Assembly (NCBI GenBank): GCA_001603805.1
Contig: LUZY01000002.1
Coordinates: forward strand, 186,001 to 250,000
Source of the DNA: Deferribacterales bacterium Deferri_01
GTDB lineage: Bacteria > Chrysiogenota > Deferribacteres > Deferribacterales > Geovibrionaceae
Reading direction: 5' to 3'
Length of the DNA: 64,000 nucleotides
Position numbers and translations under genes: made by a program. The notes under the pieces are model-generated. The model saw only the letters and a program-made list of their open reading frames with translations. It was not told where the DNA came from and searched no databases. Of this stretch, positions 1 to 64,000 are shown in pieces. Every line of letters begins with the position of its first letter. The stretch's first letter is position 1.

Positions 1-2
1 AT

Positions 3-860
3 TTTGAACCGGAGAAACATCTCTACATAATGGAAAAATACGGTGTAACCACCTTCTGCGCCCCCCCCACGGCTTACAGGATGATAATCCTGCAGGACCT
101 CGCCAAATACGATTTTACAAAGCTCCGTCACTCCGTAAGTGCAGGCGAGCCTCTTAACCCGGAAGTCATACGCATCTGGAAGGAAAATACAGGCACAACC
201 ATATACGACGGCTACGGACAGACAGAAACAGTGAACACCATAGCCAACTGCCCGGCTTTTGAAATACGCTTCGGCAGCATGGGCAAGCCGACTCCGGGAT
301 TTAATATTGATGTTGTTGATGATGACGGTCTGCCCATGCCCGCAGGAGAGACAGGACACATAGCCATAGAATGTTCATCAGGCCACCCTGTCGGGCTGTT
401 CCATGGATATTACAATGATGAGGAAAGCACAAAGGAAGCATTCCGAAACGGCTGGTATTTCACAGGAGATAAGGCTTACAAAGATGCCGATGGCTATTTC
501 TGGTTTGTGGGAAGATCTGATGATGTAATAAAAGCAAGCGGATACAGAGTCGGTCCGTTTGAAGTTGAAAGTGCTCTCCAGAGCCACGGCGCAGTTGCAG
601 AGAACGCAGTTGTCGGCTCTCCGGATCCGATCAGGGGAACAATAGTCAAGGCGTTTGTAGTGCTGAAAAAAGGCTATGAACCGTCGGCTGAACTTATTAA
701 ATCACTTCAGGAGCATGTTAAAAAAGAGACAGCTCCGTATAAATACCCCAGAGAAATCGAGTTTGTGGACTCACTGCCTAAAACCGTCAGCGGAAAAATC
801 CGCCGTGTTGATCTCAGGCAGAGAGAGGAAGCAAAACACGCTGATATGATTAAGGAATAG
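3..860 (+). CDS. acyl-CoA synthetase (AMP-forming), 3' part
   Basis: The frame is open back to base 3, so the gene starts outside the window and only its C-terminal ~285 residues are seen. Family signatures are clear: YDGYGQTET (adenylate-binding A5 region), YFTGDKAYKDADGYFWFVGR with its conserved Asp and Arg, the hinge region and GYRVGPFEVES, then the C-terminal PKTVSGKIRR loop with the catalytic Lys. The enzyme makes an acyl-adenylate from a carboxylic acid and ATP, then an acyl-CoA. The YDGYGQTET context is most like medium-chain or acetyl-CoA-synthetase-like members. Substrate cannot be told from this part. It runs towards the convergent metY gene. Confidence 0.9.
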   Translation, partial: FEPEKHLYIMEKYGVTTFCAPPTAYRMIILQDLAKYDFTKLRHSVSAGEPLNPEVIRIWKENTGTTIYDGYGQTETVNTIANCPAFEIRFGSMGKPTPGFNIDVVDDDGLPMPAGETGHIAIECSSGHPVGLFHGYYNDEESTKEAFRNGWYFTGDKAYKDADGYFWFVGRSDDVIKASGYRVGPFEVESALQSHGAVAENAVVGSPDPIRGTIVKAFVVLKKGYEPSAELIKSLQEHVKKETAPYKYPREIEFVDSLPKTVSGKIRRVDLRQREEAKHADMIKE

Positions 861-869
861 ATATTGCTG

Positions 870-956
870 TACACGCTCACGGCGGGCTGAACCCGCCTTC
901 GCTTCGCACGGCGCACTCCCGTCCTGGGGAGTGTTGGGAGTGTTGGGAGTGTTGGT
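870..956. repeat. two-hairpin repeat element, diverged copy, with 10-bp tandem tail
   Basis: The order is TACACGCTC, hairpin 1 (GGCGGG loop CCCGCC, 881-897), a fixed spacer TTCGCTTCGCACGGCG, and hairpin 2 (CACTCCC/GGGAGTG, 914-933). The two flanking constants match the tandem array at 9447-9879 while both stems differ in sequence yet stay paired. A 10-bp direct repeat (GTGTTGGGAG, about 2.5 copies, 931-956) follows. It sits between convergent genes and could also terminate transcription. Confidence 0.7.
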
Positions 957-957
957 T

Positions 958-2232
958 CTATATCTTTTCTAAAGCCTGCTCAAAGTCTTCTTTGATATCT
1001 TCGATGTGTTCAATGCCCACAGAGACACGGATAAGCTCGTCCGGTGAGCCAGCGGCTCTTCTGCCTTCGCTTGTGAGCTGCCTGTGGCTTGTGCTTGCCG
1101 GATGAGTAACCAGAGTGCGTACATCTGCAAAGTTCGCCACATGGTTAGCTATGGTGAGTGACTCTATAACCTTCACCGCAGCATCCAGACCGCCCTTAAC
1201 ACCAAAACTCAACACGCCGGAGCCATAACCTTTAAGATACTTATCTGCCCTTTCTTTATTTGGGCTGTCATTCAGGGAAGGATAATTAACCCACTCCACC
1301 TTTCCGTGACTGTTGAGGAATTCCGCAAGTGCTAGAGCGTTTTCCGAATGAGCCTTTATTCTTAAATGGAGGGTTTCAAGTCCCTGAAGTATATAAAACG
1401 AATTTTGCGGTGAGAGACACCCGCCTGCATCACGGAGCGCCTCAACACGCACCTTTACACCGAAAGCAGCCGCACCGAATGTTTCTGCAAACTTCAGCCC
1501 GTGATAGCTTGGGTTGGGTTCTGTAAATGACGGAAACCTGCCAGAACCCGCCCAGTCAAATGTTCCGAGATCAATAACAGCACCCCCCATTGAATTGGCG
1601 TGTCCGCCTATATATTTAGTAAGCGAATGTATGACGACATCAGCTCCGAAATCCTTGGGACGGCATAGAATGGGTGTTGCCTGCGTGTTGTCCACAATCA
1701 GCGGCAGTTTATGCTTCTTAGCTATCCTGCTCCATGCCTCAAAATCGGCAACATCGCATGAGGGATTGCTGACAGTTTCTATAAACAAAGCCTTTGTTCT
1801 TTCATTAATAGCTTTTTCCACGGCATCAAGGTCATACTGGTCAACAATATGCACTTTCACACCGAGGTTTCCGAGAAAATATGTAAAAAGGTTCACCGAA
1901 CCGCCGTATAGTCTGGATGATGAAACTATTTCATCGCCTGTTCCTGCTATGGTGCTTATTGCGGCGAACTCCGCAAAGTGCCCGGATGAGGTCACTACAG
2001 CGTGAGTTCCACCCTCAAGCAGGCAGAGCCTTTCCTCCAGAACAGCAGTGGTGGGGTTGGTTATGCGGGAGTATATATGCCCGAACTCTTTGAGGTCAAA
2101 AAGGTTTCTTGCATGCTCAATATCCCTGAACTGATAAGCGTTTGTCTGGTAAATGGGAACTGTGACCGAACCGTTGTGCTCTTCGGGCTTGTAGCCCCCT
2201 CTTACGGCTAATGTTTCCTGTCTGTGCGACAT
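958..2232 (-). CDS. metY: O-acetylhomoserine sulfhydrylase, PLP-dependent
   Basis: A Cys/Met-metabolism PLP enzyme of 424 aa that would make homocysteine from O-acetyl-homoserine and sulfide (or methionine with methanethiol). Visible features are RITNPTTAVLEERL, SSGHFAEFAAI, the PLP-Lys context HSLTKYIGGHAN and the C-terminal VTHPASTSHRQL, typical of the MetY/Met17 branch, which is longer than cystathionine lyases. I start it at the ATG at 2232 because AGGAGG lies 7 nt upstream; a longer in-frame extension has no such site. No SAM riboswitch was recognised upstream. Confidence 0.92.
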   Translation of the reverse strand: MSHRQETLAVRGGYKPEEHNGSVTVPIYQTNAYQFRDIEHARNLFDLKEFGHIYSRITNPTTAVLEERLCLLEGGTHAVVTSSGHFAEFAAISTIAGTGDEIVSSSRLYGGSVNLFTYFLGNLGVKVHIVDQYDLDAVEKAINERTKALFIETVSNPSCDVADFEAWSRIAKKHKLPLIVDNTQATPILCRPKDFGADVVIHSLTKYIGGHANSMGGAVIDLGTFDWAGSGRFPSFTEPNPSYHGLKFAETFGAAAFGVKVRVEALRDAGGCLSPQNSFYILQGLETLHLRIKAHSENALALAEFLNSHGKVEWVNYPSLNDSPNKERADKYLKGYGSGVLSFGVKGGLDAAVKVIESLTIANHVANFADVRTLVTHPASTSHRQLTSEGRRAAGSPDELIRVSVGIEHIEDIKEDFEQALEKI

Positions 2233-2377
2233 AGCTTCCTCCTGAGATGGGGGATTTTCTGAAAAAACGGCTCTCAAAACCGTGCTGTATAATGTTATTT
2301 CGGAACAGGATAAACTATACACTCATAATGTCAAGATAAAACCTATAGATTTACTATGCTTTGCTTTTTTAAATTCA

Positions 2378-2405
2378 TTGAAAAGCACGAGAATAAGGCT
2401 ATAAT
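2378..2405 (+). promoter_or_regulatory. sigma-70 type promoter for the Cache/EAL gene
   Basis: TTGAAA, a 16-bp spacer and a perfect TATAAT lie 30 bp before the start codon of the downstream gene. AAAGGT serves as a weak Shine-Dalgarno. Confidence 0.6.
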
Positions 2406-2435
2406 ACTTTATAAGTTATAGACAAAGGTAAAAAT

Positions 2436-5171
2436 ATGATAAACGGCAAACCAAGAATTTCTGTAACAACCCTCAACATACTTAATGTGCTGTTTATATC
2501 CCTTTCTTTCGTTTTTGTTACTTTTTACTTCATATTTTATCAAGCAGATAAAGAATTTGAAGCGCAAATTACAAATGTGCGGGAACGTTTTGTCGAAAAC
2601 CAGAAAGTAAATATAAAAACAGAAATCAGCCGTGCTGAAAGTAAAATAGCCAGCCTGCGCTTTATGCGCAATGAAGCTCTAAAGTCAGAGCTGAAAAACA
2701 GAACTGAAAACGCTGAAGCAATAATAAAAGAGCTTTATAGGGCAAATGCCGAAGCAAAAGTGATTAACGACACCTTAAACGCAATTAAATGGGACAACGG
2801 CACAGGGTATTACTTTGTATTTAATGAGGCGGGCATATTCACATTCCACGGAAGCAATAAAACGCTTACCGGCACGGATATAAGCGAGATAACTCTGAAC
2901 AATTCAGAGCTTGGGAATTTCCTTTCTGTCCTCCGCAAGGAAGGAGAGTCTTTCGGGACTTACAACTGGACAAAGCCTGACAGCAGCCCAACTGATCTTT
3001 ACCCGAAAATTGCCTACGCAAAACACATACCGGAAATGGGGTTGTATGTTGTAGCTGCATCATATACTGAATATCAGGAAAAATCCCTTCAGGAATATAT
3101 TCTCAAACTGTTCAGCGAGGAGCGGTTCGGCTACAACAATTACGGATATTTCTTCATAATGGACAAAGATTTCAATATGCTTATGCACCCAGTCAATAAA
3201 TCTCTTGATGGCAAAAGTGTATTTGAAATAATGGATGCGGAAGGGGTAAATCTGGGAGAACTCTTCTCAAAGGCAGTGATGCAAAACAGCGCCGGCTACG
3301 TAACATATCTGTGGAACACCCCTACAAGCATTGAACCGGAAGAAAAAACCGCTTTTCTTAAAATGATCCCTGACTGGCAGTGGACAATTGTCACAGGGTT
3401 TTACTCAAGCGACTTTGATACATACATTGATCATCAGCGTGAAACTCTTAGAATACAGTTCCTTGATGATCTTTTTAAAATTATAGCCATTCTGCTGATC
3501 ATCCTTCTGATAACTACACTTATAAGCATTTATATCAACGTATACATCAGGAGAATAGAAAAAAGCCGTCTCCGTGAGATGAATATGCTTGAGCAGTACA
3601 AGCTTGTTCTTGATGCTTCTTCCATTGTTTCAAAGACCGATCCGCAGGGGCGTATAAACTATGTTAATGATAAGTTCTGTACAACTACCATGTATTCAAA
3701 AGACGATGTAATAGGCAGATCTCACAACATAGAGCGTCACCCTGCCACGCCGAGAGAGACATTCCGCAAGCTATGGGAAACGATAAGCAGCGGCAGAGTG
3801 TGGCACGGAGTGCTTAAAAACAGAAGGGCCGACGGCACAAGCTATTACAAGAGCGCAACCATAATCCCGCTCAAGGATGAAAACGGAAATATCATAGAAT
3901 ATATCTCCTCCGGTCATGATATCACTGAGTTAATAGAAAAAAGAGACAGGCTTGAAAACATCTTCAACACGGATATTCTCACAGGGCTGGGCAGCAGAAT
4001 GAAGCTTCTTGCTGATCTTGAAAAAAGCACATCACCGGCAGTTGCCCTGCTTGATATAGACAGCTTCAGCAGTATAAACGACCACTACGGCAATGAAAAA
4101 GGGGACGACGTAATACGTGAGGTCGGCTCTGGTATTTTCCGCAGACTGAGCAGAAAGCCTTACTCTTTCTACAGAGTCAATGCTGACACTTTTGCCGTAG
4201 CTGCTGACGGAGCAGACCTTGAAGCCTTCAAAAACGACATCAGGCAAACGCAGAGAAACATAGCGTCCCACGGTGTAAAAATCGGCTCGGAAGAAATACC
4301 AGTGACACTAAGATGCGGTTTTGCATCAGGCAGCAGAGATGTTCTGGCATATGCCGACATGGCTCTTAACAACAGCAAGATAAGAAACCTTGAATTCTAT
4401 GCCTATGATCCGGCGGACAGTCAGATGTCCGAAAATTACAGCAGAAATATTGCAACTCTTAAAAGCATCTATTCCGCAATCAGGGACGACAAAATATTCC
4501 CTGTTTTCCAGCCGATATACAATATCGCAAACGGCAGGATAGAAAAATATGAATGCCTCATGAGGGCGGAGGCTGAAAACGGTGAAATACTTATGCCGGG
4601 CGATTTTATTGAAATAAGCAAAAAAACACGCATATACCCTCGTCTAACACTGATAATTATAGAAAAGTCTGTGCAGAAATTCAAAAACCTGCCCTATGAG
4701 TTTTCAATTAATCTCACAATAGAAGACCTTATGAATGATGAAACAATGGAATACCTTGTCACATACGCAAAAAGTCATGATGTGCTTAACAGACTTGTGG
4801 TTGAGATTGTGGAAACTGAGGAGCTGAAAGGTTTTGAAGAGGTTCTCACTCTGTTGAAGGAGCTGAAGAATCAGGGAGTAAAAATAGCCATTGACGATTT
4901 CGGCTCCGGTTATTCTAACTTCGAGTACCTTATCCAGATGAACGCAGACTATGTGAAGATAGACGCAGGCATAATGAAGCATGTGCTTAAGGACGAGCGT
5001 GCAACGGAAATTGTACGCTCTATAGTCACTTTTGCAAGGCAGACAGGAGTAAAAACCATTGCAGAGTTCATAAGCAGTCAGGAGCTTCTGGATGCTGCCG
5101 CCTCCCTTGGAGTGGACTACGCACAGGGCTACCACATAGGTAAGCCGGAAAAAGAGCTTATTGACAGTTAA
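2436..5171 (+). CDS. membrane Cache-PAS-GGDEF(degenerate)-EAL signalling protein
   Basis: A 911-aa inner-membrane protein. Order: TM helix (residues ~10-35), a periplasmic sensor with tandem single-Cache units (~50-330; the two repeats share DNGTGYYFVF and NNYGYFFIM type motifs), TM helix (~345-370), PAS (~385-505), GGDEF-like (~510-650) and EAL (~670-910). The GGDEF signature reads NADTF, so cyclase activity is unlikely. The EAL side keeps the expected acidic, Asn and Lys residues (ECLMRAE, INLT, EIVETEE, IDDFG, VKID, TIAEF, QGY), so it is probably a c-di-GMP phosphodiesterase controlled by a periplasmic ligand. Its stop overlaps the convergent SDR gene by 3 bp. Confidence 0.9.
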   Translation: MINGKPRISVTTLNILNVLFISLSFVFVTFYFIFYQADKEFEAQITNVRERFVENQKVNIKTEISRAESKIASLRFMRNEALKSELKNRTENAEAIIKELYRANAEAKVINDTLNAIKWDNGTGYYFVFNEAGIFTFHGSNKTLTGTDISEITLNNSELGNFLSVLRKEGESFGTYNWTKPDSSPTDLYPKIAYAKHIPEMGLYVVAASYTEYQEKSLQEYILKLFSEERFGYNNYGYFFIMDKDFNMLMHPVNKSLDGKSVFEIMDAEGVNLGELFSKAVMQNSAGYVTYLWNTPTSIEPEEKTAFLKMIPDWQWTIVTGFYSSDFDTYIDHQRETLRIQFLDDLFKIIAILLIILLITTLISIYINVYIRRIEKSRLREMNMLEQYKLVLDASSIVSKTDPQGRINYVNDKFCTTTMYSKDDVIGRSHNIERHPATPRETFRKLWETISSGRVWHGVLKNRRADGTSYYKSATIIPLKDENGNIIEYISSGHDITELIEKRDRLENIFNTDILTGLGSRMKLLADLEKSTSPAVALLDIDSFSSINDHYGNEKGDDVIREVGSGIFRRLSRKPYSFYRVNADTFAVAADGADLEAFKNDIRQTQRNIASHGVKIGSEEIPVTLRCGFASGSRDVLAYADMALNNSKIRNLEFYAYDPADSQMSENYSRNIATLKSIYSAIRDDKIFPVFQPIYNIANGRIEKYECLMRAEAENGEILMPGDFIEISKKTRIYPRLTLIIIEKSVQKFKNLPYEFSINLTIEDLMNDETMEYLVTYAKSHDVLNRLVVEIVETEELKGFEEVLTLLKELKNQGVKIAIDDFGSGYSNFEYLIQMNADYVKIDAGIMKHVLKDERATEIVRSIVTFARQTGVKTIAEFISSQELLDAAASLGVDYAQGYHIGKPEKELIDS

Positions 5172-5890
5172 TCTTCGTATATCATCTTAACAGTCATTCC
5201 GCCGTCTGCTGTAAAGTTTTGTCCGGTAATAAACTCTGCCTCTTTTGATGCGAGATAATAAGCCAGCGACGCTATATCCTCCCCTTTACCGACTCTGCCA
5301 GCAGGATGCTGCGCATGATCCGCTTCCGTAGTATCCCAGCCTGAAACATTTATCCATCCGGGGCTTATGCTGTTAACTCTGATTTCAGGTCCCAGACTTA
5401 CCGCAGCAGCATGGGTAAAAGCAAGAAGACCGCCTTTGGAAGCTGCATAGCTTTCGGAATTTTTTTCTGACTGCAAAGCTCTTGTGGATGCCATATTAAT
5501 TACGCTTCCGCAGTTTTTACGCAAAAATGGCACACAGTGTTTTGTCATAAGAAATGCTCCGGTCAGGTTAACGCTTATTATCCTGTTCCAATGTTCAAGG
5601 CTAAGTTTATCCAGGGGGGCTGCGTAGGGGCTGGCGATTCCCGCATTATTAATCAGTGCATCTATCCTTCCGAATCGCCCGGAACATTTCTCCACTGCGG
5701 AGCGCACGCTGTCTTCATCTGCAACATCAGTAACGGCAAAGGCGCTGCCCCTTACTCTGTCTGATGCGCTAATGCAGGCGTTTTCATTGATATCTGCTAT
5801 AAAAACCGACCAGCCTTTTTCAGCAAAATACAAAGCGCAGGCAAGCCCTATCCCCTGCGCTCCTCCGGTTATTAACACACATTCCTGCAT
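5168..5890 (-). CDS. short-chain dehydrogenase/reductase (SDR)
   Basis: A 240-aa classical SDR with cofactor motif TGGAQGIG, NNAG, the catalytic Ser in INMAS and YAASK as the Tyr-x3-Lys pair. An acidic residue at the end of beta-2 (IADIN) favours NAD(H). The start is set by GGGAGG 8 nt before the ATG; 24 extra in-frame codons upstream lack a site. The substrate is unknown and there is no operon partner. Confidence 0.88.
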   Translation of the reverse strand: MQECVLITGGAQGIGLACALYFAEKGWSVFIADINENACISASDRVRGSAFAVTDVADEDSVRSAVEKCSGRFGRIDALINNAGIASPYAAPLDKLSLEHWNRIISVNLTGAFLMTKHCVPFLRKNCGSVINMASTRALQSEKNSESYAASKGGLLAFTHAAAVSLGPEIRVNSISPGWINVSGWDTTEADHAQHPAGRVGKGEDIASLAYYLASKEAEFITGQNFTADGGMTVKMIYED

Positions 5891-6025
5891 AAAAGCCTCC
5901 CGAAAATGAATTATTGTGTCCTGACGTTGTCCTGTTTTTGTAAAATTATGCCGCCGAAGCAAAAAAAACAGGAATTGTCTTCAAAAATAATATAATATAC
6001 CCGACATAATATCAGGAGAGCTTTT

Positions 6026-6889
6026 ATGAAAAAATACACAGTATTATTAGTATTTCTGCTGACACTCCCCGCACTTGGAGCGGAAATAGGCTTTAACAGT
6101 GGCTTTACCAGCCCTGATGATCTGGGCGCTTCATACTACGGAGCGGATGTTTCGGAAACAATTGACATCCCGGATAATCACAAACTAAAGCTCACAGCGG
6201 ATTACAGGATAATCGATTTCAGCGATGCTGAAGGCTTCATGCCTGATACTCTTACTCAGAGCAGCCTTGGGCTGAATATAACCGGACCGGAATATCTGGT
6301 TTTTGCTAAGGCCGGTGTTGCAAGTGACGAACCTTTTGAAGAATCGGACGGTTATTTCGCCAGTGTTGCTGTTGCAAAAAATGTCTATGAGAACGGTCCT
6401 CACAGATTTTATCTGGGGCTTGCAGCATCGAATAAAGAAATTTTAAGCGACCTTTATATTATACCCACAGTAGGATACTCTTACACATCTCCGAACCTGT
6501 ATTTTCTTGCCGGAACATTAAATATGATCAAATGGAAACCTGCCGAAAAAGTCAGCTTTGAAGCATCAATAAATATTCTCGGGCAGGGAAAGGTTAAAGC
6601 CACATACCAGTGGACTGACAGTTTCAGGACATCACTTGTTTATGCAAACAATAAAGACACTTACTACCTCGGCGAAGACTATCCGGAGGATTCTGAACTC
6701 AAAATAAGAATAGCCTCTGTCAGCCTTGAAGCAGAAAAAGACATATACGATTATGCTAAACTTGTACTCTCAGCAGGAATGATCACAAGCGCAAGATACC
6801 AGATTCTTGATGACGATGATGAAGTTCTGAACGATAAAAAAATAAATTCCGGTGCGACAGGCAGCGCAGAACTGCGTATAATGTTTTAG
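6026..6889 (+). CDS. putative outer-membrane beta-barrel protein, unknown function
   Basis: A 287-aa protein with a clear Sec signal peptide (MKKYTVLLVFLLTLPALGA, cleavage after the AxGA). The rest alternates polar and aromatic/hydrophobic residues in strand-length stretches and ends in Phe (ELRIMF), as many outer-membrane barrels do. Two internal stretches (YFASVAVAKNVYE, LYFLAGTLNMIKW) look like barrel strands. A GGAGAG site precedes the ATG. The next gene starts 8 bp after its stop, so the two are probably cotranscribed. I do not recognise the family. Confidence 0.65.
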   Translation: MKKYTVLLVFLLTLPALGAEIGFNSGFTSPDDLGASYYGADVSETIDIPDNHKLKLTADYRIIDFSDAEGFMPDTLTQSSLGLNITGPEYLVFAKAGVASDEPFEESDGYFASVAVAKNVYENGPHRFYLGLAASNKEILSDLYIIPTVGYSYTSPNLYFLAGTLNMIKWKPAEKVSFEASINILGQGKVKATYQWTDSFRTSLVYANNKDTYYLGEDYPEDSELKIRIASVSLEAEKDIYDYAKLVLSAGMITSARYQILDDDDEVLNDKKINSGATGSAELRIMF

Positions 6890-6897
6890 GAGGCGCC

Positions 6898-7581
6898 ATG
6901 GAATTCTACCGCATACTCGCAAAGGCTTATGATGAGGTTTTCCCGTTTTCAGATACCACCTTCGGCTTTCTTAAACAATATGCCGGAGATGAAGTCCTCG
7001 ACATAGGCTGTGCCACAGGAGCCTACGTGAGAAAATTTCACGAAGAAGACTTCACAGCAGAAGGCATTGAGTATGTGCCGGAACTTATCAGCTACTCAGA
7101 AAATGTGTCCGTGGGCGATATGCGCAGTCTGCCTGCTGGTTTTGACGGCAGATTTTCCCTTGTATACTGCATAGGGAACACACTTGCCCACTGCGCAGAT
7201 CCCAAAGATGCGGAAGAGATACTGAAAGGCTTCGCCCGTACACTGAAAAAGGGCGGCAAGGCAGTAATACAGATACTGAACTACACCCGGATACTGAAAA
7301 ACCGCCCGGCGGGACTCCCTTCCATAGAAACAGGTTCCGTCAGCTTCCGCAGAGATTACGTATACAACGAAAAAAACATAGAATTCATAGGAACATTAAC
7401 CGCAGGCGGAGAGACATTCTCTTCGTCTGTCCTTCTTTATCCCCTTACTCACAAAGAACTTACAGAGGCGGCTGCGAAGGCCGGCTTTGCTTCATGCGTC
7501 CTTTACGGTGATTTCAGCGGAACAGCATTTCAAGAGAATGAAAGCTTTATGCTTGTCAGCGTTCTTTCAAAAAAGGATTAA
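6898..7581 (+). CDS. class I SAM-dependent methyltransferase
   Basis: A 227-aa enzyme with SAM motif I VLDIGCATGAYVRKF (residues ~32-46), an acidic motif II region (GIEYVPEL) and the post-motif SLVYCIGNTLAHC. AGGAGG precedes the ATG by 4-5 nt. The methyl acceptor cannot be read from the sequence. Small-molecule methyltransferases of the Methyltransf_25/11 type look like this. It sits 8 bp after a putative beta-barrel gene. Confidence 0.85.
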   Translation: MEFYRILAKAYDEVFPFSDTTFGFLKQYAGDEVLDIGCATGAYVRKFHEEDFTAEGIEYVPELISYSENVSVGDMRSLPAGFDGRFSLVYCIGNTLAHCADPKDAEEILKGFARTLKKGGKAVIQILNYTRILKNRPAGLPSIETGSVSFRRDYVYNEKNIEFIGTLTAGGETFSSSVLLYPLTHKELTEAAAKAGFASCVLYGDFSGTAFQENESFMLVSVLSKKD

Positions 7582-7632
7582 GTTTTATTACCATCAGTTC
7601 GTTAGGAAGACTTTTCAAAAAAGTTTTATTCC

Positions 7633-7694
7633 TGTCTCATGTTAAGGTTGTCAAAAATGTCATATTACGGTTATATTCCTGTCAGATTCTTGTC
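7633..7694 (+). promoter_or_regulatory. possible Pho-box-like TGTC repeats
   Basis: Four or five TGTC half-sites occur just upstream of the phosphate cotransporter gene (7633, 7649, 7658, 7680, 7691). Those at 7658, 7680 and 7691 are spaced by 22 and 11 bp, the 11-bp register of PhoB repeats. The match to a full Pho box is partial, so this is a suggestion only. Confidence 0.3.
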
Positions 7695-7711
7695 GGCGGG
7701 AGGAATATCCA

Positions 7712-9379
7712 GTGGCATCATCAGATTGGTTTAACCTGATTTCGGGACTGTTCGGAGGTCTCGGTCTTTTTATATTCGGCATGAAACTCATGTCCGAGGC
7801 TCTTCAGAAATCCGCAGGGCAGGGACTCAAAAAAGCCCTCGAAAAGCTCACAAGCAACAGATTTGTAGGCACATTTGTAGGGCTCGTAGTCACTGCGATT
7901 ATCCAAAGTTCATCTGCCACAACCGTAATGGTAGTGGGGTTTGTAAACGCCGGCTTAATGAATCTTTCTCAGGCAATCAGCGTTGTACTCGGCGCAAACC
8001 TCGGCACAACAGTCACTGCCCAGCTCATTGCATTTGACATACACGCACTCGCCCTCCCCGCCATTGCCATCGGTATGATACTTAAAATGTTCTCTAAGGA
8101 TGTTACCAAACAGTATTGGGGCGAAATTCTGCTCGGATTCGGTATGCTTTTCATTGGCATGGAAATAATGAAGGACGGCTTCGTTCCCTTACGCAAAACA
8201 GACGGCTTCAGGGACATGTTTGTCTATTTCTCAAGCAACCCTGTTCTTGCTGTGGCTGCGGGAGCATTCCTTACAGTTATTGTTCAGAGTTCATCTGCTA
8301 CCATAGGTATAACAATAGCCCTTGCGACAACAGGTTTGATAGATTTTTACGGTGCCTGTGCCCTTGTTCTGGGCGAAAATATAGGAACAACAATAACCGC
8401 CAACCTCGCTGCCATAGGCACAAACAGAACAGCGAAGCAGGCTGCTTTTGCGCATTTCCTCATAAATTTTCTCGGCGTTGTATATATGCTGTTCATTTTG
8501 AAATATCTGGTGGAGTTTGTAAATTTCCTCACTCCCAACGATGCAGACTTCGTGGCGGCGGATGGTTCCAAACCTTATATCGCACGCCACATAGCGAACC
8601 TCCACACCATGTTTAATATGATAAATCTTGTTATTTTCCTACCGTTTATACAATATCTTGCCAAAATCTGTGAAGTAATGGTCAAACCGGATAAGCCGGA
8701 TGAAAACCGGATGGTTCGTCTGAGTGATAACATTATGAGTACCCCTGCCATAGCCGTTGAGCAGGCAAAAAGAGAGGTTCTCCGCATGTCCGGTTATGCA
8801 GGGAATATGGTCGAGGCAACCAGAAAATACCTTGTAAGCGGAGACGAGTCGGAACTGGGAAATGTTAAAACCTGTGAAGGCTACCTGGATACCTTTGACA
8901 AGGAGATCTCCGCCTTTCTTGTTAAGCTATCCATGAAAAACATCAGCCAGAACTCCGCCTCACAGATCAACAGAATGCACCATATCGTCCATAATCTCGA
9001 AAAAATCGGTGATTACTCCGAAAGTATCTTCAATTCTATCAAGAAAATTAAGAAGAAACAGATTGTCTTCTCCCCTGAAGCAAATGAAGAGCTGAGAAAC
9101 ATTTATGAAGTTGTTGAAAGATTCTACAAACAGACAATGGAATGTTTCGTCAACGGCAGCAACAATATTGACACTGAAGATGAAGATATAATAGACAGCA
9201 TGAGAAAACGCTTTAAAAAGAACCATGTGAAGAGACTCAACGCCAATGAATGCACCATTGACGCAGGGCTTATCTATGTTGATATACTGAACTGTCTTGA
9301 AAAAATTGGCGACCACACATTCAACATAGCGCAGGTTCTGATGACAAGCGAGAGCGCACCCATCAGCAGACCGCACTGA
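7712..9379 (+). CDS. Na+/phosphate cotransporter (NptA/PNaS family) with PhoU-like tail
   Basis: A 555-aa inner-membrane protein. The first ~310 residues hold the two inverted Na/Pi cotransporter repeats with their QSSSA signatures (QSSSATTVMVVG and QSSSATIGITIA) and GANLGTT/GENIGTT. Residues ~345-545 are helical and PhoU-like (HHIVHNLEKIGDYSESI, LNCLEKIGDHTFNIA), a common fusion in bacterial family members. It starts at GTG, 8 nt after GGGAGG. It probably imports phosphate with sodium. A PhoR-like kinase lies convergently downstream, which fits phosphate control. Confidence 0.9.
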   Translation: MASSDWFNLISGLFGGLGLFIFGMKLMSEALQKSAGQGLKKALEKLTSNRFVGTFVGLVVTAIIQSSSATTVMVVGFVNAGLMNLSQAISVVLGANLGTTVTAQLIAFDIHALALPAIAIGMILKMFSKDVTKQYWGEILLGFGMLFIGMEIMKDGFVPLRKTDGFRDMFVYFSSNPVLAVAAGAFLTVIVQSSSATIGITIALATTGLIDFYGACALVLGENIGTTITANLAAIGTNRTAKQAAFAHFLINFLGVVYMLFILKYLVEFVNFLTPNDADFVAADGSKPYIARHIANLHTMFNMINLVIFLPFIQYLAKICEVMVKPDKPDENRMVRLSDNIMSTPAIAVEQAKREVLRMSGYAGNMVEATRKYLVSGDESELGNVKTCEGYLDTFDKEISAFLVKLSMKNISQNSASQINRMHHIVHNLEKIGDYSESIFNSIKKIKKKQIVFSPEANEELRNIYEVVERFYKQTMECFVNGSNNIDTEDEDIIDSMRKRFKKNHVKRLNANECTIDAGLIYVDILNCLEKIGDHTFNIAQVLMTSESAPISRPH

Positions 9380-9446
9380 CATAATCAGGATAAAAAGCAC
9401 ACTCTGTATTTATAATCCGTAATTTTCCTTCCATGGAAATTTTGGA

Positions 9447-9879
9447 TACACGCTCGCGCCGCATTCAATGCGGCTTCGCTTCGCACGGCGCAGTCCCATC
9501 CATGGGACTGTATGGAATCTTAGTCCGGCTGGATGATACGTACTCTGAAGCTATTACCGCCTCTGACTTCATGAGACAAAAAGCACATCCTGTCTTTTTG
9601 TCTTACACGCTCGCGCCGCATTCAATGCGGCTTCGCTTCGCACGGCGCAGTCCCATCCATGGGACTGTATGGAATCTTAATCCGGCTGGATGATACGTAC
9701 TCTGAAGCTGTTACCGCCTCTGACTTCATGAGACAAAAAGCACATCCTGTCTTTTTGTCTTACACGCTCGCGCCGCATTCAATGCGGCTTCGCTTCGCAC
9801 GGCGCAGTCCCATCCATGGGACTGTATGGAATCTTAGTCCGGCTGGATGATACGTACTCTGAAGCTGTTACCGCCTCTG
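9447..9879. repeat. tandem array of three 157-bp units carrying two-hairpin elements and gene 3'-end copies
   Basis: Three nearly identical units begin at 9447, 9604 and 9761 (157-bp period). Each has TACACGCTCGC, hairpin 1 (GCCGCATT/AATGCGGC), spacer TTCGCTTCGCACGGCG, hairpin 2 (CAGTCCCATCCATGGGACTG at 9491, 9648 and 9805), then ~45 bp identical to the last 14 codons plus stop of the PhoR-like gene. The third copy is the real gene end. A linker (ACTTCATGAGACAAAAAGC...) joins the first two copies to the next unit and is not in the gene. Only a few substitutions separate the units, so the duplication looks recent. Confidence 0.92.
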
Positions 9880-11540
9880 GTGTTGGGCTCAAGGGTGATG
9901 CTGCCTCTGTAAAGTCTGCAAATGTGTTTAACTATTGAAAGCCCCAGTCCGGTGCTGGAGATATTCTTATTGCGGGATTTTGATACTGTGTAAAAACGTT
10001 CAAATATCCGTTCACGCTCCTCCACAGGAATCACAGGTCCTCCGTCGTCCACATCAAGGTTAAATTCACCATCGCTGCTCGTCATTCTGACTTCAATAAA
10101 ATCCTTTCCGGAATAGGCTATGGCGTTTTCCACAAGATTATTGACAAGACTGCTTAAATGAGCCCTGTTTATCCTCACAGGGGTGCCTTCAGCGCTGATA
10201 CGAATTCCGGGAGCAAATTTATCAGAATAGTAATCCTTCAGCTCCTCCGCATATTCTGCCAGATCATTTTCCTCACCCGCCTCCATATCATCTGCAGAGG
10301 ATGATTCATACCTGTGAAGCTCAATTACATCATTAATAATCTGATTAAGCTGAGTTGTGCCTTTATAAACTTTGCCCAGAAACTTTTCCCTGTCCTCAGG
10401 TTTCATACCGGGGTGTTCGATTAACGTCTCGGCATAACCCATTACAAGGGCAAGCGGGGTTTTAAGCTCATGGGATATATTTGTTATAAGCTCGCTTTTA
10501 TAGGTGCTGTAGCGTTCGCTGCCTGTTATATCGGTAAGAACTATTATCCGCGACCCTTCCATAAAGCGGACGTATATTTCATAAACCGTATTCTGAAGCT
10601 CGTAAACCTTTGTGCTGTCAGCCTCATAGGAAAGAATCTCCTTGGAAAGCACAATGGAGTCCTTGTCCGTGACTCTTTCAAGAATATCATCACCCACATG
10701 AATTGAGCAGCCCAGAATCTTTTCAGCCCTTCTGTTGGCAAGTTCAACCCTGCCGTTTTTATCAAGCTTAATAATCCCTTCTTCAAGGAGATCCACCAGC
10801 CCGTTAAGCTGTTTCTTCTCTGCCTCAAGAATATGTTTCTGCTTTTCAAGCGCATTGTAAGTGCGGTATATCAGTCCCGCCACCTTATCCATCAGCCTGC
10901 TCTTAAACACAGGAAATACAGGAGGGCGACCGCTTTCTATGTCCTCAACTATGCGACTTATCTTAACCACAGGGCGGCTTACACGAAGGCTGATAAACCA
11001 TAAAACGGCAAACAGCACAGCAAAAAGCCCGAAGAAGGTGGCGTAAGCCTGTTCCTTCATCTGTTTTTTCAAACTTTCAACATAAAGCATCGGATAAGCA
11101 ATACGCAGGACATTTCCACCCTCTTTCAGCTCTCTTGCGTAATACATCATCCGCTGTCCGGTTGTTGCGCTGAATCGGACTTCCATGCCTTCACCTTTTT
11201 TAAAAGCGGACTGAATTTCAGGGCGGGACTTGTGATTCTCAATTTCCGGCACAGAGTCAGCGGAGATATAGGAATCGTCAATCACCACCCCGTCAGGGCT
11301 TATGACTGTTATGCGGAGAGGAGCGGAACGGCTTATTGCTTCGATCTTCCCTCTGGCTTCATGTGGAGGAAGATTCAAAACACCGGCAGCATTTATAATC
11401 TCCCATTTATTTTTAAGCTCATGAACAAGCTCATTCTCAGCATTCTCCAGAAGCTGTTTCTGATATGTAAAAAACATAAGAAGAGTCACACACATTACAG
11501 GTATGATTATAAATGAAAAAAGACGTATATATATTTTCAC
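9834..11540 (-). CDS. PhoR-like membrane sensor histidine kinase
   Basis: A 568-aa kinase: TM1 (~8-27), periplasmic region (~28-160), TM2 (~165-187), HAMP (~188-240), PAS (~245-330), HisKA with ITNISHELKTPLALVMGYAE (phospho-His ~358) and HATPase with FERFYTVSKSR and STGLGLSIVKHI. These match PhoR-type kinases. It begins with GTG, 6 nt after AAGGAG. No response regulator is adjacent, so it is an orphan here. It is convergent with the Na/Pi cotransporter. Its last codons are duplicated twice in the array beyond its stop. Confidence 0.85.
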   Translation of the reverse strand: MKIYIRLFSFIIIPVMCVTLLMFFTYQKQLLENAENELVHELKNKWEIINAAGVLNLPPHEARGKIEAISRSAPLRITVISPDGVVIDDSYISADSVPEIENHKSRPEIQSAFKKGEGMEVRFSATTGQRMMYYARELKEGGNVLRIAYPMLYVESLKKQMKEQAYATFFGLFAVLFAVLWFISLRVSRPVVKISRIVEDIESGRPPVFPVFKSRLMDKVAGLIYRTYNALEKQKHILEAEKKQLNGLVDLLEEGIIKLDKNGRVELANRRAEKILGCSIHVGDDILERVTDKDSIVLSKEILSYEADSTKVYELQNTVYEIYVRFMEGSRIIVLTDITGSERYSTYKSELITNISHELKTPLALVMGYAETLIEHPGMKPEDREKFLGKVYKGTTQLNQIINDVIELHRYESSSADDMEAGEENDLAEYAEELKDYYSDKFAPGIRISAEGTPVRINRAHLSSLVNNLVENAIAYSGKDFIEVRMTSSDGEFNLDVDDGGPVIPVEERERIFERFYTVSKSRNKNISSTGLGLSIVKHICRLYRGSITLEPNTRGGNSFRVRIIQPD

Positions 11541-11623
11541 AGCCGGCTCCTTGGCATGTTCAAATGCCCGCAGTTTAATTTAGTATTACCATGAAGAAAA
11601 AAGAAAATAAACTCAAGGAGATG

Positions 11624-13375
11624 TTAAGCCTTAAAAGTAACCTCAAAATATGCTCCGCCGTCGTTGCCCAGAGAATATTGACCATTAAGCTGCTTAACAA
11701 GGTTAACAACTATGGGAAGCCCCAGAGTTTCAAGAGAGTCTATTTCAAAATCCTGGGGGTAGCCTTTTCCGTTGTCTCTGACTGTCATAGAGTAGTTCCC
11801 GCCGTCATTGCTGAAAACAAAACATATCTCTGGATTGCTGTCAGCACTGCTGAAGGCATATTTTATACTGTTTATCACCAGTTCATTCACAATTAATCCG
11901 CAGCACATTATCGTATCTATAGAAATGGATACAGGAACCACATCCTCTTTAATCTTAATGGGAATCTGCTTCATATTCATTCTTATATGCTCAAAAAGAC
12001 TGTGAAAATATGTATCAAGACGCACCACAGACATATTCTCCGAACGGTAAAGAGACTGGTGAAGCAAAGCCATAGCCATGACCCTGCTTTCCGCCTCATT
12101 CAGTGCGTCCTCAGTTTCCTTTGAGCTGCTGGCTTCTTTCTGCAGATTCAGAAAACTGCTTATAATCTGGAGATTATTTTTGACCCGGTGGTGTATCTCT
12201 TTAAGCAGTATCTCTTTTTCTTCCAGAGATCGTTTGATGGTTTCCCTGTTTTTTATCTGTTCACTTATATCATAATAAGAAATAACAGCGCCCTGAACCC
12301 TGCCTGCTTTTTTTATAGGTGCTGCAAGCACCTCCACATCAATCAAGGAACCGTCTTTCCGTATAAAAATCTGTTCATCCCTTCTTCTCATGCCGTCTTC
12401 AATTGTTTTGCGGACAAGACACTCAGACTCATCAAGGCAGCTTCCCGCTTTATCTTTCCGGTGGAGTACAACATGGTGAGACTTGCCTAAAAGCTCTTCT
12501 CTGGCGTATCCGGTTATCTGCTCAACCACAGGATTTACAAAGATAATGTCCCCGTCCTTGTCAACCCCGAGGATAGCCTCACCGGTGGATGAAAGAATAG
12601 CAGCTTTCTGATCATTAAGCTCCACCAGCTTATCCTTACTTTCGGCAAGCTCAAACATCATTCCGTATATCATTCTGTACCCCACAATGATGACAACCAG
12701 ACCTATAAGCCATATGAAGGCATATGTCACAGTAGATAGAATAATTTTATTATATTCGATTGCAGATAAACTCTTAAGAGGTACACTCACGCTGATTCCG
12801 CCTCTTATTTCGCCTACTTTATAACCCTGAAAAGCATGACACTTAAGACAGCCTTCGCTGGTGATAAACGGACGCATAAAACGAAGGTAACGTTCACCGT
12901 TTATATTATTAACGGATATATATTCCCTTGCACCACCATAAATATTTGCCAAAGCATGTTTTTCCCACTCATCGGGTTTATTGGCGGGATTCATCAGAAC
13001 ATCGCTAGTCAGATGAGTTTGAAGAACATCCGTATTTCTGGACATTTCATAGACCTGCCTGCTCATGTATGCCGGATTGACAAGGGTGAGTTTTTTGCCT
13101 GAATCAGTAACCACATCTCTGTCCGGAACATGGCTCAGATAAGGATTAGGCTTTGTTTCATCAGTCACAGGAACATAAACACCACCGTGAAAGGTACTCC
13201 ACCTCCTGTAAAGTTCGTCTTTAGTGAAGGCGGATTCAGCCATCATGGCAGCTATTCGTTCTGTGGTGTGTTTTGTTTCTATATACTGCAAAAACCAGAG
13301 AACAGACATCAGACCTGTCCAGATAATTAACAGCAGAACAGAATAGAGCTTTATCCTTCTGACTTCTTCACTCAT
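11624..13375 (-). CDS. sensor kinase with Tll0287-like heme domain, PAS and HisKA_2
   Basis: A 583-aa protein: TM1 (~9-30), a periplasmic Tll0287-like (DUF3365) domain (~35-200) with the heme-type motif CLKCH near residue 178, TM2 (~213-235), PAS (~255-370), then HisKA_2 (KEIHHRVKNNLQIISSFLNLQ minus ends) and a HATPase. The CxxCH suggests covalent heme c, so it could sense redox, oxygen, NO or CO; which one is inference. I start at the ATG at 13375, preceded by GAGG; the longer frame reads through unlikely sequence. No partner regulator is adjacent. Confidence 0.85.
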   Translation of the reverse strand: MSEEVRRIKLYSVLLLIIWTGLMSVLWFLQYIETKHTTERIAAMMAESAFTKDELYRRWSTFHGGVYVPVTDETKPNPYLSHVPDRDVVTDSGKKLTLVNPAYMSRQVYEMSRNTDVLQTHLTSDVLMNPANKPDEWEKHALANIYGGAREYISVNNINGERYLRFMRPFITSEGCLKCHAFQGYKVGEIRGGISVSVPLKSLSAIEYNKIILSTVTYAFIWLIGLVVIIVGYRMIYGMMFELAESKDKLVELNDQKAAILSSTGEAILGVDKDGDIIFVNPVVEQITGYAREELLGKSHHVVLHRKDKAGSCLDESECLVRKTIEDGMRRRDEQIFIRKDGSLIDVEVLAAPIKKAGRVQGAVISYYDISEQIKNRETIKRSLEEKEILLKEIHHRVKNNLQIISSFLNLQKEASSSKETEDALNEAESRVMAMALLHQSLYRSENMSVVRLDTYFHSLFEHIRMNMKQIPIKIKEDVVPVSISIDTIMCCGLIVNELVINSIKYAFSSADSNPEICFVFSNDGGNYSMTVRDNGKGYPQDFEIDSLETLGLPIVVNLVKQLNGQYSLGNDGGAYFEVTFKA

Positions 13376-13486
13376 CCAATACCTCAAAACGGCCTTGTGT
13401 CTTAATTCTATTTTATATCTTAAAAACATGGTTTCAAAGCGATATGAAACTTTTTTACATAAAAAAAGTGAAAATGAACAATAATT

Positions 13487-13517
13487 CAAAAAAAAAGGCT
13501 GCCGAAAGAGGCAGCCT
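13487..13517 (-). terminator. rho-independent terminator of the ABC operon
   Basis: A perfect 8-bp stem (AGGCTGCC/GGCAGCCT, 6-nt loop) is followed on the minus strand by nine T residues, 6 bp after the stop of the ATPase gene. Confidence 0.92.
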
Positions 13518-13522
13518 GTGGT

Positions 13523-14206
13523 TTATGCTGATTTAACTTTTATGCTGTCCACATTTCCGTCGGAAAGCTCGACAACCTTGTGAGCGTACGCCGCATAATC
13601 TCTCTGATGGGTAACCATAACCACAGTCAGCCCTTCCTTATTCAGATCGCTCAGTATTTTCATCACTGCGTCCCCGTTTGCTTTATCCAGACTGCCTGTG
13701 GGCTCATCCGCAAAAAGTATTGCGGGTTTGCCGACTATTGCACGGGCAATCGCCACCCTCTGCTGTTCACCACCGGAAAGCTGTGAAGGAAGACGTTTTT
13801 CCTTACCCGCCAGACCCACTTTGGCAAGTGCTTCATAAGCGCTTGTTTTCTGCTCCTTTCCCGCAGGTCTCAAGCCGGAAAGAAATGGAAGCATAACATT
13901 CTCAAACGCCGTCATATAGGGCATAAGGTGATGAAACTGGAATATCATTGCCGCCTCTTCCCTGCGGAAACGGTCGGTTTCACAGCGTTTCATTCCCCTG
14001 AAAGTCTGCTCCATGTATATAATATCCCCTTTGTCAGCATCAAGGAGTGAGGACATTATATTGAGCAGGGTACTTTTTCCTGAACCGGAACGCCCCAGAA
14101 GGCAGACAAACTCACCTCTGTTCACTTCAAGAGACACGCCGTTAAGTACCTGAGTAACAACGCCGCTGCCTACGTAACTTTTATATATATTATCAACTTT
14201 AAGCAT
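13523..14206 (-). CDS. ABC transporter ATP-binding protein (MacB/LolD-like)
   Basis: A 227-aa ATPase with Walker A GRSGSGKS, Q-loop MIFQFHHLM, signature LSGGEQQR, Walker B ILFADEPT and H-loop VMVTHQ. It belongs to the MacB/LolD/FtsE-type subfamily that partners FtsX-like permeases. It is the last gene of a three-gene operon after a permease and a DUF2318 protein. That set resembles Campylobacter Cj1660-Cj1663, linked to the P19 iron-uptake system. Expected role: energising export or assembly of an iron-handling factor (inference). Confidence 0.9.
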   Translation of the reverse strand: MLKVDNIYKSYVGSGVVTQVLNGVSLEVNRGEFVCLLGRSGSGKSTLLNIMSSLLDADKGDIIYMEQTFRGMKRCETDRFRREEAAMIFQFHHLMPYMTAFENVMLPFLSGLRPAGKEQKTSAYEALAKVGLAGKEKRLPSQLSGGEQQRVAIARAIVGKPAILFADEPTGSLDKANGDAVMKILSDLNKEGLTVVMVTHQRDYAAYAHKVVELSDGNVDSIKVKSA

Positions 14207-14216
14207 AATTAACCCT

Positions 14217-15458
14217 TCAAAGCCTTATGATTGCGCTTGCAGGCTCAGTTCTCGCAGCTTTGAGAGCAGGAATTACAGAAGCCGCAATTGAAACAACGCA
14301 GACTATGCCGACACTGAGGAGAAGATGAGCAGGCTCAAAATGCACAGCCGCTCCGTCTGTCAGCTCCATTTTTTCAAGTATCTTCACCGCAGTGAAATAG
14401 CCAGCGGCAAATCCTGCCAGACCCGAAGATGCGCCTATCACAAGAGACTCAAAACTGAACAGGCAGAATATCTTTGCCCTTGAATAGCCCATAGAGCGGA
14501 GTATGCCGATTTCGCTTTTGCGCTCGGCAACAGACGCCATCATAAAAACAGCAAGCATAAAGCACGCGATAACAAGAATTACTCCGCTTATGACAAGCAC
14601 GAGGTTTTTAACAAAATTGACTGTAAACATCCTCTGTTTAACCACGCTCTGCATTGCTGTTACATCAATATCAGGAAGAGACAGCTTTATCTGCGCCACT
14701 ATATCGTCAATCGGGCAGCCTGAACAAAGTGCCGAAACTTCAACAAATGTGACCTCGCCGGGCTTGTTTTTAAGCTCCTGAAGCGCAGTAATGTCCATAA
14801 ACACCAGCCTGTCCTCATCTGTCCCCATGGGGGCAAGAACACCTGCCACATTAAAGGTTTTACCCTCTATCTCCGTTTCCCGGCCTTTCTCCAGCCCAAG
14901 GAGCTTCGCCGCCGTATTTCCGGCTATTATGTCATACTTTCCGAACTCGCTTCCATGTTCCAGCCCGTCCACAACCATCTCCGCTGTTTCCGGAAGGGAT
15001 TCAGGTTCCTGACCGTGAGGCTCATGATCAGCCGTGTCTATATACCAGTAGCTTTTGATTTTAAGCTCTTCTATCCAGTTAATTCCAACAACAGCAAACT
15101 CTTTCCCGTTTACGGATGAGCTTTCCAGAAGCTTCGGGGCTATTGCGCTTATACGGTCTTTATATCCGATGCTCATCACGCCGTCATGCACAGTATCCAT
15201 ATCAAGTTTATGGACATTGTAAGACATATTGCCCATGGAAAAACCGCCGTAGCTTACGTCAAGATTTTCTGAATGAGGGCGTATAAGAATATTGGCACCG
15301 TAAGCTGTAAGTTTCTGCTCAAGGCTCTCCCCTACGGTGGCTGAAACATAGTATAACCCGACCACAGAGATGATCCCTGCTGAGAAAACCAGCGTCAGCA
15401 TTGCCGTGCGCAGCAGTTTGCGCCGGAGATTTTTTAACGGTATAGTAAAAAGATTCAT
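14217..15458 (-). CDS. ABC transporter permease, FtsX/MacB type
   Basis: A 413-aa permease: one N-terminal TM helix (~17-37), a large extracytoplasmic MacB-like domain (~40-270) and three C-terminal TM helices (~285-310, ~335-365, ~380-400). The coupling-like loop SVAERKSEIGILRSMG is typical. A pair of Cys (ALCSGCP) sits in the periplasmic part. It lies between DUF2318 and ATPase genes with gaps of 8 and 10 bp. One permease is present, where the Campylobacter locus has two, so it may act as a homodimer. Confidence 0.88.
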   Translation of the reverse strand: MNLFTIPLKNLRRKLLRTAMLTLVFSAGIISVVGLYYVSATVGESLEQKLTAYGANILIRPHSENLDVSYGGFSMGNMSYNVHKLDMDTVHDGVMSIGYKDRISAIAPKLLESSSVNGKEFAVVGINWIEELKIKSYWYIDTADHEPHGQEPESLPETAEMVVDGLEHGSEFGKYDIIAGNTAAKLLGLEKGRETEIEGKTFNVAGVLAPMGTDEDRLVFMDITALQELKNKPGEVTFVEVSALCSGCPIDDIVAQIKLSLPDIDVTAMQSVVKQRMFTVNFVKNLVLVISGVILVIACFMLAVFMMASVAERKSEIGILRSMGYSRAKIFCLFSFESLVIGASSGLAGFAAGYFTAVKILEKMELTDGAAVHFEPAHLLLSVGIVCVVSIAASVIPALKAARTEPASAIIRL

Positions 15459-15466
15459 GGCTATTC

Positions 15467-15907
15467 CTAGAAATACATTGCGCCGGTGGCTATGTCAGTT
15501 GTTTTTATATAAACAAAATCTTTGTCAAAAGTTCTGACGAGAGGAGAAGGATTACACCCGCCTTTCACCTCATTGATCTTCCTTGAGTGGAATTTCATTC
15601 CGCAGTTATTGCAAACCATGAAATCGCCCTGCTGGGAGTATCCTTTCTTTTCACGGTAACATACGTCACATGCGTCAAATGCCGCCCTGATTACACCGTC
15701 ACTGCTTTTGAGAAGAAAAAACTTAACATCCTTGCCGTTCATTTTTGTATGGTAGTAGTGTGCCTTTCCATCGTTAACATCCTTAACGGCTATCCTGACA
15801 ACACCATCCTTAGCTTTGACCTCTCTGGTTTTGCTTCCGCCCCAGCTCCATGCCGCTACAGACATTACAAGCACGCCGAGTAAAACTGCTTTAAACAATA
15901 TTTTCAT
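15467..15907 (-). CDS. DUF2318 domain protein, exported, Cys-rich
   Basis: A 146-aa protein with a signal peptide or N-terminal anchor (FKAVLLGVLVMSVAAWSWG). The DUF2318 core has paired cysteines, CDVC (residues ~79-82) and CNNC (~98-101) plus MKFHSRKI and GGC, which suggest metal or Fe-S/disulfide chemistry. DUF2318 proteins sit with FTR1/P19 or FtsX-type ABC genes in bacterial iron-uptake loci. First gene of its operon; no P19 or FTR1 gene is visible in the window. Confidence 0.85.
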   Translation of the reverse strand: MKILFKAVLLGVLVMSVAAWSWGGSKTREVKAKDGVVRIAVKDVNDGKAHYYHTKMNGKDVKFFLLKSSDGVIRAAFDACDVCYREKKGYSQQGDFMVCNNCGMKFHSRKINEVKGGCNPSPLVRTFDKDFVYIKTTDIATGAMYF

Positions 15908-15953
15908 AAATCCTCCGTTTGTATTTAAATTATGAACCGTTCAGAAAAGAAAA

Positions 15954-16004
15954 TTCCGCGCATGCGGCACTGCCCCTGCGGAGTGGGCAGTGCCGTCTGC
16001 GGAA
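15954..16004. repeat. large GC-rich inverted repeat
   Basis: The inner stem CGGCACTGCCC/GGGCAGTGCCG is 11 bp and perfect with a 9-nt loop. An outer stem TTCCGC/GCGGAA closes it. It lies 47 bp upstream of the DUF2318 gene in a 405-bp divergent gap. There is no T-run on either side, so a terminator is unlikely. Confidence 0.7.
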
Positions 16005-16199
16005 GACTCCTCCCCCGAGAAGTCCTGAAAGCTTTATTCATATTTACTTGATAGGAAATATAGACGACTGTTTTTCATGTGGCAACAGCATACTTTTAAA
16101 AAAAATTCTTTTTCATAAAATACTGATATATAAACTATAATGACATATCTGAAAGTCTTGATAAACTGCCTGGGCAATTTCACGGTCATTTTTTATCAC

Positions 16200-16227
16200 T
16201 GATCCTGTGCAGTTTTTGCACAGATCA
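16200..16227. promoter_or_regulatory. palindromic operator candidate
   Basis: TGATCCTGTGCA, a 5-bp centre and TGCACAGATCA make a long dyad with a single bulge; the inner CTGTGCA/TGCACAG arms are perfect. It sits ~30 bp upstream of the -35 of the following promoter. The bound protein is unknown. The rest of the 15908-16312 gap shows only the large inverted repeat and this promoter region. Confidence 0.5.
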
Positions 16228-16255
16228 CGTTTGTTTAATATATGCTGACATTTTC

Positions 16256-16284
16256 TTGCCCACACCAAGTAAAAAGAGTATAAT
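16256..16284 (+). promoter_or_regulatory. sigma-70 promoter for the FixH-like/DsbD_2 operon
   Basis: TTGCCC, a 17-bp spacer and a perfect TATAAT lie 28 bp before the start codon of the gene at 16313. Confidence 0.6.
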
Positions 16285-16312
16285 TGTACGATTCATTTGG
16301 AGGTAATTTACA

Positions 16313-16759
16313 ATGAGAAAACTGATTCTTCTCCTCACTGCGGTTATGCTTACCTGTACAATGTCTGTGGTTTTTGCTGCGGAGCGTTTCGTTATTCCCC
16401 TTGATGCGGAAAACGACCTTTATACCTCAGACAAGACTTTCAATGTAGACGGCATAGAAATTGCCGCAACAATGTCACGCCCCACGGCAGCATTTCAGCC
16501 TATTAACTTTGCATTTACTTTCAGCCAAAACGGAAACCCCGTTGAAATTGAAAATGGCAAAATCAGGTTTAACATGAAGATGGATATGGGTGAATATGCC
16601 TATGATCTCACAAAAGACGGTGTTCCGTACATCGCAACCGCCGTTCTGCCCAAGTGCATGATGGGCGGCGAGCTTTGGTTCGGTAAGCTTACCTTCTCAC
16701 TCAAAGGAGCTGAACATTCCAAAGTTTTCTTCTTTAAAATTCCGAATAAAAAGGAGTAA
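16313..16759 (+). CDS. exported FixH/YtkA-like protein, probable metal or cbb3 accessory
   Basis: A 148-aa protein with a Sec signal peptide (MRKLILLLTAVMLTCTMSVVFA). The mature part is a beta-rich domain with Met- and Lys-rich FNMKMDMGEYAYDL and PKCMMGGELWFGKLTF, like the M-G-G-W/F pattern of YtkA/FixH-type domains. GGAGG lies 8 nt before the ATG. It is joined to a DsbD_2 membrane gene and faces the copper ATPase ccoI. A role in copper delivery to the cbb3 oxidase is inferred from context. Family assignment is tentative. Confidence 0.55.
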   Translation: MRKLILLLTAVMLTCTMSVVFAAERFVIPLDAENDLYTSDKTFNVDGIEIAATMSRPTAAFQPINFAFTFSQNGNPVEIENGKIRFNMKMDMGEYAYDLTKDGVPYIATAVLPKCMMGGELWFGKLTFSLKGAEHSKVFFFKIPNKKE

Positions 16760-16762
16760 CCC

Positions 16763-17422
16763 TTGCAGAACCTTGATCTTTTAGGGTTTCTGTCGTTAGG
16801 ATTTTTCGGAGGGTTCGGGCACTGCATCGGCATGTGCCACCCCTTCGTCCTTTACATTTCAGGCAGATTCGTAGGCGGCAACAAGGGCTACGCCAGCATG
16901 TATGTTCCCCATCTCAAATACAACCTCGGGCGGACAGTAACATACTCTGTAATGGGCGCTGCGGCAGGAGCATTGGGCAACATGGCAACTCTTGCAGGAA
17001 ACATGGCGGGAATACAGAAAACATCTGCGGTATTTGCAGGGATCTTTCTTATACTCTATGGTCTTTTATCTTTCTTCGGCTATAACCTGATGAATAAATT
17101 GGAAAACCGTTTTGCAGCAGAAAAAATCATGAATCTGATAAAAAAAGTTCAGCCGAAAACAGCCTTCGGCAGCGGTATTGTTTTAGGGCTTATACCCTGC
17201 GGGCTGGTTTACGGAGCGCTTATAGCCGCTTCTGCCTCTGCTGATGTGCTGAAAGGCACTCTGTCCATGTTCCTCTTCGGCATCGGAACAATAACCGCCA
17301 TGATGCTTGCCGCAGTATTCGGCAATTTCATAATGGGCAGAAGAGGGATATTCAACTTTCTCAGCCTGATTCTGCTTATCTGTATGGGCGCATGGTTTAT
17401 CTGGCAAGGGGTAAGGTTTTAG
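16763..17422 (+). CDS. DsbD_2 / TauE-SafE-like membrane protein of cbb3 loci
   Basis: A 219-aa protein with about six TM helices and the conserved pairs GHCIGMCHP (residues ~16-24) and PCGLVYGAL (~147-155). Relatives are commonly encoded beside ccoI/ccoS and are thought to carry reductant or copper for oxidase maturation. It begins with TTG, 6 nt after AAGGAG and 3 bp after the upstream stop. Its end overlaps the convergent ccoI stop by 4 bp. Confidence 0.82.
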   Translation: MQNLDLLGFLSLGFFGGFGHCIGMCHPFVLYISGRFVGGNKGYASMYVPHLKYNLGRTVTYSVMGAAAGALGNMATLAGNMAGIQKTSAVFAGIFLILYGLLSFFGYNLMNKLENRFAAEKIMNLIKKVQPKTAFGSGIVLGLIPCGLVYGALIAASASADVLKGTLSMFLFGIGTITAMMLAAVFGNFIMGRRGIFNFLSLILLICMGAWFIWQGVRF

Positions 17423-19860
17423 CCCTTAGAGTTGATCCGCATTGAGTTAAACACAACAATCAGCGAACTGACTGCCATGAATGCGGCAGAAAAAATCGGG
17501 TGTATCTTGCCTGTTACGGCGAGCGGCACTGCAATAAAATTATATGAAAAAGCCCAGAAAAGGTTTTCTTTTATCACGGCGAAGGTTTTCTTCGCCGTTT
17601 TGTTCAGCTTAAGAATAACAGACAAATCGCTTCGCATCAGCACCGCATCAGCACTTTCTATGGCAATATCAGTCCCTTTGCCCATGGCTATACCGGCATC
17701 GGCCTCCGTAAGAGCAGGGGCGTCATTTATCCCGTCTCCGACCATAGCAACTCTGTAGCCTTCGCTCTTGAGCTTTCTGATCATTTCTGCTTTTTCAAAC
17801 GGTGTAACCTCCGCCATACACTCAATACCTTTGACACCAAGGGTATCAATGAGTTTGTCAGCGGCTTTTCTGCTGTCTCCGGTGAGGATAAGAATTTTGC
17901 ATCCATTGCTAATCAGCCCTTTGAGGGTATGCGCCGCTTCATCACGCACGGAATCGGAAAGAAGAATGAATCCCAGCGGTTCATTATCTTCTGAAACAGC
18001 AGCAACAGTATGCCCTTTTGCGGAAAAATAGTCATGAAGTTCACGCATTTCTGTTGTTACATCAGCATGTTCAGCTATAAATTTAAGTTTACCCGCTCTT
18101 ATTCTTTTTCCGTTGATATCAGCCTCAACTCCGTTTCCGGGAATTTCACGAAAATTATCAGCAGCGAGAAACTCCCCTTCATAGTAGTCTGTTACGGCTT
18201 TTGATATGAGGTGAGAGGAGTAACGTTCAACAGACGCCGCAAGGGTGAGGGTGCGGTTTGAGCCAAAATCATGAACATCCGCCACTTTCATCTCACCCTT
18301 TGTTATTGTGCCTGTTTTATCAAAGCACCAGCAGTTTATGCGGCTCAGGGTTTCCATTACTTCACCGCTGCGGACAAGTGCGCCTATTGATGCAGTCTTT
18401 GTAGTTGCAATCATAACGGCAAGGGGGGTGGCAAGCCCAAGAGCGCACGGGCATGCAATAACAAGCACAGATACAGCGTTCATAAGTCCTTCGAGCCCGC
18501 TTCCTGTACGGAAATACCACCACCCGAAGGTTGCTGCGGCGATTGTGATTATAGTCGGAACAAACCAGCCTACTATGCTGTCAGCAAGATTCTGGATGGG
18601 AGCTTTCTCCGCCTGTGCTTCCTCTACCGCCTTAACTATGCGGGAGAGAACGGTACCGCTGCCTGCCTGAACACATTTTATTACAATGCTCCCGTTAAGG
18701 TTTGCTGTTCCTGCAAAAACATCCGCCCCTTCGGTTTTGAATACGGGGGAGGATTCGCCGGTAAGCATAGATTCATCAATTTCGCTCTCACCATATACAA
18801 CAGTTCCGTCAGCAGGCACTGATGAACCGGGGAGAACTTCGAGGAAATCGTCTGTTTTCACTGATTTCACGGGAACAAGGACAGCCTCAAGCCTGCCTTC
18901 GGCATATGCGGCTGCGTCAAAATCATGTATAACCCGCACTGTCTGCGGCTGGTAAGACAACAGGCGGGTAACTGCACCGCTGTGGCGCAGCTTGGCTCCG
19001 GTTTCTATAAATCTGCCCAGCAGAATAAGGGTTATTATCATACAGGTAGTATCAAAATAAACTTCCCTGTCGGAGAAGACTGCACTTATACTGTAAAGAT
19101 ATGAACTGAAAGAGCCGAGAAACACCAGCACATCCATGTTCAGCACACGGTTGCGCACAGACTTAAAGCTGTTTATTATAAAGGGATAACCTGAATAGAA
19201 CATAACAGGCGTGGCAAGCACCCACGAGAGAATCTTAAAGAAGCGCTTCATCCCCTCGTCCATGCCCTGAAAATATCCGGCATACATGGCAAAGGTGTAA
19301 AGCATTACGTTCATTGCAAAGAACGAGCCTATGGAAAAGCGGTAGAAATAATCCTTCCGTTCCTCTTCAAGTACGCTGTTTCTGCCGCCTTTATTAACAG
19401 GCATGGGCGGATAGCCCAGCGAACGGAATTTTTCAAGTACGGAACCGAGCGTCATAGCACCCTTTTTCCAGCGCACCCTTGCTTTATGAGTGGCGTAGTT
19501 TACCCGCACATAACTTACATTTTCATCCTTTCGGAAAAAGTTCTCCACTAGCCAGATGCAGGACGAGCAGCGGACTCCGGAAAGCACCACATCAATGGAG
19601 CATTCTCCTTCCGCTTCTGTCAAATCTTCCTCAAAAAGCTCATCGGAAACACGGGCGGAGTCCACCCCGCCCTCTTTCCAGTCGCTGCGGCGGATGTAGA
19701 AGGAATCAAGCCCTGATTCATGGATCAGCCCGTAAACACTCATACACCCGTGACAGCAGAAGTATAAGATCTCTCCGTCCTGCTCAATTTTAATGGCAGA
19801 GTTTTCCTTAACATCCAAAAGGCAGTGGGCACACTTTTTACTTGTCGTCTTCGTCGTCAT
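17419..19860 (-). CDS. ccoI: copper-translocating P-type ATPase for cbb3 assembly (CcoI/FixI)
   Basis: An 813-aa P1B-ATPase. Order: N-terminal Cys cluster (CAHC and CCHGC, residues ~9-45), HMA domain with CSSC (~78-145), eight TM helices, CPCALG in TM6, the phosphorylation site DKTGT and GDGINDAPAL. The CcoI subfamily exports Cu+ for the binuclear centre of cbb3 oxidase. The chosen ATG at 19860 lies inside the end of ccoS; the overlap is 23 bp and suggests translational coupling. The longer frame upstream is ccoS-coding sequence in another frame. Confidence 0.93.
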   Translation of the reverse strand: MTTKTTSKKCAHCLLDVKENSAIKIEQDGEILYFCCHGCMSVYGLIHESGLDSFYIRRSDWKEGGVDSARVSDELFEEDLTEAEGECSIDVVLSGVRCSSCIWLVENFFRKDENVSYVRVNYATHKARVRWKKGAMTLGSVLEKFRSLGYPPMPVNKGGRNSVLEEERKDYFYRFSIGSFFAMNVMLYTFAMYAGYFQGMDEGMKRFFKILSWVLATPVMFYSGYPFIINSFKSVRNRVLNMDVLVFLGSFSSYLYSISAVFSDREVYFDTTCMIITLILLGRFIETGAKLRHSGAVTRLLSYQPQTVRVIHDFDAAAYAEGRLEAVLVPVKSVKTDDFLEVLPGSSVPADGTVVYGESEIDESMLTGESSPVFKTEGADVFAGTANLNGSIVIKCVQAGSGTVLSRIVKAVEEAQAEKAPIQNLADSIVGWFVPTIITIAAATFGWWYFRTGSGLEGLMNAVSVLVIACPCALGLATPLAVMIATTKTASIGALVRSGEVMETLSRINCWCFDKTGTITKGEMKVADVHDFGSNRTLTLAASVERYSSHLISKAVTDYYEGEFLAADNFREIPGNGVEADINGKRIRAGKLKFIAEHADVTTEMRELHDYFSAKGHTVAAVSEDNEPLGFILLSDSVRDEAAHTLKGLISNGCKILILTGDSRKAADKLIDTLGVKGIECMAEVTPFEKAEMIRKLKSEGYRVAMVGDGINDAPALTEADAGIAMGKGTDIAIESADAVLMRSDLSVILKLNKTAKKTFAVIKENLFWAFSYNFIAVPLAVTGKIHPIFSAAFMAVSSLIVVFNSMRINSKG

Positions 19861-19987
19861 CAAGCATCCGGTATTTAGGTCCTTCAATATCGTCAAACTG
19901 TCCTTTTCTGCCTGCATAAAGAAAAAGCCCCAAAGCTATAGCTCCGAGGATGAGGCTGACCGGAATCAGCAGGTAAAGAGCTTCCAT
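19838..19987 (-). CDS. ccoS: cbb3 oxidase assembly protein CcoS
   Basis: A 49-aa protein with one TM helix (residues ~4-24), then the family hallmark FDDIEGPKYRMLDDDEDD. It is needed for cofactor insertion into cbb3 oxidase in other bacteria. Its ATG follows directly on the stop of a 28-codon ORF and its end overlaps ccoI by 23 bp. Confidence 0.92.
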   Translation of the reverse strand: MEALYLLIPVSLILGAIALGLFLYAGRKGQFDDIEGPKYRMLDDDEDDK

Positions 19988-20074
19988 TTATCCGGCGTAT
20001 TTAAGGGCAAACAGAAGAGGTATACCTATCATAGTAATAAGACTGATGATCATCAGAATCGTTCCTTTTCTCAT
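19988..20074 (-). CDS. 28-aa single-TM peptide in the cco operon
   Basis: The ORF has a strong AGGAGG 5-6 nt before its ATG and encodes a Lys/Arg start followed by a hydrophobic helix (ILMIISLITMIGIPLLFAL) and a short KYAG tail. Its TAA is followed at once by the ccoS ATG. It may be a small membrane subunit or a leader that couples ccoS translation. No family recognised. Confidence 0.6.
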   Translation of the reverse strand: MRKGTILMIISLITMIGIPLLFALKYAG

Positions 20075-20095
20075 AAAAACCTCCTGAAATGAAAA

Positions 20096-20518
20096 CTAGT
20101 AAATATAAAAATTTTTCTTAAGTCTTATCTCTTTACCATCCACGGCAAAGCTAACCTTAAGAATATGGTAACCTTTTTCAAGCTGAGGTATTGAGGCTGT
20201 GTATCCGTCACCGTCTTCAACGGCTTTGATTTCAAACGGAACCCCGCCCACCGGTCTTTCCACTTCGGTTTTGATTTCCGCAGGCTTAAATGTTCCGCCG
20301 AGGCTGAAATCAAGTCTGACACTCTGGTCGTACTGCTCTATTTTTTTCACCGTGAGTTTCAGTCCTTTTTCCATCACAGTGTCTTTCATCTCGTCGTAAA
20401 CAAGCCCTTTTTCATAAGAGTCAGCTTCAACTCTTCCGTCAAAAAGCTTTTTCCCGACTATGGCTGAAGGAGCAACGGTTATGAACCCCAGCAGAAATAT
20501 GATAATTGTTATCCTCAT
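20096..20518 (-). CDS. ccoH: FixH/CcoH family cbb3 assembly protein
   Basis: A 140-aa protein with an N-terminal TM helix or anchor (residues ~3-22), the FixH-type segment ADSYEKGLVYDEM and a beta-rich periplasmic domain ending in KKNFYIY. FixH/CcoH interacts with the copper ATPase and stabilises cbb3 subunits in studied bacteria. It overlaps the end of ccoG by 4 bp (ATGA). Confidence 0.85.
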   Translation of the reverse strand: MRITIIIFLLGFITVAPSAIVGKKLFDGRVEADSYEKGLVYDEMKDTVMEKGLKLTVKKIEQYDQSVRLDFSLGGTFKPAEIKTEVERPVGGVPFEIKAVEDGDGYTASIPQLEKGYHILKVSFAVDGKEIRLKKNFYIY

Positions 20519-21723
20519 TTTTTCCTCCCGATAGGTTTGCGGAAACCCGCCTCCGCAAAAACAGATGCAGGGTGTTCTCCTTGAGTTTCTGCTTTCAGGC
20601 TGAATGTTCTGACAGGATATTTCCCGAAAGCTTCTTCCGGCAGAACAATATAAATCTCCTTGCGCACAGACTCACCGGAGGCAAGGTCAAAGGTGCGTTC
20701 CGGCTGGATATCCCAGCCTTCCGCCTCTTCAACACTGAGACTCACAGTAACATCACTGCCTGTGCGGTTGGTCAGCCTTACTTCAAATCCGTTTATTATA
20801 CGCCCTTCCTGTTCTCTGGGCATTGATTTTGAAGCAGGGTACACTTCAAAAGCGAATGGATCGCTAAACAGAAGCCGCAGTGTAAACAGAACAGTAAATA
20901 TCAAAAATAGCCCTGCGGTTATCAGTACATTTGCCCTGAAAAACTTCGGTTTGTCCTCAAGCCCGTAGACATAGCCGATGAGAGAGGTCTTCCCTTTTTT
21001 AGCCATGACCTTGCCGCACGCCTGAGCGCATTCGGCGCAGTTTATGCACCCCTGCGAAAACCCTTTGCGTATGTCTATTCCCGTGGGGCATGTTTTAACA
21101 CAAGCCAGACAGTTGATGCACTCATCCCTTCTGTCGGGATACATGGTAATAGCCATTGTATGAGCATCAAACATTATTCCCTGAAGCTTTGCATAAGGAC
21201 AGACCGTAGTGCAGAAGCCGTGGCGGAAAAATGCAAAGTTGATATACGTTATAACCGAAAGCACAATCCAGAAGCCGGCAGCAGTTCTGCTGAGTTCCAG
21301 ATGAGCCAGATCTTTTATAAACTCATATGGCGAAATGAAATACCATATCATACAGGCTGAAATCAGCACGCTGAAAACAGCGGTGAAAGTATGTCCTTCC
21401 ATCCGTGAAAGAATGGTTTGTTTTTTTCTGTCCATTTTTCTGGTGAAGTCCACCATCAATGTCTGGGGACAGAGCCACCCGCACCATACCCGCCCGAAAA
21501 CCTGCGTCACGGATATGAACAGAAATGTAAGGGCGAATATAAACAGAAGAATCAGGAAAAAATCCTCTATCCATATTGCTTTCCCGAAAAAGAAAAATCT
21601 GAGGCTTGCAATATCAAACCGCAGTAAGCTTTCCCCATTGAGGCGCATAAACGGTACACCGAAAAAAAGCAGCACAGCGCCCCATCGCACCGCTTTTCTG
21701 TAAGACTGTAAGTTAGAGGTCAT
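20515..21723 (-). CDS. ccoG: cbb3 oxidase accessory ferredoxin-like protein CcoG
   Basis: A 402-aa membrane protein with about five TM helices. Cys motifs are GRVWCGWLCPQ, TTVCPYAK and a 2x[4Fe-4S] block (CINCLACVKTCP and CINCAECAQACG, residues ~198-238), followed by a TM helix and a C-terminal Ig-like domain (~290-395). CcoG reduces Cu(II) to Cu(I) for cbb3 assembly in studied systems. It overlaps its neighbours by 4 bp on both sides, a tightly coupled operon. Confidence 0.93.
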   Translation of the reverse strand: MTSNLQSYRKAVRWGAVLLFFGVPFMRLNGESLLRFDIASLRFFFFGKAIWIEDFFLILLFIFALTFLFISVTQVFGRVWCGWLCPQTLMVDFTRKMDRKKQTILSRMEGHTFTAVFSVLISACMIWYFISPYEFIKDLAHLELSRTAAGFWIVLSVITYINFAFFRHGFCTTVCPYAKLQGIMFDAHTMAITMYPDRRDECINCLACVKTCPTGIDIRKGFSQGCINCAECAQACGKVMAKKGKTSLIGYVYGLEDKPKFFRANVLITAGLFLIFTVLFTLRLLFSDPFAFEVYPASKSMPREQEGRIINGFEVRLTNRTGSDVTVSLSVEEAEGWDIQPERTFDLASGESVRKEIYIVLPEEAFGKYPVRTFSLKAETQGEHPASVFAEAGFRKPIGRKK

Positions 21724-21890
21724 TTCTTCTCTTCTTTGTTTTCCTGTTCGTCGTCATCTTCAAGCATTCTATACTTTGCCTTTTCCACCTTGTCTTTGCG
21801 TTTGGATGAAAAAAAGTAAATAATCAGCCCTGCAAATACTGCGGAAAGAAGAATTCCGTACAAAAGAAATGACAGTACATCAATTTCCAT
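21720..21890 (-). CDS. small CcoQ-like subunit with CcoS-like tail
   Basis: A 56-aa protein with a TM helix (residues ~6-27) and a charged tail SSKRKDKVEKAKYRMLEDDDE. Topology fits CcoQ (cbb3 subunit IV). The tail KYRMLEDDDE also mirrors the C-terminus of the ccoS product 1.8 kb away. It overlaps ccoG by 4 bp. The Shine-Dalgarno is weak. Confidence 0.7.
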   Translation of the reverse strand: MEIDVLSFLLYGILLSAVFAGLIIYFFSSKRKDKVEKAKYRMLEDDDEQENKEEKK

Positions 21891-21920
21891 AAAACTATCC
21901 GTCCTCTATAATAATACAGC

Positions 21921-21954
21921 CCTCCGCTCCGTGGTGTAGTAAACGGAGCGGAGG
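21921..21954. promoter_or_regulatory. 12-bp perfect hairpin between oxidase structural and assembly genes
   Basis: CCTCCGCTCCGT and ACGGAGCGGAGG are perfect arms around a 10-nt loop. On the transcribed minus strand no U-run follows, so it may be an mRNA processing or stabilising hairpin or partial attenuator. On the plus strand it is followed by ACTTTT and could stop antisense transcription. Confidence 0.6.
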
Positions 21955-21972
21955 AACTTTTCCCCTGTTAGG

Positions 21973-22158
21973 TTACTTTTCTATACTTTCCTGATAAGCC
22001 TTTTCCTGTGTCCATCCGCTGATTGCGGGAGTGTATGATACAAAGTAGTAAACACCCCAGAGAATCAGCCCGATGAAAAGCACAAGCCAGCCCACCGGAA
22101 GCTTATGTTCCGTATCTTTGCGGTTATAACTTTCAAGGTTGTCGAATTCTTCGTTCAT
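21973..22158 (-). CDS. CcoP membrane anchor only (FixP_N domain)
   Basis: A 61-aa protein matching the N-terminal part of CcoP: a TM helix (PVGWLVLFIGLILWGVYYF) and the SGWTQE motif. A usual CcoP continues with two heme c domains (about 300 aa). Here the ORF ends after the anchor, and a single heme c domain is instead fused to the upstream ccoO. The gap to ccoO is 11 bp. Confidence 0.85.
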   Translation of the reverse strand: MNEEFDNLESYNRKDTEHKLPVGWLVLFIGLILWGVYYFVSYTPAISGWTQEKAYQESIEK

Positions 22159-22169
22159 GGTTTTTCTCC

Positions 22170-23054
22170 TTATTTACCGAGGGATTCGATGTACTCAACC
22201 AGAGCCCAGATCCTTTCCTTGCTGAAAGATGAGGCAAAGCCGGGCATTACACCTTCATAGCCGTTGGCTATTACAAGGTATGTGTCTCTGGAAGCAGGTT
22301 CTGCTGCTGCGTAATCCACAAGTGAACCGCCTATATTTCCTTCAGCGTTGACACCGTGGCAGCCTGCGCATTCTGCGGCGTAGAGAGCTTTACCCTCTTC
22401 AAGCGCAGCTGCGTTTCCTGCAAGGGGGTTTTCGTCTTCAACGGAATCTTCCTCGATAACCATTGCCCCTTCCTTCTCAACAGCAGTACCTATAATCTGG
22501 AGATAAGCAACCATGGCGTCAAGTTCTGTTGATTCGGCAGCCTGTGCAACATCTTCTTCCGTATAAGGAAAACCGAGAGCATCCATTCTTGCTTTCATTT
22601 CATTTACGTTGATGGCTCTTTCTTTAAGCCAGGGATACTTAGGCATGTTTGACTTCGGAAAAAACGCCTGAGGATTTTCCATGTGCTGAATGTGCCATTC
22701 ATCAGGATATTTGCCGCCTATTCTGGCAAGATCAGGACCCGTACGCTTTGAGCCCCAAAGGAAAGGACGGTCGTAAGCAAATTCGCCCGCTTTGGAGTAA
22801 TCGCCATAACGGAGAACATCCGCCTTAAGAGGTCTGACGGTCTGCGTGTGGCAGTTTACACAGCCTTCTTTCTGATAAATATCACGCCCTGCAAGCTCAA
22901 GCATTGTATAGGGCTGGAGATTTTCAAGTTTCGGATGCATACCCTTGGTAAACATTGGAGCTATGGTAGTAACTATAGTACCGATGAGGATAGTTACAGC
23001 AACCATCAGTGCAAAGGGTATGGTTTTGGAGTATATATCTTTTTTATGACTCAT
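22170..23054 (-). CDS. ccoO: cbb3 oxidase subunit II fused to a CcoP-type cytochrome c domain
   Basis: A 294-aa protein: TM helix (residues ~12-35), CcoO domain with CVNCH (heme c) and axial Met in SNMPKYPW (~40-190), an acidic linker (~195-213), then a second cytochrome c domain with CAGCH and VMPGF (~215-293). CcoO alone is about 200-240 aa. The extra domain is what CcoP normally supplies. The ATG at 23054 is 7 nt after GGGAGG; the GTG one codon earlier is too close. Confidence 0.92.
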   Translation of the reverse strand: MSHKKDIYSKTIPFALMVAVTILIGTIVTTIAPMFTKGMHPKLENLQPYTMLELAGRDIYQKEGCVNCHTQTVRPLKADVLRYGDYSKAGEFAYDRPFLWGSKRTGPDLARIGGKYPDEWHIQHMENPQAFFPKSNMPKYPWLKERAINVNEMKARMDALGFPYTEEDVAQAAESTELDAMVAYLQIIGTAVEKEGAMVIEEDSVEDENPLAGNAAALEEGKALYAAECAGCHGVNAEGNIGGSLVDYAAAEPASRDTYLVIANGYEGVMPGFASSFSKERIWALVEYIESLGK

Positions 23055-23066
23055 CACCGCACCTCC

Positions 23067-24476
23067 CTACGCTGCCTTCGCATCAGCAAGGGCAGCTTTT
23101 GCCATTCCCTTTCTGATAGTCATGAATACGTTATAAACAAAGAACAGCATGCCCACGACGAAAATTACGCCGGCAACAGTTCTCATCTGCCAGTATGGGT
23201 AGTTGCCCACAAGGGTTTCCATGAATGTGTATTTCAGACTGCCGTCGGCATTAGTCATTTTCCACATTGCACCCTGCTGAATACCTGTTACCCACATTGT
23301 GATGGAGAACATAAGCTGTCCCACAAGCACAAGCCAGAAGTGGATATTAGCCACTTTTTCGCTGAAGATTTCAGTTTTATAAATGTGAGGAATAATCACA
23401 TATACTGATGCGCAGATTATCATAGTAACCCAGCCCATAGTACCCATATGAACGTGTCCGGGAACCCAGTCAGTATAGTGGATAAGTGAGCTTATCACTC
23501 TGATCCCCTGTGAGGGACCCTGAATAGTCTGAAGACCATAGAAGGTAATTCCCAGCACAAAAAACTTAGTGAGATAGTTTGTTCTCATCTTGCTCCAGTC
23601 AGCATCCACCGTGAAGTAGCCGTTGATAACGGAACCCCATGACGGAGCTATAAGGAAAAGAGTGAAAACTATGCCAAGAGTCTGAATCCAGTCAGGAAGG
23701 GGAGTGTAAACAAGATGGTGAGCCCCTGTCCAGAGGTAGGCGAATATAAGCGACCAGAAAGAAATAATTGAAAGTCTGTGGCTGTAAAGGGGGAGTCCTG
23801 TCGCTTTAGGAAGAAAATAATAGAACATCGCTAATATGGGTGTGGTGAAAAGGAAACCCACCGCATTGTGCCCGTACCACCATTCAACGTTTGCACTGTT
23901 TGTGCCTGCGAAAAGGTGGTAAGACTTGGTAAGAGTTGCGGGGATATGCAGGTTGTTCACTATGTACAGTATTGCCACTGCGATAAGCGTAGCGATAATA
24001 TACCAGAGTGAAACATACATATGCTCTTCTTTTCTTTTAAAGATGTTGGTTAAAATAACGATGGTGAATATCACCCAGAGAATAACAATGGCTATGTCAA
24101 TAGGCCATTCAAACTCTGCATACTCAAGGGACTGGTTCATGCCTATGAAAAGCGTGAAAGTCGCCAGAACCATGCCTACGTTAAACAGCCAGAGGTGAAA
24201 TCTGGCGAGTTTGCCCAGCACAAGGTTCCTTTTCGTGAGCCTGATTGTAAGATAGTAAAAAATACCGAACTCCGCACCTATTCCCAGCCCGTAAGCCAGT
24301 ACGTTAGTGTGGATAGTTCTCAGCCTTCCGAAGGAGAAGTACTCACCGAAGTTGAAATTCGCATCCCACATCTGCACAGAGATGAGCAGACCGATAACAA
24401 GTCCGATGACTCCCCAGAAGATCGCAGAGAGTATAAACCCCTGCACCGTTCTGTAGTCATATGAGTATTCATTCAT
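23067..24476 (-). CDS. ccoN: cbb3-type cytochrome c oxidase subunit I
   Basis: A 469-aa heme-copper oxidase catalytic subunit with about 12 TM helices. Visible ligand regions are WYGHNAVGF (CuB His and the cross-linked Tyr region), TGAHHLVY (CuB His pair) and VPGHVHMGTMGW (heme ligands). It reduces O2 to water at the inner membrane and has high oxygen affinity in studied members. AGGAGG lies 8 nt before the ATG. First gene of the cco operon, 48 bp after an Rrf2 regulator gene. Confidence 0.95.
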   Translation of the reverse strand: MNEYSYDYRTVQGFILSAIFWGVIGLVIGLLISVQMWDANFNFGEYFSFGRLRTIHTNVLAYGLGIGAEFGIFYYLTIRLTKRNLVLGKLARFHLWLFNVGMVLATFTLFIGMNQSLEYAEFEWPIDIAIVILWVIFTIVILTNIFKRKEEHMYVSLWYIIATLIAVAILYIVNNLHIPATLTKSYHLFAGTNSANVEWWYGHNAVGFLFTTPILAMFYYFLPKATGLPLYSHRLSIISFWSLIFAYLWTGAHHLVYTPLPDWIQTLGIVFTLFLIAPSWGSVINGYFTVDADWSKMRTNYLTKFFVLGITFYGLQTIQGPSQGIRVISSLIHYTDWVPGHVHMGTMGWVTMIICASVYVIIPHIYKTEIFSEKVANIHFWLVLVGQLMFSITMWVTGIQQGAMWKMTNADGSLKYTFMETLVGNYPYWQMRTVAGVIFVVGMLFFVYNVFMTIRKGMAKAALADAKAA

Positions 24477-24524
24477 TTAGAACCTCCTGCCACCGTTATG
24501 ACCCGGCAGCGACATGTATATGAA

Positions 24525-24923
24525 TTAAAAAATGAAATCCCTAACTTTTGAGGTTTTTAGCTGTTCTGTCATTACCGACTGGATATCCGCAAGTCTATGA
24601 GTAACACGGCAGAAAGGCTTTCTGGAGCAGGCAGAAGGGTGAGCCAGACAAACGTTAAGATCAAGTGTGGCTCCCATACATTTAAGTATATCATAAAGGC
24701 TTGCATCCATAGCGGACGAAGAGGCTTCTATACCGCCGTGTTTGCCTGTGCGTGTTGTGATAAACCCGCACTTCTTAAGTCTGTTGATAACTTTTGCAGT
24801 TGTAGGTTTGGGAACACCCACTGCAGCGCTTATTTCTTCCACTTTTTTCATCCCGCCGCTTTCGGCTAAATAAACAACAATCCGTATGGCATAATCGCCT
24901 TCTCTTGCTATGAATGAGTCCAA
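24525..24923 (-). CDS. Rrf2 family Fe-S regulator upstream of the cco operon
   Basis: A 132-aa regulator with an N-terminal winged helix (YAIRIVVYLAE, VPKPTTAKVINRLKKCGFI) and three clustered cysteines (C-x6-C-x5-C in CLAHPSACSRKPFC) as in Fe-S-binding Rrf2 proteins such as NsrR, IscR and RsrR. The first Cys spacing differs from the usual x5. It starts with TTG 7 nt after GAGG. Same strand as ccoN and 48 bp upstream, so it likely co-transcribes with or controls the oxidase genes (inference); the sensed signal could be NO, O2 or redox. Confidence 0.88.
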   Translation of the reverse strand: MDSFIAREGDYAIRIVVYLAESGGMKKVEEISAAVGVPKPTTAKVINRLKKCGFITTRTGKHGGIEASSSAMDASLYDILKCMGATLDLNVCLAHPSACSRKPFCRVTHRLADIQSVMTEQLKTSKVRDFIF

Positions 24924-24942
24924 TTGTTTACCTCATAGGTCA

Positions 24943-24971
24943 ACAATATCCCCGTTTTTTTATAATGTCAA
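24943..24971 (-). promoter_or_regulatory. sigma-70 promoter of the Rrf2 gene (and possibly cco)
   Basis: On the minus strand TTGACA, a 17-bp spacer and TATTGT lie ~20 bp before the start codon. GTCAAC occurs at both elements. A further dyad, TCCTAT/ATAGGA (24995-25013), lies just upstream and could be an operator. Confidence 0.6.
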
Positions 24972-25028
24972 CAGATTTAAAAAGACAAAAATAATCCTAT
25001 ATACATAATAGGAAATGGAAATAAAGCT

Positions 25029-26420
25029 CTATCCCTTGACTCTCTTGTTCATTGCCTGCCTTGATATTCCGAGAAGAGCGGCTGCTTTGCTCTGGTTTCC
25101 GCCGCTGATTTTCAGCGCCTCACTGATAAGAATATTCTCCATGTCTTTTAGAGAAGGGAACCTGCCGGAATAGGTAAACTGAGTCCCCGCAGGTACAGCG
25201 GAGCTTACAGCACCTCTGCTTCTGCCTGTGGATTCAAGATAAGCAATAACATCACCCGCTGTAAGCATGTTCGGGCTCCGTGCCGCAAGGTCATAGGCGA
25301 TAGCCCTTAATTCTCTGATGTTTCCGGGAAATGTGTATGAAGAGAGAATACCTGCTGCTGCTTTTTCAAAGTTTTTTTCAGGAGTGCCGAGTTCCACCCC
25401 CGCCATCTTATAAAAATGGGAAAAAAGCAGGGGAATATCTCCTTTTCTGTCCCGCAGAGGAGGAATACAGAGTTTATGTATTGCAATACGGTAATAAAGA
25501 TCCTTACGGAATCTCCCCTCTGTCACCTTTTTATCAAGATCTGCATTAGTCGCCAGAACTATGCGGACATCGGCTTTTTCTTCCGTGTCACTGCCCATTG
25601 CCCTGAAAGTGCCTTCCTGCAAAAAACGCAGAAGTTTAAGCTGAGAGTTTTCAGAGATATCTCCCACCTCATCCAGAAACAGAGTTCCGCCGGACGCTTC
25701 CAGAAGAAGACCCCGCCGGGCTTTGTCCGCTCCGGTGAAAGCGCCTTTTCTGTGACCAAAAAGGGTATCGGAAAAGACTGTATCATCCACATCCGCAACA
25801 TTCACAGGGACAAACGCCCCTTTCCGCCTGCTTGCCTTATGGACGGCTTCTGCCATAAGCTCCTTTCCTGTTCCTGTTTCCCCGCATATCAAAACGGGCT
25901 GCATTCCGCCGGCCACAGCCTCAATGTATTTAAATATTGCAAACATGGAGCTTTCTTTTGTGACAATAGAAGAAAAATCGGAGGAGCATTTTAGGTGCGA
26001 TGCCTCAGTTGCCTCGGTAAAGCTTTCCACCTGACGTTTAAGTTCTTCTTTTTCAAGGATATTTTTGATGGTAGTAATGAAACGGAGACTGTCCACAGGT
26101 TTGAGGATGTAGTCATCTGCGCCTTTTTTCAGGCAGTTTACAGCGGTCTGGGAATCATCCGCCGCCGTGATGATAATCACCGGAGTTTCAGGATACTTTG
26201 CCATTACGAAGTCGAGAATATCGTTTCCGTCAATCTCCGGCATATAAAGATCCAGAACAATAAGAGCAAACGCTCTATGCTCAAGTATATCAAGTGCTTT
26301 TTGCCCGCCGGACGCAGTGGTGATGTTTTTATAGCCTGCACTCTTCAGGGCAAAACTGTAGGAGAAAAGGATATCCTCCTCATCATCCACAAGAAGTATA
26401 GGAATATCGTATTTCAGCAT
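25029..26420 (-). CDS. NtrC-family sigma-54-dependent response regulator
   Basis: A 463-aa protein: REC (residues ~5-120; phosphoacceptor Asp in VLDLYMPEIDG), AAA+ (~150-380; GETGTGKE Walker A, GAFTGA sigma-54 loop intact, GGTLFLDEVG Walker B, FPGNIREL) and a Fis-type HTH (GNQSKAAALLGISRQAMNKR). It should activate sigma-54 promoters. Last gene of the long minus-strand chemosensory string, 14 bp after a sensor kinase that is its likely partner. The operon's own promoter is sigma-54 type, so autoregulation is a natural guess. Confidence 0.92.
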   Translation of the reverse strand: MLKYDIPILLVDDEEDILFSYSFALKSAGYKNITTASGGQKALDILEHRAFALIVLDLYMPEIDGNDILDFVMAKYPETPVIIITAADDSQTAVNCLKKGADDYILKPVDSLRFITTIKNILEKEELKRQVESFTEATEASHLKCSSDFSSIVTKESSMFAIFKYIEAVAGGMQPVLICGETGTGKELMAEAVHKASRRKGAFVPVNVADVDDTVFSDTLFGHRKGAFTGADKARRGLLLEASGGTLFLDEVGDISENSQLKLLRFLQEGTFRAMGSDTEEKADVRIVLATNADLDKKVTEGRFRKDLYYRIAIHKLCIPPLRDRKGDIPLLFSHFYKMAGVELGTPEKNFEKAAAGILSSYTFPGNIRELRAIAYDLAARSPNMLTAGDVIAYLESTGRSRGAVSSAVPAGTQFTYSGRFPSLKDMENILISEALKISGGNQSKAAALLGISRQAMNKRVKG

Positions 26421-26434
26421 AGTATTCCTTCTGA

Positions 26435-28324
26435 TTATCTCTGTGCGGGGAAAGTCACCGTAACGGTCGTACCCTTCTCCGGTTCGGAGGCAAAATCCAG
26501 CTCGCCCTTATGCTCTTTAACATAAGTATACACTATAGAAAGCCCCAGCCCGGTTCCTCCGTCCTTAAGCTTGGTGGTGAAAAAAGGTTCGGTTATTCTT
26601 CTTATTATATCACTAGGAATCCCGACTCCTGTGTCTGAAACGCAGATTTTCAGATTTCCGCTTTCATCCGAAGCGCAGAGAAGTCTGACAGAGCCGTTTT
26701 TATCAGGGAGAGCCTCAAGTGCATTAAGAATCAGATTGATGAGTACCTGCTCCATTTTCTGCCTGTTTCCTTTGACATTTGGAACAGGCTTTATGATGTC
26801 TGTGGAAAAATCAGAAGTATATTTCAGAATATGCTGATTAAGTATTTTCACAGCAGAGGTGACAACATCTTCAACATTAATTATGTCATCCATGTTTTCC
26901 GTGTCCCCTTTGGAAAAACTTTTAAGCTCATGGACAATTTTTTTAATCCTCTCCGAGCCTCCGGCTATTCCTTCCAGAAGCTTCGGAATATCCTCACGCA
27001 GAACAGAATAAGGGAGATTTTCCACCTCAAAATCACCTTCTGTTTCGTAAACTCTGTCAAGCACTTCGCTGAACCCTTTCCAGAGATCCAGCATCATTTT
27101 ACTGTTAAACATTATGAAATTGTTGGGGTTATTAATCTCATGGGCTATGCCTGACACCAGTGTGCCAAGCGCTGTCATTTTATTGGTCTGAATGAGCTTT
27201 TCCTGAAGCTGACGCTCTCTTTTCTCAAGCTTTTTAGCCTCTGTAATATCTTTGAAAGAAAGATAAAGATAATCGGTTCCGCCGATACTGAGCCGCTGGG
27301 AGTTGGCAAGAAAAGTGAAAGTCTCGCCTGTTAGGCGGGTCATGGTACATACAGCCTCGTCCTGACCGGAGTCACCGAGAATACAGCCGCTTACCGCCAG
27401 AACACGTATAAGCTCCGAGGGGACCTTACCGAGCATTTTATCTTTTCTGAACCCGAACATCTTTTCTGCAGCGGGGTTCAGGTCAGATACAGTATGTTCG
27501 GGCATTTTAAGCAGCACGAGAGCATCACGGTTCTTTTCAAAAATTTCGTCAAAATTTCTCGCTGTTGTATCCAGCTCATCCTTCATTCTTTCCAGTTCGC
27601 TCAGATCCGAAAAGATAAAAAGATATCTGGTCTGTTCGCCGCCCAGACTGAAAGTGGAAATATTCATAAGAACCGTTTTGCGTTTGTTCTCGGAAAGATT
27701 AAGATCAAGTCTTTTTGCTTTGCTTTCTCTGCCTTTAATAATTCCTTCGACAACACCTTCGAGTGAAGGCTGGAGAGAGGATATCACGTCCTCAACATTT
27801 TCACCGTAAATGTCGCCTCTTTCAATTCCGAATATTTCCATAAAAATATGGTTAAAATATTTTATCCTGAAAGATTCATCAGCAACCACTATCCCTTCTG
27901 CGGAGTTTTCCAGAACAGTTTCAAAAAGCCCGTTCTGCTCCACAAGGTTGCGCTCCACGGCGGCTCTTCTGATAGCCATTGACACAACAGAATAAAGGGA
28001 CTGGGTTTCAGCCGGTTTAACTATATATCCGTAGGGTGCGGCTTCACTTGCCCTGTCCATTGTGCTGATATCTGAATAGCTGGTGAGGAAAACTATGGGG
28101 ATGCGGTAAGCAGTGTTTATTATCCCCGCAAGGTCAATACCGTCCAGATCTGATTTGAGGTTTATGTCCATAAGAACAAGTACGGGAATTTCCTTTTCGA
28201 TCTCCTTCATCGCATCTTCAGGTCTGACAGCGTACACAACGTCAGAATAGCCGAAACTCAACAGTTTCGACCTTATATCCATAGCAATCAAGGCTTCATC
28301 TTCAACAATTAGTATTTTTCCCAT
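26435..28324 (-). CDS. cytosolic REC-PAS-PAS histidine kinase
   Basis: A 629-aa protein without TM helices: N-terminal REC (residues ~1-118; LVLMDINL, LTSYSD, YIVKPAE), two PAS domains (~130-245 and ~250-365), HisKA with SGIAHEINNPNNFIMFNS (His ~393) and HATPase with GTGLGLSIVY. AAGGA lies 7 nt before the ATG. The REC is at the N-terminus rather than the C-terminus, so the kinase may itself be gated by phosphorylation, for instance from CheA or the kinase encoded just upstream. Confidence 0.9.
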   Translation of the reverse strand: MGKILIVEDEALIAMDIRSKLLSFGYSDVVYAVRPEDAMKEIEKEIPVLVLMDINLKSDLDGIDLAGIINTAYRIPIVFLTSYSDISTMDRASEAAPYGYIVKPAETQSLYSVVSMAIRRAAVERNLVEQNGLFETVLENSAEGIVVADESFRIKYFNHIFMEIFGIERGDIYGENVEDVISSLQPSLEGVVEGIIKGRESKAKRLDLNLSENKRKTVLMNISTFSLGGEQTRYLFIFSDLSELERMKDELDTTARNFDEIFEKNRDALVLLKMPEHTVSDLNPAAEKMFGFRKDKMLGKVPSELIRVLAVSGCILGDSGQDEAVCTMTRLTGETFTFLANSQRLSIGGTDYLYLSFKDITEAKKLEKRERQLQEKLIQTNKMTALGTLVSGIAHEINNPNNFIMFNSKMMLDLWKGFSEVLDRVYETEGDFEVENLPYSVLREDIPKLLEGIAGGSERIKKIVHELKSFSKGDTENMDDIINVEDVVTSAVKILNQHILKYTSDFSTDIIKPVPNVKGNRQKMEQVLINLILNALEALPDKNGSVRLLCASDESGNLKICVSDTGVGIPSDIIRRITEPFFTTKLKDGGTGLGLSIVYTYVKEHKGELDFASEPEKGTTVTVTFPAQR

Positions 28325-28365
28325 AACAATTCCTTTTGACTACAACAATCTTAACAAACAAAGTG

Positions 28366-30720
28366 TTAAAATTTCAAAACAAAAACAGTTCCGCTGTTAT
28401 TTTCAATACGCAAATCTCCCCCCAACTGGGAAGAAAGCGATGTAATTATCTGTGAACCGAGGGTATCGGAAGTTCTGAAACCTTCTGTGTCGGCTATTCC
28501 TGCTCCGTTATCTGCAATGCTTACCTCTTTTTTTCCATCATCCGTAAAACTTACGCAGATATTAATGCGTGCATCCACTGAATCTCTGTCGAAGGCATGC
28601 TTGTAGCAGTTTGTGATTATTTCCGTTATCAGCAGGCTTATGGCTATTGATTCGTCAAGATTAAGCCGCATCTCACAGCAGTTTACATCAACATAAACCG
28701 GACAGACAGAAGTGTACGTCATAGATATCTCACCCACAAGGCGTGTAAGATATGCCTTGAAGTCCAGCCCCTGCGCACTGTCGCCCCTGTAAAGCATTTC
28801 ATGGATTATCGCCATGGATTTAATCCGCTGTATGCTGTTTTTAAAGTAAGCAACTGCCTTTTCATCATTCAAATACTCACTCTGAATACTTAGAAGGCTG
28901 CTGACAATCTGAAGATTATTTTTTACTCTGTGGTGTATCTCTCTTATAAGAAAGTTTTTTTCCTCTATTCCGGCTATCAGTCCGTTTTTTATTCTCCTTT
29001 CTTCTGTTATATCTCTGAAAACCAGAACACCACCGCTCTCATAGGAGTCGTATTCGAGTTTGTTTATACTGTATGCGACAGGGATAACATCTCCGCTGCT
29101 GTTTCTGAAAAACACCTCGCCTTTGTGTATGCCTCTGTTTTTATTCACCGCTTCAAGGATCGGAGATTCCGGGCTTCCGTCTTCTGTACAGAGAATACTG
29201 TCAATATTTTCAGGCTGAGACAAAGGACTGTACTTCAGGATGCGGGCAGCGGAATTGTTCATGAATTTAATATTCATAACTCCGTCAAATACGATTACTC
29301 CTTCATCCATTGCGTTCAGAAGTGCCTTGTGTATATTCTCAAGGCTGAAAAGCCTGTTTGTAAGGTACTTTTCATTACTTTTATCAACAACTATTGCATA
29401 GATATATTCCTTGTTCCTGAAACGCACCTTAGCACAAAGCAGAAGAAAATCCTTAACAGTGTCCTTCTCATTTTTAAGACTGCACTGCATTTTACCCTGT
29501 CCTTCTGTTTCAATCTTCCTGAGAAAATCCGCAGAAAAAGGGTTTTCCCTGAAAATAGAATCGGAAAGGGCACGGTTTTTCATCTTTTCTACACCTGTGC
29601 CGAAGAAAATCTCTGCGGCACGGTTGGCATCCTCTATCATGAGAGTGTTGATATTAATAAACAGCATGGGAACGCCGGAAAGGCGGAACATTCCCTCATA
29701 CCATTCCATCCTGTTCAGGCTCTCTCTGAATTTCATATATTTATCTGAAGCATCGAATACAAAACCGGTCAGCGAGGATAAATCACCATCGGACGAATAC
29801 TCCGCCATGCTGTAAAACTCAAGCCATCTGAGCCTGCCTTCGGAATCAGTGAAAGGAAGAGATTCCATCTCTTCTGAGTTCTCTGTTCCCTTCCGGTTTT
29901 TCTCATAGTCTGCGATGCGGTATATTATTTCAGCGTTTTTTTCTTCATCTCCGGTAAAACCAAGAAGGCTTGAGGCACTCCGGCTAAGTACTTCAACAGA
30001 CGGTTCGGGACGAAAGCTGAAACTATAATATGCCGAACTGCCCGTACTGCTCATTTTATCCAGAATAATAGAAAGATGCCTCTCCAGTTTTTTCATTTTT
30101 TCAAAATGCATTATTATTATTCCGGCAGACACGGTGAAGGTTAAAAAAACTGCAAGCTGAAAACCCGCTGAAAAATACTGGATATTAACTGCACCTTCTC
30201 TTGTGCCTTCAATTAATACGGGATAGTTCATTTTATGAATTCCCCAGAGGATAAGTGACACGCCTGTCACCTTCTTTCCAAAGCCGTAAAATGATTTTGA
30301 AACAAGAATAATAAAGCCTGTATAGATAAATGCTGCAGCAGAGAAAACAAAGACTACTGCATCTATTACAAAATACCCGGCTCCGTAAAAAACAGCCGCA
30401 GCAAGCAGGATTTCAGCCGTAAGAGCCCCCTGAAGGACAAAGCGGGGCTTCTTTTTATCAATAAGCATATGAGCGCCCATGACAAGCAGCACAGCCCCCA
30501 TCAGTACAAAGCTGAGTTTCAGAAAAAACAGGAAATCGTTTTCCCCGTTTCTGAAAATAATCATCTCAACAGAGTACCTTATTATGTTGAAAAGCCAGCT
30601 GTATCCCCATATTTTGAGATAATCGTTCCTTTCATTTATGTATAAATACATAAACATAAACATAACCGCCATGGAGGCGGTCAGTATGCCGATTATTTCA
30701 TTAAGAAAATCTGCCTGCAT
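28366..30720 (-). CDS. membrane sensor kinase with multi-TM N-terminus, PAS and HisKA_2
   Basis: A 784-aa protein. About seven TM helices fill residues ~5-220, like 7TM sensor modules. A PAS-like region (~235-345), further PAS domains (~345-465 and ~465-585), then HisKA_2 (FLIREIHHRVKNNLQIVSSL) and HATPase follow. I start at the ATG at 30720, after the cheB stop, with AGGAG ~11 nt upstream; a start 15 codons earlier would overlap cheB. It follows cheB by 19 bp, which ties it to the chemosensory genes. Confidence 0.82.
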   Translation of the reverse strand: MQADFLNEIIGILTASMAVMFMFMYLYINERNDYLKIWGYSWLFNIIRYSVEMIIFRNGENDFLFFLKLSFVLMGAVLLVMGAHMLIDKKKPRFVLQGALTAEILLAAAVFYGAGYFVIDAVVFVFSAAAFIYTGFIILVSKSFYGFGKKVTGVSLILWGIHKMNYPVLIEGTREGAVNIQYFSAGFQLAVFLTFTVSAGIIIMHFEKMKKLERHLSIILDKMSSTGSSAYYSFSFRPEPSVEVLSRSASSLLGFTGDEEKNAEIIYRIADYEKNRKGTENSEEMESLPFTDSEGRLRWLEFYSMAEYSSDGDLSSLTGFVFDASDKYMKFRESLNRMEWYEGMFRLSGVPMLFININTLMIEDANRAAEIFFGTGVEKMKNRALSDSIFRENPFSADFLRKIETEGQGKMQCSLKNEKDTVKDFLLLCAKVRFRNKEYIYAIVVDKSNEKYLTNRLFSLENIHKALLNAMDEGVIVFDGVMNIKFMNNSAARILKYSPLSQPENIDSILCTEDGSPESPILEAVNKNRGIHKGEVFFRNSSGDVIPVAYSINKLEYDSYESGGVLVFRDITEERRIKNGLIAGIEEKNFLIREIHHRVKNNLQIVSSLLSIQSEYLNDEKAVAYFKNSIQRIKSMAIIHEMLYRGDSAQGLDFKAYLTRLVGEISMTYTSVCPVYVDVNCCEMRLNLDESIAISLLITEIITNCYKHAFDRDSVDARINICVSFTDDGKKEVSIADNGAGIADTEGFRTSDTLGSQIITSLSSQLGGDLRIENNSGTVFVLKF

Positions 30721-30739
30721 TTTAAAATCAGCTCCTGCA

Positions 30740-31804
30740 TCAGTTCCTGCAATACGCCACAACAAACTGAGATATATTTCCCAACGGAAGAATTTTTTGC
30801 GCTGCGCCGAGTTCTATTGCCACCTTCGGCATACCGAAAACCACGCTTGTGGACTCATCCTGTGCTATGGTGTACGCACCGGCTTCTTTAAGCTCCAGAA
30901 GACCTTTTGCTCCGTCATCGCCCATACCTGTCATTATTACCGCAACTGCGTTGGAACCCACATATCTGGCTCCTGAGCGGAAAAGGACATCAACCGACGG
31001 TCTGTGCCTGCTGACTAAAGGACCTTCCTTTATTTCAGTGTAGTATCTGGCACCGCTTCGTTTGATCAGAGTATGTTTATTTCCCGGTGCTATCAATGCT
31101 CTGCCGGGAAGCACGGTATCACCGTTTTCCGCCTCTTTGACACTTATTTTAGACAGTGAATCCAGCCTTTGGGCGAACGAGGCTGTAAAGTTCTCCGGCA
31201 TGTGCTGAACTATAACTATTCCAGGCGAATCCGGCGGCATGGCAGTCAGAAACACTGTAAGCGCTTCTGTTCCCCCTGTGGATGCCCCAACAAGGATAAC
31301 CTTTTCAGTTGTTTCCATCATCGCTTTGCTGGTACTTTTCGGTATAATAACATCCGCAGTCAGTTTTGGCTGAATAGTGCGGGAAACGGCGGATATCTTC
31401 TTGACAGAAGCCTTTGCAGCCGCCTTTACGGCATCACAGATAAGGATTTTGGACTCCTCAAGGAATGCCTTTGTTCCCGATCTGGGTTTTTGTATAACAT
31501 CCACAGCACCGTATTCGATGGCTTTCATAAGTGTCTGTGAGTTGTCGACAGTAAGGCTCGAACACATCACCACAGGGATAGGGTGCTGAGACATAAGCTT
31601 TTTAAGAAATGTGATGCCGTCCATTCGTGGCATTTCAACATCCAGAGTGATAACATCCGGAATAAAATGCTTCATTCTCTCCGCTGCATAAAAAGGATCC
31701 TGGCAGGAAGCCACTTCGCTTATTTCCGGATCAGAAGAAAGAATTTCGGTAAGAGTTTGCCTAACCACTGCGGAATCATCTACAACAAGAACTTTCAGAC
31801 CCAT
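30740..31804 (-). CDS. cheB: chemotaxis protein-glutamate methylesterase CheB
   Basis: A 354-aa protein: REC (residues ~1-120; Asp in [20 protein letters not shown]) and the methylesterase domain (~160-345) with the catalytic Ser in GASTGGT, His in [11 protein letters not shown] and Asp in MTGMGDDGA. It removes receptor methyl groups and deamidates Gln. It follows cheD by 4 bp. Confidence 0.96.
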
Positions 31805-31808
31805 AACA

Positions 31809-32303
31809 TCAACCTGCGTCCATAGTATTTCTTAAGCTTTTCATAAAGACACGTCCTTCAGAGGAGTAAAAATACAGTTTTCTTCCTGAATCTCCACCCA
31901 CATCCTGAGCAGTAATTTTATAGCCCAAGGCCGACAAAGCGGCAAAAGCCGCCTGTATATTTTTTGCGCCTATAGTTTCTCTTTTGATTTTACCGGATTC
32001 AGTGCGGAACATGTCCGCCCCGCCGAAGACTTTTACTTCGATTTCTGAAGGTACAGCCCCCCAAACGCTAAAGCGGCTGTGCATATATGTTATTGAGCTG
32101 TCAACGAATTTATTAACATGAGAAGGGTTGTTTCCTACCACTGAAAAATTGGCGAGCGGGAGCATGGCGTGGCACATCCCGCCGATTTTAGCAGCTGACC
32201 AGAACATTATCACTGAAACGCACGATCCCAGAACCGTACTAACCACAGCAGGTTCTTTTTCAAGATACATTTCACATGGTTTCAAATAAATGCTTTTGAT
32301 CAA
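31809..32303 (-). CDS. cheD: chemoreceptor glutamine deamidase CheD
   Basis: A 164-aa CheD with the catalytic Cys in [10 protein letters not shown] and His in [10 protein letters not shown] place the start at TTG 32303, where AGGA lies 8 nt upstream and the LKP..MYLEKEP opening fits the family; the longer frame would overlap cheR by 56 bp without a site. It deamidates receptor Gln residues. The cheR-cheD-cheB order matches F7-type chemosensory clusters. Confidence 0.93.
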
Positions 32304-32319
32304 CTGCCTTATTCCTGAA

Positions 32320-33168
32320 TCATACTTTTCTGTAAACTGTCGGTGCGACTGTCTCCACATCAAGGTCCATCCCATGTATGGTTTCCGAATGTCCTAAAAA
32401 AAGAAACCTACCCCGTTTAAGATGGCTCACAAGCCTTTTCAGAATCCTCTCCTGCGTGTCTCTGTCAAAGTATATTATAACATTACGGCAGAATATTATG
32501 TCATAATCCTTATCATGAGAAAACTTTTCATCCATAAGATTAAGGCGGGAGAACCTGACTGACTTTCTTATAAACGGCTTCAGACGCACCTTGCAGTCAT
32601 TTTTATCTTTTGATCTTAAAAAGAATTTTTTTTTCAGTTCAAAGGGAAGCTGGGCTATTTTTTCTTCATTATAAATAGCTGTGCATGCTTTTTGCAGCAC
32701 ATCGGTGGATATATCCGTGGCAAGAATTTCATAATTCCAGCCTCGTATATTTTCAAAAAAACCGTGAAGCTCCATTGCAAGAGTATACGGTTCCTCACCG
32801 CTAGAGCAGCCTGCGCTCCAGACTTTGACCTTGGCATTGTCATTATCTTTCAGAAGATAAGGCAGAACTCTGTCCCTCATATATTCAAAGTGACCGGGCT
32901 CACGGTAGAAATCGGTTTTGTTTGTTGTTATAACATCTATGAGACTGACTATTTCCTCCTCACCCTCACCTGAGTTAAACACAAAATCCAGATATTCCTC
33001 ATAGGTGGTAAAGCCGTGTTTCCTCAGCCTCTTTCTTAATCTTCCCTCTACCATCTGTTTCTTTGTCGGGGGGAGCTTGATTCCGCAGTGATTTTCTATG
33101 AATGATTTAATGCGCTCAAACTCCATGGATGAAAGATTCTGACGAAAAACATCAAAATTAGAAGACAT
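32320..33168 (-). CDS. cheR: chemotaxis methyltransferase CheR
   Basis: A 282-aa SAM-dependent receptor methyltransferase: N-terminal helical domain (residues ~5-75), then the catalytic domain with VWSAGCSSGEEPYTLAM, ATDIS and FCRNVIIYFD. AAAGGTGG stands before the ATG at 33168; a TTG five codons upstream is less likely. It likely docks on the shared C-terminal EEF tail of the two adjacent MCPs (inference). Confidence 0.95.
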   Translation of the reverse strand: MSSNFDVFRQNLSSMEFERIKSFIENHCGIKLPPTKKQMVEGRLRKRLRKHGFTTYEEYLDFVFNSGEGEEEIVSLIDVITTNKTDFYREPGHFEYMRDRVLPYLLKDNDNAKVKVWSAGCSSGEEPYTLAMELHGFFENIRGWNYEILATDISTDVLQKACTAIYNEEKIAQLPFELKKKFFLRSKDKNDCKVRLKPFIRKSVRFSRLNLMDEKFSHDKDYDIIFCRNVIIYFDRDTQERILKRLVSHLKRGRFLFLGHSETIHGMDLDVETVAPTVYRKV

Positions 33169-33185
33169 ACACCACCTTTCCAACC

Positions 33186-33216
33186 CCCGTCCTGCGGTGT
33201 AACTCCGCAGAACGGG
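33186..33216. promoter_or_regulatory. intercistronic hairpin between MCP and cheR
   Basis: CCCGTCCTGCGG and CCGCAGAACGGG pair over 12 positions (one G-T pair) around a 7-nt loop. No U-run follows on the transcribed minus strand; ATATTTTATTTT follows on the plus strand. Confidence 0.6.
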
Positions 33217-33227
33217 ATATTTTATTT

Positions 33228-35276
33228 TCAGTAACTTACAAACTCTTCATCCAGCTTGTCATTGTCATCGTGCATATTAAGACTTATGCCCTTTGAAGAG
33301 TCTGTCTTCTTTGTTGTTTTAGCAGAAAGTGCAGGTGTTTTAGCAGGTTTGAAGCCTCCGCCTGTATTACTGCGGGTTCTGACAACAGCTGAGGAACTGC
33401 CGCTCATTCTGAAAAATGCCACTGCATGCTGAAGCGACTCTGCCTGACTTGCAAGTTCTTCTGCTGTAGATGCCATTTCCTCGGATGCTCCGGCGTTTCT
33501 CTGTATAACCTGATCAAGCTGCTGAATAGCACTGTTGATCTGTTCTGCTCCGGTTCTCTGCTCTGTGCTGGATGCGGTTATCTCCTGCACAAGCTCCGCT
33601 GTTTTTTGTATATCAGGCAATATCTGCTCAAGAAGTGATCCTGCACGTTCTGCAACTTCCACGCTGCTTATGGAAAGTGTGCTGATCTCGCCTGCGGCTT
33701 CCTGTGAACGTTCGGCAAGCTTGCGAACTTCACTTGCCACAACAGCAAAACCCTTTCCGTGTTCTCCAGCCCTTGCTGCTTCTATTGCTGCATTGAGAGC
33801 AAGAAGATTGGTCTGGCGAGCTATCTCTTCAATTATAGAGATCTTACCTGCTATATCCTTCATAGCTTTTACAGTCTGCTCAACAGCCGAACCGCCTTCC
33901 TTAGCGTCATCAGCCGCTTTTCTGGCTATCTTCTCAGTCTGAAGAGCATTGTCTGCATTCTGATTTATGTTAGAGGTCATCTCTTCCATCGAGCTTGATG
34001 CCTCTTCTGCCGCCGCCGCCTGCTCAGTTGCACCCTGTGACATTTCCTGCGCAGCGCTGCTAAGCTGTTCACTTCCGGCTGAAACATTCTCCGATGAGCT
34101 TTTCACATCAGATACAATGTCTCTCAGCTTTGTTATCATATCTCTCAAAGCAGAAGCGAGTTCGCCTATTTCATCTCTGCTGTTAAGATCTATATGAGCA
34201 TCCAGATTACCGTCTGCGACCTGTTTTGCAAACTCAACCCCCTGAAACAAAGGCTTTGTTATCATCTTTGTCATAACAACCGCAAGAATTACTCCTATTA
34301 TAATTGCTATGATTATTCCCGTAACCATTGCAACAGATGAGGCATTCAACACTGATATAGCCTGCTGTGCTATTTCAGTGGTCTGCGTCATCCCCGCTAC
34401 AGCTATGCCTTCGGCTTTTGACAAGAGAATACCTGCCGTTACACTTCTCTGATCACCAATCTTGTCAGAATCAGCCCATGTCAGGGCGAGTGTTTCCATG
34501 GAGCGCTTATACCCGTCCAGAGCAATCTTTATATTCGAAAGCTGATTAAGGTTAACCTGCCTCCGAGTTACCGATTCTATCTCATTGAGAGTTGTCTCCA
34601 TACTTTTAAATTTCGGAAAGACATCAGTAAGCTCCGTAAGATTCCTTGTTGCCTGAGCTTTCCAAGCTTCTATTCGAACATGGTTGCCTTCTATGATTAT
34701 GTTATTCATGGAAGTAATCTTCTGGCTACGTTCGGCAAGCTTTTCAGCTCCGGTACCACTGCGTATTTCAACAAGCAGGGCTTCTTCCTGACTGTGAAGA
34801 TAATCTTCGGCATTCTTCATGAATGACGCCGCATAGCTGTTCATATTATTTTTTGCTTCATCAAGTTTTTTGTTGTTATCAGCAGTCTGTTTTGCCAACC
34901 CCTCATACTCATTTGCAGCCGCAAGCACGTCTCCTGCTGATGCGTTAAGTGCTTTAAGATTTTGAGATTTTTCTCCCAAAGCCTGAATATCGGCTATATA
35001 CTTTTTCAGGTTTTCAAAGCTTTTCAAAGCCTTGTTATAGTCTTCCAGACTTCCTGTGTACTGAAAGGTACGCATGCTGAGCATGATTGAGGAGTTCGTT
35101 CTTTCGATTTCACCGGCGAGTTTGACTTCCGGAACGTACTCTTCCGAGAGTTTAAGTGACTCCGTTTTGACCCTTGACATGTTCAGCATAGCAACAGCGC
35201 CAAGTACTGCTATAATGAGGATTAGCAGTCCGAACGCCATGCCGAGTTTTGTTCCAAGTTTCATATTTTTAAGCAT
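33228..35276 (-). CDS. methyl-accepting chemotaxis protein with helical periplasmic domain
   Basis: A 682-aa receptor: TM1 (~8-28), a long helical periplasmic region (~30-300, 4HB/HBM-like), TM2 (~308-333), HAMP (~335-390) and a signalling domain with [20 protein letters not shown] at the tip. The last residues, [10 protein letters not shown], are nearly the same as in the other MCP of this operon and look like a CheR/CheB tether. GAGGG lies before the ATG at 35276. The signalling half is almost identical at DNA level to that of the MCP at 35960. Confidence 0.94.
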
Positions 35277-35346
35277 TTTAATCCCTCGCTCTGTAATAGC
35301 CATAAATTAAGCTGCTCACACGCAGAGATCAGATGTAACGGTCTGC

Positions 35347-35371
35347 GGGGAGGGAGGCATGCTCCCTCCCC
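35347..35371. promoter_or_regulatory. intercistronic hairpin between cheW and MCP
   Basis: GGGGAGGGAG and CTCCCTCCCC are perfect 10-bp arms with a 5-nt loop. CTTTT follows on the plus strand only. As in the two other intercistronic hairpins, the U-run faces the antisense direction. Confidence 0.6.
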
Positions 35372-35445
35372 TTTTACCGCTCACAACGGCGTCAGATATA
35401 AATGACGGCTCATCCGTCGTCAGAAAAATACGGAAAAATTCCGGT

Positions 35446-35943
35446 TTATGAAGCGTTCTCCTGAAAGCCGGAGTACATACTCAGCTCATCAGCAGAAAAA
35501 ACTTTATTAATATTAAGAATGATTACGAACCCCTCGCCTTTTTTTGCCATCCCCTGAATAAATTCAGTGTTAAGCTGTGTGCCTATTCTTGGTGCAGGTT
35601 CGATGAACTCTTTTTCAAAATCCACCACCTCCTGCACAGAATCTGCCAATGCACCGAGTATTGCGCTTTCGCCGTCAAGAGATACTTCAACTATGATTAT
35701 GCAGGTGTTCACCGTACGCTCAGTTGCGGACATTCCGAACTTGAGCTTAAGGTCAATCACGGGGACAACATTTCCCCGCAGGTTTATTACACCTCTCATA
35801 AAATCAGGCGTCTGCGGCACTTTGGTCACATTGGTGTAGTCAAGCACTTCCCGGACAGACATGATGTTCACCCCGAACACCTCTTCACCCATCTTAAAGG
35901 TCAGTACCTGGCAGCTCCCGGTGTCGTTTATGTTTTCCGACAT
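35446..35943 (-). CDS. cheW: chemotaxis coupling protein CheW
   Basis: A 165-aa CheW: VLTFKMGEEVFGVNIMSVREVL, MRGVINLRGNVVPVIDL and an SH3-like double-barrel pattern. It couples receptors to CheA. It lies between the two MCP genes, 17 bp after the first (35960). Confidence 0.96.
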   Translation of the reverse strand: MSENINDTGSCQVLTFKMGEEVFGVNIMSVREVLDYTNVTKVPQTPDFMRGVINLRGNVVPVIDLKLKFGMSATERTVNTCIIIVEVSLDGESAILGALADSVQEVVDFEKEFIEPAPRIGTQLNTEFIQGMAKKGEGFVIILNINKVFSADELSMYSGFQENAS

Positions 35944-35959
35944 AACTACCTCCGATTTG

Positions 35960-37957
35960 TCAGTAACTTATAAATTCTTCGTCCAATTTGTCGTGGTCAC
36001 TCCCTGAAAGGTTCAGTTCCACTCCTTCTTTCTGCTGTTTAGACTTAGCCGGTTTAAGAGCCGGTGTTGTTTTTGAGTTTATGTGTGCGGTCTTTATAGT
36101 TTTTTTGTTCTTAGCTGACGAAATGCCGGAATTGTCCTTCATCTTGAAAAACTGCATTGTCTGCTCAAGTGAATCCGCCTGTCCTGCAAGCTCTTCCGCA
36201 GTGGAAGCCATTTCCTCGGATGCTCCGGCATTCTGCTGAATAACCTGATCAAGCTGCTGTATTGCGCTGTTGATCTGCTCCGCTCCGGTTCTCTGTTCAC
36301 TGCTTGAGGCGGTTATCTCCTGCACAAGTTCTGCTGTTTTCTGTATATCCGGCAAAATCTGCTGAAGCAGGCTGCCCGCTTTTTCTGCAATTTCAACACT
36401 TGTGGTGGAGAGGTCGCTTATCTCCTTAGCAGCTTCCTGAGAGCGTTCAGCAAGCTTGCGAACCTCGCTTGCAACAACTGCAAAGCCTTTTCCGTGTTCT
36501 CCTGCTCTTGCTGCCTCTATCGCAGCATTCAGTGCAAGGAGGTTTGTCTGGCGTGCTATCTCTTCTATTATTGAGATTTTGCCGGCTATATCTTTCATAG
36601 CCTTAACTGTCTGATCCACTGCGTGTCCGCCTTCTTTGGCATCGTCGGCCGCTTTTCTGGCAATCTTCTCCGTCTGGAGGGCGTTATCTGCATTCTGATT
36701 TATGTTAGAGGTCATCTCTTCCATTGAGCTTGATGCCTCCTCTGCCGCCGCTGCCTGTTCTGTGGCACCCTGCGACATTTCCTGAGCGGCGCTGCTTAAC
36801 TGACCGCTGCCGGATGAAACATTAAGAGAAGCCGCCTTGACCTCAAGCACTATGATGCGGAGCTTATTGATCATATCCTTCATAGCTGCAGCCAGCATAC
36901 CGACCTCATCTTTCTGTTCGAGGTCCATATCGGCGTCCAGATTACCGTTTGCCACTTCACGGGCAAAAGCTACTCCCATGTTTATGGGAACTGTTATTCC
37001 CCTTGCTATCACTACACCTGCTGCTATGCCGAAAATGAGTGCAGCAGCGGACATAACAAGTATCATCACAAGTGCGCTTCTGAAATCCGCAAGCATCATA
37101 TTGCTGCTTTCAGCGTTAGCGCTGTTAGTAAACTCCTGAGTTTCTCTGGCGTTTGTTACCAGTTCCTGCTCAAGTCTCACCTGCTCTGCAGTGCGTTCTA
37201 TGTAAAGAGAAATATTGTCATCATAATTATTGATAGCCTCTATGAGAGACTGTGCGCTGTCTATGTTTACCTTGTTAACAAAACTTGCCTTGAGAACTTC
37301 TGCGGTTTCTCTGGCACTTCTCACTAACTGTCTCAGTTCTTCGGTGTATTTCTGATCTCCGCTGCTCTTAAACTGCCAAACCATTGTTCTTGCTTTTGCG
37401 AGGTTCAGCATAATATTATAAGAACGTGCGATCTTAGTTACTTTATCCTCAAGGGCGTGTGCATCCTTTGTTGATGATGCCACAAGGGTCTGAAACTGTT
37501 CCAGCTGCTCTTTCACAGTATTTTCAGCTTCTTTGAAAACATGTGTTACGGCAACGCCCATTCTGTTTTCATCTTCGGTTTTTTCATTTTCGACCAGTAC
37601 ATACTTATCGAAAATTGCACCGTATTCCCCTGCATTGTCGACAATACTGTTAATTGCTTCCGTGATCTTCGGATCATTCATCCTTTTGGATGATTCTTCT
37701 GCGCGGGTTTTTAATCCCTGAATCGCATTACTCATTTCGTCTATAGATGCCTGATCCTTTCTGAGCATGTAGTTTTTTTCCTGCTGGCGTGCATTAAGCA
37801 TAAACTCGCCCACAGTCCACATATCTTCGGAATACTCAACGCTTCCGAGAACTTTGTTCATTCCGGTGTACCCCGCAAGCCCCACCATAAGGGTAAGCAG
37901 AAGGACAATACCGAAGCCTATCAGCAGCTTCATGCCGATCTTCAGATTCTTCAACAT
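35960..37957 (-). CDS. methyl-accepting chemotaxis protein, HBM-like sensor
   Basis: A 665-aa receptor: TM1 (~8-28), periplasmic helical domain (~30-285) with HBM-like [22 protein letters not shown]2 (~288-312), HAMP and signalling domain with the standard tip. It ends in [15 protein letters not shown] lies 5 nt before the ATG at 37957. Its cytoplasmic half is a near copy of that in the other MCP; the sensors differ, so two stimuli may feed one array. Confidence 0.94.
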
Positions 37958-38004
37958 ATCAACCTCCAAGGTTTTCAGATAAAAAAAAATTAAAAAAAAT
38001 ATAT

Positions 38005-40089
38005 TTACTCTATGCCGTGATATATCTTCACAGCGTCTATGATCAGTGCAACTGAACCATCGCCGAGTATCGTTGCTCCGGATACTCCGTGAACCTCCTT
38101 AAATATTTTGCCCAGTGACTTTATAACTGTTTGATGATCACCGATTACTGCGTCTGTAACGAAGCCGACTCTCCTTCCGTCTATTTCGGTAACAACTATC
38201 TGCTGAATTTCAGGCACATTGCCTTTGATGCCGAAAAGCTCACGAAGCTTGATGTAAGGCACAATATCGCCCCTGACCTGAATGATGCTGCGCCCGTGGG
38301 AATTTGCCACATCCTTCGGCGTGAGTTCAATACACTCCTCCACCACTGCAAGGGGTATAATGAAAAACTGGTCCGCAACCCTGATGAGGAGCCCGTCTAT
38401 GATTGCCAGAGTGAGTGGAAGTTTCAGGCTTATCACTGTTCCTTTGCCTTTTTCGGAGGATATATCCAGCGTGCCTTTGAGAGATTCAATATTCTTTTTG
38501 ACCACATCCATACCCACGCCTCGCCCGGATATGTTTGAAACGGCTTCGGCAGTGGAAAAGCCCGGAGCAAGAATCAGGTCACACGCCTCTTTTGCGGTGA
38601 GTTCTACACCTTCTGCTATCAAACCTTTTTCAATGGCTTTTTTACGAACCTTTTCGGGGTCTATACCTCTTCCATTGTCGGTTATCTGTATGAGAACGCT
38701 GTCGCCCGAATGTCTGGCGCTGAGTGTGATTGTTCCTGTTTCTTTTTTGCCCGATGCTTTTCTCTCTTCAGGCATTTCAAGACCGTGGTCAATACTGTTT
38801 CTTATGAGATGTACAAGGGGATCATTAAGCTTTTCGATAACGGTTTTATCCAGCTCTGTTTCAGCTCCTTCGGTGACAAGCTCTATCTTTTTGCCCAGAG
38901 AATGGGAGAGATCACGCACCAGCCTGTTGAACTTGCTGAATGTCGAACCTATGGGGAGCATTCTTATGCTCATGGTATTGTCCCGAAGGTCCCACACGAG
39001 CCTTTCAACATCCTCGGCTATCTTAAGAAGTTCCGGCTCATTTTTCCGTGCCGCAGTCTGACTCAAGCGTGCCTGAACAGTAACGAGTTCGCCTACAAGA
39101 TCCACGAGAAAATCCAGCTTATCAGACTGAACCCTAATGGATGTCATGCTTTCTGCTTCAGCCTTTTTCGCTTTGGTCTCTTTCATATTTTTTATATGAA
39201 GCTGCTCTTCAAGCGCCGCTGCAACTGCAGAAGAAGGCACAACGCCCTTTTCCACAAGAAACTCACCTAAACGTTTCTTTTCTGACAGAATATTTTCAAG
39301 CTCAGCCCTTGAGATATCACCTTTTTCAACCAGAATATCACCGATTCTCTCATGGTTTTCCACTTCTGAACCGTCATAAAAAGCAACGGGAGTGATTGTA
39401 ATATCGCAATCGTCTTCAACAAAAATGAAGACATCTCTTATGGCGTTTTCACCTTTATCCGTGGAGAGAATGATATCCCAATTTACATAACATTTCTCAC
39501 TTTCAAGCTCTTCAAGATAGGGAATTCGTTCAGGATGTGCCACAATTCTGCATTCTCCCAGCTCCATGAGTTCATTTAAAAGAAGTTGGACATTAACTCC
39601 CCTTGAAAAAATATCTTCGTACGGCTTGAACTGTATCCGGTATGTTGTAAGCGTTTTCCCGGCGGAGGTCTTTTCAGTGTCAACGGAAACGGATGCAGGA
39701 GCATCCTGCGGGGTTCCTCCGTGAAGTGAAGCAAAAAAACTTTTAAGCTCCAATGGTTCACCACATGAAGAATCAAGACTTTCGTCCGCAACCATTTCCT
39801 TTATAACATCACAGGACTTCAGAGAGTTTTCTATCATCTCCTGTGTTACGGCAAGCTTGCCTTCACGCACAAGATCATAAGCGGTCTCGATTCCGTGAAC
39901 AAAAGCAGCAAGGTTGTCAAAACCGAACATTGAGCCCGAACCCTTGATAGTATGCATAGCCCTGAAAACTTTTGCCACCAGATCAGAATCATCCGGTGTG
40001 TTTTCAAGCTCCATAAGAGACTGCTCAAGGTCTTCAAGCAGTTCTCCTGCCTCGGTCACAAATGCCTGTTTATGAATATCTGCGGACAT
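38005..40089 (-). CDS. cheA: chemotaxis kinase CheA with MshEN-like tandem motifs
   Basis: A 694-aa CheA: P1 HPt (residues ~1-105; phospho-His 46 in [15 protein letters not shown]), an adaptor-like region (~145-240), then two tandem motifs [12 protein letters not shown].. (248-271) and [12 protein letters not shown].. (273-296), P3 dimerisation (~315-375), P4 ATPase ([30 protein letters not shown]) and P5 CheW-like (~555-690). The tandem motifs resemble MshEN c-di-GMP-binding motifs; a classic P2 is not obvious. Followed by the MCP gene, preceded 4 bp away by cheY. Confidence 0.95.
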
Positions 40090-40093
40090 AACC

Positions 40094-40459
40094 CTATCCT
40101 AAAACTTTTTTTACTACTCCCAGAAGCTGTTCGGGTTTGAAAGGTTTGACAATCCAACCCGTAGCGCCTGCTGATTTACCTTCCTGTTTTTTAGAATCCT
40201 GAGACTCGGTAGTGAGCATGATTATCGGAATAAACTTAAAAGCTGCCTGCTTTCTAAGTTCTTTTATCAGGGTGATGCCGTCCATATTGGGCATGTTAAG
40301 GTCTGTCACCACCATATCAATTTTTTTACCGGATATTTTAGAGAGGGCGTCTGCTCCGTCAGAGGCTTCAATCACCTCATAGCCCTCTTTTGTGAGTGTA
40401 AATTTTACCATCTGCCTTATGCTGGCGGAATCGTCCACACTAAGAATAACCTTTCCCAT
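40094..40459 (-). CDS. cheY: CheY-type response regulator
   Basis: A 121-aa single REC domain: SVDDSASIRQMV, phosphoacceptor Asp in MVVTDLNMPNMDG, Thr in MLTTESQ and Lys in WIVKPF. It starts at the ATG at 40459, overlapping the STAS gene stop by 1 bp (TAATG). It is next to cheA and is the likely main phosphoacceptor. Confidence 0.94.
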   Translation of the reverse strand: MGKVILSVDDSASIRQMVKFTLTKEGYEVIEASDGADALSKISGKKIDMVVTDLNMPNMDGITLIKELRKQAAFKFIPIIMLTTESQDSKKQEGKSAGATGWIVKPFKPEQLLGVVKKVLG

Positions 40460-40809
40460 TAAACACTCTCCTTTGCTGCCCAAAGGCAGTTTCCGCATTT
40501 ATCCTGACTGCACCCTGTGCGCCTTGAAAACCCCAGGCTGTATTTCTTGAGTTCAAGGGGGCACCCTTCTTTCTTGTCAAAGGAAATATTCTTTCCCACA
40601 GAAGAAAAAGTGCGGTGCGCAGAACACATAAGCTGAAAAAAAGTGAAATCTATACTGGATTCACCTGAAATATTAACCTTCACTCTGTCCTCTGTGGAAT
40701 AGAGTTCCATAAGCTTTTCACGCACCTGACCAATATTGCAAACTGTAAGGTCGCCGGATAAGGAAAGGATGCAGTCCGAACCGTTCTTTTCCTCTTTGAT
40801 GTCTAACAT
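40459..40809 (-). CDS. STAS domain protein of the chemosensory cluster
   Basis: A 116-aa STAS protein (LSLSGDLTVCNIGQVREKL, VKVNISGESSIDFTFFQLM) with a Ser-Ser-x-Asp at the usual phosphoserine spot, and a C-terminal Cys-rich tail (CSQDKCGNC) not typical of the family. STAS genes occur beside cheY/cheA in some F7-like systems. I prefer the ATG at 40809, 7 nt after AGGAG, over one two codons upstream. Confidence 0.82.
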   Translation of the reverse strand: MLDIKEEKNGSDCILSLSGDLTVCNIGQVREKLMELYSTEDRVKVNISGESSIDFTFFQLMCSAHRTFSSVGKNISFDKKEGCPLELKKYSLGFSRRTGCSQDKCGNCLWAAKESV

Positions 40810-40819
40810 GTTCATACTC

Positions 40820-42058
40820 CTAAAATAACTCTACATTGTCCGGTTCTGCCGCCGGCTTCTTTTGTTTACCGGTGCTGCTTTTGCCTACGCTTCCGCCGAA
40901 CCCCTTGATGTGTTTTTCAAATATCTCTCTTTCGCTTTCCATTGTGTACATGGTTTTAAGATGTGAACTGAGATCGCTCAGGCGGAGTGTGCAGAGATTT
41001 ACACCCACATCATTCATTGCAGCGGAAAGACCAATAAGATCTTTTCCGACTATATCAAGCGGTTCGATCACATGCTCTATCCTTTGCCTGTTTATATCCT
41101 GATACTGAAGCGATATCACAATCCCTCTTATTCGTTCTGCGGTTTTCGCTGTTTCTTCCTGAAGGCGTTTTATAGTTTCTTTTGCTGAATTTATGCCGCC
41201 GTCAAGGAGACCCAGCGCTTCATTCACATCCTGCTCTGAAGACACGGCAAGCTCGTTCATTTTCTCCGCATTCTCAGAGGATTCATGATAAATATCTTCT
41301 ATATCGTTTGTTATAGTCTTAACAGAGTTTCTGATATCCATAGCAAAACGGTTTGACTGCTCGGAAAGCTTTCTTATTTCATCAGCCACCACTGCAAAAC
41401 CCCTGCCGTGTTCCCCTGCTCTCGCCGCCTCGATGGCTGCGTTCAGCGCCAGAAGATTTGTCTGATCTGCAATATATTCCACCTGAGAGACAGTGGAGTT
41501 AACCTTTTCGGCCCCTTCCATAATCATATTAAGACGAGAACTGACCAAATCAGAAAAGGCTCCTGTTTCCTTAAGAGTTTTAATAACTTCAAGCAAAACC
41601 GTTCTGTTCTTTTCCATCATCGAGTTTCCGCTTTTGTCATTATCCATAAGGTTTGATATTGCAGAGCCCGCAAGATCACCCTGCGCCTCTACCTGCTCCA
41701 CTATGCTCATAAAGTTGCCGCTAATCTCATTAGCTGATTCTTCAGAATCCCTGATCACATTTTGAAGCTGTCCTGAGAACATCGGCATTAGATCTGCCCT
41801 GTCATCCAGAAGTTTTTTTGTGCATGTAATAAACTCGTGCAGCTTGTTCATTTCCGCCTGTTTTTCTTCCTCTGCCCGTGTGCTGCATTTTTCAGCAGTT
41901 CTGACAGCAGAGATGTAGGCGGCTAAAACAGCCGCCGCACTTAAAACAATAGTCACGGCAAATGCAGTTAAGCCGCCGGTGAAATACACTGCAACAGATG
42001 CAGCCGCACCTGCACAAAGCGCTATATAGATGCCTGTTTTGTCACTCAGTTCCCGCAT
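40820..42058 (-). CDS. membrane MCP-like protein without periplasmic domain
   Basis: A 412-aa protein with two adjacent TM helices (~9-28, ~32-52) and almost no periplasmic loop. The rest is an MCP-type signalling coiled coil with [22 protein letters not shown] and [11 protein letters not shown]. It ends in [13 protein letters not shown], not the EEF tail of the other two receptors. It may sense membrane or cytoplasmic state or act as an array scaffold (inference). It overlaps the preceding gene by 17 bp. Confidence 0.88.
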
Positions 42059-42233
42059 AATATTTCCTTTTTGCTTTTATTGATGCGGCTGCCATCCCTG
42101 TAAATGACAAGAACAGAAAAACCATCATCTGTGCCGCTGATAAAACGCTTATGTTGAAATACTCAAACAAAGCCATAAAAATCCCTGAAATAGCTATCAT
42201 CGTAATGCCTGTTCTGAAAATCATTGAATTCAT
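42042..42233 (-). CDS. small two-TM membrane protein
   Basis: A 63-aa protein with two hydrophobic helices (residues ~8-24 and ~31-52) and a basic tail (KAKRKYYAG). GGAG lies ~9 nt before its ATG, and it overlaps the REC gene by 4 bp and the MCP-like gene by 17 bp, so it is translationally coupled and real. I do not recognise the family. A partner of the adjacent membrane MCP-like protein is possible. Confidence 0.65.
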
Positions 42234-42631
42234 GTTTTTTTGCTCCTCTGCAAAATTGTGTGTGTACTCTCAATGAGTTCAGATGGACTGAATGGTTTAT
42301 GAAGAAGCCCTACGACCATTTCCTTAACGTATGAATCCTCCGGTTTTACATCCAGATAGCCGGTTATAAGCAACACAGGGATTTTAAGCCCGTTTCTGTG
42401 AAGAAAATCAAGAACCTCAAGTCCTGTCATTTCCGGCATCATCACATCAAGAAGAATAAGGTCAAAGCTTTTTCCAGTCATTTCTTTGTTTCTAATTTTC
42501 TCTATACACGACAAGCCGTTAACGGCTTCAGTAACCTTGTATCCGAATTTTCTGAAGTAAAGGCACACGCCCCTTCTTAGTTCTTCTTCGTCTTCAGCAA
42601 AAAGTATTTCAAGCTGTGTAGTGTTATCCAT
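42230..42631 (-). CDS. single-domain response regulator (REC), first gene of the chemosensory string
   Basis: A 133-aa REC domain: FAEDEEELRRGV, phosphoacceptor Asp in LILLDVMMPEMTG, LLITGYLD and LLHKPFSPSE. No output domain. Its ATG is only ~13 nt from the -12 box of the sigma-54 promoter, so the mRNA would have almost no leader and no Shine-Dalgarno. No other in-frame start fits the REC fold. Confidence 0.9.
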   Translation of the reverse strand: MDNTTQLEILFAEDEEELRRGVCLYFRKFGYKVTEAVNGLSCIEKIRNKEMTGKSFDLILLDVMMPEMTGLEVLDFLHRNGLKIPVLLITGYLDVKPEDSYVKEMVVGLLHKPFSPSELIESTHTILQRSKKT

Positions 42632-42643
42632 GTATGTTTATAA

Positions 42644-42659
42644 AGCAACACCTGTGCCA
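42644..42659 (-). promoter_or_regulatory. sigma-54 promoter of the chemosensory operon
   Basis: On the minus strand TGGCACAGGTGTTGCT gives TGGCAC, 5 bp, TTGCT, matching the -24/-12 consensus with no mismatch. The predicted start of transcription is 2-3 nt before the REC gene ATG. Confidence 0.85.
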
Positions 42660-42713
42660 AAAGTAAACACTTTAAAGAACAGTATGTTACAAAAAGTTAC
42701 ATCTAAACACCAA

Positions 42714-42729
42714 GTCAACATTGGTTGAC
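42714..42729. promoter_or_regulatory. palindromic site 1 (GTCAACATTGGTTGAC)
   Basis: A perfect 6-bp-arm palindrome centred ~88 bp upstream of the sigma-54 start. It is the best of three evenly spaced sites and suits an enhancer for a sigma-54 activator. Confidence 0.7.
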
Positions 42730-42780
42730 ACAATTTGCAAAGGAAGCCAAAAAGCCTTATTTCCAAGCAGTTACAAAGAT

Positions 42781-42796
42781 GTCAACTTTTACTGAC
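42781..42796. promoter_or_regulatory. palindromic site 2 (GTCAACTTTTACTGAC)
   Basis: A 16-bp site with GTCA/TGAC arms, starting exactly 67 bp after site 1. Confidence 0.6.
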
Positions 42797-42847
42797 AAAA
42801 CAACACGATCCGGTGAATTCCCCTCTGAATGAGGGTATGCAACGAGT

Positions 42848-42863
42848 GTCAACCCTTATTGAC
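42848..42863. promoter_or_regulatory. palindromic site 3 (GTCAACCCTTATTGAC)
   Basis: A 16-bp site with GTCAA/TTGAC arms, exactly 67 bp after site 2 and 32 bp before the -35 box of the ribB promoter, so it could also affect ribB. Direct repeats GTTACA (42686, 42696, 42770) lie among these sites. Confidence 0.65.
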
Positions 42864-42894
42864 TAAAGTTAGAATGCGTATGAAAGACAGGGCA

Positions 42895-42922
42895 TTGACA
42901 CCCGCCGATAAAAGATTATAAT
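42895..42922 (+). promoter_or_regulatory. consensus sigma-70 promoter of the FMN riboswitch-ribB unit
   Basis: TTGACA and TATAAT, both perfect, with a 16-bp spacer. The predicted start is at ~42929, just before the riboswitch. Confidence 0.85.
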
Positions 42923-42931
42923 AAAAATATA

Positions 42932-43075
42932 TTCTCAGGGCGGGGTGAAACTCCCCACCGGCGGTGATCCCACACAGGGTAAGCCCGCGAGCGTTCCGTT
43001 TCTTATAAACGGAAGTCAGCAGATTCGGTGAGATTCCGAAGCCGACGGTACAGTCCGGACGAAAGAGGATCTGAC
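42932..43075 (+). ncRNA. FMN riboswitch (RFN element)
   Basis: The conserved RFN pieces appear in order: TCAGGGCGGGGTGAAACTCC, CCACCGGCGGTGAT, AGCCCGCGAGCG, the variable arm CGTTTCTTATAAACG, GTCAGCAGATTCGGTGAGA, TTCCGAAGCCGACGGT and ACAGTCCGGACGAAAGAGGA. It senses FMN and lowers ribB expression. A small stem GCATG/CATGC (43077-43102) follows but no strong terminator, so control may be translational. Confidence 0.97.
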
Positions 43076-43147
43076 GCATGCCGTAATTTTCATGCCTTTA
43101 CTTCCCCTTTAATTCTGCCCTGATTTACGAAAATTAAGAGGTTTACC

Positions 43148-43813
43148 GTGAATCAGAAATGTATTTTACCCAAAACATCATTCGAGAGGGTTGAAGATGC
43201 CCTCAGTTCGCTGAAAAACGGCGGAGGAATTCTTGTTCTTGATGATGAGGACAGAGAAAACGAAGGGGATCTTATCTTCCCCGCAGAGACTATCACACCC
43301 GAACAGATGGCTGTTCTCATTCGGGAATGCAGCGGCATTGTGTGCCTTTGCCTTACAGATGAGAAAACACAGGAACTTGAGCTTCCCATGATGGTGGATA
43401 AAAACACCAGCAGTTACGGGACAGGCTTCACAGTCACAATCGAAGCCGCAGAAGGGGTCACAACAGGTGTTTCCGCTGCGGACAGAGTAACCACCATACG
43501 GGCTGCTGTGAAAGACGGAGCAAAGCCCTCCGATCTGAACAGGCCGGGACACGTATTTCCCTTGAGGGCAAGAAAGGGAGGAGTTCTGGAGCGTCAGGGG
43601 CACACTGAAGCTACTGTAGACTTCATGCGCCTTGCAGGTTTTAAACCCTGTGGAGTTTTATGTGAACTGACAAACCCTGACGGAACAATGGCAAGAACTC
43701 CGCAAGTTGCCGCATTTGGAAAGGCACACGGATATCCGGTTGTTACTATTGAAGATCTTATAAGTTATATAAAAGCAAAGGATACCGCTCTGACCGGAGC
43801 TGCTAAGGCTTAG
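43148..43813 (+). CDS. ribB: 3,4-dihydroxy-2-butanone-4-phosphate synthase
   Basis: A 221-aa RibB: the acidic loop [12 protein letters not shown], the Cys region [30 protein letters not shown] and [12 protein letters not shown]. It makes the four-carbon unit of riboflavin from ribulose 5-phosphate. The protein stops where RibBA fusions would continue into GTP cyclohydrolase II, so it is the stand-alone form. GTG start, 6-7 nt after AAGAGG, under an FMN riboswitch. Confidence 0.96.
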
Positions 43814-43821
43814 TGACTCAG

Positions 43822-43852
43822 AACCCGCCGGAATCAAAACGGCGGGTTTTAA
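43822..43852 (+). terminator. rho-independent terminator of ribB
   Basis: AACCCGCCG/CGGCGGGTT stem of 9 bp, 9-nt loop, followed by TTAA with T residues in the stem end; 6 bp after the ribB stop. Confidence 0.85.
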
Positions 43853-43887
43853 TGACTAATTTACTGACCTTTAAAATTTACTATCCC

Positions 43888-43907
43888 CAGTTCCATCCAT
43901 GGAACTG
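43888..43907. repeat. isolated hairpin 2 of the dispersed repeat family
   Basis: CAGTTCCATCCATGGAACTG is a perfect 8-bp stem with the loop TCCA. It differs from hairpin 2 of the 9.4-kb array only by a C-G to T-A pair change, and the next bases GTAT also match. Hairpin 1 and the spacer are absent. It sits just beyond the 3' end of the glyoxalase gene. Confidence 0.65.
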
Positions 43908-43919
43908 TATATAAATGTT

Positions 43920-44294
43920 TCAGGCTTTTGAGTTTGGCAAAATCTCTACCCAGTAGCCGTCAGGGTCTTCGATGAAGTAGATGCCCATTGCCTCGTTTTC
44001 AAAGCAGATGCAGCCCATTTCCTTATGAAGTTTATAAGCAGCATCAAAATCATCCACGCCAAAGGCTATATGTATCTCATTCTCGCCGAGGTCATAGGGC
44101 TCTTCCCTGTCTCTCAGCCATGTAAGCTCAAGCTGGTGAGGCGTAACTCCATCCCCAAGATAAACAAGGATAAAGTCTCCGTCCTCCTGATTATATCTGC
44201 GGACCTCTTCAAGACCTAAAGCCTTTTTGTAAAACTCAAGACTCCTGCCGAGATCAAAAACGTTAATATTATTGTGCAAAAACCTAAACTTCAT
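43920..44294 (-). CDS. gloA: glyoxalase I-type lactoylglutathione lyase
   Basis: A 124-aa VOC-fold enzyme: ligand residues appear as His in FLHNNINVFD, Glu in HQLELTW, His in NEIHIAFGV and Glu in GYWVEILPN, the GlxI metal set. It isomerises the methylglyoxal-thiol hemithioacetal. The ATG at 44294 is 7 nt after AGGGG; an ATG two codons earlier is too close. It stands alone. Confidence 0.88.
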   Translation of the reverse strand: MKFRFLHNNINVFDLGRSLEFYKKALGLEEVRRYNQEDGDFILVYLGDGVTPHQLELTWLRDREEPYDLGENEIHIAFGVDDFDAAYKLHKEMGCICFENEAMGIYFIEDPDGYWVEILPNSKA

Positions 44295-44396
44295 CAACAT
44301 ACCCCTGTTCAGCGTCTTTTTATTTGTCAGACAAAGACTTTAATCTGCAACAACAGTTCCATATTTTCAAGGTCTTTTTCATAAATATTTGTTAAA

Positions 44397-45608
44397 TCAG
44401 CCTTCCCAGTCAAGCAGCCTCTTCTCGCCTTTCAGTTCTCTTATTTCTGTTATATCCTGCGTTACTTCCACAGTGCCGATATAAGTTCCTTTATTGTCCC
44501 TTACGGCGTAATAGCATATCAGAAGCATCTTCCCCCGCAGATTTATCCAGAATTTTGCCTCGGATTTGTCTCCGTTTCTGAATGATTCAACTATGCGGTT
44601 CACCGTATCTATGCTGTCCGGTGGGTGGCAGTTCTGCACCTTACGTCCTATTACCGCCGGACTGCGGGTGAAAAATCTGTCCTTCGGTTCTGAAAAGTAT
44701 TTCACCTCATCATTTTCATCAACAAAAGTTATATCAATCGGCAGACTGTTCATCATTCTGACAAGCTGATTTACAGAGAGAAACCCGGTACCGCCCATGC
44801 GGATAAACCCTTCCTGACAGGCTTTCGGTTCTTCTGCCGAATCAGTTTCCGCAGGAGGCTCAACAAATGCGAAACCGATTTCAGCAAACATTCGCAGCAT
44901 ATCCGCATCATCCTTTCCGTTCAGACATTCTGCAGCAGCGGGAAAAACAACAAGATTTTCCTTGTATGTCATGCGCATCATCAACATAAACAGCCGTCCT
45001 ATAACAGTATGCTCCTCAATGCCTAAACTGTCAGCGGCATCGAGGGCAGAATTTATCTCTCTGATAACTTTGCGTATATCATCATCCAGAGACCATATAA
45101 CCTTCAAGGGCTGTTCAAAATAACTGTGTTTTTCTAGAAACGGAAAAAGAATATTTTCTGTTTTAAGATAGTGCGGCTCAAAATCGATTAGTCTGCGGAA
45201 GTCCTTCTTCAAGGCGGAATAAACTGACGAATACTCAACAGATGATTCTTCAAGAGAGCTTAATTCCCTTATCTTGACTTTCATCTCATCCATATGAGCA
45301 GCAAGAGCCCTGTTCTCTTCCATCAGCCAGTAAACAGCGCCTCCGTGAGGTTCTTCCCATTCATATTCCTTCAGAGCCGGAATGATAATATTAAAAACCT
45401 TTTCAACCTGCTTTTTAATACTATCAATAGAATAGCCGGATTTAAAGAGGCGGTCGCCCATCACAAGAACCTCCATTGGAGTTATCCCGTCCAGAAGAGG
45501 CTTATAGGTGTCAAAAAGCTCTTTACCGTCCCTGCCGTCAATGAATCCTGAAAAAAGAAGGAACAAAGCCTCTGCTCTTTCCTCTGAAAATCCGCTTTTT
45601 ATGGTCAT
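44397..45608 (-). CDS. DUF438-hemerythrin-PAS protein
   Basis: A ~403-aa cytosolic protein: DUF438 (residues ~1-85), a hemerythrin-like HHE region (~85-235; HGGAVYWLMEEN, FEPHYLKTENILFPFLEKH) and a C-terminal PAS (~285-400; LPIDITFVDENDEVKYFS, VQNCHPPDSIDTVNRIVE). This is the family often annotated as hemerythrin-domain/PAS protein. It probably senses O2, NO or redox through a di-iron or bound ligand, without an output domain. The start could also be the ATG 3 codons upstream. Confidence 0.85.
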   Translation of the reverse strand: MTIKSGFSEERAEALFLLFSGFIDGRDGKELFDTYKPLLDGITPMEVLVMGDRLFKSGYSIDSIKKQVEKVFNIIIPALKEYEWEEPHGGAVYWLMEENRALAAHMDEMKVKIRELSSLEESSVEYSSVYSALKKDFRRLIDFEPHYLKTENILFPFLEKHSYFEQPLKVIWSLDDDIRKVIREINSALDAADSLGIEEHTVIGRLFMLMMRMTYKENLVVFPAAAECLNGKDDADMLRMFAEIGFAFVEPPAETDSAEEPKACQEGFIRMGGTGFLSVNQLVRMMNSLPIDITFVDENDEVKYFSEPKDRFFTRSPAVIGRKVQNCHPPDSIDTVNRIVESFRNGDKSEAKFWINLRGKMLLICYYAVRDNKGTYIGTVEVTQDITEIRELKGEKRLLDWEG

Positions 45609-45699
45609 TCTCCGCATACCTCCGCTTTTTAACAGTTTAACACAACTAAACGGTTAGCGGTTCCTCAGACTGAGTTGTTCCAAATAGGTTTTGGGGGAT

Positions 45700-45732
45700 T
45701 AAAAGAAAAAAGCCTCCCGGAATGGGAGGCTT
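45700..45732 (-). terminator. rho-independent terminator of deaD
   Basis: AAGCCTCCC/GGGAGGCTT, 9-bp stem with 5-nt loop, then TTTTTTCTTTT on the minus strand, 11 bp after the helicase stop. Confidence 0.93.
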
Positions 45733-45743
45733 CAGTATTACAA

Positions 45744-47516
45744 TTATTTTTCTGTATTACGTCTTTTCCAGAAGGAGTCGCCGCTTTTTTCCCTTTCGGG
45801 GCGTGTTTCCCTGTTCCACCCGCTCTGACGTGACTGTCCGTCTGAGGAGTTTTTATCCCTGAAACGGTCGCCGCTCTCGAAACGGTCTTTCTTATCACGG
45901 GATCTGTCTCCTGCGGGACGTTCACTTTTATCACGGAATCTGTCCCCTGCGGGGCGTTCGCTTCTGTCACGGAATCTTTCGCCTGAGGGACGTTCGCTTT
46001 TATCACGGAATCTGTCTCCTGACGGGCGTTCACTTCTGTCACGGCTGAATCTGTCACCGGCGGAACGTTCGTTTCTGTCTTTGCGGTCACGGCTGAAACG
46101 GTCTCTTGAACCGCCTGCGGAACGTCTGCTGCCGCCTCTGCCTTTTGACTTGTCCATACGATCACGTTTTTCATCTTCAAAAACTCTCTGAACCCTTTTT
46201 GGGCTGAGACCTATATGATCGGGTCCTGCGTAACTTTCTCTATCAAGAAGCATAGACACAAGCTTAAGAGCTATATTGACTTCACTGTGTTCAGCAGTGA
46301 GCATCTCAAGCACTTCAGCAGCTTTTTTATCTATTTCGCACTCAGCAACCTTATCCACCAGCTTTGCAATGTTCTCATCTCTGACTTCCTGAAGTGTGGG
46401 GATGAATTTCTGTGTCATAACATCGCCGATGCTGCGCTGAATACGGTTAAGTCCTCTGAGTTCTTGCGGTGTAACCAGAGTAATGGCTATACCTTTGCTT
46501 CCTGCCCTGCCGGTTCTGCCTATTCTGTGTATGTAGCTTTCAGAGTCAAAAGGCATGTGATAGTTAAAAACGTGGGTTACATCCTTAACATCAAGACCTC
46601 TCGCCGCAACATCTGTCGCCACGAGAGTATAAATACGTCCTTCACGGAAGGAGTTCATCACTTCTTCCCTCTGGTGCTGTTCCATGTCTCCATGAAGCCC
46701 TTTTGCAGAATAGCCTCGTCCTATAAGAGTGGTGCATATGCGTTCCACTTCTTTTTTGGTACGGCAGAAAATAATTGAGCGTGTAGGCTCAAAGCTGTCT
46801 ATAAGACGGATGATTGCATCGTCTCTTTCCTGCTCTTCTATAACGTAGTATCTCTGGTCAATATCTTTTACGGTTTTTTCCTTGTTCATCACACTTATGT
46901 GAACCGGGTCCTTAAGGATAGTCGCAGCCAGTTTCCTGATCGAGTCAGGCATGGTTGCGGAGAAGAGAAGAGTCTGTCTGTCTTCGGGAAGGAAGGTAAA
47001 TATTTTCTGTATATCCTCAAGAAATCCCATATCAAGCATTTCATCTGCTTCATCCAGAACAACGATTGAAGGAGTAAAGTTTTTTACCTTACCGGAGGAG
47101 AGTATATCAAGAAGTCTGCCTGGTGTGGCAACAACTATGGGAGTTCCCCTTCTTAAGCGCTCATACTGGCGTGAATATGACTGACCGCCATAAACTGTTG
47201 TAGTATTGATGTCAGCAAATTTGCCGTATCTGTAGAGTTCGTCACTCACCTGCATGGCGAGTTCCCTTGTGGGAGTTATTACAAGCATCTCCACTTCGCC
47301 TGTCTTTTTAAGACGGCTTATTGAAGGCAGCCCGAAAGCCGCTGTTTTTCCTGTCCCCGTATGAGCCTGCCCTATCATGTCTTTTCCTTCAAGAAGGTGA
47401 GGGATAGCCTGCTGCTGGATTGGGCTGGGTGATTTGAAGCCGCATTCCATAATACCGTGCATAACTTCTGCGCTGAGCCCGAAATGCTCGAAGCCTGTTG
47501 TTTCTTTTTCGTCCAT
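45744..47516 (-). CDS. deaD: DEAD-box ATP-dependent RNA helicase with Arg-rich repeat tail
   Basis: A 590-aa helicase: Q motif and motif I AHTGTGKTAAF, Ia PTRELAMQ, II VLDEADEML, III SATMP, IV IIFCRTK, V VATDVAARGLD and VI HRIGRTGRAG; a CsdA/DeaD-type dimerisation stretch follows (~370-450). Residues ~455-580 are a low-complexity tail of RSERPxGDRFRDK repeats (about six), an RNA-binding, chaperone-like extension. It remodels rRNA or mRNA, often at low temperature. A ~145-nt leader precedes it. Confidence 0.94.
   Translation of the reverse strand: MDEKETTGFEHFGLSAEVMHGIMECGFKSPSPIQQQAIPHLLEGKDMIGQAHTGTGKTAAFGLPSISRLKKTGEVEMLVITPTRELAMQVSDELYRYGKFADINTTTVYGGQSYSRQYERLRRGTPIVVATPGRLLDILSSGKVKNFTPSIVVLDEADEMLDMGFLEDIQKIFTFLPEDRQTLLFSATMPDSIRKLAATILKDPVHISVMNKEKTVKDIDQRYYVIEEQERDDAIIRLIDSFEPTRSIIFCRTKKEVERICTTLIGRGYSAKGLHGDMEQHQREEVMNSFREGRIYTLVATDVAARGLDVKDVTHVFNYHMPFDSESYIHRIGRTGRAGSKGIAITLVTPQELRGLNRIQRSIGDVMTQKFIPTLQEVRDENIAKLVDKVAECEIDKKAAEVLEMLTAEHSEVNIALKLVSMLLDRESYAGPDHIGLSPKRVQRVFEDEKRDRMDKSKGRGGSRRSAGGSRDRFSRDRKDRNERSAGDRFSRDRSERPSGDRFRDKSERPSGERFRDRSERPAGDRFRDKSERPAGDRSRDKKDRFESGDRFRDKNSSDGQSRQSGWNRETRPEREKSGDSFWKRRNTEK
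45890..46130 (-). repeat. in-gene tandem repeats of the helicase tail
   Basis: Imperfect 39-bp repeats (13 codons, roughly SERPxGDRFRDK plus one residue) make the C-terminal tail. The open antisense and alternative frames here result from this repetition. Confidence 0.8.
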
Positions 47517-47667
47517 TATTATCTCACTATATTTTTTCAGGCACGCTTGAAGCAGCCGACCGGCTTATGCTTATCTGACTCTGAATACAAATCACTGCGG
47601 GGGGTGCTTGCTTTAGGATAAGGAAATCATCTGGGGGATATTCTTATACTATCGTCCTGTAGAATAC

Positions 47668-47695
47668 ACAATAAACAGATTTTGAGATTTTGCAA
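47668..47695 (-). promoter_or_regulatory. promoter candidate of deaD with long leader
   Basis: On the minus strand TTGCAA, 16 bp and TATTGT. It would give a ~145-nt 5' leader, as is common for cold-shock helicase genes. Confidence 0.4.
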
Positions 47696-47732
47696 CGTAA
47701 TTTTAGAACAAATCAGTCAATTTATTTAGAAA

Positions 47733-49535
47733 TCATTCATTTTCTTCTGCCGGATCAGGGTATTTTCTGTTAAGACGCACAGTAAACCTTGCGCCGTCTT
47801 TAATATTACGCACCATGAGAAATCCGTTCATATGTTCTTCGATAATGGTTTTTGACATAAATAGACCTATCCCCAGTCCCACAGACTCACCTTTTGTTGT
47901 AAAATAGGGTTCAAACACCCTATCCAGATGCTCCGCCCTGATACCGCCTCCGTTATCTGTGAAGTCTATATCTATATATCTGGCATGAGGCGTTATATTA
48001 ACAGCAACAGTTCCCTGTCTGTTATCTGTTGCCATATAAAGCAGAAGAGCATCACGGGCATTCTGAAGAATATTCAGAAACACTTGTTTCATTTCGCCTT
48101 CATAACCTTCAACAATGTATAGCTCCGCATCCTCATCCGTAACATCTTTCTCGCAGTGAAGCTCATATTTCCGCCCCGGAGTCTCACATAGAAGAGTTAC
48201 CTTGATATTTACCGCAGAAAACTGCGTGTTTATTATGTTATAGACAGCAACCACAGTGCGCCTGATGTCAAGTTCCACCCTGTCTTTGTCGGGACGGAAA
48301 AAATTGCGGAAATCATCAATTGTTTCAGACATGTGCATGACTATATCCATGAGAAACCGCACCTGTTCATCCACATACTCATCCGTATGGTGTTTTTCCT
48401 TGGCTATCTCCCCCATCTCCTGAATACCGAACCCTATGGCAGTGAGCGGCTGGCGCCACTGATGAGCTATGGCGTTGATCATCTCGCCCATTGAAGTAAA
48501 CTTTGCCTGCTGAAGGAGCATTTTTTCCTGCTCCTTCCTTTTTTCCACTTCTTCTGAAACCTTCATCGCCAGTTCAGTATTCATCAGGGAGAGCTTCATC
48601 ATTCTTAATATTATGCTTATATAAAATGCAAAAGCACAGAACATCATAATCATGATAAACAGCATTTTTTTATAAAAACCCGATAGGTCGGCGTATGCTT
48701 CGTCTTCCGGGATAACCACAGCAAGAGACCAGAAGTTGTCAAGCACATGAACAGGAGTATATGCAGCCAGCTTTTTTATCGGTCCAACCGACTTAGCACG
48801 CACCATATCATACGTATATTCACCGAAACCGGATTCGCCATTCAGCATCTTTCTGGCAAGTGCAGCCGAATCAGGGTATTTTTCTGCTTCAAATTTCACA
48901 TTGATGAGATCTTCACCGTGAACAGGGCTGAAAAGAAGATTAGCATCTTTGTCCACCATCCATGCATAGCCGGACTCCCCTATGCTTATGCTCTGTATGT
49001 ATTTTTTTGATATATACTCAAAATCCACGAGGGCGCTTAAAACCCCCTTAAACTCATCACCTTTAAAAACAGGTACATTCAGCGACACAGTTTTAAAACC
49101 CTGTACGGCTGAGAAAACATCGCTAAGATTCGGCTGATGGTTGTGCAGAATAAGCTTAACATGAGCCTGGTTTGCGATATTTGTCCCCACCAGATCTGGT
49201 CTCTCCGGGTATGTATAAATAATCACACCGTTTTCATCATATCTGGTGACTGCTTTAAACGGTTTTTTATTAAATTCATAAAGGGTTTTGATGAGGCGTT
49301 TACCATCATGGGTAAAGCTAATCATTTCAGGAGCAAGGGAATACTGCATGAACATATTGGTGTAGCTGCCGAAAAATTCTTCAAGCCCGGTAGCCGCCTG
49401 TTTGGCGAGAAGCATCTGTCTTTCTGTGAGTTTTTCCAGACTTTTTTTACGAACTTCCGTGTAGGAAACATAAAGAGCAGCAAAAGCCGCAGTGAATAGA
49501 ACTATAAGGACACCGAAACGCAAAAACGCCTTCAT
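47733..49535 (-). CDS. dCache-domain sensor histidine kinase
   Basis: A 600-aa kinase: TM1 (~7-25), periplasmic double-Cache domain (~30-275; AVTRYDENGVIIYTYPE, SIGESGYAWMVDKDANLLFSP), TM2 (~283-305), coiled linker, HisKA with NAIAHQWRQPLTAIGF (His ~357) and HATPase with GLGIGLFMSKTIIEEH. The HQWRQPL box belongs to the family common in epsilon/delta-proteobacteria and Deferribacteres. Small-molecule ligand unknown; no regulator gene is adjacent. Confidence 0.9.
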   Translation of the reverse strand: MKAFLRFGVLIVLFTAAFAALYVSYTEVRKKSLEKLTERQMLLAKQAATGLEEFFGSYTNMFMQYSLAPEMISFTHDGKRLIKTLYEFNKKPFKAVTRYDENGVIIYTYPERPDLVGTNIANQAHVKLILHNHQPNLSDVFSAVQGFKTVSLNVPVFKGDEFKGVLSALVDFEYISKKYIQSISIGESGYAWMVDKDANLLFSPVHGEDLINVKFEAEKYPDSAALARKMLNGESGFGEYTYDMVRAKSVGPIKKLAAYTPVHVLDNFWSLAVVIPEDEAYADLSGFYKKMLFIMIMMFCAFAFYISIILRMMKLSLMNTELAMKVSEEVEKRKEQEKMLLQQAKFTSMGEMINAIAHQWRQPLTAIGFGIQEMGEIAKEKHHTDEYVDEQVRFLMDIVMHMSETIDDFRNFFRPDKDRVELDIRRTVVAVYNIINTQFSAVNIKVTLLCETPGRKYELHCEKDVTDEDAELYIVEGYEGEMKQVFLNILQNARDALLLYMATDNRQGTVAVNITPHARYIDIDFTDNGGGIRAEHLDRVFEPYFTTKGESVGLGIGLFMSKTIIEEHMNGFLMVRNIKDGARFTVRLNRKYPDPAEENE

Positions 49536-49652
49536 ATATACATATCCTCTGAATCATAGAATATTTTGTCAGATACAAAAGCATAACCCCTTGAACCGGG
49601 GTTCGCAATCTCAATAACAATGTCTAACTGTTTTATATGAGGGGAAGCTAAG

Positions 49653-49680
49653 AACCCGCCGCCTGAAAAGGCGGCAGGTT
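49653..49680 (-). terminator. hairpin after typA, probable terminator
   Basis: AACCCGCCGCC/GGCGGCAGGTT, 11 bp with one G-T pair and a 6-nt loop, 14 bp after the typA stop. The U-run on the minus strand is short (GGTTCTT), so efficiency is doubtful. Confidence 0.55.
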
Positions 49681-49694
49681 TATGCGGAAGTCTT

Positions 49695-51527
49695 TTATTT
49701 AGAAAGTTTTTTGGCTCTGTCTGTGTGCCTTTCCTGCTGTGAGAGGACTCTTTTTCTCAGACGAATGGAAAGAGGCGTAACCTCAACAAGCTCATCTTCA
49801 GCTATGAAGTTAATTGCTTTTTCAAGAGTCATAGGCATAACAGGAGTAAGTGTAACTGCCTCATCCTTGCCGGAAGCACGCATGTTTGTGAGTTTTTTCT
49901 CCTTGCAGGGGTTCGCATTCAAATCGTTGTCCTTGTTGTACTCGCCAATGATCATACCTTCGTACACAGGATCACCGGGGCGTGTGAAAAGAACTCCCCT
50001 GGGTTCAAGATGGAAAAGAGCATAAGCCACGGCTTTGCCGGCACGATCTGCAACTATTGAGCCTGTGAAGCGTGAAATGATTTCCCCTCTGTGGGGCTCG
50101 TAGCCGTCAAACAGTGAGTTCATAATTCCTGTACCCTTGGTATCTGAAAGAAATTCATCACGGTAGCCGATAAGCCCCCTGCTGGGTATGGAGAACTCAA
50201 GCCTTGCTCTGCCTGTTCCGTTATTCACAAGGTTTGTGAGTCTCCCTTTTCTGAGGGAAAGTTTTTCTGTAACAACGCCGATAAAAGCCTCGTCACAGTC
50301 TATAAAAAGCTGCTCAATGGGTTCGCAGAACTGACCGTCTACTGTTCTTGTGATAACTTCGGGACGTCCGATGCAAAGTTCAAAGCCTTCACGGCGCATT
50401 GTCTCAACGATAATCGCCATCTGAAACTCGCCTCTTCCCTTAACGATGAAGCTGTCAGGAGATTCGGTATCTTCGACTTTAATCGCAACGTTTTTCATTG
50501 CTTCTTTGTAGAGGCGCTCACGTATTCTGGAAGACTGAACAAATTTGCCTTCTCTTCCCACAAGCGGGCTTGTGTTGATGGAGAACTTCATAGAAACAGT
50601 GGGCTCGTCTATTTTGATTCTTTTAAGAGCCTTGGGAGCTTCCTTGGTGCAGACAGTATCGCCGATTTTTATATTTTCTATTCCTGAAAGAATGATAATG
50701 TCACCGGGTTCAGCCTTTTCAACATCTTTCATTCCCGTTCCTTCATATGTCTGAACCTTGCTTACACGAAGAGGTATCTGTTCGTTCTTTTCGTTTATGC
50801 ACACAAGGGTTTCATTTGTATGGGCTGAACCGTTGATAACTTTTCCAACCGCAAGTCTGCCGAGGTAATCGGAGTAGCTCAGGTCGCTGACAAGCATCTG
50901 AAAAGGCTCAACATCATCATAGGTTGGAGGGGTGATGTGATTTATTATGGCATCGAAAAGAGGGCGCATATCAGTTCCCCTTTCCTCAAGTGTTGTCTGG
51001 CATATCCCTTCTCTGCCAATGGCGTAGTAAAGGGGAAACTCTAGCTGCTCATCATCTGCACCGAGGTCTATGAAAAGGTCATAAACTTCGTTAAGCACCT
51101 CATCGGGTCTGGCGTCCTGACGGTCAATCTTATTTATCACAACGATAACCTTGTGCCCTGCCTCGAAAGCCTTGCCCAGAACAAAACGTGTCTGAGGAAG
51201 GGGACCTTCCGAAGAATCCACAAGAAGAATTACCCCGTCAACCATTGAGAGTGCCCTTTCAACCTCGCCGCCGAAATCTGCGTGTCCGGGAGTATCGAGT
51301 ATGTTGATTTTTACTCCGTTGTATGAGACAGAACAGTTTTTCGCAGCGATGGTGATCCCGCGTTCACGTTCAAGGTCCATACTGTCCATCAGGCGGTCGT
51401 CCATTGCCTGATTTTCTCTGAAAACACCTGCCTGTTTAAACAGTGCATCCACAAGAGTTGTTTTACCGTGGTCAACGTGCGCTATGATCGCAATATTTCT
51501 GAGTTTCTGGTTAAAAGCTTTTGCCAT
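49695..51527 (-). CDS. typA: ribosome-associated GTPase TypA/BipA
   Basis: A 610-aa translational GTPase: G1 AHVDHGKTTL, G2 ERGITI, G3 DTPGHADF, G4 NKIDRQDARP; then domain II (~205-300), III, V and the BipA C-terminal domain (~500-610). It acts on 50S assembly and stress responses, often in the cold. Full length. It is transcribed alone on the minus strand, divergent from ktrB. Confidence 0.97.
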   Translation of the reverse strand: MAKAFNQKLRNIAIIAHVDHGKTTLVDALFKQAGVFRENQAMDDRLMDSMDLERERGITIAAKNCSVSYNGVKINILDTPGHADFGGEVERALSMVDGVILLVDSSEGPLPQTRFVLGKAFEAGHKVIVVINKIDRQDARPDEVLNEVYDLFIDLGADDEQLEFPLYYAIGREGICQTTLEERGTDMRPLFDAIINHITPPTYDDVEPFQMLVSDLSYSDYLGRLAVGKVINGSAHTNETLVCINEKNEQIPLRVSKVQTYEGTGMKDVEKAEPGDIIILSGIENIKIGDTVCTKEAPKALKRIKIDEPTVSMKFSINTSPLVGREGKFVQSSRIRERLYKEAMKNVAIKVEDTESPDSFIVKGRGEFQMAIIVETMRREGFELCIGRPEVITRTVDGQFCEPIEQLFIDCDEAFIGVVTEKLSLRKGRLTNLVNNGTGRARLEFSIPSRGLIGYRDEFLSDTKGTGIMNSLFDGYEPHRGEIISRFTGSIVADRAGKAVAYALFHLEPRGVLFTRPGDPVYEGMIIGEYNKDNDLNANPCKEKKLTNMRASGKDEAVTLTPVMPMTLEKAINFIAEDELVEVTPLSIRLRKRVLSQQERHTDRAKKLSK

Positions 51528-51759
51528 GAGGAGTTTTTCCTGAATTTATTTCATTTATAATGATTTCATATAAGCCCCGACGGGCACAGTCCGCAAAATC
51601 AGCCGAAATTGAAGGCTATATCTTCTACTGAAATTATTTTGAAATGTAAATAGCAGTGTTTTGTTTTAAAAATATTATTTATGCGTTCCACTTATAAAAG
51701 ACTGAAAGCATAAAGAAAAATTGAGTGTAAAAAATATGCGGGAAATGCTATAAATTTTT

Positions 51760-53046
51760 ATGAAGAAATACCATCCATCGCCGCAGGGCTATCTTATCCT
51801 CACCTTCCTCATACTGATAGGTGCGGGTGCAGGCTTATTTATGCTGCCTTTTATCACTAAAAACGGCGGGTTGAACTTTGTAGATGCTCTTTTTATGTCC
51901 ACGTCCGCTGTGTGCGTCACCGGACTTTCGGTAATGAACACGTCCGATTTCACCCTTTCCGGACAAATGATCCTGCTCACCCTAATTCAGCTGGGTGCTT
52001 TGGGGATAATGACATTAAGCTCATCTCTGCTTCTTTTCATAACAGGAGATCTGGATTTCGGCAAACGGCTTATGGCTTCACGTCTGGCAGAGAGCTACAG
52101 CCTTCGTGAAATTGAGAATGTTCTTTTTTACATTGTTATATACACTTTCGCAAGCGAGTTCATCGGGGCTGTTCTTCTGTGGATAGGTTTCCTCATTGAC
52201 GGTTACACAGGCGCACATGCCGTTTATCTGGCGGTGTTTCATTCTGTTTCGGCTTTCTGCAACGCTGGTTTCAGCACGTTCGATTCAAGCCTCACCGGTT
52301 CCGGCGGTATGATCAAAGCAGTTATAATGCTGCTCATAACCGCAGGAGGGCTTGGGTTTTATGTGGTATTTGATCTTGTCCGCAAATGCAGAGAAAAGAC
52401 GAGGCTTCGGATTCATACCAAAATTGTTCTAGGAATGTCCGCATTCCTGAGCTTCGGAGGGGCGGCAATGCTTTACCTCACCGAACACGGGCGCATGGGG
52501 CTTCTGGACTCTCTCTTTCAGTCCGTTACAACACGTACAGCAGGATTTAACACCGTTGATTTATCCGGCCTCCATAGCGTGAGTATTATGTTTATGATTA
52601 TCCTGATGTTTATCGGAGCTTCGCCGGGTTCAACAGGAGGCGGAATAAAAACCACTACAGCATTTCTTGCTGCAATTTCCGTCCGCAGAGCAGTTGAAGG
52701 GGAAACTGGCGTCAGAGTATTCGGAAGAACAATACCGCCATCAAATATATTGAAGGCGTTTACAATAATATTCCTTTATTCCATAGTGATCTGCACTGCA
52801 TCTGCTCTTATCCTCATTTTCAGAGAAACACACTTTCTGGCTGTTCTCTTTGAGGTGGTCAGTGCAACAGGCACTGTAGGACTGTCAATGGGCATAAGCG
52901 CTGAAGCTGGCACGGCAGAAAAGCTTATTCTGACTGCGTGCATGTTTATAGGCAGGGTAGGCCCCAGCGCTATACTTATTGCGATGACAGGCAGGAAGAA
53001 GGAATCAAAACTGGCATATCCTGAAGAAAAACTCATTCTGGGGTGA
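51760..53046 (+). CDS. ktrB: potassium uptake channel-like subunit (TrkH/KtrB family)
   Basis: A 428-aa membrane protein with four TM-P-TM units. Filter segments are CVTGLS, CNAGFS, RTAGFN and TVGLS, with the Gly in each; SPGSTGGGIKT marks the third repeat gate. Length and the single short RCK partner fit the Na+-dependent KtrB type. No clear Shine-Dalgarno lies before the ATG. Followed by the RCK gene with overlap or 5-bp gap. Confidence 0.88.
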   Translation: MKKYHPSPQGYLILTFLILIGAGAGLFMLPFITKNGGLNFVDALFMSTSAVCVTGLSVMNTSDFTLSGQMILLTLIQLGALGIMTLSSSLLLFITGDLDFGKRLMASRLAESYSLREIENVLFYIVIYTFASEFIGAVLLWIGFLIDGYTGAHAVYLAVFHSVSAFCNAGFSTFDSSLTGSGGMIKAVIMLLITAGGLGFYVVFDLVRKCREKTRLRIHTKIVLGMSAFLSFGGAAMLYLTEHGRMGLLDSLFQSVTTRTAGFNTVDLSGLHSVSIMFMIILMFIGASPGSTGGGIKTTTAFLAAISVRRAVEGETGVRVFGRTIPPSNILKAFTIIFLYSIVICTASALILIFRETHFLAVLFEVVSATGTVGLSMGISAEAGTAEKLILTACMFIGRVGPSAILIAMTGRKKESKLAYPEEKLILG

Positions 53047-53051
53047 TGAAA

Positions 53052-53705
53052 ATGAAAAAAGACATAGCAGTTCTGGGACTGGGGATTTTCGGCTTCCGCA
53101 TAGCGACCGAACTTACCCGAAAAGGGCATAATGTTCTGGCTGTGGACAAGGACAAGGTAATTGTTGAACAGATAAAGGATAACGTAACCGAAGCGATTAT
53201 AGCTGACGTCACAGACCACGGAACGCTTTCCGAACTTGGAATAGACAAATTCGATATAGTCATAATCGGTATCGGAAGCAGTTTTGAGCAGGCTCTTCTG
53301 ACTCTGGCTGATCTCAAGAAGATGGGCTGCGCCCATGTTATCGCCAAGGCAAACAGAAAAGTCCATGAAGAACTTCTACTTAAAATCGGCGCTGATGAAG
53401 TGATTCTCCCTGAACGTGAGGTGGCAAAACGCCTCGCAGACAGAATAAGCAGACCGGACATGATGGAGATTCTCACTGTTGACGGAGAGGTAAGCCTCAT
53501 CAGTGTTGCGATTCCCGCCCGCATGGAAGGGAAAACCCTCCTTGAGCTTGATTTAAGGAAGGAGTATCAGATCAACGCAGTGATGATAAAGAAAAACGGA
53601 AGCAAAACAAGCATCATCACCAACCCGAACATGAAGCTCCATGAGGGGGATGAACTGATTGTCGCCGGACAGGAAGAGGATATAATAAAGGCGTTTGCAA
53701 AGTGA
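53052..53705 (+). CDS. ktrA: potassium uptake regulatory RCK protein (TrkA/KtrA type)
   Basis: A 217-aa cytosolic regulator: RCK_N Rossmann fold (GLGIFGFRIATELTRKGHNVLAVDKD, residues ~9-35) and RCK_C (~140-217; HEGDELIVAGQEEDI). It binds nucleotide and gates the KtrB channel. I start at the ATG at 53052, 8 nt after GGGGT; ATGs nearer the ktrB stop are possible. Confidence 0.88.
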   Translation: MKKDIAVLGLGIFGFRIATELTRKGHNVLAVDKDKVIVEQIKDNVTEAIIADVTDHGTLSELGIDKFDIVIIGIGSSFEQALLTLADLKKMGCAHVIAKANRKVHEELLLKIGADEVILPEREVAKRLADRISRPDMMEILTVDGEVSLISVAIPARMEGKTLLELDLRKEYQINAVMIKKNGSKTSIITNPNMKLHEGDELIVAGQEEDIIKAFAK

Positions 53706-53710
53706 GATGA

Positions 53711-54302
53711 TCAGGCTGTGATGTTATAAATTTCCTGTGCCCATTCAGGGAGAGTTGAATATTTCTTTTCAACAATGCCGTTATTTATGCGGAATAAAAG
53801 CTTTGGAACAGCATCAGTTTCAGAGTTGTCATAAAAGTAAATACGGTCTGCCAGAGGAATAGCACTCACAATATTGGCTATTGACCTGTAATACCTGCTG
53901 ATAATTTTATCAATAGGCACAATCCATGACCCTTTGAGCAACTCTTTTTGCATTAATCGTGGGGTCATTTGTACATATAAAGAAAATACGAATAAAAAAA
54001 CCTGCATCTTTTGCTCTTTTGATATATTCAAGCTTATCAGGCGCAGAAAAGACAGTTTCAAATGCTACACTCTGCATTGACTCAAGACACTGCTCCCTGA
54101 TCGCTTTGGCTTTATTTGCAGCATTAATAATGGCTTCCGGCGAATTCCAGTCACCATATTCATTCTGAGCAATGAGATCAGGATTAATGTACTCGCACCC
54201 TTCCATCCACTCATGTCTGAGGAGTTTTTCTGTCACAGTTGTTTTCCCCGCCCCATTGGGGCCGGCAACAACAATAAGCCTTGGCTTAAAGTTTTCCGTC
54301 AT
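53711..54302 (-). pseudogene. zeta-toxin-like P-loop kinase, frameshifted
   Basis: Two overlapping frames read as one broken gene. The first (54302-53910) has Walker A VVAGPNGAGKTT, YINPDLIAQ and the zeta region ..SAPDKLEYIKRAKDAGF..IRIFFICTNDP, ending at RVAQRVMDCAY stop. The second frame (about 53940-53711) carries the expected continuation VPIDKIISRYYRSIANI to TLPEWAQEIYNITA. The RVxxRV..GGHxVP junction is damaged, so a small indel or deletion near 53930 broke the ORF. Such kinases phosphorylate UDP-GlcNAc in zeta toxins. A product ending before the sugar-binding part is probably inactive. Confidence 0.75.
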
Positions 54303-54520
54303 TTTGCTTTGGCTTTTTTAGGGACTGATGATGCAGCATTACGGACAGTTTGCCGAAGTGTACAGAAATGCGACTCCATAACCTTCTTATGCTTTATCTT
54401 AGCATCAGAGCCGGCAAGCTTTATAAGATCTTCAAGTTTTTTTTCGGCAATTGCAGTTTTTTTTCACAAAAACCTCTTGCTCATAATATCAATATAAAGC
54501 TTTTTTACAAACCTGCCCAT
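54299..54520 (-). pseudogene. putative zeta antitoxin ORF with in-frame TGA
   Basis: From an ATG at 54520 (MGRFVKKLYIDIMSKRFL) the frame hits TGA at 54464-54466 and then continues, still open, through KKTAIAEKKLEDLIKLAG.. and ..KKVMESHFC.. to a stop that overlaps the zeta ATG (ATGA). Length and the overlap fit a short antitoxin preceding zeta. Either the TGA is a nonsense mutation or translation starts after it at a non-ATG codon. Its start is 5 bp after the rlmI-like stop. Family not recognised. Confidence 0.5.
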
Positions 54521-54525
54521 TGTTT

Positions 54526-55746
54526 TCACTTCACAAACGAAAACATACACTTAAGGTATTCCCCTTCGGGAAAGCCGACAGGATGATCTGCCGCATGCCC
54601 TGTCTTCTGCATTACCTGTAGCGGGCGTCCTGCTTTTGCAGCAGCTTTGAGAACAGCGTCAAAAAACATATCAGACGGAACCCTCGCCGAGCATGATGCG
54701 GAAACAAGTATCCCGGCGTCATCCAGAACACCTAAAGCAAGGCGTGTGAGCTTCTGGTAGGCCGATACTGCACTCTGCACATCTGACTGTTTGCGTGCGA
54801 ATGATGGCGGGTCAACAATAACCATCCCGAACCGTTTCTTCTGTCTGGCAAGTTCTCCCAGAGCTTCAAAAGCATCCATACAGATTGTGCTGTGTCGGCA
54901 TTCGGCTATGAGAATATCGTCTTTATTCAGCTCAAAGTTGCGCTTTGCCGCCTTGAGAGCAGGTTCGCTCAGATCAAGGCTGATAACCGAGGAGGCACCG
55001 CCCCTTGCCGCATAAATTGAAAAGCCGCCTGTATATGAAAAAACATTGAGAACATCACGGTTTTTCGCATATTTTTCAACCTTGGATCGGTTGTCACGCT
55101 GGTCAAGGAAAAAACCTGTCTTCTGTCCGTGAATGGGTTCAGCTTCAAAGAGAATGCCGTTTTCTCTGAAAATAACTGCTCCCTTGGGAGCAGAGCCTTT
55201 TAATACAGCCCCATCGCCGATGTTGGGGGATATTTTTTTTACATCAATGCTTCTGCTCAAGCGGAGAATTATACATTCAGGTTTGAGGAGTTCATCAAAT
55301 ATTCCCTTAAGCAGATCGAGATAAGGAAGCCATATTGCAGAATCGAATTTTATTACGAGGGTTTTATCATAGTAGTCGGCAATTATGCCGGGCAGACCGT
55401 CATTCTCGCCGTTTACAAGGCGGAATCCGGTGGTTCTCTCATCGGCAAAAATCTTTCTGCGGGCTGATATAGAGGTACTTAGCTTCTCTTTAAGCCAGTC
55501 GGAGTCGATTGTAACAGGTTTTCCCCTGTGAAGCATGCGGATTCGTATGGGTGAATCAGGATCATAAAGCCCAAGCCCTACAAATTTGCGTTCTTTGTCG
55601 TATATAACGGCAAAAGCGCCAGCCTGCGCTTCTTTATTCTGTTTTACTATCCCTTTATCAAAAACCCACGGATGCCCTTTCTTCACTTCCTTTTCCGCTG
55701 CGGGTGTAAGCTGGAAAGAGACCCTCTCTATTGCTATATCAGTCAT
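54526..55746 (-). CDS. rlmI: class I rRNA large-subunit methyltransferase (RlmI family)
   Basis: A 406-aa protein: N-terminal PUA domain (residues ~5-80; GHPWVFDKGI), then the RlmI-type Rossmann methyltransferase with NVFSYTGGFSIYAARGGA (SAM motif I), DLSEPALKAAKRN and VIVDPPSFARK as the catalytic DPP[SF]. It methylates 23S rRNA cytosine (m5C) in known members. The ATG at 55746 follows GGAG by 6 nt; the longer frame has no site. Confidence 0.88.
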   Translation of the reverse strand: MTDIAIERVSFQLTPAAEKEVKKGHPWVFDKGIVKQNKEAQAGAFAVIYDKERKFVGLGLYDPDSPIRIRMLHRGKPVTIDSDWLKEKLSTSISARRKIFADERTTGFRLVNGENDGLPGIIADYYDKTLVIKFDSAIWLPYLDLLKGIFDELLKPECIILRLSRSIDVKKISPNIGDGAVLKGSAPKGAVIFRENGILFEAEPIHGQKTGFFLDQRDNRSKVEKYAKNRDVLNVFSYTGGFSIYAARGGASSVISLDLSEPALKAAKRNFELNKDDILIAECRHSTICMDAFEALGELARQKKRFGMVIVDPPSFARKQSDVQSAVSAYQKLTRLALGVLDDAGILVSASCSARVPSDMFFDAVLKAAAKAGRPLQVMQKTGHAADHPVGFPEGEYLKCMFSFVK

Positions 55747-55813
55747 CTGTTGCTCCATTCTCTTATCTGCGGCGATATTAAACAAAATAGGGAACGAAAG
55801 CAAGCAAAGGGTA

Positions 55814-56848
55814 CTAAGGCATTAAAGAAGGCTGGATTGGAGCAATCCTTAAAGCTTCCGGTTCCTTATAATTATAAATAACGGCTTTAACTTCAGTCTT
55901 TGGAATACGAATGATAGGGGAGTTTTTATCTCCATCAATTTTCCTGACAATATATTCTGAACCGATGGAAGAAAGAATATGTACTTTATAAAGACCAGTT
56001 TCTGAGTCTGAATAGCTGAACTCTGCTACATCTATAGCATTTGGTTTTGAATTATTATCGAAAAGTAATACTGCATCATTACTGCCAAGTTTCAAAATTT
56101 TAAACGGGAGTCCAAGAATTACATTGAATTCCTTATATCCCTTAAAAGAGAGAACGCAAAATATAACAGCAATGACAAGAAAAACAATAATTATCATAAG
56201 TTTTTCAATTTTTTCTTTTAAAAATAACAATAGAATAATAATAGTGACCAATTCAAAAATCATAAATAAAAAAGCAACGAAAGTTAAAGCCACTATGGGT
56301 AATTTTATACCAACAATAAACAAAAACACTGCACAGAAATAAATCAATAACGGTGCTATTATTGACGAAAAAAACATAAAGAGTAAATCAATCTTTTTAT
56401 AGTTTTTTAGATGGGTTAACTTATTTTCTTTATACAAGAATCCCACTATTAGTGTTAATAATATTGAAATACTAGAGAGATATGTAATTAACCAATCGAA
56501 CTTTAATGCAACAGCACCAATGCTTGAAATAAAAAAAACTATTATTTGTGATAAAAATAAATATGTGATTAATCTAGGTTTGCCTAAATCATTAAATGTT
56601 TCAAAAATACTCGCCCATGCAAATGAATAAGCAGCAATAAACGGAAAAAAGACAACTCCGCCTATCATGGCAATAACAAACAAATAACCTATAAAAAAAG
56701 ATTGATCTAAGTGTGGAGCAATACCCAGTATGAAATAGTACGTAACAGTCCACAAACTTCCAAAAATCAAAATACCTGAAACAAATAATCCTAAAAAGTT
56801 ACTTTTTTGATTTGTTGCACCAATAAATGTACTCATATCTTTGTCCAT
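55814..56848 (-). CDS. orphan multi-TM membrane protein, AT-rich
   Basis: A 344-aa protein with about seven hydrophobic helices over residues ~18-250 and a small hydrophilic beta-rich tail (~255-344; VAEFSYSDSETGLYKVHILS). Codon use is strongly AT-biased (many AAA, ATA, TTT) against its neighbours, which suggests lateral gain. No family recognised. Only a weak GGGA precedes the ATG; the in-frame ATG at 56836 is an alternative start. Confidence 0.6.
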   Translation of the reverse strand: MDKDMSTFIGATNQKSNFLGLFVSGILIFGSLWTVTYYFILGIAPHLDQSFFIGYLFVIAMIGGVVFFPFIAAYSFAWASIFETFNDLGKPRLITYLFLSQIIVFFISSIGAVALKFDWLITYLSSISILLTLIVGFLYKENKLTHLKNYKKIDLLFMFFSSIIAPLLIYFCAVFLFIVGIKLPIVALTFVAFLFMIFELVTIIILLLFLKEKIEKLMIIIVFLVIAVIFCVLSFKGYKEFNVILGLPFKILKLGSNDAVLLFDNNSKPNAIDVAEFSYSDSETGLYKVHILSSIGSEYIVRKIDGDKNSPIIRIPKTEVKAVIYNYKEPEALRIAPIQPSLMP

Positions 56849-56960
56849 ATCATTCCCATTACTAGTTTATATTATTAAACCACTATTTATAAAAAATATC
56901 ATTTATAAAGAACGCAAAAATCAATAATAAAATGTATAATCTGTATAAGGAGTGATAACA

Positions 56961-57218
56961 ATGAAGCTCGCCTATCCGTGCAGGTTCAGACTAAAAGACG
57001 AACTGTACAGAATAAATTTCAGGGATTTCAGGGAGATACACTGCGAAAGCCGTTCCTATGAAGATGCTCTGGAAACGGCGGAGGAATGCCTTAACAACCT
57101 TCTGGAAGCAATGCTTGAGGAGGAGCAGAGAATCCCCTCTCCCTCACAGCCCAAGGCGGACGAGGTGCTTATCCCCGTCCGTGCGGATATTGCGGAGCAG
57201 ATCTCCTATATTTCGTAG
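56961..57218 (+). CDS. HicB-like small protein without HicA partner
   Basis: An 85-aa protein with an N-terminal domain like the HicB/UPF0150 RNase-H-like fold (the strand-helix pattern ..FRDFREIHCESRSYEDALETAEECLNNLLEA). HicB usually has an HTH or RHH tail and a HicA toxin upstream; neither is seen. AAGGAG lies 8 nt before the ATG. Its end overlaps the convergent pyk by 13 bp. It is probably an orphan antitoxin-type protein. Confidence 0.65.
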   Translation: MKLAYPCRFRLKDELYRINFRDFREIHCESRSYEDALETAEECLNNLLEAMLEEEQRIPSPSQPKADEVLIPVRADIAEQISYIS

Positions 57219-58618
57219 ACCTTTACCATATTTGTAGAGCCTTTCACACCCAGAGGAACACCGGCGGTGATGACTATATTGTCACCCTGCTTGGCGATTC
57301 CCTTCGCAACAGCTATCTCCGCTGCGGTTGAGAACATTTCCTCTATGTCATGAAAGCCTTCCGTAAGTCCCGGAACAACACCCCAGAACATATTCAGCTT
57401 GGTGAAAGTGCGTTTGTTCGGCGTGAGTGCGAGTATGGGAGCAGATGGTCTGAACCTTGCAACGCTTGCCGCAGTGAAGCCTGATTCGGTGTACGCAACA
57501 ACTGCGCCCGCTTCCAGATCCTTTGCCAGCCAGCATGCGGAACGTCCCACAGCCCATGCTATATTCTTTTTATCCGTAACGTGCTCGTCGCTTTTCAGGC
57601 TGAATTCGCTGATGACATGCTGCTCTGTCGCTCTGGCGAGACCGTCCATAACCTTCACAGCTTCAACCGGATATTTACCGGAGGCTGTCTCCTCCGAAAG
57701 CATCACTGCGCATGTGCCGTCAAACAATGCGTTTGCCACATCAGTACACTCTGCCCTTGTGGGAAGATTGCTGTCCACCATGCTTTTCAGCATCTGTGTG
57801 GCGGTTATGGTCACCTTGCCTTCTCTGCGTGCTTTGCGGATAATCACTTTCTGAATAACAGGTACATCGAAGAGAGGCATCTCAACGCCCAGATCGCCCC
57901 TTGCCACCATAACTCCGTCAACCATGGGGAGAATTTCATCTATATTCTTAACAGCCTGCGGTTTTTCTATCTTAGCTATGAGAAGCGGCGGATTTTTGTC
58001 TTTGGAGATAATAGAGCGTATTTTCACAAGATCCGCAGCACTGCGGACAAAGGAAAGGGCAACCACATCCACCCCCTTTTCCAGTCCGAAAAGTAGGTCT
58101 TTGCGGTCTTTTTCGGTGAATGCAACCACGCTGAGATCGGCAGAGGGCAGGTTAACTCCTTTTCGTGAAAACACTATTCCGCCCCGCACGATGCGGCAAA
58201 CAACCCGTTTGCCATGTATAGACTCAACAGTAAGCTCCATTGTTCCGTCAGCAAGCACCACACGGTCGCCTTTTTTAAGGTCTGCCTCAAGGTTTTCATA
58301 CTGAACAGGCAAAGCATCCGTCTCTGCAGAATCTTCAGACATAAGAATGCACAACTCGCCTTTTCTCAGTTCAACACCTTCATCAGGGAGTATTCCCAGA
58401 CGGATCTTAGGTCCGCACAAGTCCTGAAGAATTGTCACACAGGTTTTCTTCTCCGCAGCTATGGAGCGGATGAGGTCAATCATTTTTCCGTGGCTTTCGT
58501 GATCCCCGTGGGAAAAGTTCAGACGGGCTACATTAAGCCCTGCGTCAATAAGATCGGAGATTGTCTGCGGATCTGATGAAGAAGGACCCAGCGTTGCCAC
58601 TATTTTTGTGCGTCTCAT
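57206..58618 (-). CDS. pyk: pyruvate kinase
   Basis: A 470-aa enzyme: RTKIVATLGPSS, FSHGDHESH, the active-site signature LLIAKIEKPQAVKN with the catalytic Lys and Glu, MVARGDLGVEMP and a C-terminal allosteric domain (~350-470). It converts PEP and ADP to pyruvate and ATP. Full length. Monocistronic by layout. Confidence 0.97.
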   Translation of the reverse strand: MRRTKIVATLGPSSSDPQTISDLIDAGLNVARLNFSHGDHESHGKMIDLIRSIAAEKKTCVTILQDLCGPKIRLGILPDEGVELRKGELCILMSEDSAETDALPVQYENLEADLKKGDRVVLADGTMELTVESIHGKRVVCRIVRGGIVFSRKGVNLPSADLSVVAFTEKDRKDLLFGLEKGVDVVALSFVRSAADLVKIRSIISKDKNPPLLIAKIEKPQAVKNIDEILPMVDGVMVARGDLGVEMPLFDVPVIQKVIIRKARREGKVTITATQMLKSMVDSNLPTRAECTDVANALFDGTCAVMLSEETASGKYPVEAVKVMDGLARATEQHVISEFSLKSDEHVTDKKNIAWAVGRSACWLAKDLEAGAVVAYTESGFTAASVARFRPSAPILALTPNKRTFTKLNMFWGVVPGLTEGFHDIEEMFSTAAEIAVAKGIAKQGDNIVITAGVPLGVKGSTNMVKVYEI

Positions 58619-58683
58619 GAGTTTCCCCCGGAAAATAAGATTATATAAAGAAAGAATACACTAAAACAGGATGCGAATGAAGG

Positions 58684-59145
58684 TTATATGACGTAATTAT
58701 TGATATTTCTTTTGCTCTGGATTGCCCTGTCCACATCCTCAAGCATATCAGCAAGAGTGGACTGGGACATGACATCTATAAGCTTGCGGGTGATGCGTGT
58801 CATGGAAAGGCGGACACCGCAGATTGAGTAGTCTTCGCAGTAGTCACATTTAGTGCTGTTTTCATCCTCAACACACGGCACAAGGGCAATAGGTCCCTCA
58901 AGGGCACGGATTATGCGCTCCATAGTTATCTCAGAAGGGGCTACAGCAAGCTGATAGCCGCCGCCTTTGCCTATTTTACTGACAAGAAGACCATCGTTCT
59001 TGAGAGTAAGCAGTATGGTTTCAAGAAACTTTTTGGGTATTCCTTCCTTTTCTGCTATTTCAGATATAAGCACATGCCTGCCTGCCCCGTGTATCGCCAG
59101 ATACTGAAGAGCCTTCAGACCGTAAACGGTTTTCATTGAGAACAT
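58684..59145 (-). CDS. Rrf2/IscR-like Fe-S regulator
   Basis: A 153-aa regulator with winged helix (YGLKALQYLAIHGAG, IPKKFLETILLTLKNDGLL) and Cys residues in CVEDENSTKCDYCEDYSIC; three of them fit an IscR-type Fe-S site. It is divergent from iscS-mnmA, so it likely senses Fe-S status and represses the sulfur-mobilising genes (inference from neighbours). The start at the ATG at 59145 has AAAGGGA 6 nt upstream. Confidence 0.88.
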   Translation of the reverse strand: MFSMKTVYGLKALQYLAIHGAGRHVLISEIAEKEGIPKKFLETILLTLKNDGLLVSKIGKGGGYQLAVAPSEITMERIIRALEGPIALVPCVEDENSTKCDYCEDYSICGVRLSMTRITRKLIDVMSQSTLADMLEDVDRAIQSKRNINNYVI

Positions 59146-59170
59146 AAACAATCCCTTTTAAACTTAAAGA

Positions 59171-59199
59171 AATGTACATAATCCGCAGTTTGTTGTCAA
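59171..59199 (-). promoter_or_regulatory. promoter of the IscR-like gene
   Basis: On the minus strand TTGACA, 17 bp and TACATT end ~25 bp before the start. The dyad CTTAAGTGATTTAAG (59210-59224) lies between the two divergent promoters and could be the regulator's operator. Confidence 0.55.
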
Positions 59200-59236
59200 C
59201 AGATAGAGGCTTAAGTGATTTAAGGCGCAATTAACC

Positions 59237-59265
59237 TTGACACAGAACTGCAGATTAATTATTTT
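59237..59265 (+). promoter_or_regulatory. promoter of iscS-mnmA
   Basis: TTGACA, 17-bp spacer and TATTTT lie ~48 bp before the iscS start, back to back with the regulator's promoter. Confidence 0.5.
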
Positions 59266-59313
59266 CATCCAGTAAATATATATATTTTATAGCGAATATT
59301 GCAAGGATAATTG

Positions 59314-60423
59314 ATGATATATCTTGATTACAACGCCTCAACCCCTGTGGACAGAGAAGTTAAAAAAGAGCTTATCTGTGCCCTTGACACATACGGCAAT
59401 CCATCAAGCCTCCATGAACAGGGGCAGAAGGCAAGAAGCATGATGGATGAGGCGAGGGCAAAAGTTGCTGATTTCATAGGTGCGTTCCCTGATGAGATAG
59501 TATTCACTTCCGGCGGAACTGAGGCAAATAATCTCGCTGTTTTGGGCTTTGCAGGCGGCTCTTTGGCTGTTTCTTCAATCGAACACAGTTCCGTCCTGAA
59601 GCCCTGTAACCAACTCACGGTAAAGGGGTTAATTGTACATTATCTTCAGACTGATGAAACAGGCATTGTGAAACCTCACACCATGCCGAAAGGGGTCTCT
59701 CTGGTCTCTGTTATGCTCACCAACAACGACACAGGGGTAATCCAGCCTGTGAGTGAGCTGGCAGAAAAGGCGCACACTTCCGGCGCAATCTTCCATGCTG
59801 ATGCTGTTCAGGCTGCCGGAAAAATAAAAATTGATGTGCGTGAACTTGGGGTGGATGTTCTCACCCTTTCCGCCCACAAAATGTACGCCCCGAAAGGGAT
59901 AGGAGCGCTGTTTGTACGGCGAGGGCTCAAAGTCTCGCCCTTAATGCACGGAGGCAGTCAGGAAAAAACTATCCGCCCCGGTACAGAAAGTACAGCACTT
60001 GCAGCAGCATTTGCAAAAGCCTGTGAGGTTGCCTCAAGGCGTATGGATGAGGATGAAAAGCGAATCCGCCGTCTGCGTGATATGTTTGAAGCGGCTGTCA
60101 CTGCAAAGGTTAGAGAATGCAAGATAAACGGAGCCGGCTCACCCAGAGTCTCAAATACATCAAATATAACCTTCAGCGGGCTGAAAGGAGACACGCTTAT
60201 AATAAACCTCGATCTTGCTGGACTTTGCGTATCCGGCGGTTCAGCGTGCAGCTCGGCTGACTTCAAGCCGTCGCATGTTCTGCTTGCAATGGGCAGCTCA
60301 GAGGATGAGGCACGTTCATCCGTGCGCTTCTCACTGGGCAGAGATACAACGGAGAGTGAAATAATTCTGGCATCGGAAATAGTTGCGGATACAGTAAATT
60401 CAATGAGAGCAAAAATATGGTAA
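59314..60423 (+). CDS. iscS: cysteine desulfurase (IscS/NifS type)
   Basis: A 369-aa PLP enzyme: YLDYNASTP, FTSGGTEANNLA, IEHSSVL, PLP-Lys in LSAHKMYAPKG and the catalytic Cys in SGGSACSSAD. It moves sulfur from cysteine as persulfide. The ATG at 59314 is preceded by AAGGA at 6 nt. The TTG one codon earlier is less likely. It overlaps mnmA by 7 bp, so its sulfur probably serves tRNA 2-thiouridine and Fe-S clusters. No iscU is nearby. Confidence 0.95.
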   Translation: MIYLDYNASTPVDREVKKELICALDTYGNPSSLHEQGQKARSMMDEARAKVADFIGAFPDEIVFTSGGTEANNLAVLGFAGGSLAVSSIEHSSVLKPCNQLTVKGLIVHYLQTDETGIVKPHTMPKGVSLVSVMLTNNDTGVIQPVSELAEKAHTSGAIFHADAVQAAGKIKIDVRELGVDVLTLSAHKMYAPKGIGALFVRRGLKVSPLMHGGSQEKTIRPGTESTALAAAFAKACEVASRRMDEDEKRIRRLRDMFEAAVTAKVRECKINGAGSPRVSNTSNITFSGLKGDTLIINLDLAGLCVSGGSACSSADFKPSHVLLAMGSSEDEARSSVRFSLGRDTTESEIILASEIVADTVNSMRAKIW

Positions 60424-61493
60424 AAAAGCGTGTTGTAGCCGCCATGAGCGGCGGAGTGGATTCATCAGTAGTGGCGGCAGTACTCATTGAACAGGGGTAT
60501 GAGGTTATAGGTGTCACACTGAAGCTCCACGACTGCGCAGAAGCGTCAGACAGTCCCTCCTGCTGCGGCATAGACGGCATGACAAAGGCACGCTCCACGG
60601 CAAATGCTCTTGGTATACGGCACTATGTGTACGACTGCGTAAAGGATTTCGAGAAGACTGTTCTGGAAAGTTCATGGAAAGAATACGACAGCGGCAGAAC
60701 CCCGAATCCCTGCCTTTTATGCAATGAATACGTCAAATTCGGTATTTTACAGGACTTTGCCCGCAGTTTAAAAGCTGATTTCATAGCAACAGGGCATTAT
60801 GCGGTAATAGACACATCGGGCGGTCTGCCCGTTCTTAAAAGAGGCAAAGACAAAAACAAGGACCAGTCATACTTCCTCGCCGGGCTCACGGGTGAACAGC
60901 TACGCCGTTCTCTTTTTCCCCTCGGCGGGATGGATAAACCGCAGGTGAGGGAATACGCCCGCAGACTGAGCCTGCCAACTGCCGAAAGCACAGAAAGTCA
61001 GGATGCATGCCTCGTGGGCGGGTTTGACAGCTTTGCGGAAATGCTCCGCTGCCGCTTCGGTTCACCTGCAAAACAGGGGGAGATAATGAACACAAAAGGG
61101 GAAATAATGGGCAGTCATAAGGGGCTGCATAATTTCACAGTGGGGCAGAGGCGCAACCTTGGGCTCACCACATATAAACGCTTCTGGGTAAAAGAGATAG
61201 ACCACTCAAACAGCAGAGTGATCATAACAGATAATCAGACAGAGCTTCTGAGTAAATCCATAACTGCAAACGGCTGGACATGGCGTGAGGGGTTCACCCC
61301 TTCGGACGGCTTCTCCTGCCTCGCCCAGATACGCTACAGACACAAGGCAGCTCCCGCAAAAATATATACCGAAGCGGACAGCGTATTCAGAATAGTTTTT
61401 GAAACACCCGAAAAAGCCGCCGCACCCGGTCAGGCTGTTGTTCTTTATGAAGATGAAACAGTTCTCGGTAGAGGCTGGATTCTGGATAAATAA
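60417..61493 (+). CDS. mnmA: tRNA-specific 2-thiouridylase MnmA
   Basis: A 358-aa enzyme: PP-loop AMSGGVDSSV (residues ~8-17), the catalytic Cys pair in NPCLLCNEYVKF and ESQDACLVGG, and a tRNA-binding middle. It thiolates U34 of Glu, Gln and Lys tRNAs with sulfur from IscS. It overlaps iscS by 7 bp; regulated with it by the divergent IscR-like protein. Confidence 0.96.
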   Translation: MVKKRVVAAMSGGVDSSVVAAVLIEQGYEVIGVTLKLHDCAEASDSPSCCGIDGMTKARSTANALGIRHYVYDCVKDFEKTVLESSWKEYDSGRTPNPCLLCNEYVKFGILQDFARSLKADFIATGHYAVIDTSGGLPVLKRGKDKNKDQSYFLAGLTGEQLRRSLFPLGGMDKPQVREYARRLSLPTAESTESQDACLVGGFDSFAEMLRCRFGSPAKQGEIMNTKGEIMGSHKGLHNFTVGQRRNLGLTTYKRFWVKEIDHSNSRVIITDNQTELLSKSITANGWTWREGFTPSDGFSCLAQIRYRHKAAPAKIYTEADSVFRIVFETPEKAAAPGQAVVLYEDETVLGRGWILDK

Positions 61494-61794
61494 AAACAGT
61501 TTAAGCCGTCTTCCAATCCATTATTAAATCTAACAGCCCACACACCTGCCGCTAAAAGATACGGAAAAAGTACCATATTTGTAAACAGATACGGCACTTT
61601 TACTATTAATTCAACAACTATCCCCATGCAATAAATTTCACAATTTGCTTCATGCGTGAAAGACATTACACTCCAAGTATTTATATCCATCACCTATTCT
61701 TGAAAAATTATATATTGATCATCATTATCACGCTTCTTGTATTTATTTAAACGTTATGTTAATTTATTGAAATCAAACTTTCTGGAGGACAGTT
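61494..61794. other. 301-bp intergenic region with a hairpin
   Basis: It holds a 13-bp imperfect stem (61566-61601) that ends in CACTTTTACTATT, a probable mnmA terminator. The minus-strand reading frame over this stretch looks like a shadow. No promoter element stands out before the 61795 gene apart from AT-rich sequence. Confidence 0.6.
61566..61601 (+). terminator. possible terminator of mnmA
   Basis: AAAAGTACCATAT pairs with the later ATACGGCACTTTT with two mismatches, followed by ACTATTAATT on the plus strand. Confidence 0.4.
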
Positions 61795-62517
61795 ATGAAT
61801 AAACTTTTTTTAACCATGCTAGCAGTATTTACCTTTGCAGTGGGCGCTTTGGCTGCACCCTACTCAGGTTATACGGCAAATGATCTTGTCGGCTCTAACC
61901 TGTCGAGCAGGACTTTTTCTAACATAATAGGTGCCAGACCGGTAGATGCATCCCAGTGCAGGCAAATTCCAAACACTACGTACAGATTTCAGGAAGGGCT
62001 GCTTTTTATAACTTCCGGCAAGCTGCGCGACGTAATCCAAAATTACAAGTCAGCTCCTTACGATAAGTATGATTTCGTCACTATCAACAAGACATCTTCA
62101 ACAACAATGACTTTTAATGCGAATGACACCTACATAGGATGGCTGAGAACCACACTCACTCCGGAAGATGTGCTATTTATAACTATGCACTCGCATAAGC
62201 CGGTGGAAGTCAGCATTAGAAATGTTTCTGTTTATTCAAATACAAGGCATAACGAGGTGGACAATATCACATCAGAAGATCTTGGCTGCTACGAAATAAT
62301 AGGCACCAATTCTACAAACCTGCTTTCACGTTATATGTGGCTTATGTCTCATAAAGGCGCAATGGCAAAAGATGCATATTTCAGAATGGAAACCAAACAT
62401 GCGGTGAATAGTAGTTTTACTAACTTCACTACTTATGTGAAGGAGTTCATTATCAAGGGTGAGCCATGGGTTGCTGATTGGAATATGATTAAAGCCGCAT
62501 ACAACATAAATTTTTAA
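61795..62517 (+). CDS. exported protein of unknown function, first of a pair
   Basis: A 240-aa protein with a strong signal peptide (MNKLFLTMLAVFTFAVGALA), GGAGG 6-7 nt before the ATG. The mature part has two Cys (SQCRQIP ~57, LGCYEI ~165). The C-terminal half, LGCYEI..NSTNLLSRYMWLMS, resembles the second protein's LGCYSV..NPNERRNLWLAS. The pattern looks like a beta-rich, possibly disulfide-bonded, surface or periplasmic protein. No family recognised. Confidence 0.7.
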   Translation: MNKLFLTMLAVFTFAVGALAAPYSGYTANDLVGSNLSSRTFSNIIGARPVDASQCRQIPNTTYRFQEGLLFITSGKLRDVIQNYKSAPYDKYDFVTINKTSSTTMTFNANDTYIGWLRTTLTPEDVLFITMHSHKPVEVSIRNVSVYSNTRHNEVDNITSEDLGCYEIIGTNSTNLLSRYMWLMSHKGAMAKDAYFRMETKHAVNSSFTNFTTYVKEFIIKGEPWVADWNMIKAAYNINF

Positions 62518-62528
62518 GGAAGTGCAAA

Positions 62529-63410
62529 ATGAAAAAAATATTAATATTTATAATACTTTCAGCAATTACCTTTTCGGCTTATGCAGAAACAGGCGGTATA
62601 GGAACCATGAATATTCAGGAAGGGACACCGCCAGATCCTTTTGTATTTGCTGACAGCCATTATACAATCCTTCGTTCCGATAAGCATAACGCATACAGAA
62701 TAGATGATGGTTTCTGCCTCAATATGCCGCTCACAAGAGAGGTCGGCGTCCCCGATAACGATGAGGAAGAGCCCACAGGAAACCTTATGGTTACTTCTGA
62801 CGTTTATTTACAGGAAGCCGGATTCTATTCATATACTGAAAATGGGCTGATTACCCATGATCTTTCAGAGGATAGCCGCTACAACTATTCTCAGCCGTGG
62901 ACTGAACCGGAAGCAATGAGAGGCAACCCAAGCATAACAGGTCATAAATATTACATAGGAATTAATCATAATTTCAGAGATACTCCGGTTGCCTTATACG
63001 AACATGACATGGGAGCCTTTGATCTAATCAGGCAGGACTTCACCTCATCAACAGGATATGAGAGACAGAATATTGAAGTGATTGTTTATACCAGAAATAA
63101 ACCTCACTGGAATTCTATCCCGACTATCGGTACTCACGTCATTTTCAAAGATGAAAACGGAGCTACCCCCCCTTCAGATCCGAATAATCCTTCTGCGATT
63201 CCGACCATAAGAAATTTTCTGGGTTGCTACAGTGTTGAAGACGCTGCTAATCCAAATGAACGTAGAAATCTGTGGCTTGCGTCTTTCAACTTCACGTCCA
63301 AGTATCCCGGATTTTACTTAGGTGATGGTTTTGAACACAAAATAAGAACTAAAATATATAATCCGCAGACACTTACATACTTCCTCATGTATAATTTCAA
63401 ACTGCAGTAA
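62529..63410 (+). CDS. exported protein of unknown function, second of a pair
   Basis: A 293-aa protein with a signal peptide (MKKILIFIILSAITFSAYA), AAGGA upstream, 11 bp after the previous stop. Two Cys (DGFCLNM, LGCYSV) fall in similar context to the first protein. It is larger by an insertion of ~80 residues in the middle. Its C-terminus is aromatic-rich (YFLMYNFKLQ). Likely a diverged tandem duplicate. No family recognised. Confidence 0.7.
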   Translation: MKKILIFIILSAITFSAYAETGGIGTMNIQEGTPPDPFVFADSHYTILRSDKHNAYRIDDGFCLNMPLTREVGVPDNDEEEPTGNLMVTSDVYLQEAGFYSYTENGLITHDLSEDSRYNYSQPWTEPEAMRGNPSITGHKYYIGINHNFRDTPVALYEHDMGAFDLIRQDFTSSTGYERQNIEVIVYTRNKPHWNSIPTIGTHVIFKDENGATPPSDPNNPSAIPTIRNFLGCYSVEDAANPNERRNLWLASFNFTSKYPGFYLGDGFEHKIRTKIYNPQTLTYFLMYNFKLQ

Positions 63411-63417
63411 GCTTTTG

Positions 63418-63449
63418 CCCCCTTCTATTGGCTGGAAGGGGGTATTTTT
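63418..63449 (+). terminator. rho-independent terminator of the secreted-protein pair
   Basis: CCCCCTT/AAGGGGG, 7-bp stem, 11-nt loop, followed by TATTTTTC on the plus strand, 8 bp after the stop. Confidence 0.85.
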
Positions 63450-63509
63450 CTGGTACACATATTGCTTATTTGTAACATGTAGAAAATATTGCCAAAAAGG
63501 GTACTGGCT

Positions 63510-64000
63510 ATGCAGATTACAAACTCCTCCTACAGCTACTACAAATTTATGCTTACATCTCAGGCACTGCCGGAGCATTCCAAGGCAAATCATGCCGGAA
63601 CAAAAATAAACGGAAAAAATGATCAGGTAACAATCTCCGAAGAGGCACAGATGCAGGCGAAAATCGGGCAGTTTCTTGCTGAGAAACCCATGACAAAGCT
63701 TTACTACTCGGAATTGTCGGAGAAAGACGGAGAAAAGGCCGAAGCTTTTATCAGCGATATGATAAACAGTTACGAAGGCAGTGAATTTGAGAAGTTTGAC
63801 TCTTTTTGTATTACCAGCGGAATAAGCAATACTGATGAACTAAAATCGCAGCTTGACAATACCCTTGCGATGAAAAAGGCCTTCTCAATAGCTCTTGCTC
63901 TGAACAGAAGCAGTGAATTTGACGAGGCAGCACAGTACGATTACGAAGAATACGGCTATATGACCGGCAGCAGTCTAACAGGTTCTGTTTTCAGCATTCA
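63510..64000 (+). CDS. hypothetical protein, cut by window end
   Basis: An ATG at 63510, ~9 nt after a GGG site, opens a frame that runs to the window edge (at least 163 codons). The product is hydrophilic, helical and acidic, with a segment KINGKNDQVTISEEAQ that resembles the D-x-V-x-I-S motif seen in FlgM-like and other flagellar-associated proteins. No signal peptide or TM helix. Its function is not recognisable from this part. Confidence 0.6.
   Translation, partial: MQITNSSYSYYKFMLTSQALPEHSKANHAGTKINGKNDQVTISEEAQMQAKIGQFLAEKPMTKLYYSELSEKDGEKAEAFISDMINSYEGSEFEKFDSFCITSGISNTDELKSQLDNTLAMKKAFSIALALNRSSEFDEAAQYDYEEYGYMTGSSLTGSVFSI

Follow-up and report, generated by a model that had tools for sequence, protein, structure and literature searches.

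In the window, that is, the whole stretch of 64,000 nucleotides analysed here, a long chemosensory operon is read on the minus strand, opening with a single-domain response regulator and closing with the gene of an NtrC-family activator (Table 1). An array of three palindromes stands upstream of this operon, between its sigma-54 promoter and the divergent ribB gene, identified by PF00926. Sites, promoters and gene order are read directly from the sequence. The end of the response regulator gene that opens the operon is overlapped by a short frame resembling a membrane protein (42061-42233, minus strand), which lies ahead of the first chemoreceptor gene (MCP); a similar frame is present in the two other genomes of the genus, G001 and G002, and was not seen in other genera.

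Table 1. Features of the chemosensory operon, the palindrome array and the divergent ribB side, in window coordinates
Feature	Position	Strand	Sequence	Remarks
NtrC-family activator, candidate binder of the palindromes	25029..26420	-		Last gene of the operon
Receiver-PAS-histidine kinase	26435..28324	-		Adjoins the activator gene
MCP, STAS_2, CheY, CheA, MCP, CheW, MCP, CheR, CheD, CheB, HisKA_2 kinase	28366..42058	-
Single-domain response regulator	42230..42631	-		First gene; PF00072, 2e-20; ATG at predicted +3
Sigma-54 promoter, -24/-12	42644..42659	-	TGGCACAGGTGTTGCT	0 mismatches; predicted +1 at 42633
Palindrome 1 (promoter-proximal)	42714..42729		GTCAACATTGGTTGAC	12/12; centre at -88.5 from predicted sigma-54 +1
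Palindrome 2	42781..42796		GTCAACTTTTACTGAC	10/12; centre at -155.5 from predicted sigma-54 +1
Palindrome 3 (distal)	42848..42863		GTCAACCCTTATTGAC	11/12; centre at -222.5 from predicted sigma-54 +1
Sigma-70 promoter of divergent ribB	42895..42922	+	TTGACA-N16-TATAAT	Perfect match, read from sequence
FMN riboswitch, RF00050	42927-43074	+		116.7 bits; between ribB promoter and ribB

The palindrome array and its rarity

An earlier note on this DNA had placed the three palindromes at 42714, 42781 and 42848, two successive steps of 67 bp, and had given their distances from a sigma-54 promoter downstream on the minus strand. On rechecking, coordinates and spacings proved exact, and the centres fall at the distances proposed when counted from the predicted start. 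The promoter itself matches the -24/-12 consensus with no mismatch, is canonical in its conserved GG and GC, and is kept in relatives; the genome encodes one RpoN. Site 1 alone is a perfect dyad, sites 2 and 3 being imperfect.

Searched for with at least 10 of 12 matching positions, GTCAAC-N4-GTTGAC occurs five times in the 64-kb window, three of these within the array, and when the 295-bp region was shuffled 5000 times with its dinucleotides preserved, no shuffle contained even two sites (mean 0.019). No enrichment of the motif was found across the 2.85-Mb genome, where 16 matches with at most one mismatch compare with 20 for the reversed control, so that its significance comes from the cluster. 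A regulon extending beyond the chemosensory operon, drawn from these genome-wide matches, was dropped for the same reason. FNR/CRP-type boxes, which read TTGA..TCAA, were also set aside, the order of their arms being opposite to that of the palindromes.

Geometry of the array in related genomes

Following the check that the earlier note had proposed, relatives were searched for the putative enhancer sites upstream of the homologous operon, and across the family loci the sites are kept: dyad-symmetric, within the expected range of about 80-200 bp upstream, in orthologous promoters. Within the genus, the three sites of G001 and G002 are again spaced 67/67, and the sequence between the sites has no indel. 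Across these two genomes and that of the window (G000), identity is 67-100% in the half-sites, against 33-43% in the flanks and the sequence between sites. The third site, known only from this genus, is represented in both by weaker copies at the same position. The string TTGAC-N54-TGGCA-N6-TTGC has exactly one match in each of the three genomes and none for the control. Matches to the shorter TTGAC-N54-TGGCA in G004, G006, G010 and G011 are a single shared conserved sequence, judged to be unrelated; at the one locus read, in G004, it adjoins a P-II-like gene.

The same sigma-54 promoter, preceded by two palindromes, stands before a cassette of response regulator, MCP, STAS and CheY genes in sister genera (g3, g4); in genera other than that of the window the kinase and activator genes are read away from this cassette, the palindromes lying in between. 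In 9 of the 11 family loci the proximal palindrome begins exactly 70 bp before the TGG of the -24 box, the other two loci having 72 and 67 bp, and a second palindrome follows 64-71 bp from the first in all 11. The inter-site spacing of 67 bp belongs to this genus; in other genera it ranges over those 64-71 bp, with a rotational phase of 34-274 degrees. As judged from these alignments, the distance from first site to promoter is tightly constrained and that between sites is not, which speaks against phase-locked wrapping of the DNA as the general arrangement. This separation of what is conserved from what is not (inter-site spacing and phase) bears on how such activators assemble.

The regular spacing had been taken to suggest DNA wrapping or cooperative binding, and this part of the proposal is not supported: the regularity is a trait of the genus, and cooperative wrapping appears unsupported beyond it. 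The corresponding model, a special and compatible version of the reading favoured below, would have three activator dimers, one per box at the 67-bp spacing, closed into a phase-locked ring as proposed for NorR of Escherichia coli, where three enhancer sites before the sigma-54 promoter of norVW are thought to scaffold the hexamer, all three being required and the ring forming on a 266-bp fragment (PMC2941729). Three enhancer sites with a sigma-54 promoter are indeed common to both arrays, and the 67/67 spacing is unchanged in three species. NorR, however, is a GAF-type sensor of NO, and here two sites, loosely spaced and sharing no phase, suffice in other genera; moreover, 67 bp amount to 6.4 helical turns, which puts neighbouring boxes on different faces of the helix. 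A phase-locked wrapped complex may exist in this genus, but we hold it to be rather unlikely.

The candidate activator and the control of the operon

The protein encoded at 25029-26420 combines a receiver (PF00072), an AAA+ domain (PF00158) with the GAFTGA signature as KGAFTGAD, and a Fis-type helix-turn-helix (PF02954). It does not reach the equivalog level of NtrC proper (335.1 bits with NCBIfam TIGR01818, for a cut-off of 558.6), and with the TyrR model it scores 197.9 bits where 576 are required. The earlier note had pointed to it as the protein to assay on the palindromes, and it emerges as the best candidate binder, both by its linkage to the operon and by covariation of its recognition helix with the DNA across relatives. 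Activators with these palindromes in their promoters have the recognition helix RQA[LM][NH]KR, or KQALNQK/KQALSQK in two genomes of family f10, whereas RQTLH[RK]L paralogues face GTAAAT..TTTAC palindromes instead. On the activator tree the motif label is clustered and not monophyletic, which makes the pairing of activator and palindrome likely rather than proven. Full palindromes are absent from two paralogue groups with a similar recognition helix; no palindrome array accompanies a Nitrospirae cassette whose activator has a helix of the same type.

Three paralogous cassettes (L092, L098 and L099, in G006:C10, G010:C12 and G011:C10) join the helix RQTLH[RK]L to palindromes of the TGTAAAT..TTTTTACA type before a sigma-54 promoter, and read at the level of sequence they are a natural specificity switch. 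The two f10 genomes, G048 and G049 (L103, L105), are of this phylum too; the activator there, whose helix is related, lies beside a sigma-54 promoter and the same palindromes as in the window, with downstream genes other than this cassette. The boxes of the window also recur before a second cassette of G009, at C5 796500-803500 (L101); no kinase/activator pair was seen within the 7 kb examined there, and control would presumably be exerted in trans, through the activator at G009:C2.

We may thus understand the palindromes as upstream activating sites of the operon's own NtrC-family activator, driving the chemosensory operon via sigma-54, a reading to which we assign a probability of roughly three in four. 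Dimers of the activator would bind the palindromes, the likeliest phosphate donor to its receiver being the adjacent kinase (26435-28324), possibly with CheA in addition. The phosphorylated protein would then assemble into an AAA+ ring, presumably a hexamer, and remodel the RNA polymerase-sigma-54 complex at 42659-42644. The whole operon would be switched on, the activator gene included, creating a positive feedback loop in this genus; the loop would be genus-specific because the kinase/activator pair changed position within the operon. The geometry would be set by the first site, and further sites would raise local occupancy rather than build a phase-locked wrapped complex. In a phylum where little is known of regulation, this links a DNA motif to a regulator and to an entire chemosensory operon, in a testable wiring diagram with self-activation.

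The boxes have known counterparts. GcsR of Pseudomonas aeruginosa, a TyrR-like sigma-54 activator, uses three 18-bp boxes, TGTAACG-N4-CGTTCCG, before one sigma-54 operon, and the TyrR box is quoted as TGTAAA-N6-TTTACA (PMC4894688). The consensus of 22 sites from the family loci, TGTCAAC-N5-TTKACA, resembles the GcsR plan, also by three palindromic boxes before a sigma-54 operon; the differences are an NtrC-type protein with a receiver, a chemosensory operon as target and boxes some 67 bp apart. Written as TGTCAA-N6-TTKACA, it shares with the TyrR box the 18-bp plan, length and ends, and differs at the fourth base. TyrR works mainly on sigma-70 promoters. The logic of the pathway is similar to that of CrdS-CrdA with Che3 in Myxococcus xanthus, where a chemosensory system, a histidine kinase and an NtrC-family activator control expression (PMC3510030); the output there is developmental genes, whereas here no target was found other than the chemosensory operon. 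In kind the sites are nothing unusual, being putative sigma-54 enhancers with TyrR/GcsR-like boxes; as a case they are new.

Another enhancer-binding protein, for example one like the flagellar FleQ or FlrC, might bind the palindromes and place the operon under the motility hierarchy, there being 18 full-length activators in the genome, 17 besides the operon's own, and the FleQ box, GTCAAT-N2-ATTGAC (PMC10723142), having a similar half-site. This 14-bp box, however, keeps its half-sites 2 bp apart, against 4 bp in the window, so that the palindromes are no FleQ boxes; their motif is limited to this operon instead of being scattered over many promoters, and it is linked to, and covaries with, the activator encoded by the cassette. 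We consider such a binder improbable. It is most improbable that the palindromes serve ribB, as operators for a repressor or activator of that gene, with the sigma-54 promoter incidental, even if the half-site TTGACA is a -35 box and the centre of site 3 lies about 74 bp upstream of the ribB transcription start, for in other genera, where the kinase gene stands opposite the array in place of ribB, the sites hold their distance to the sigma-54 promoter, and ribB is already under the FMN riboswitch.

Sigma-54 promoters abutting start codons

Returning to the operon's own activator and its putative sites, the array can be considered a solid new case of a sigma-54 enhancer, and the unusual feature of the locus is, on the predicted start, a sigma-54 promoter that abuts an ATG. 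The first gene has no Shine-Dalgarno sequence and no alternative in-frame start within its first 14 codons. Counted from the predicted start, the ATG is at +2 or +3 in all 14 cassettes whose first gene encodes a response regulator, again with no Shine-Dalgarno sequence; other in-frame starts are either missing or GTG/TTG, at codon 5 or 8, whose use would truncate the first strand of the receiver. The three paralogous cassettes in G006:C10, G010:C12 and G011:C10 were left out of this count and rejected as leaderless, as their ATG near +3 opens no response-regulator frame. A start codon within about 2 nt of the predicted +1, no Shine-Dalgarno sequence and conservation of both predict leaderless messengers, and suggest that the cassettes have conserved leaderless sigma-54 mRNAs; at the operon the mRNA would begin no more than about 2 nt from the first ATG, and would probably be translated as leaderless.

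A scan for TGGCAY-N5-TTGC-N(1-30)-ATG over 12 genomes of the family gives a wider view, counts referring to the matches listed. The ATG peaks at exactly +2, with 31 of the 175 matches listed against a uniform expectation of 5.8 (nominal P of about 4e-14, overstated since orthologues are not independent). Among those same matches, a second group of distances, from +12 onward, carries Shine-Dalgarno motifs. Neither the 66 matches listed from other families in the order nor the 70 from other families and phyla show the +2 peak. Some +2 ATGs outside the cassette (L159, L161) were rejected, a start preceded by a Shine-Dalgarno sequence following them. The +2/+3 group also holds genes that resemble nifA (this genus and G004-G008) and lpxC (G004, G006 and G008), names that come from recognition of the sequence with no domain search. 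We find it somewhat more probable than not that the family systematically abuts sigma-54 promoters and start codons in several genes under activator control, namely in the cassette, in nifA and, for one genus, in lpxC, yielding leaderless mRNAs.

Promoters that abut a start codon, with no ribosome-binding site, are known in other settings: in Campylobacter jejuni they are sigma-70 promoters (PMC3847290), and in Deinococcus-Thermus the study concerns the -10 region of promoters adjoining the ATG (PMC12340547), whereas the promoter here is of the -24/-12 type. No leaderless mRNA tied to sigma-54 was found in the part of the literature covered, where sigma-70-linked ones were (PMC3847290), which is weak evidence of novelty. 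If the leaderless reading is true, sigma-54 promoters are added to those known to lie directly against start codons, and an all-or-none sigma-54 switch would be coupled to translation independent of Shine-Dalgarno sequences.

The nifA-like gene of the window's genome (G000:C3:150340-150370; L153 441-471) has a sigma-54 promoter with its ATG at +2/+3 and no Shine-Dalgarno sequence, an arrangement kept in G001, G002, G004, G005, G006, G007 and G008. Sigma-54 control of lpxC would be unusual. In one genus the ATG of the lpxC-like gene lies at +2 of such a promoter (L155 in G008, L156 in G004, L160 in G006), and in the genome of the window (L163) the lpxC-like gene has a sigma-54 promoter followed by a 22-nt leader with a Shine-Dalgarno sequence.
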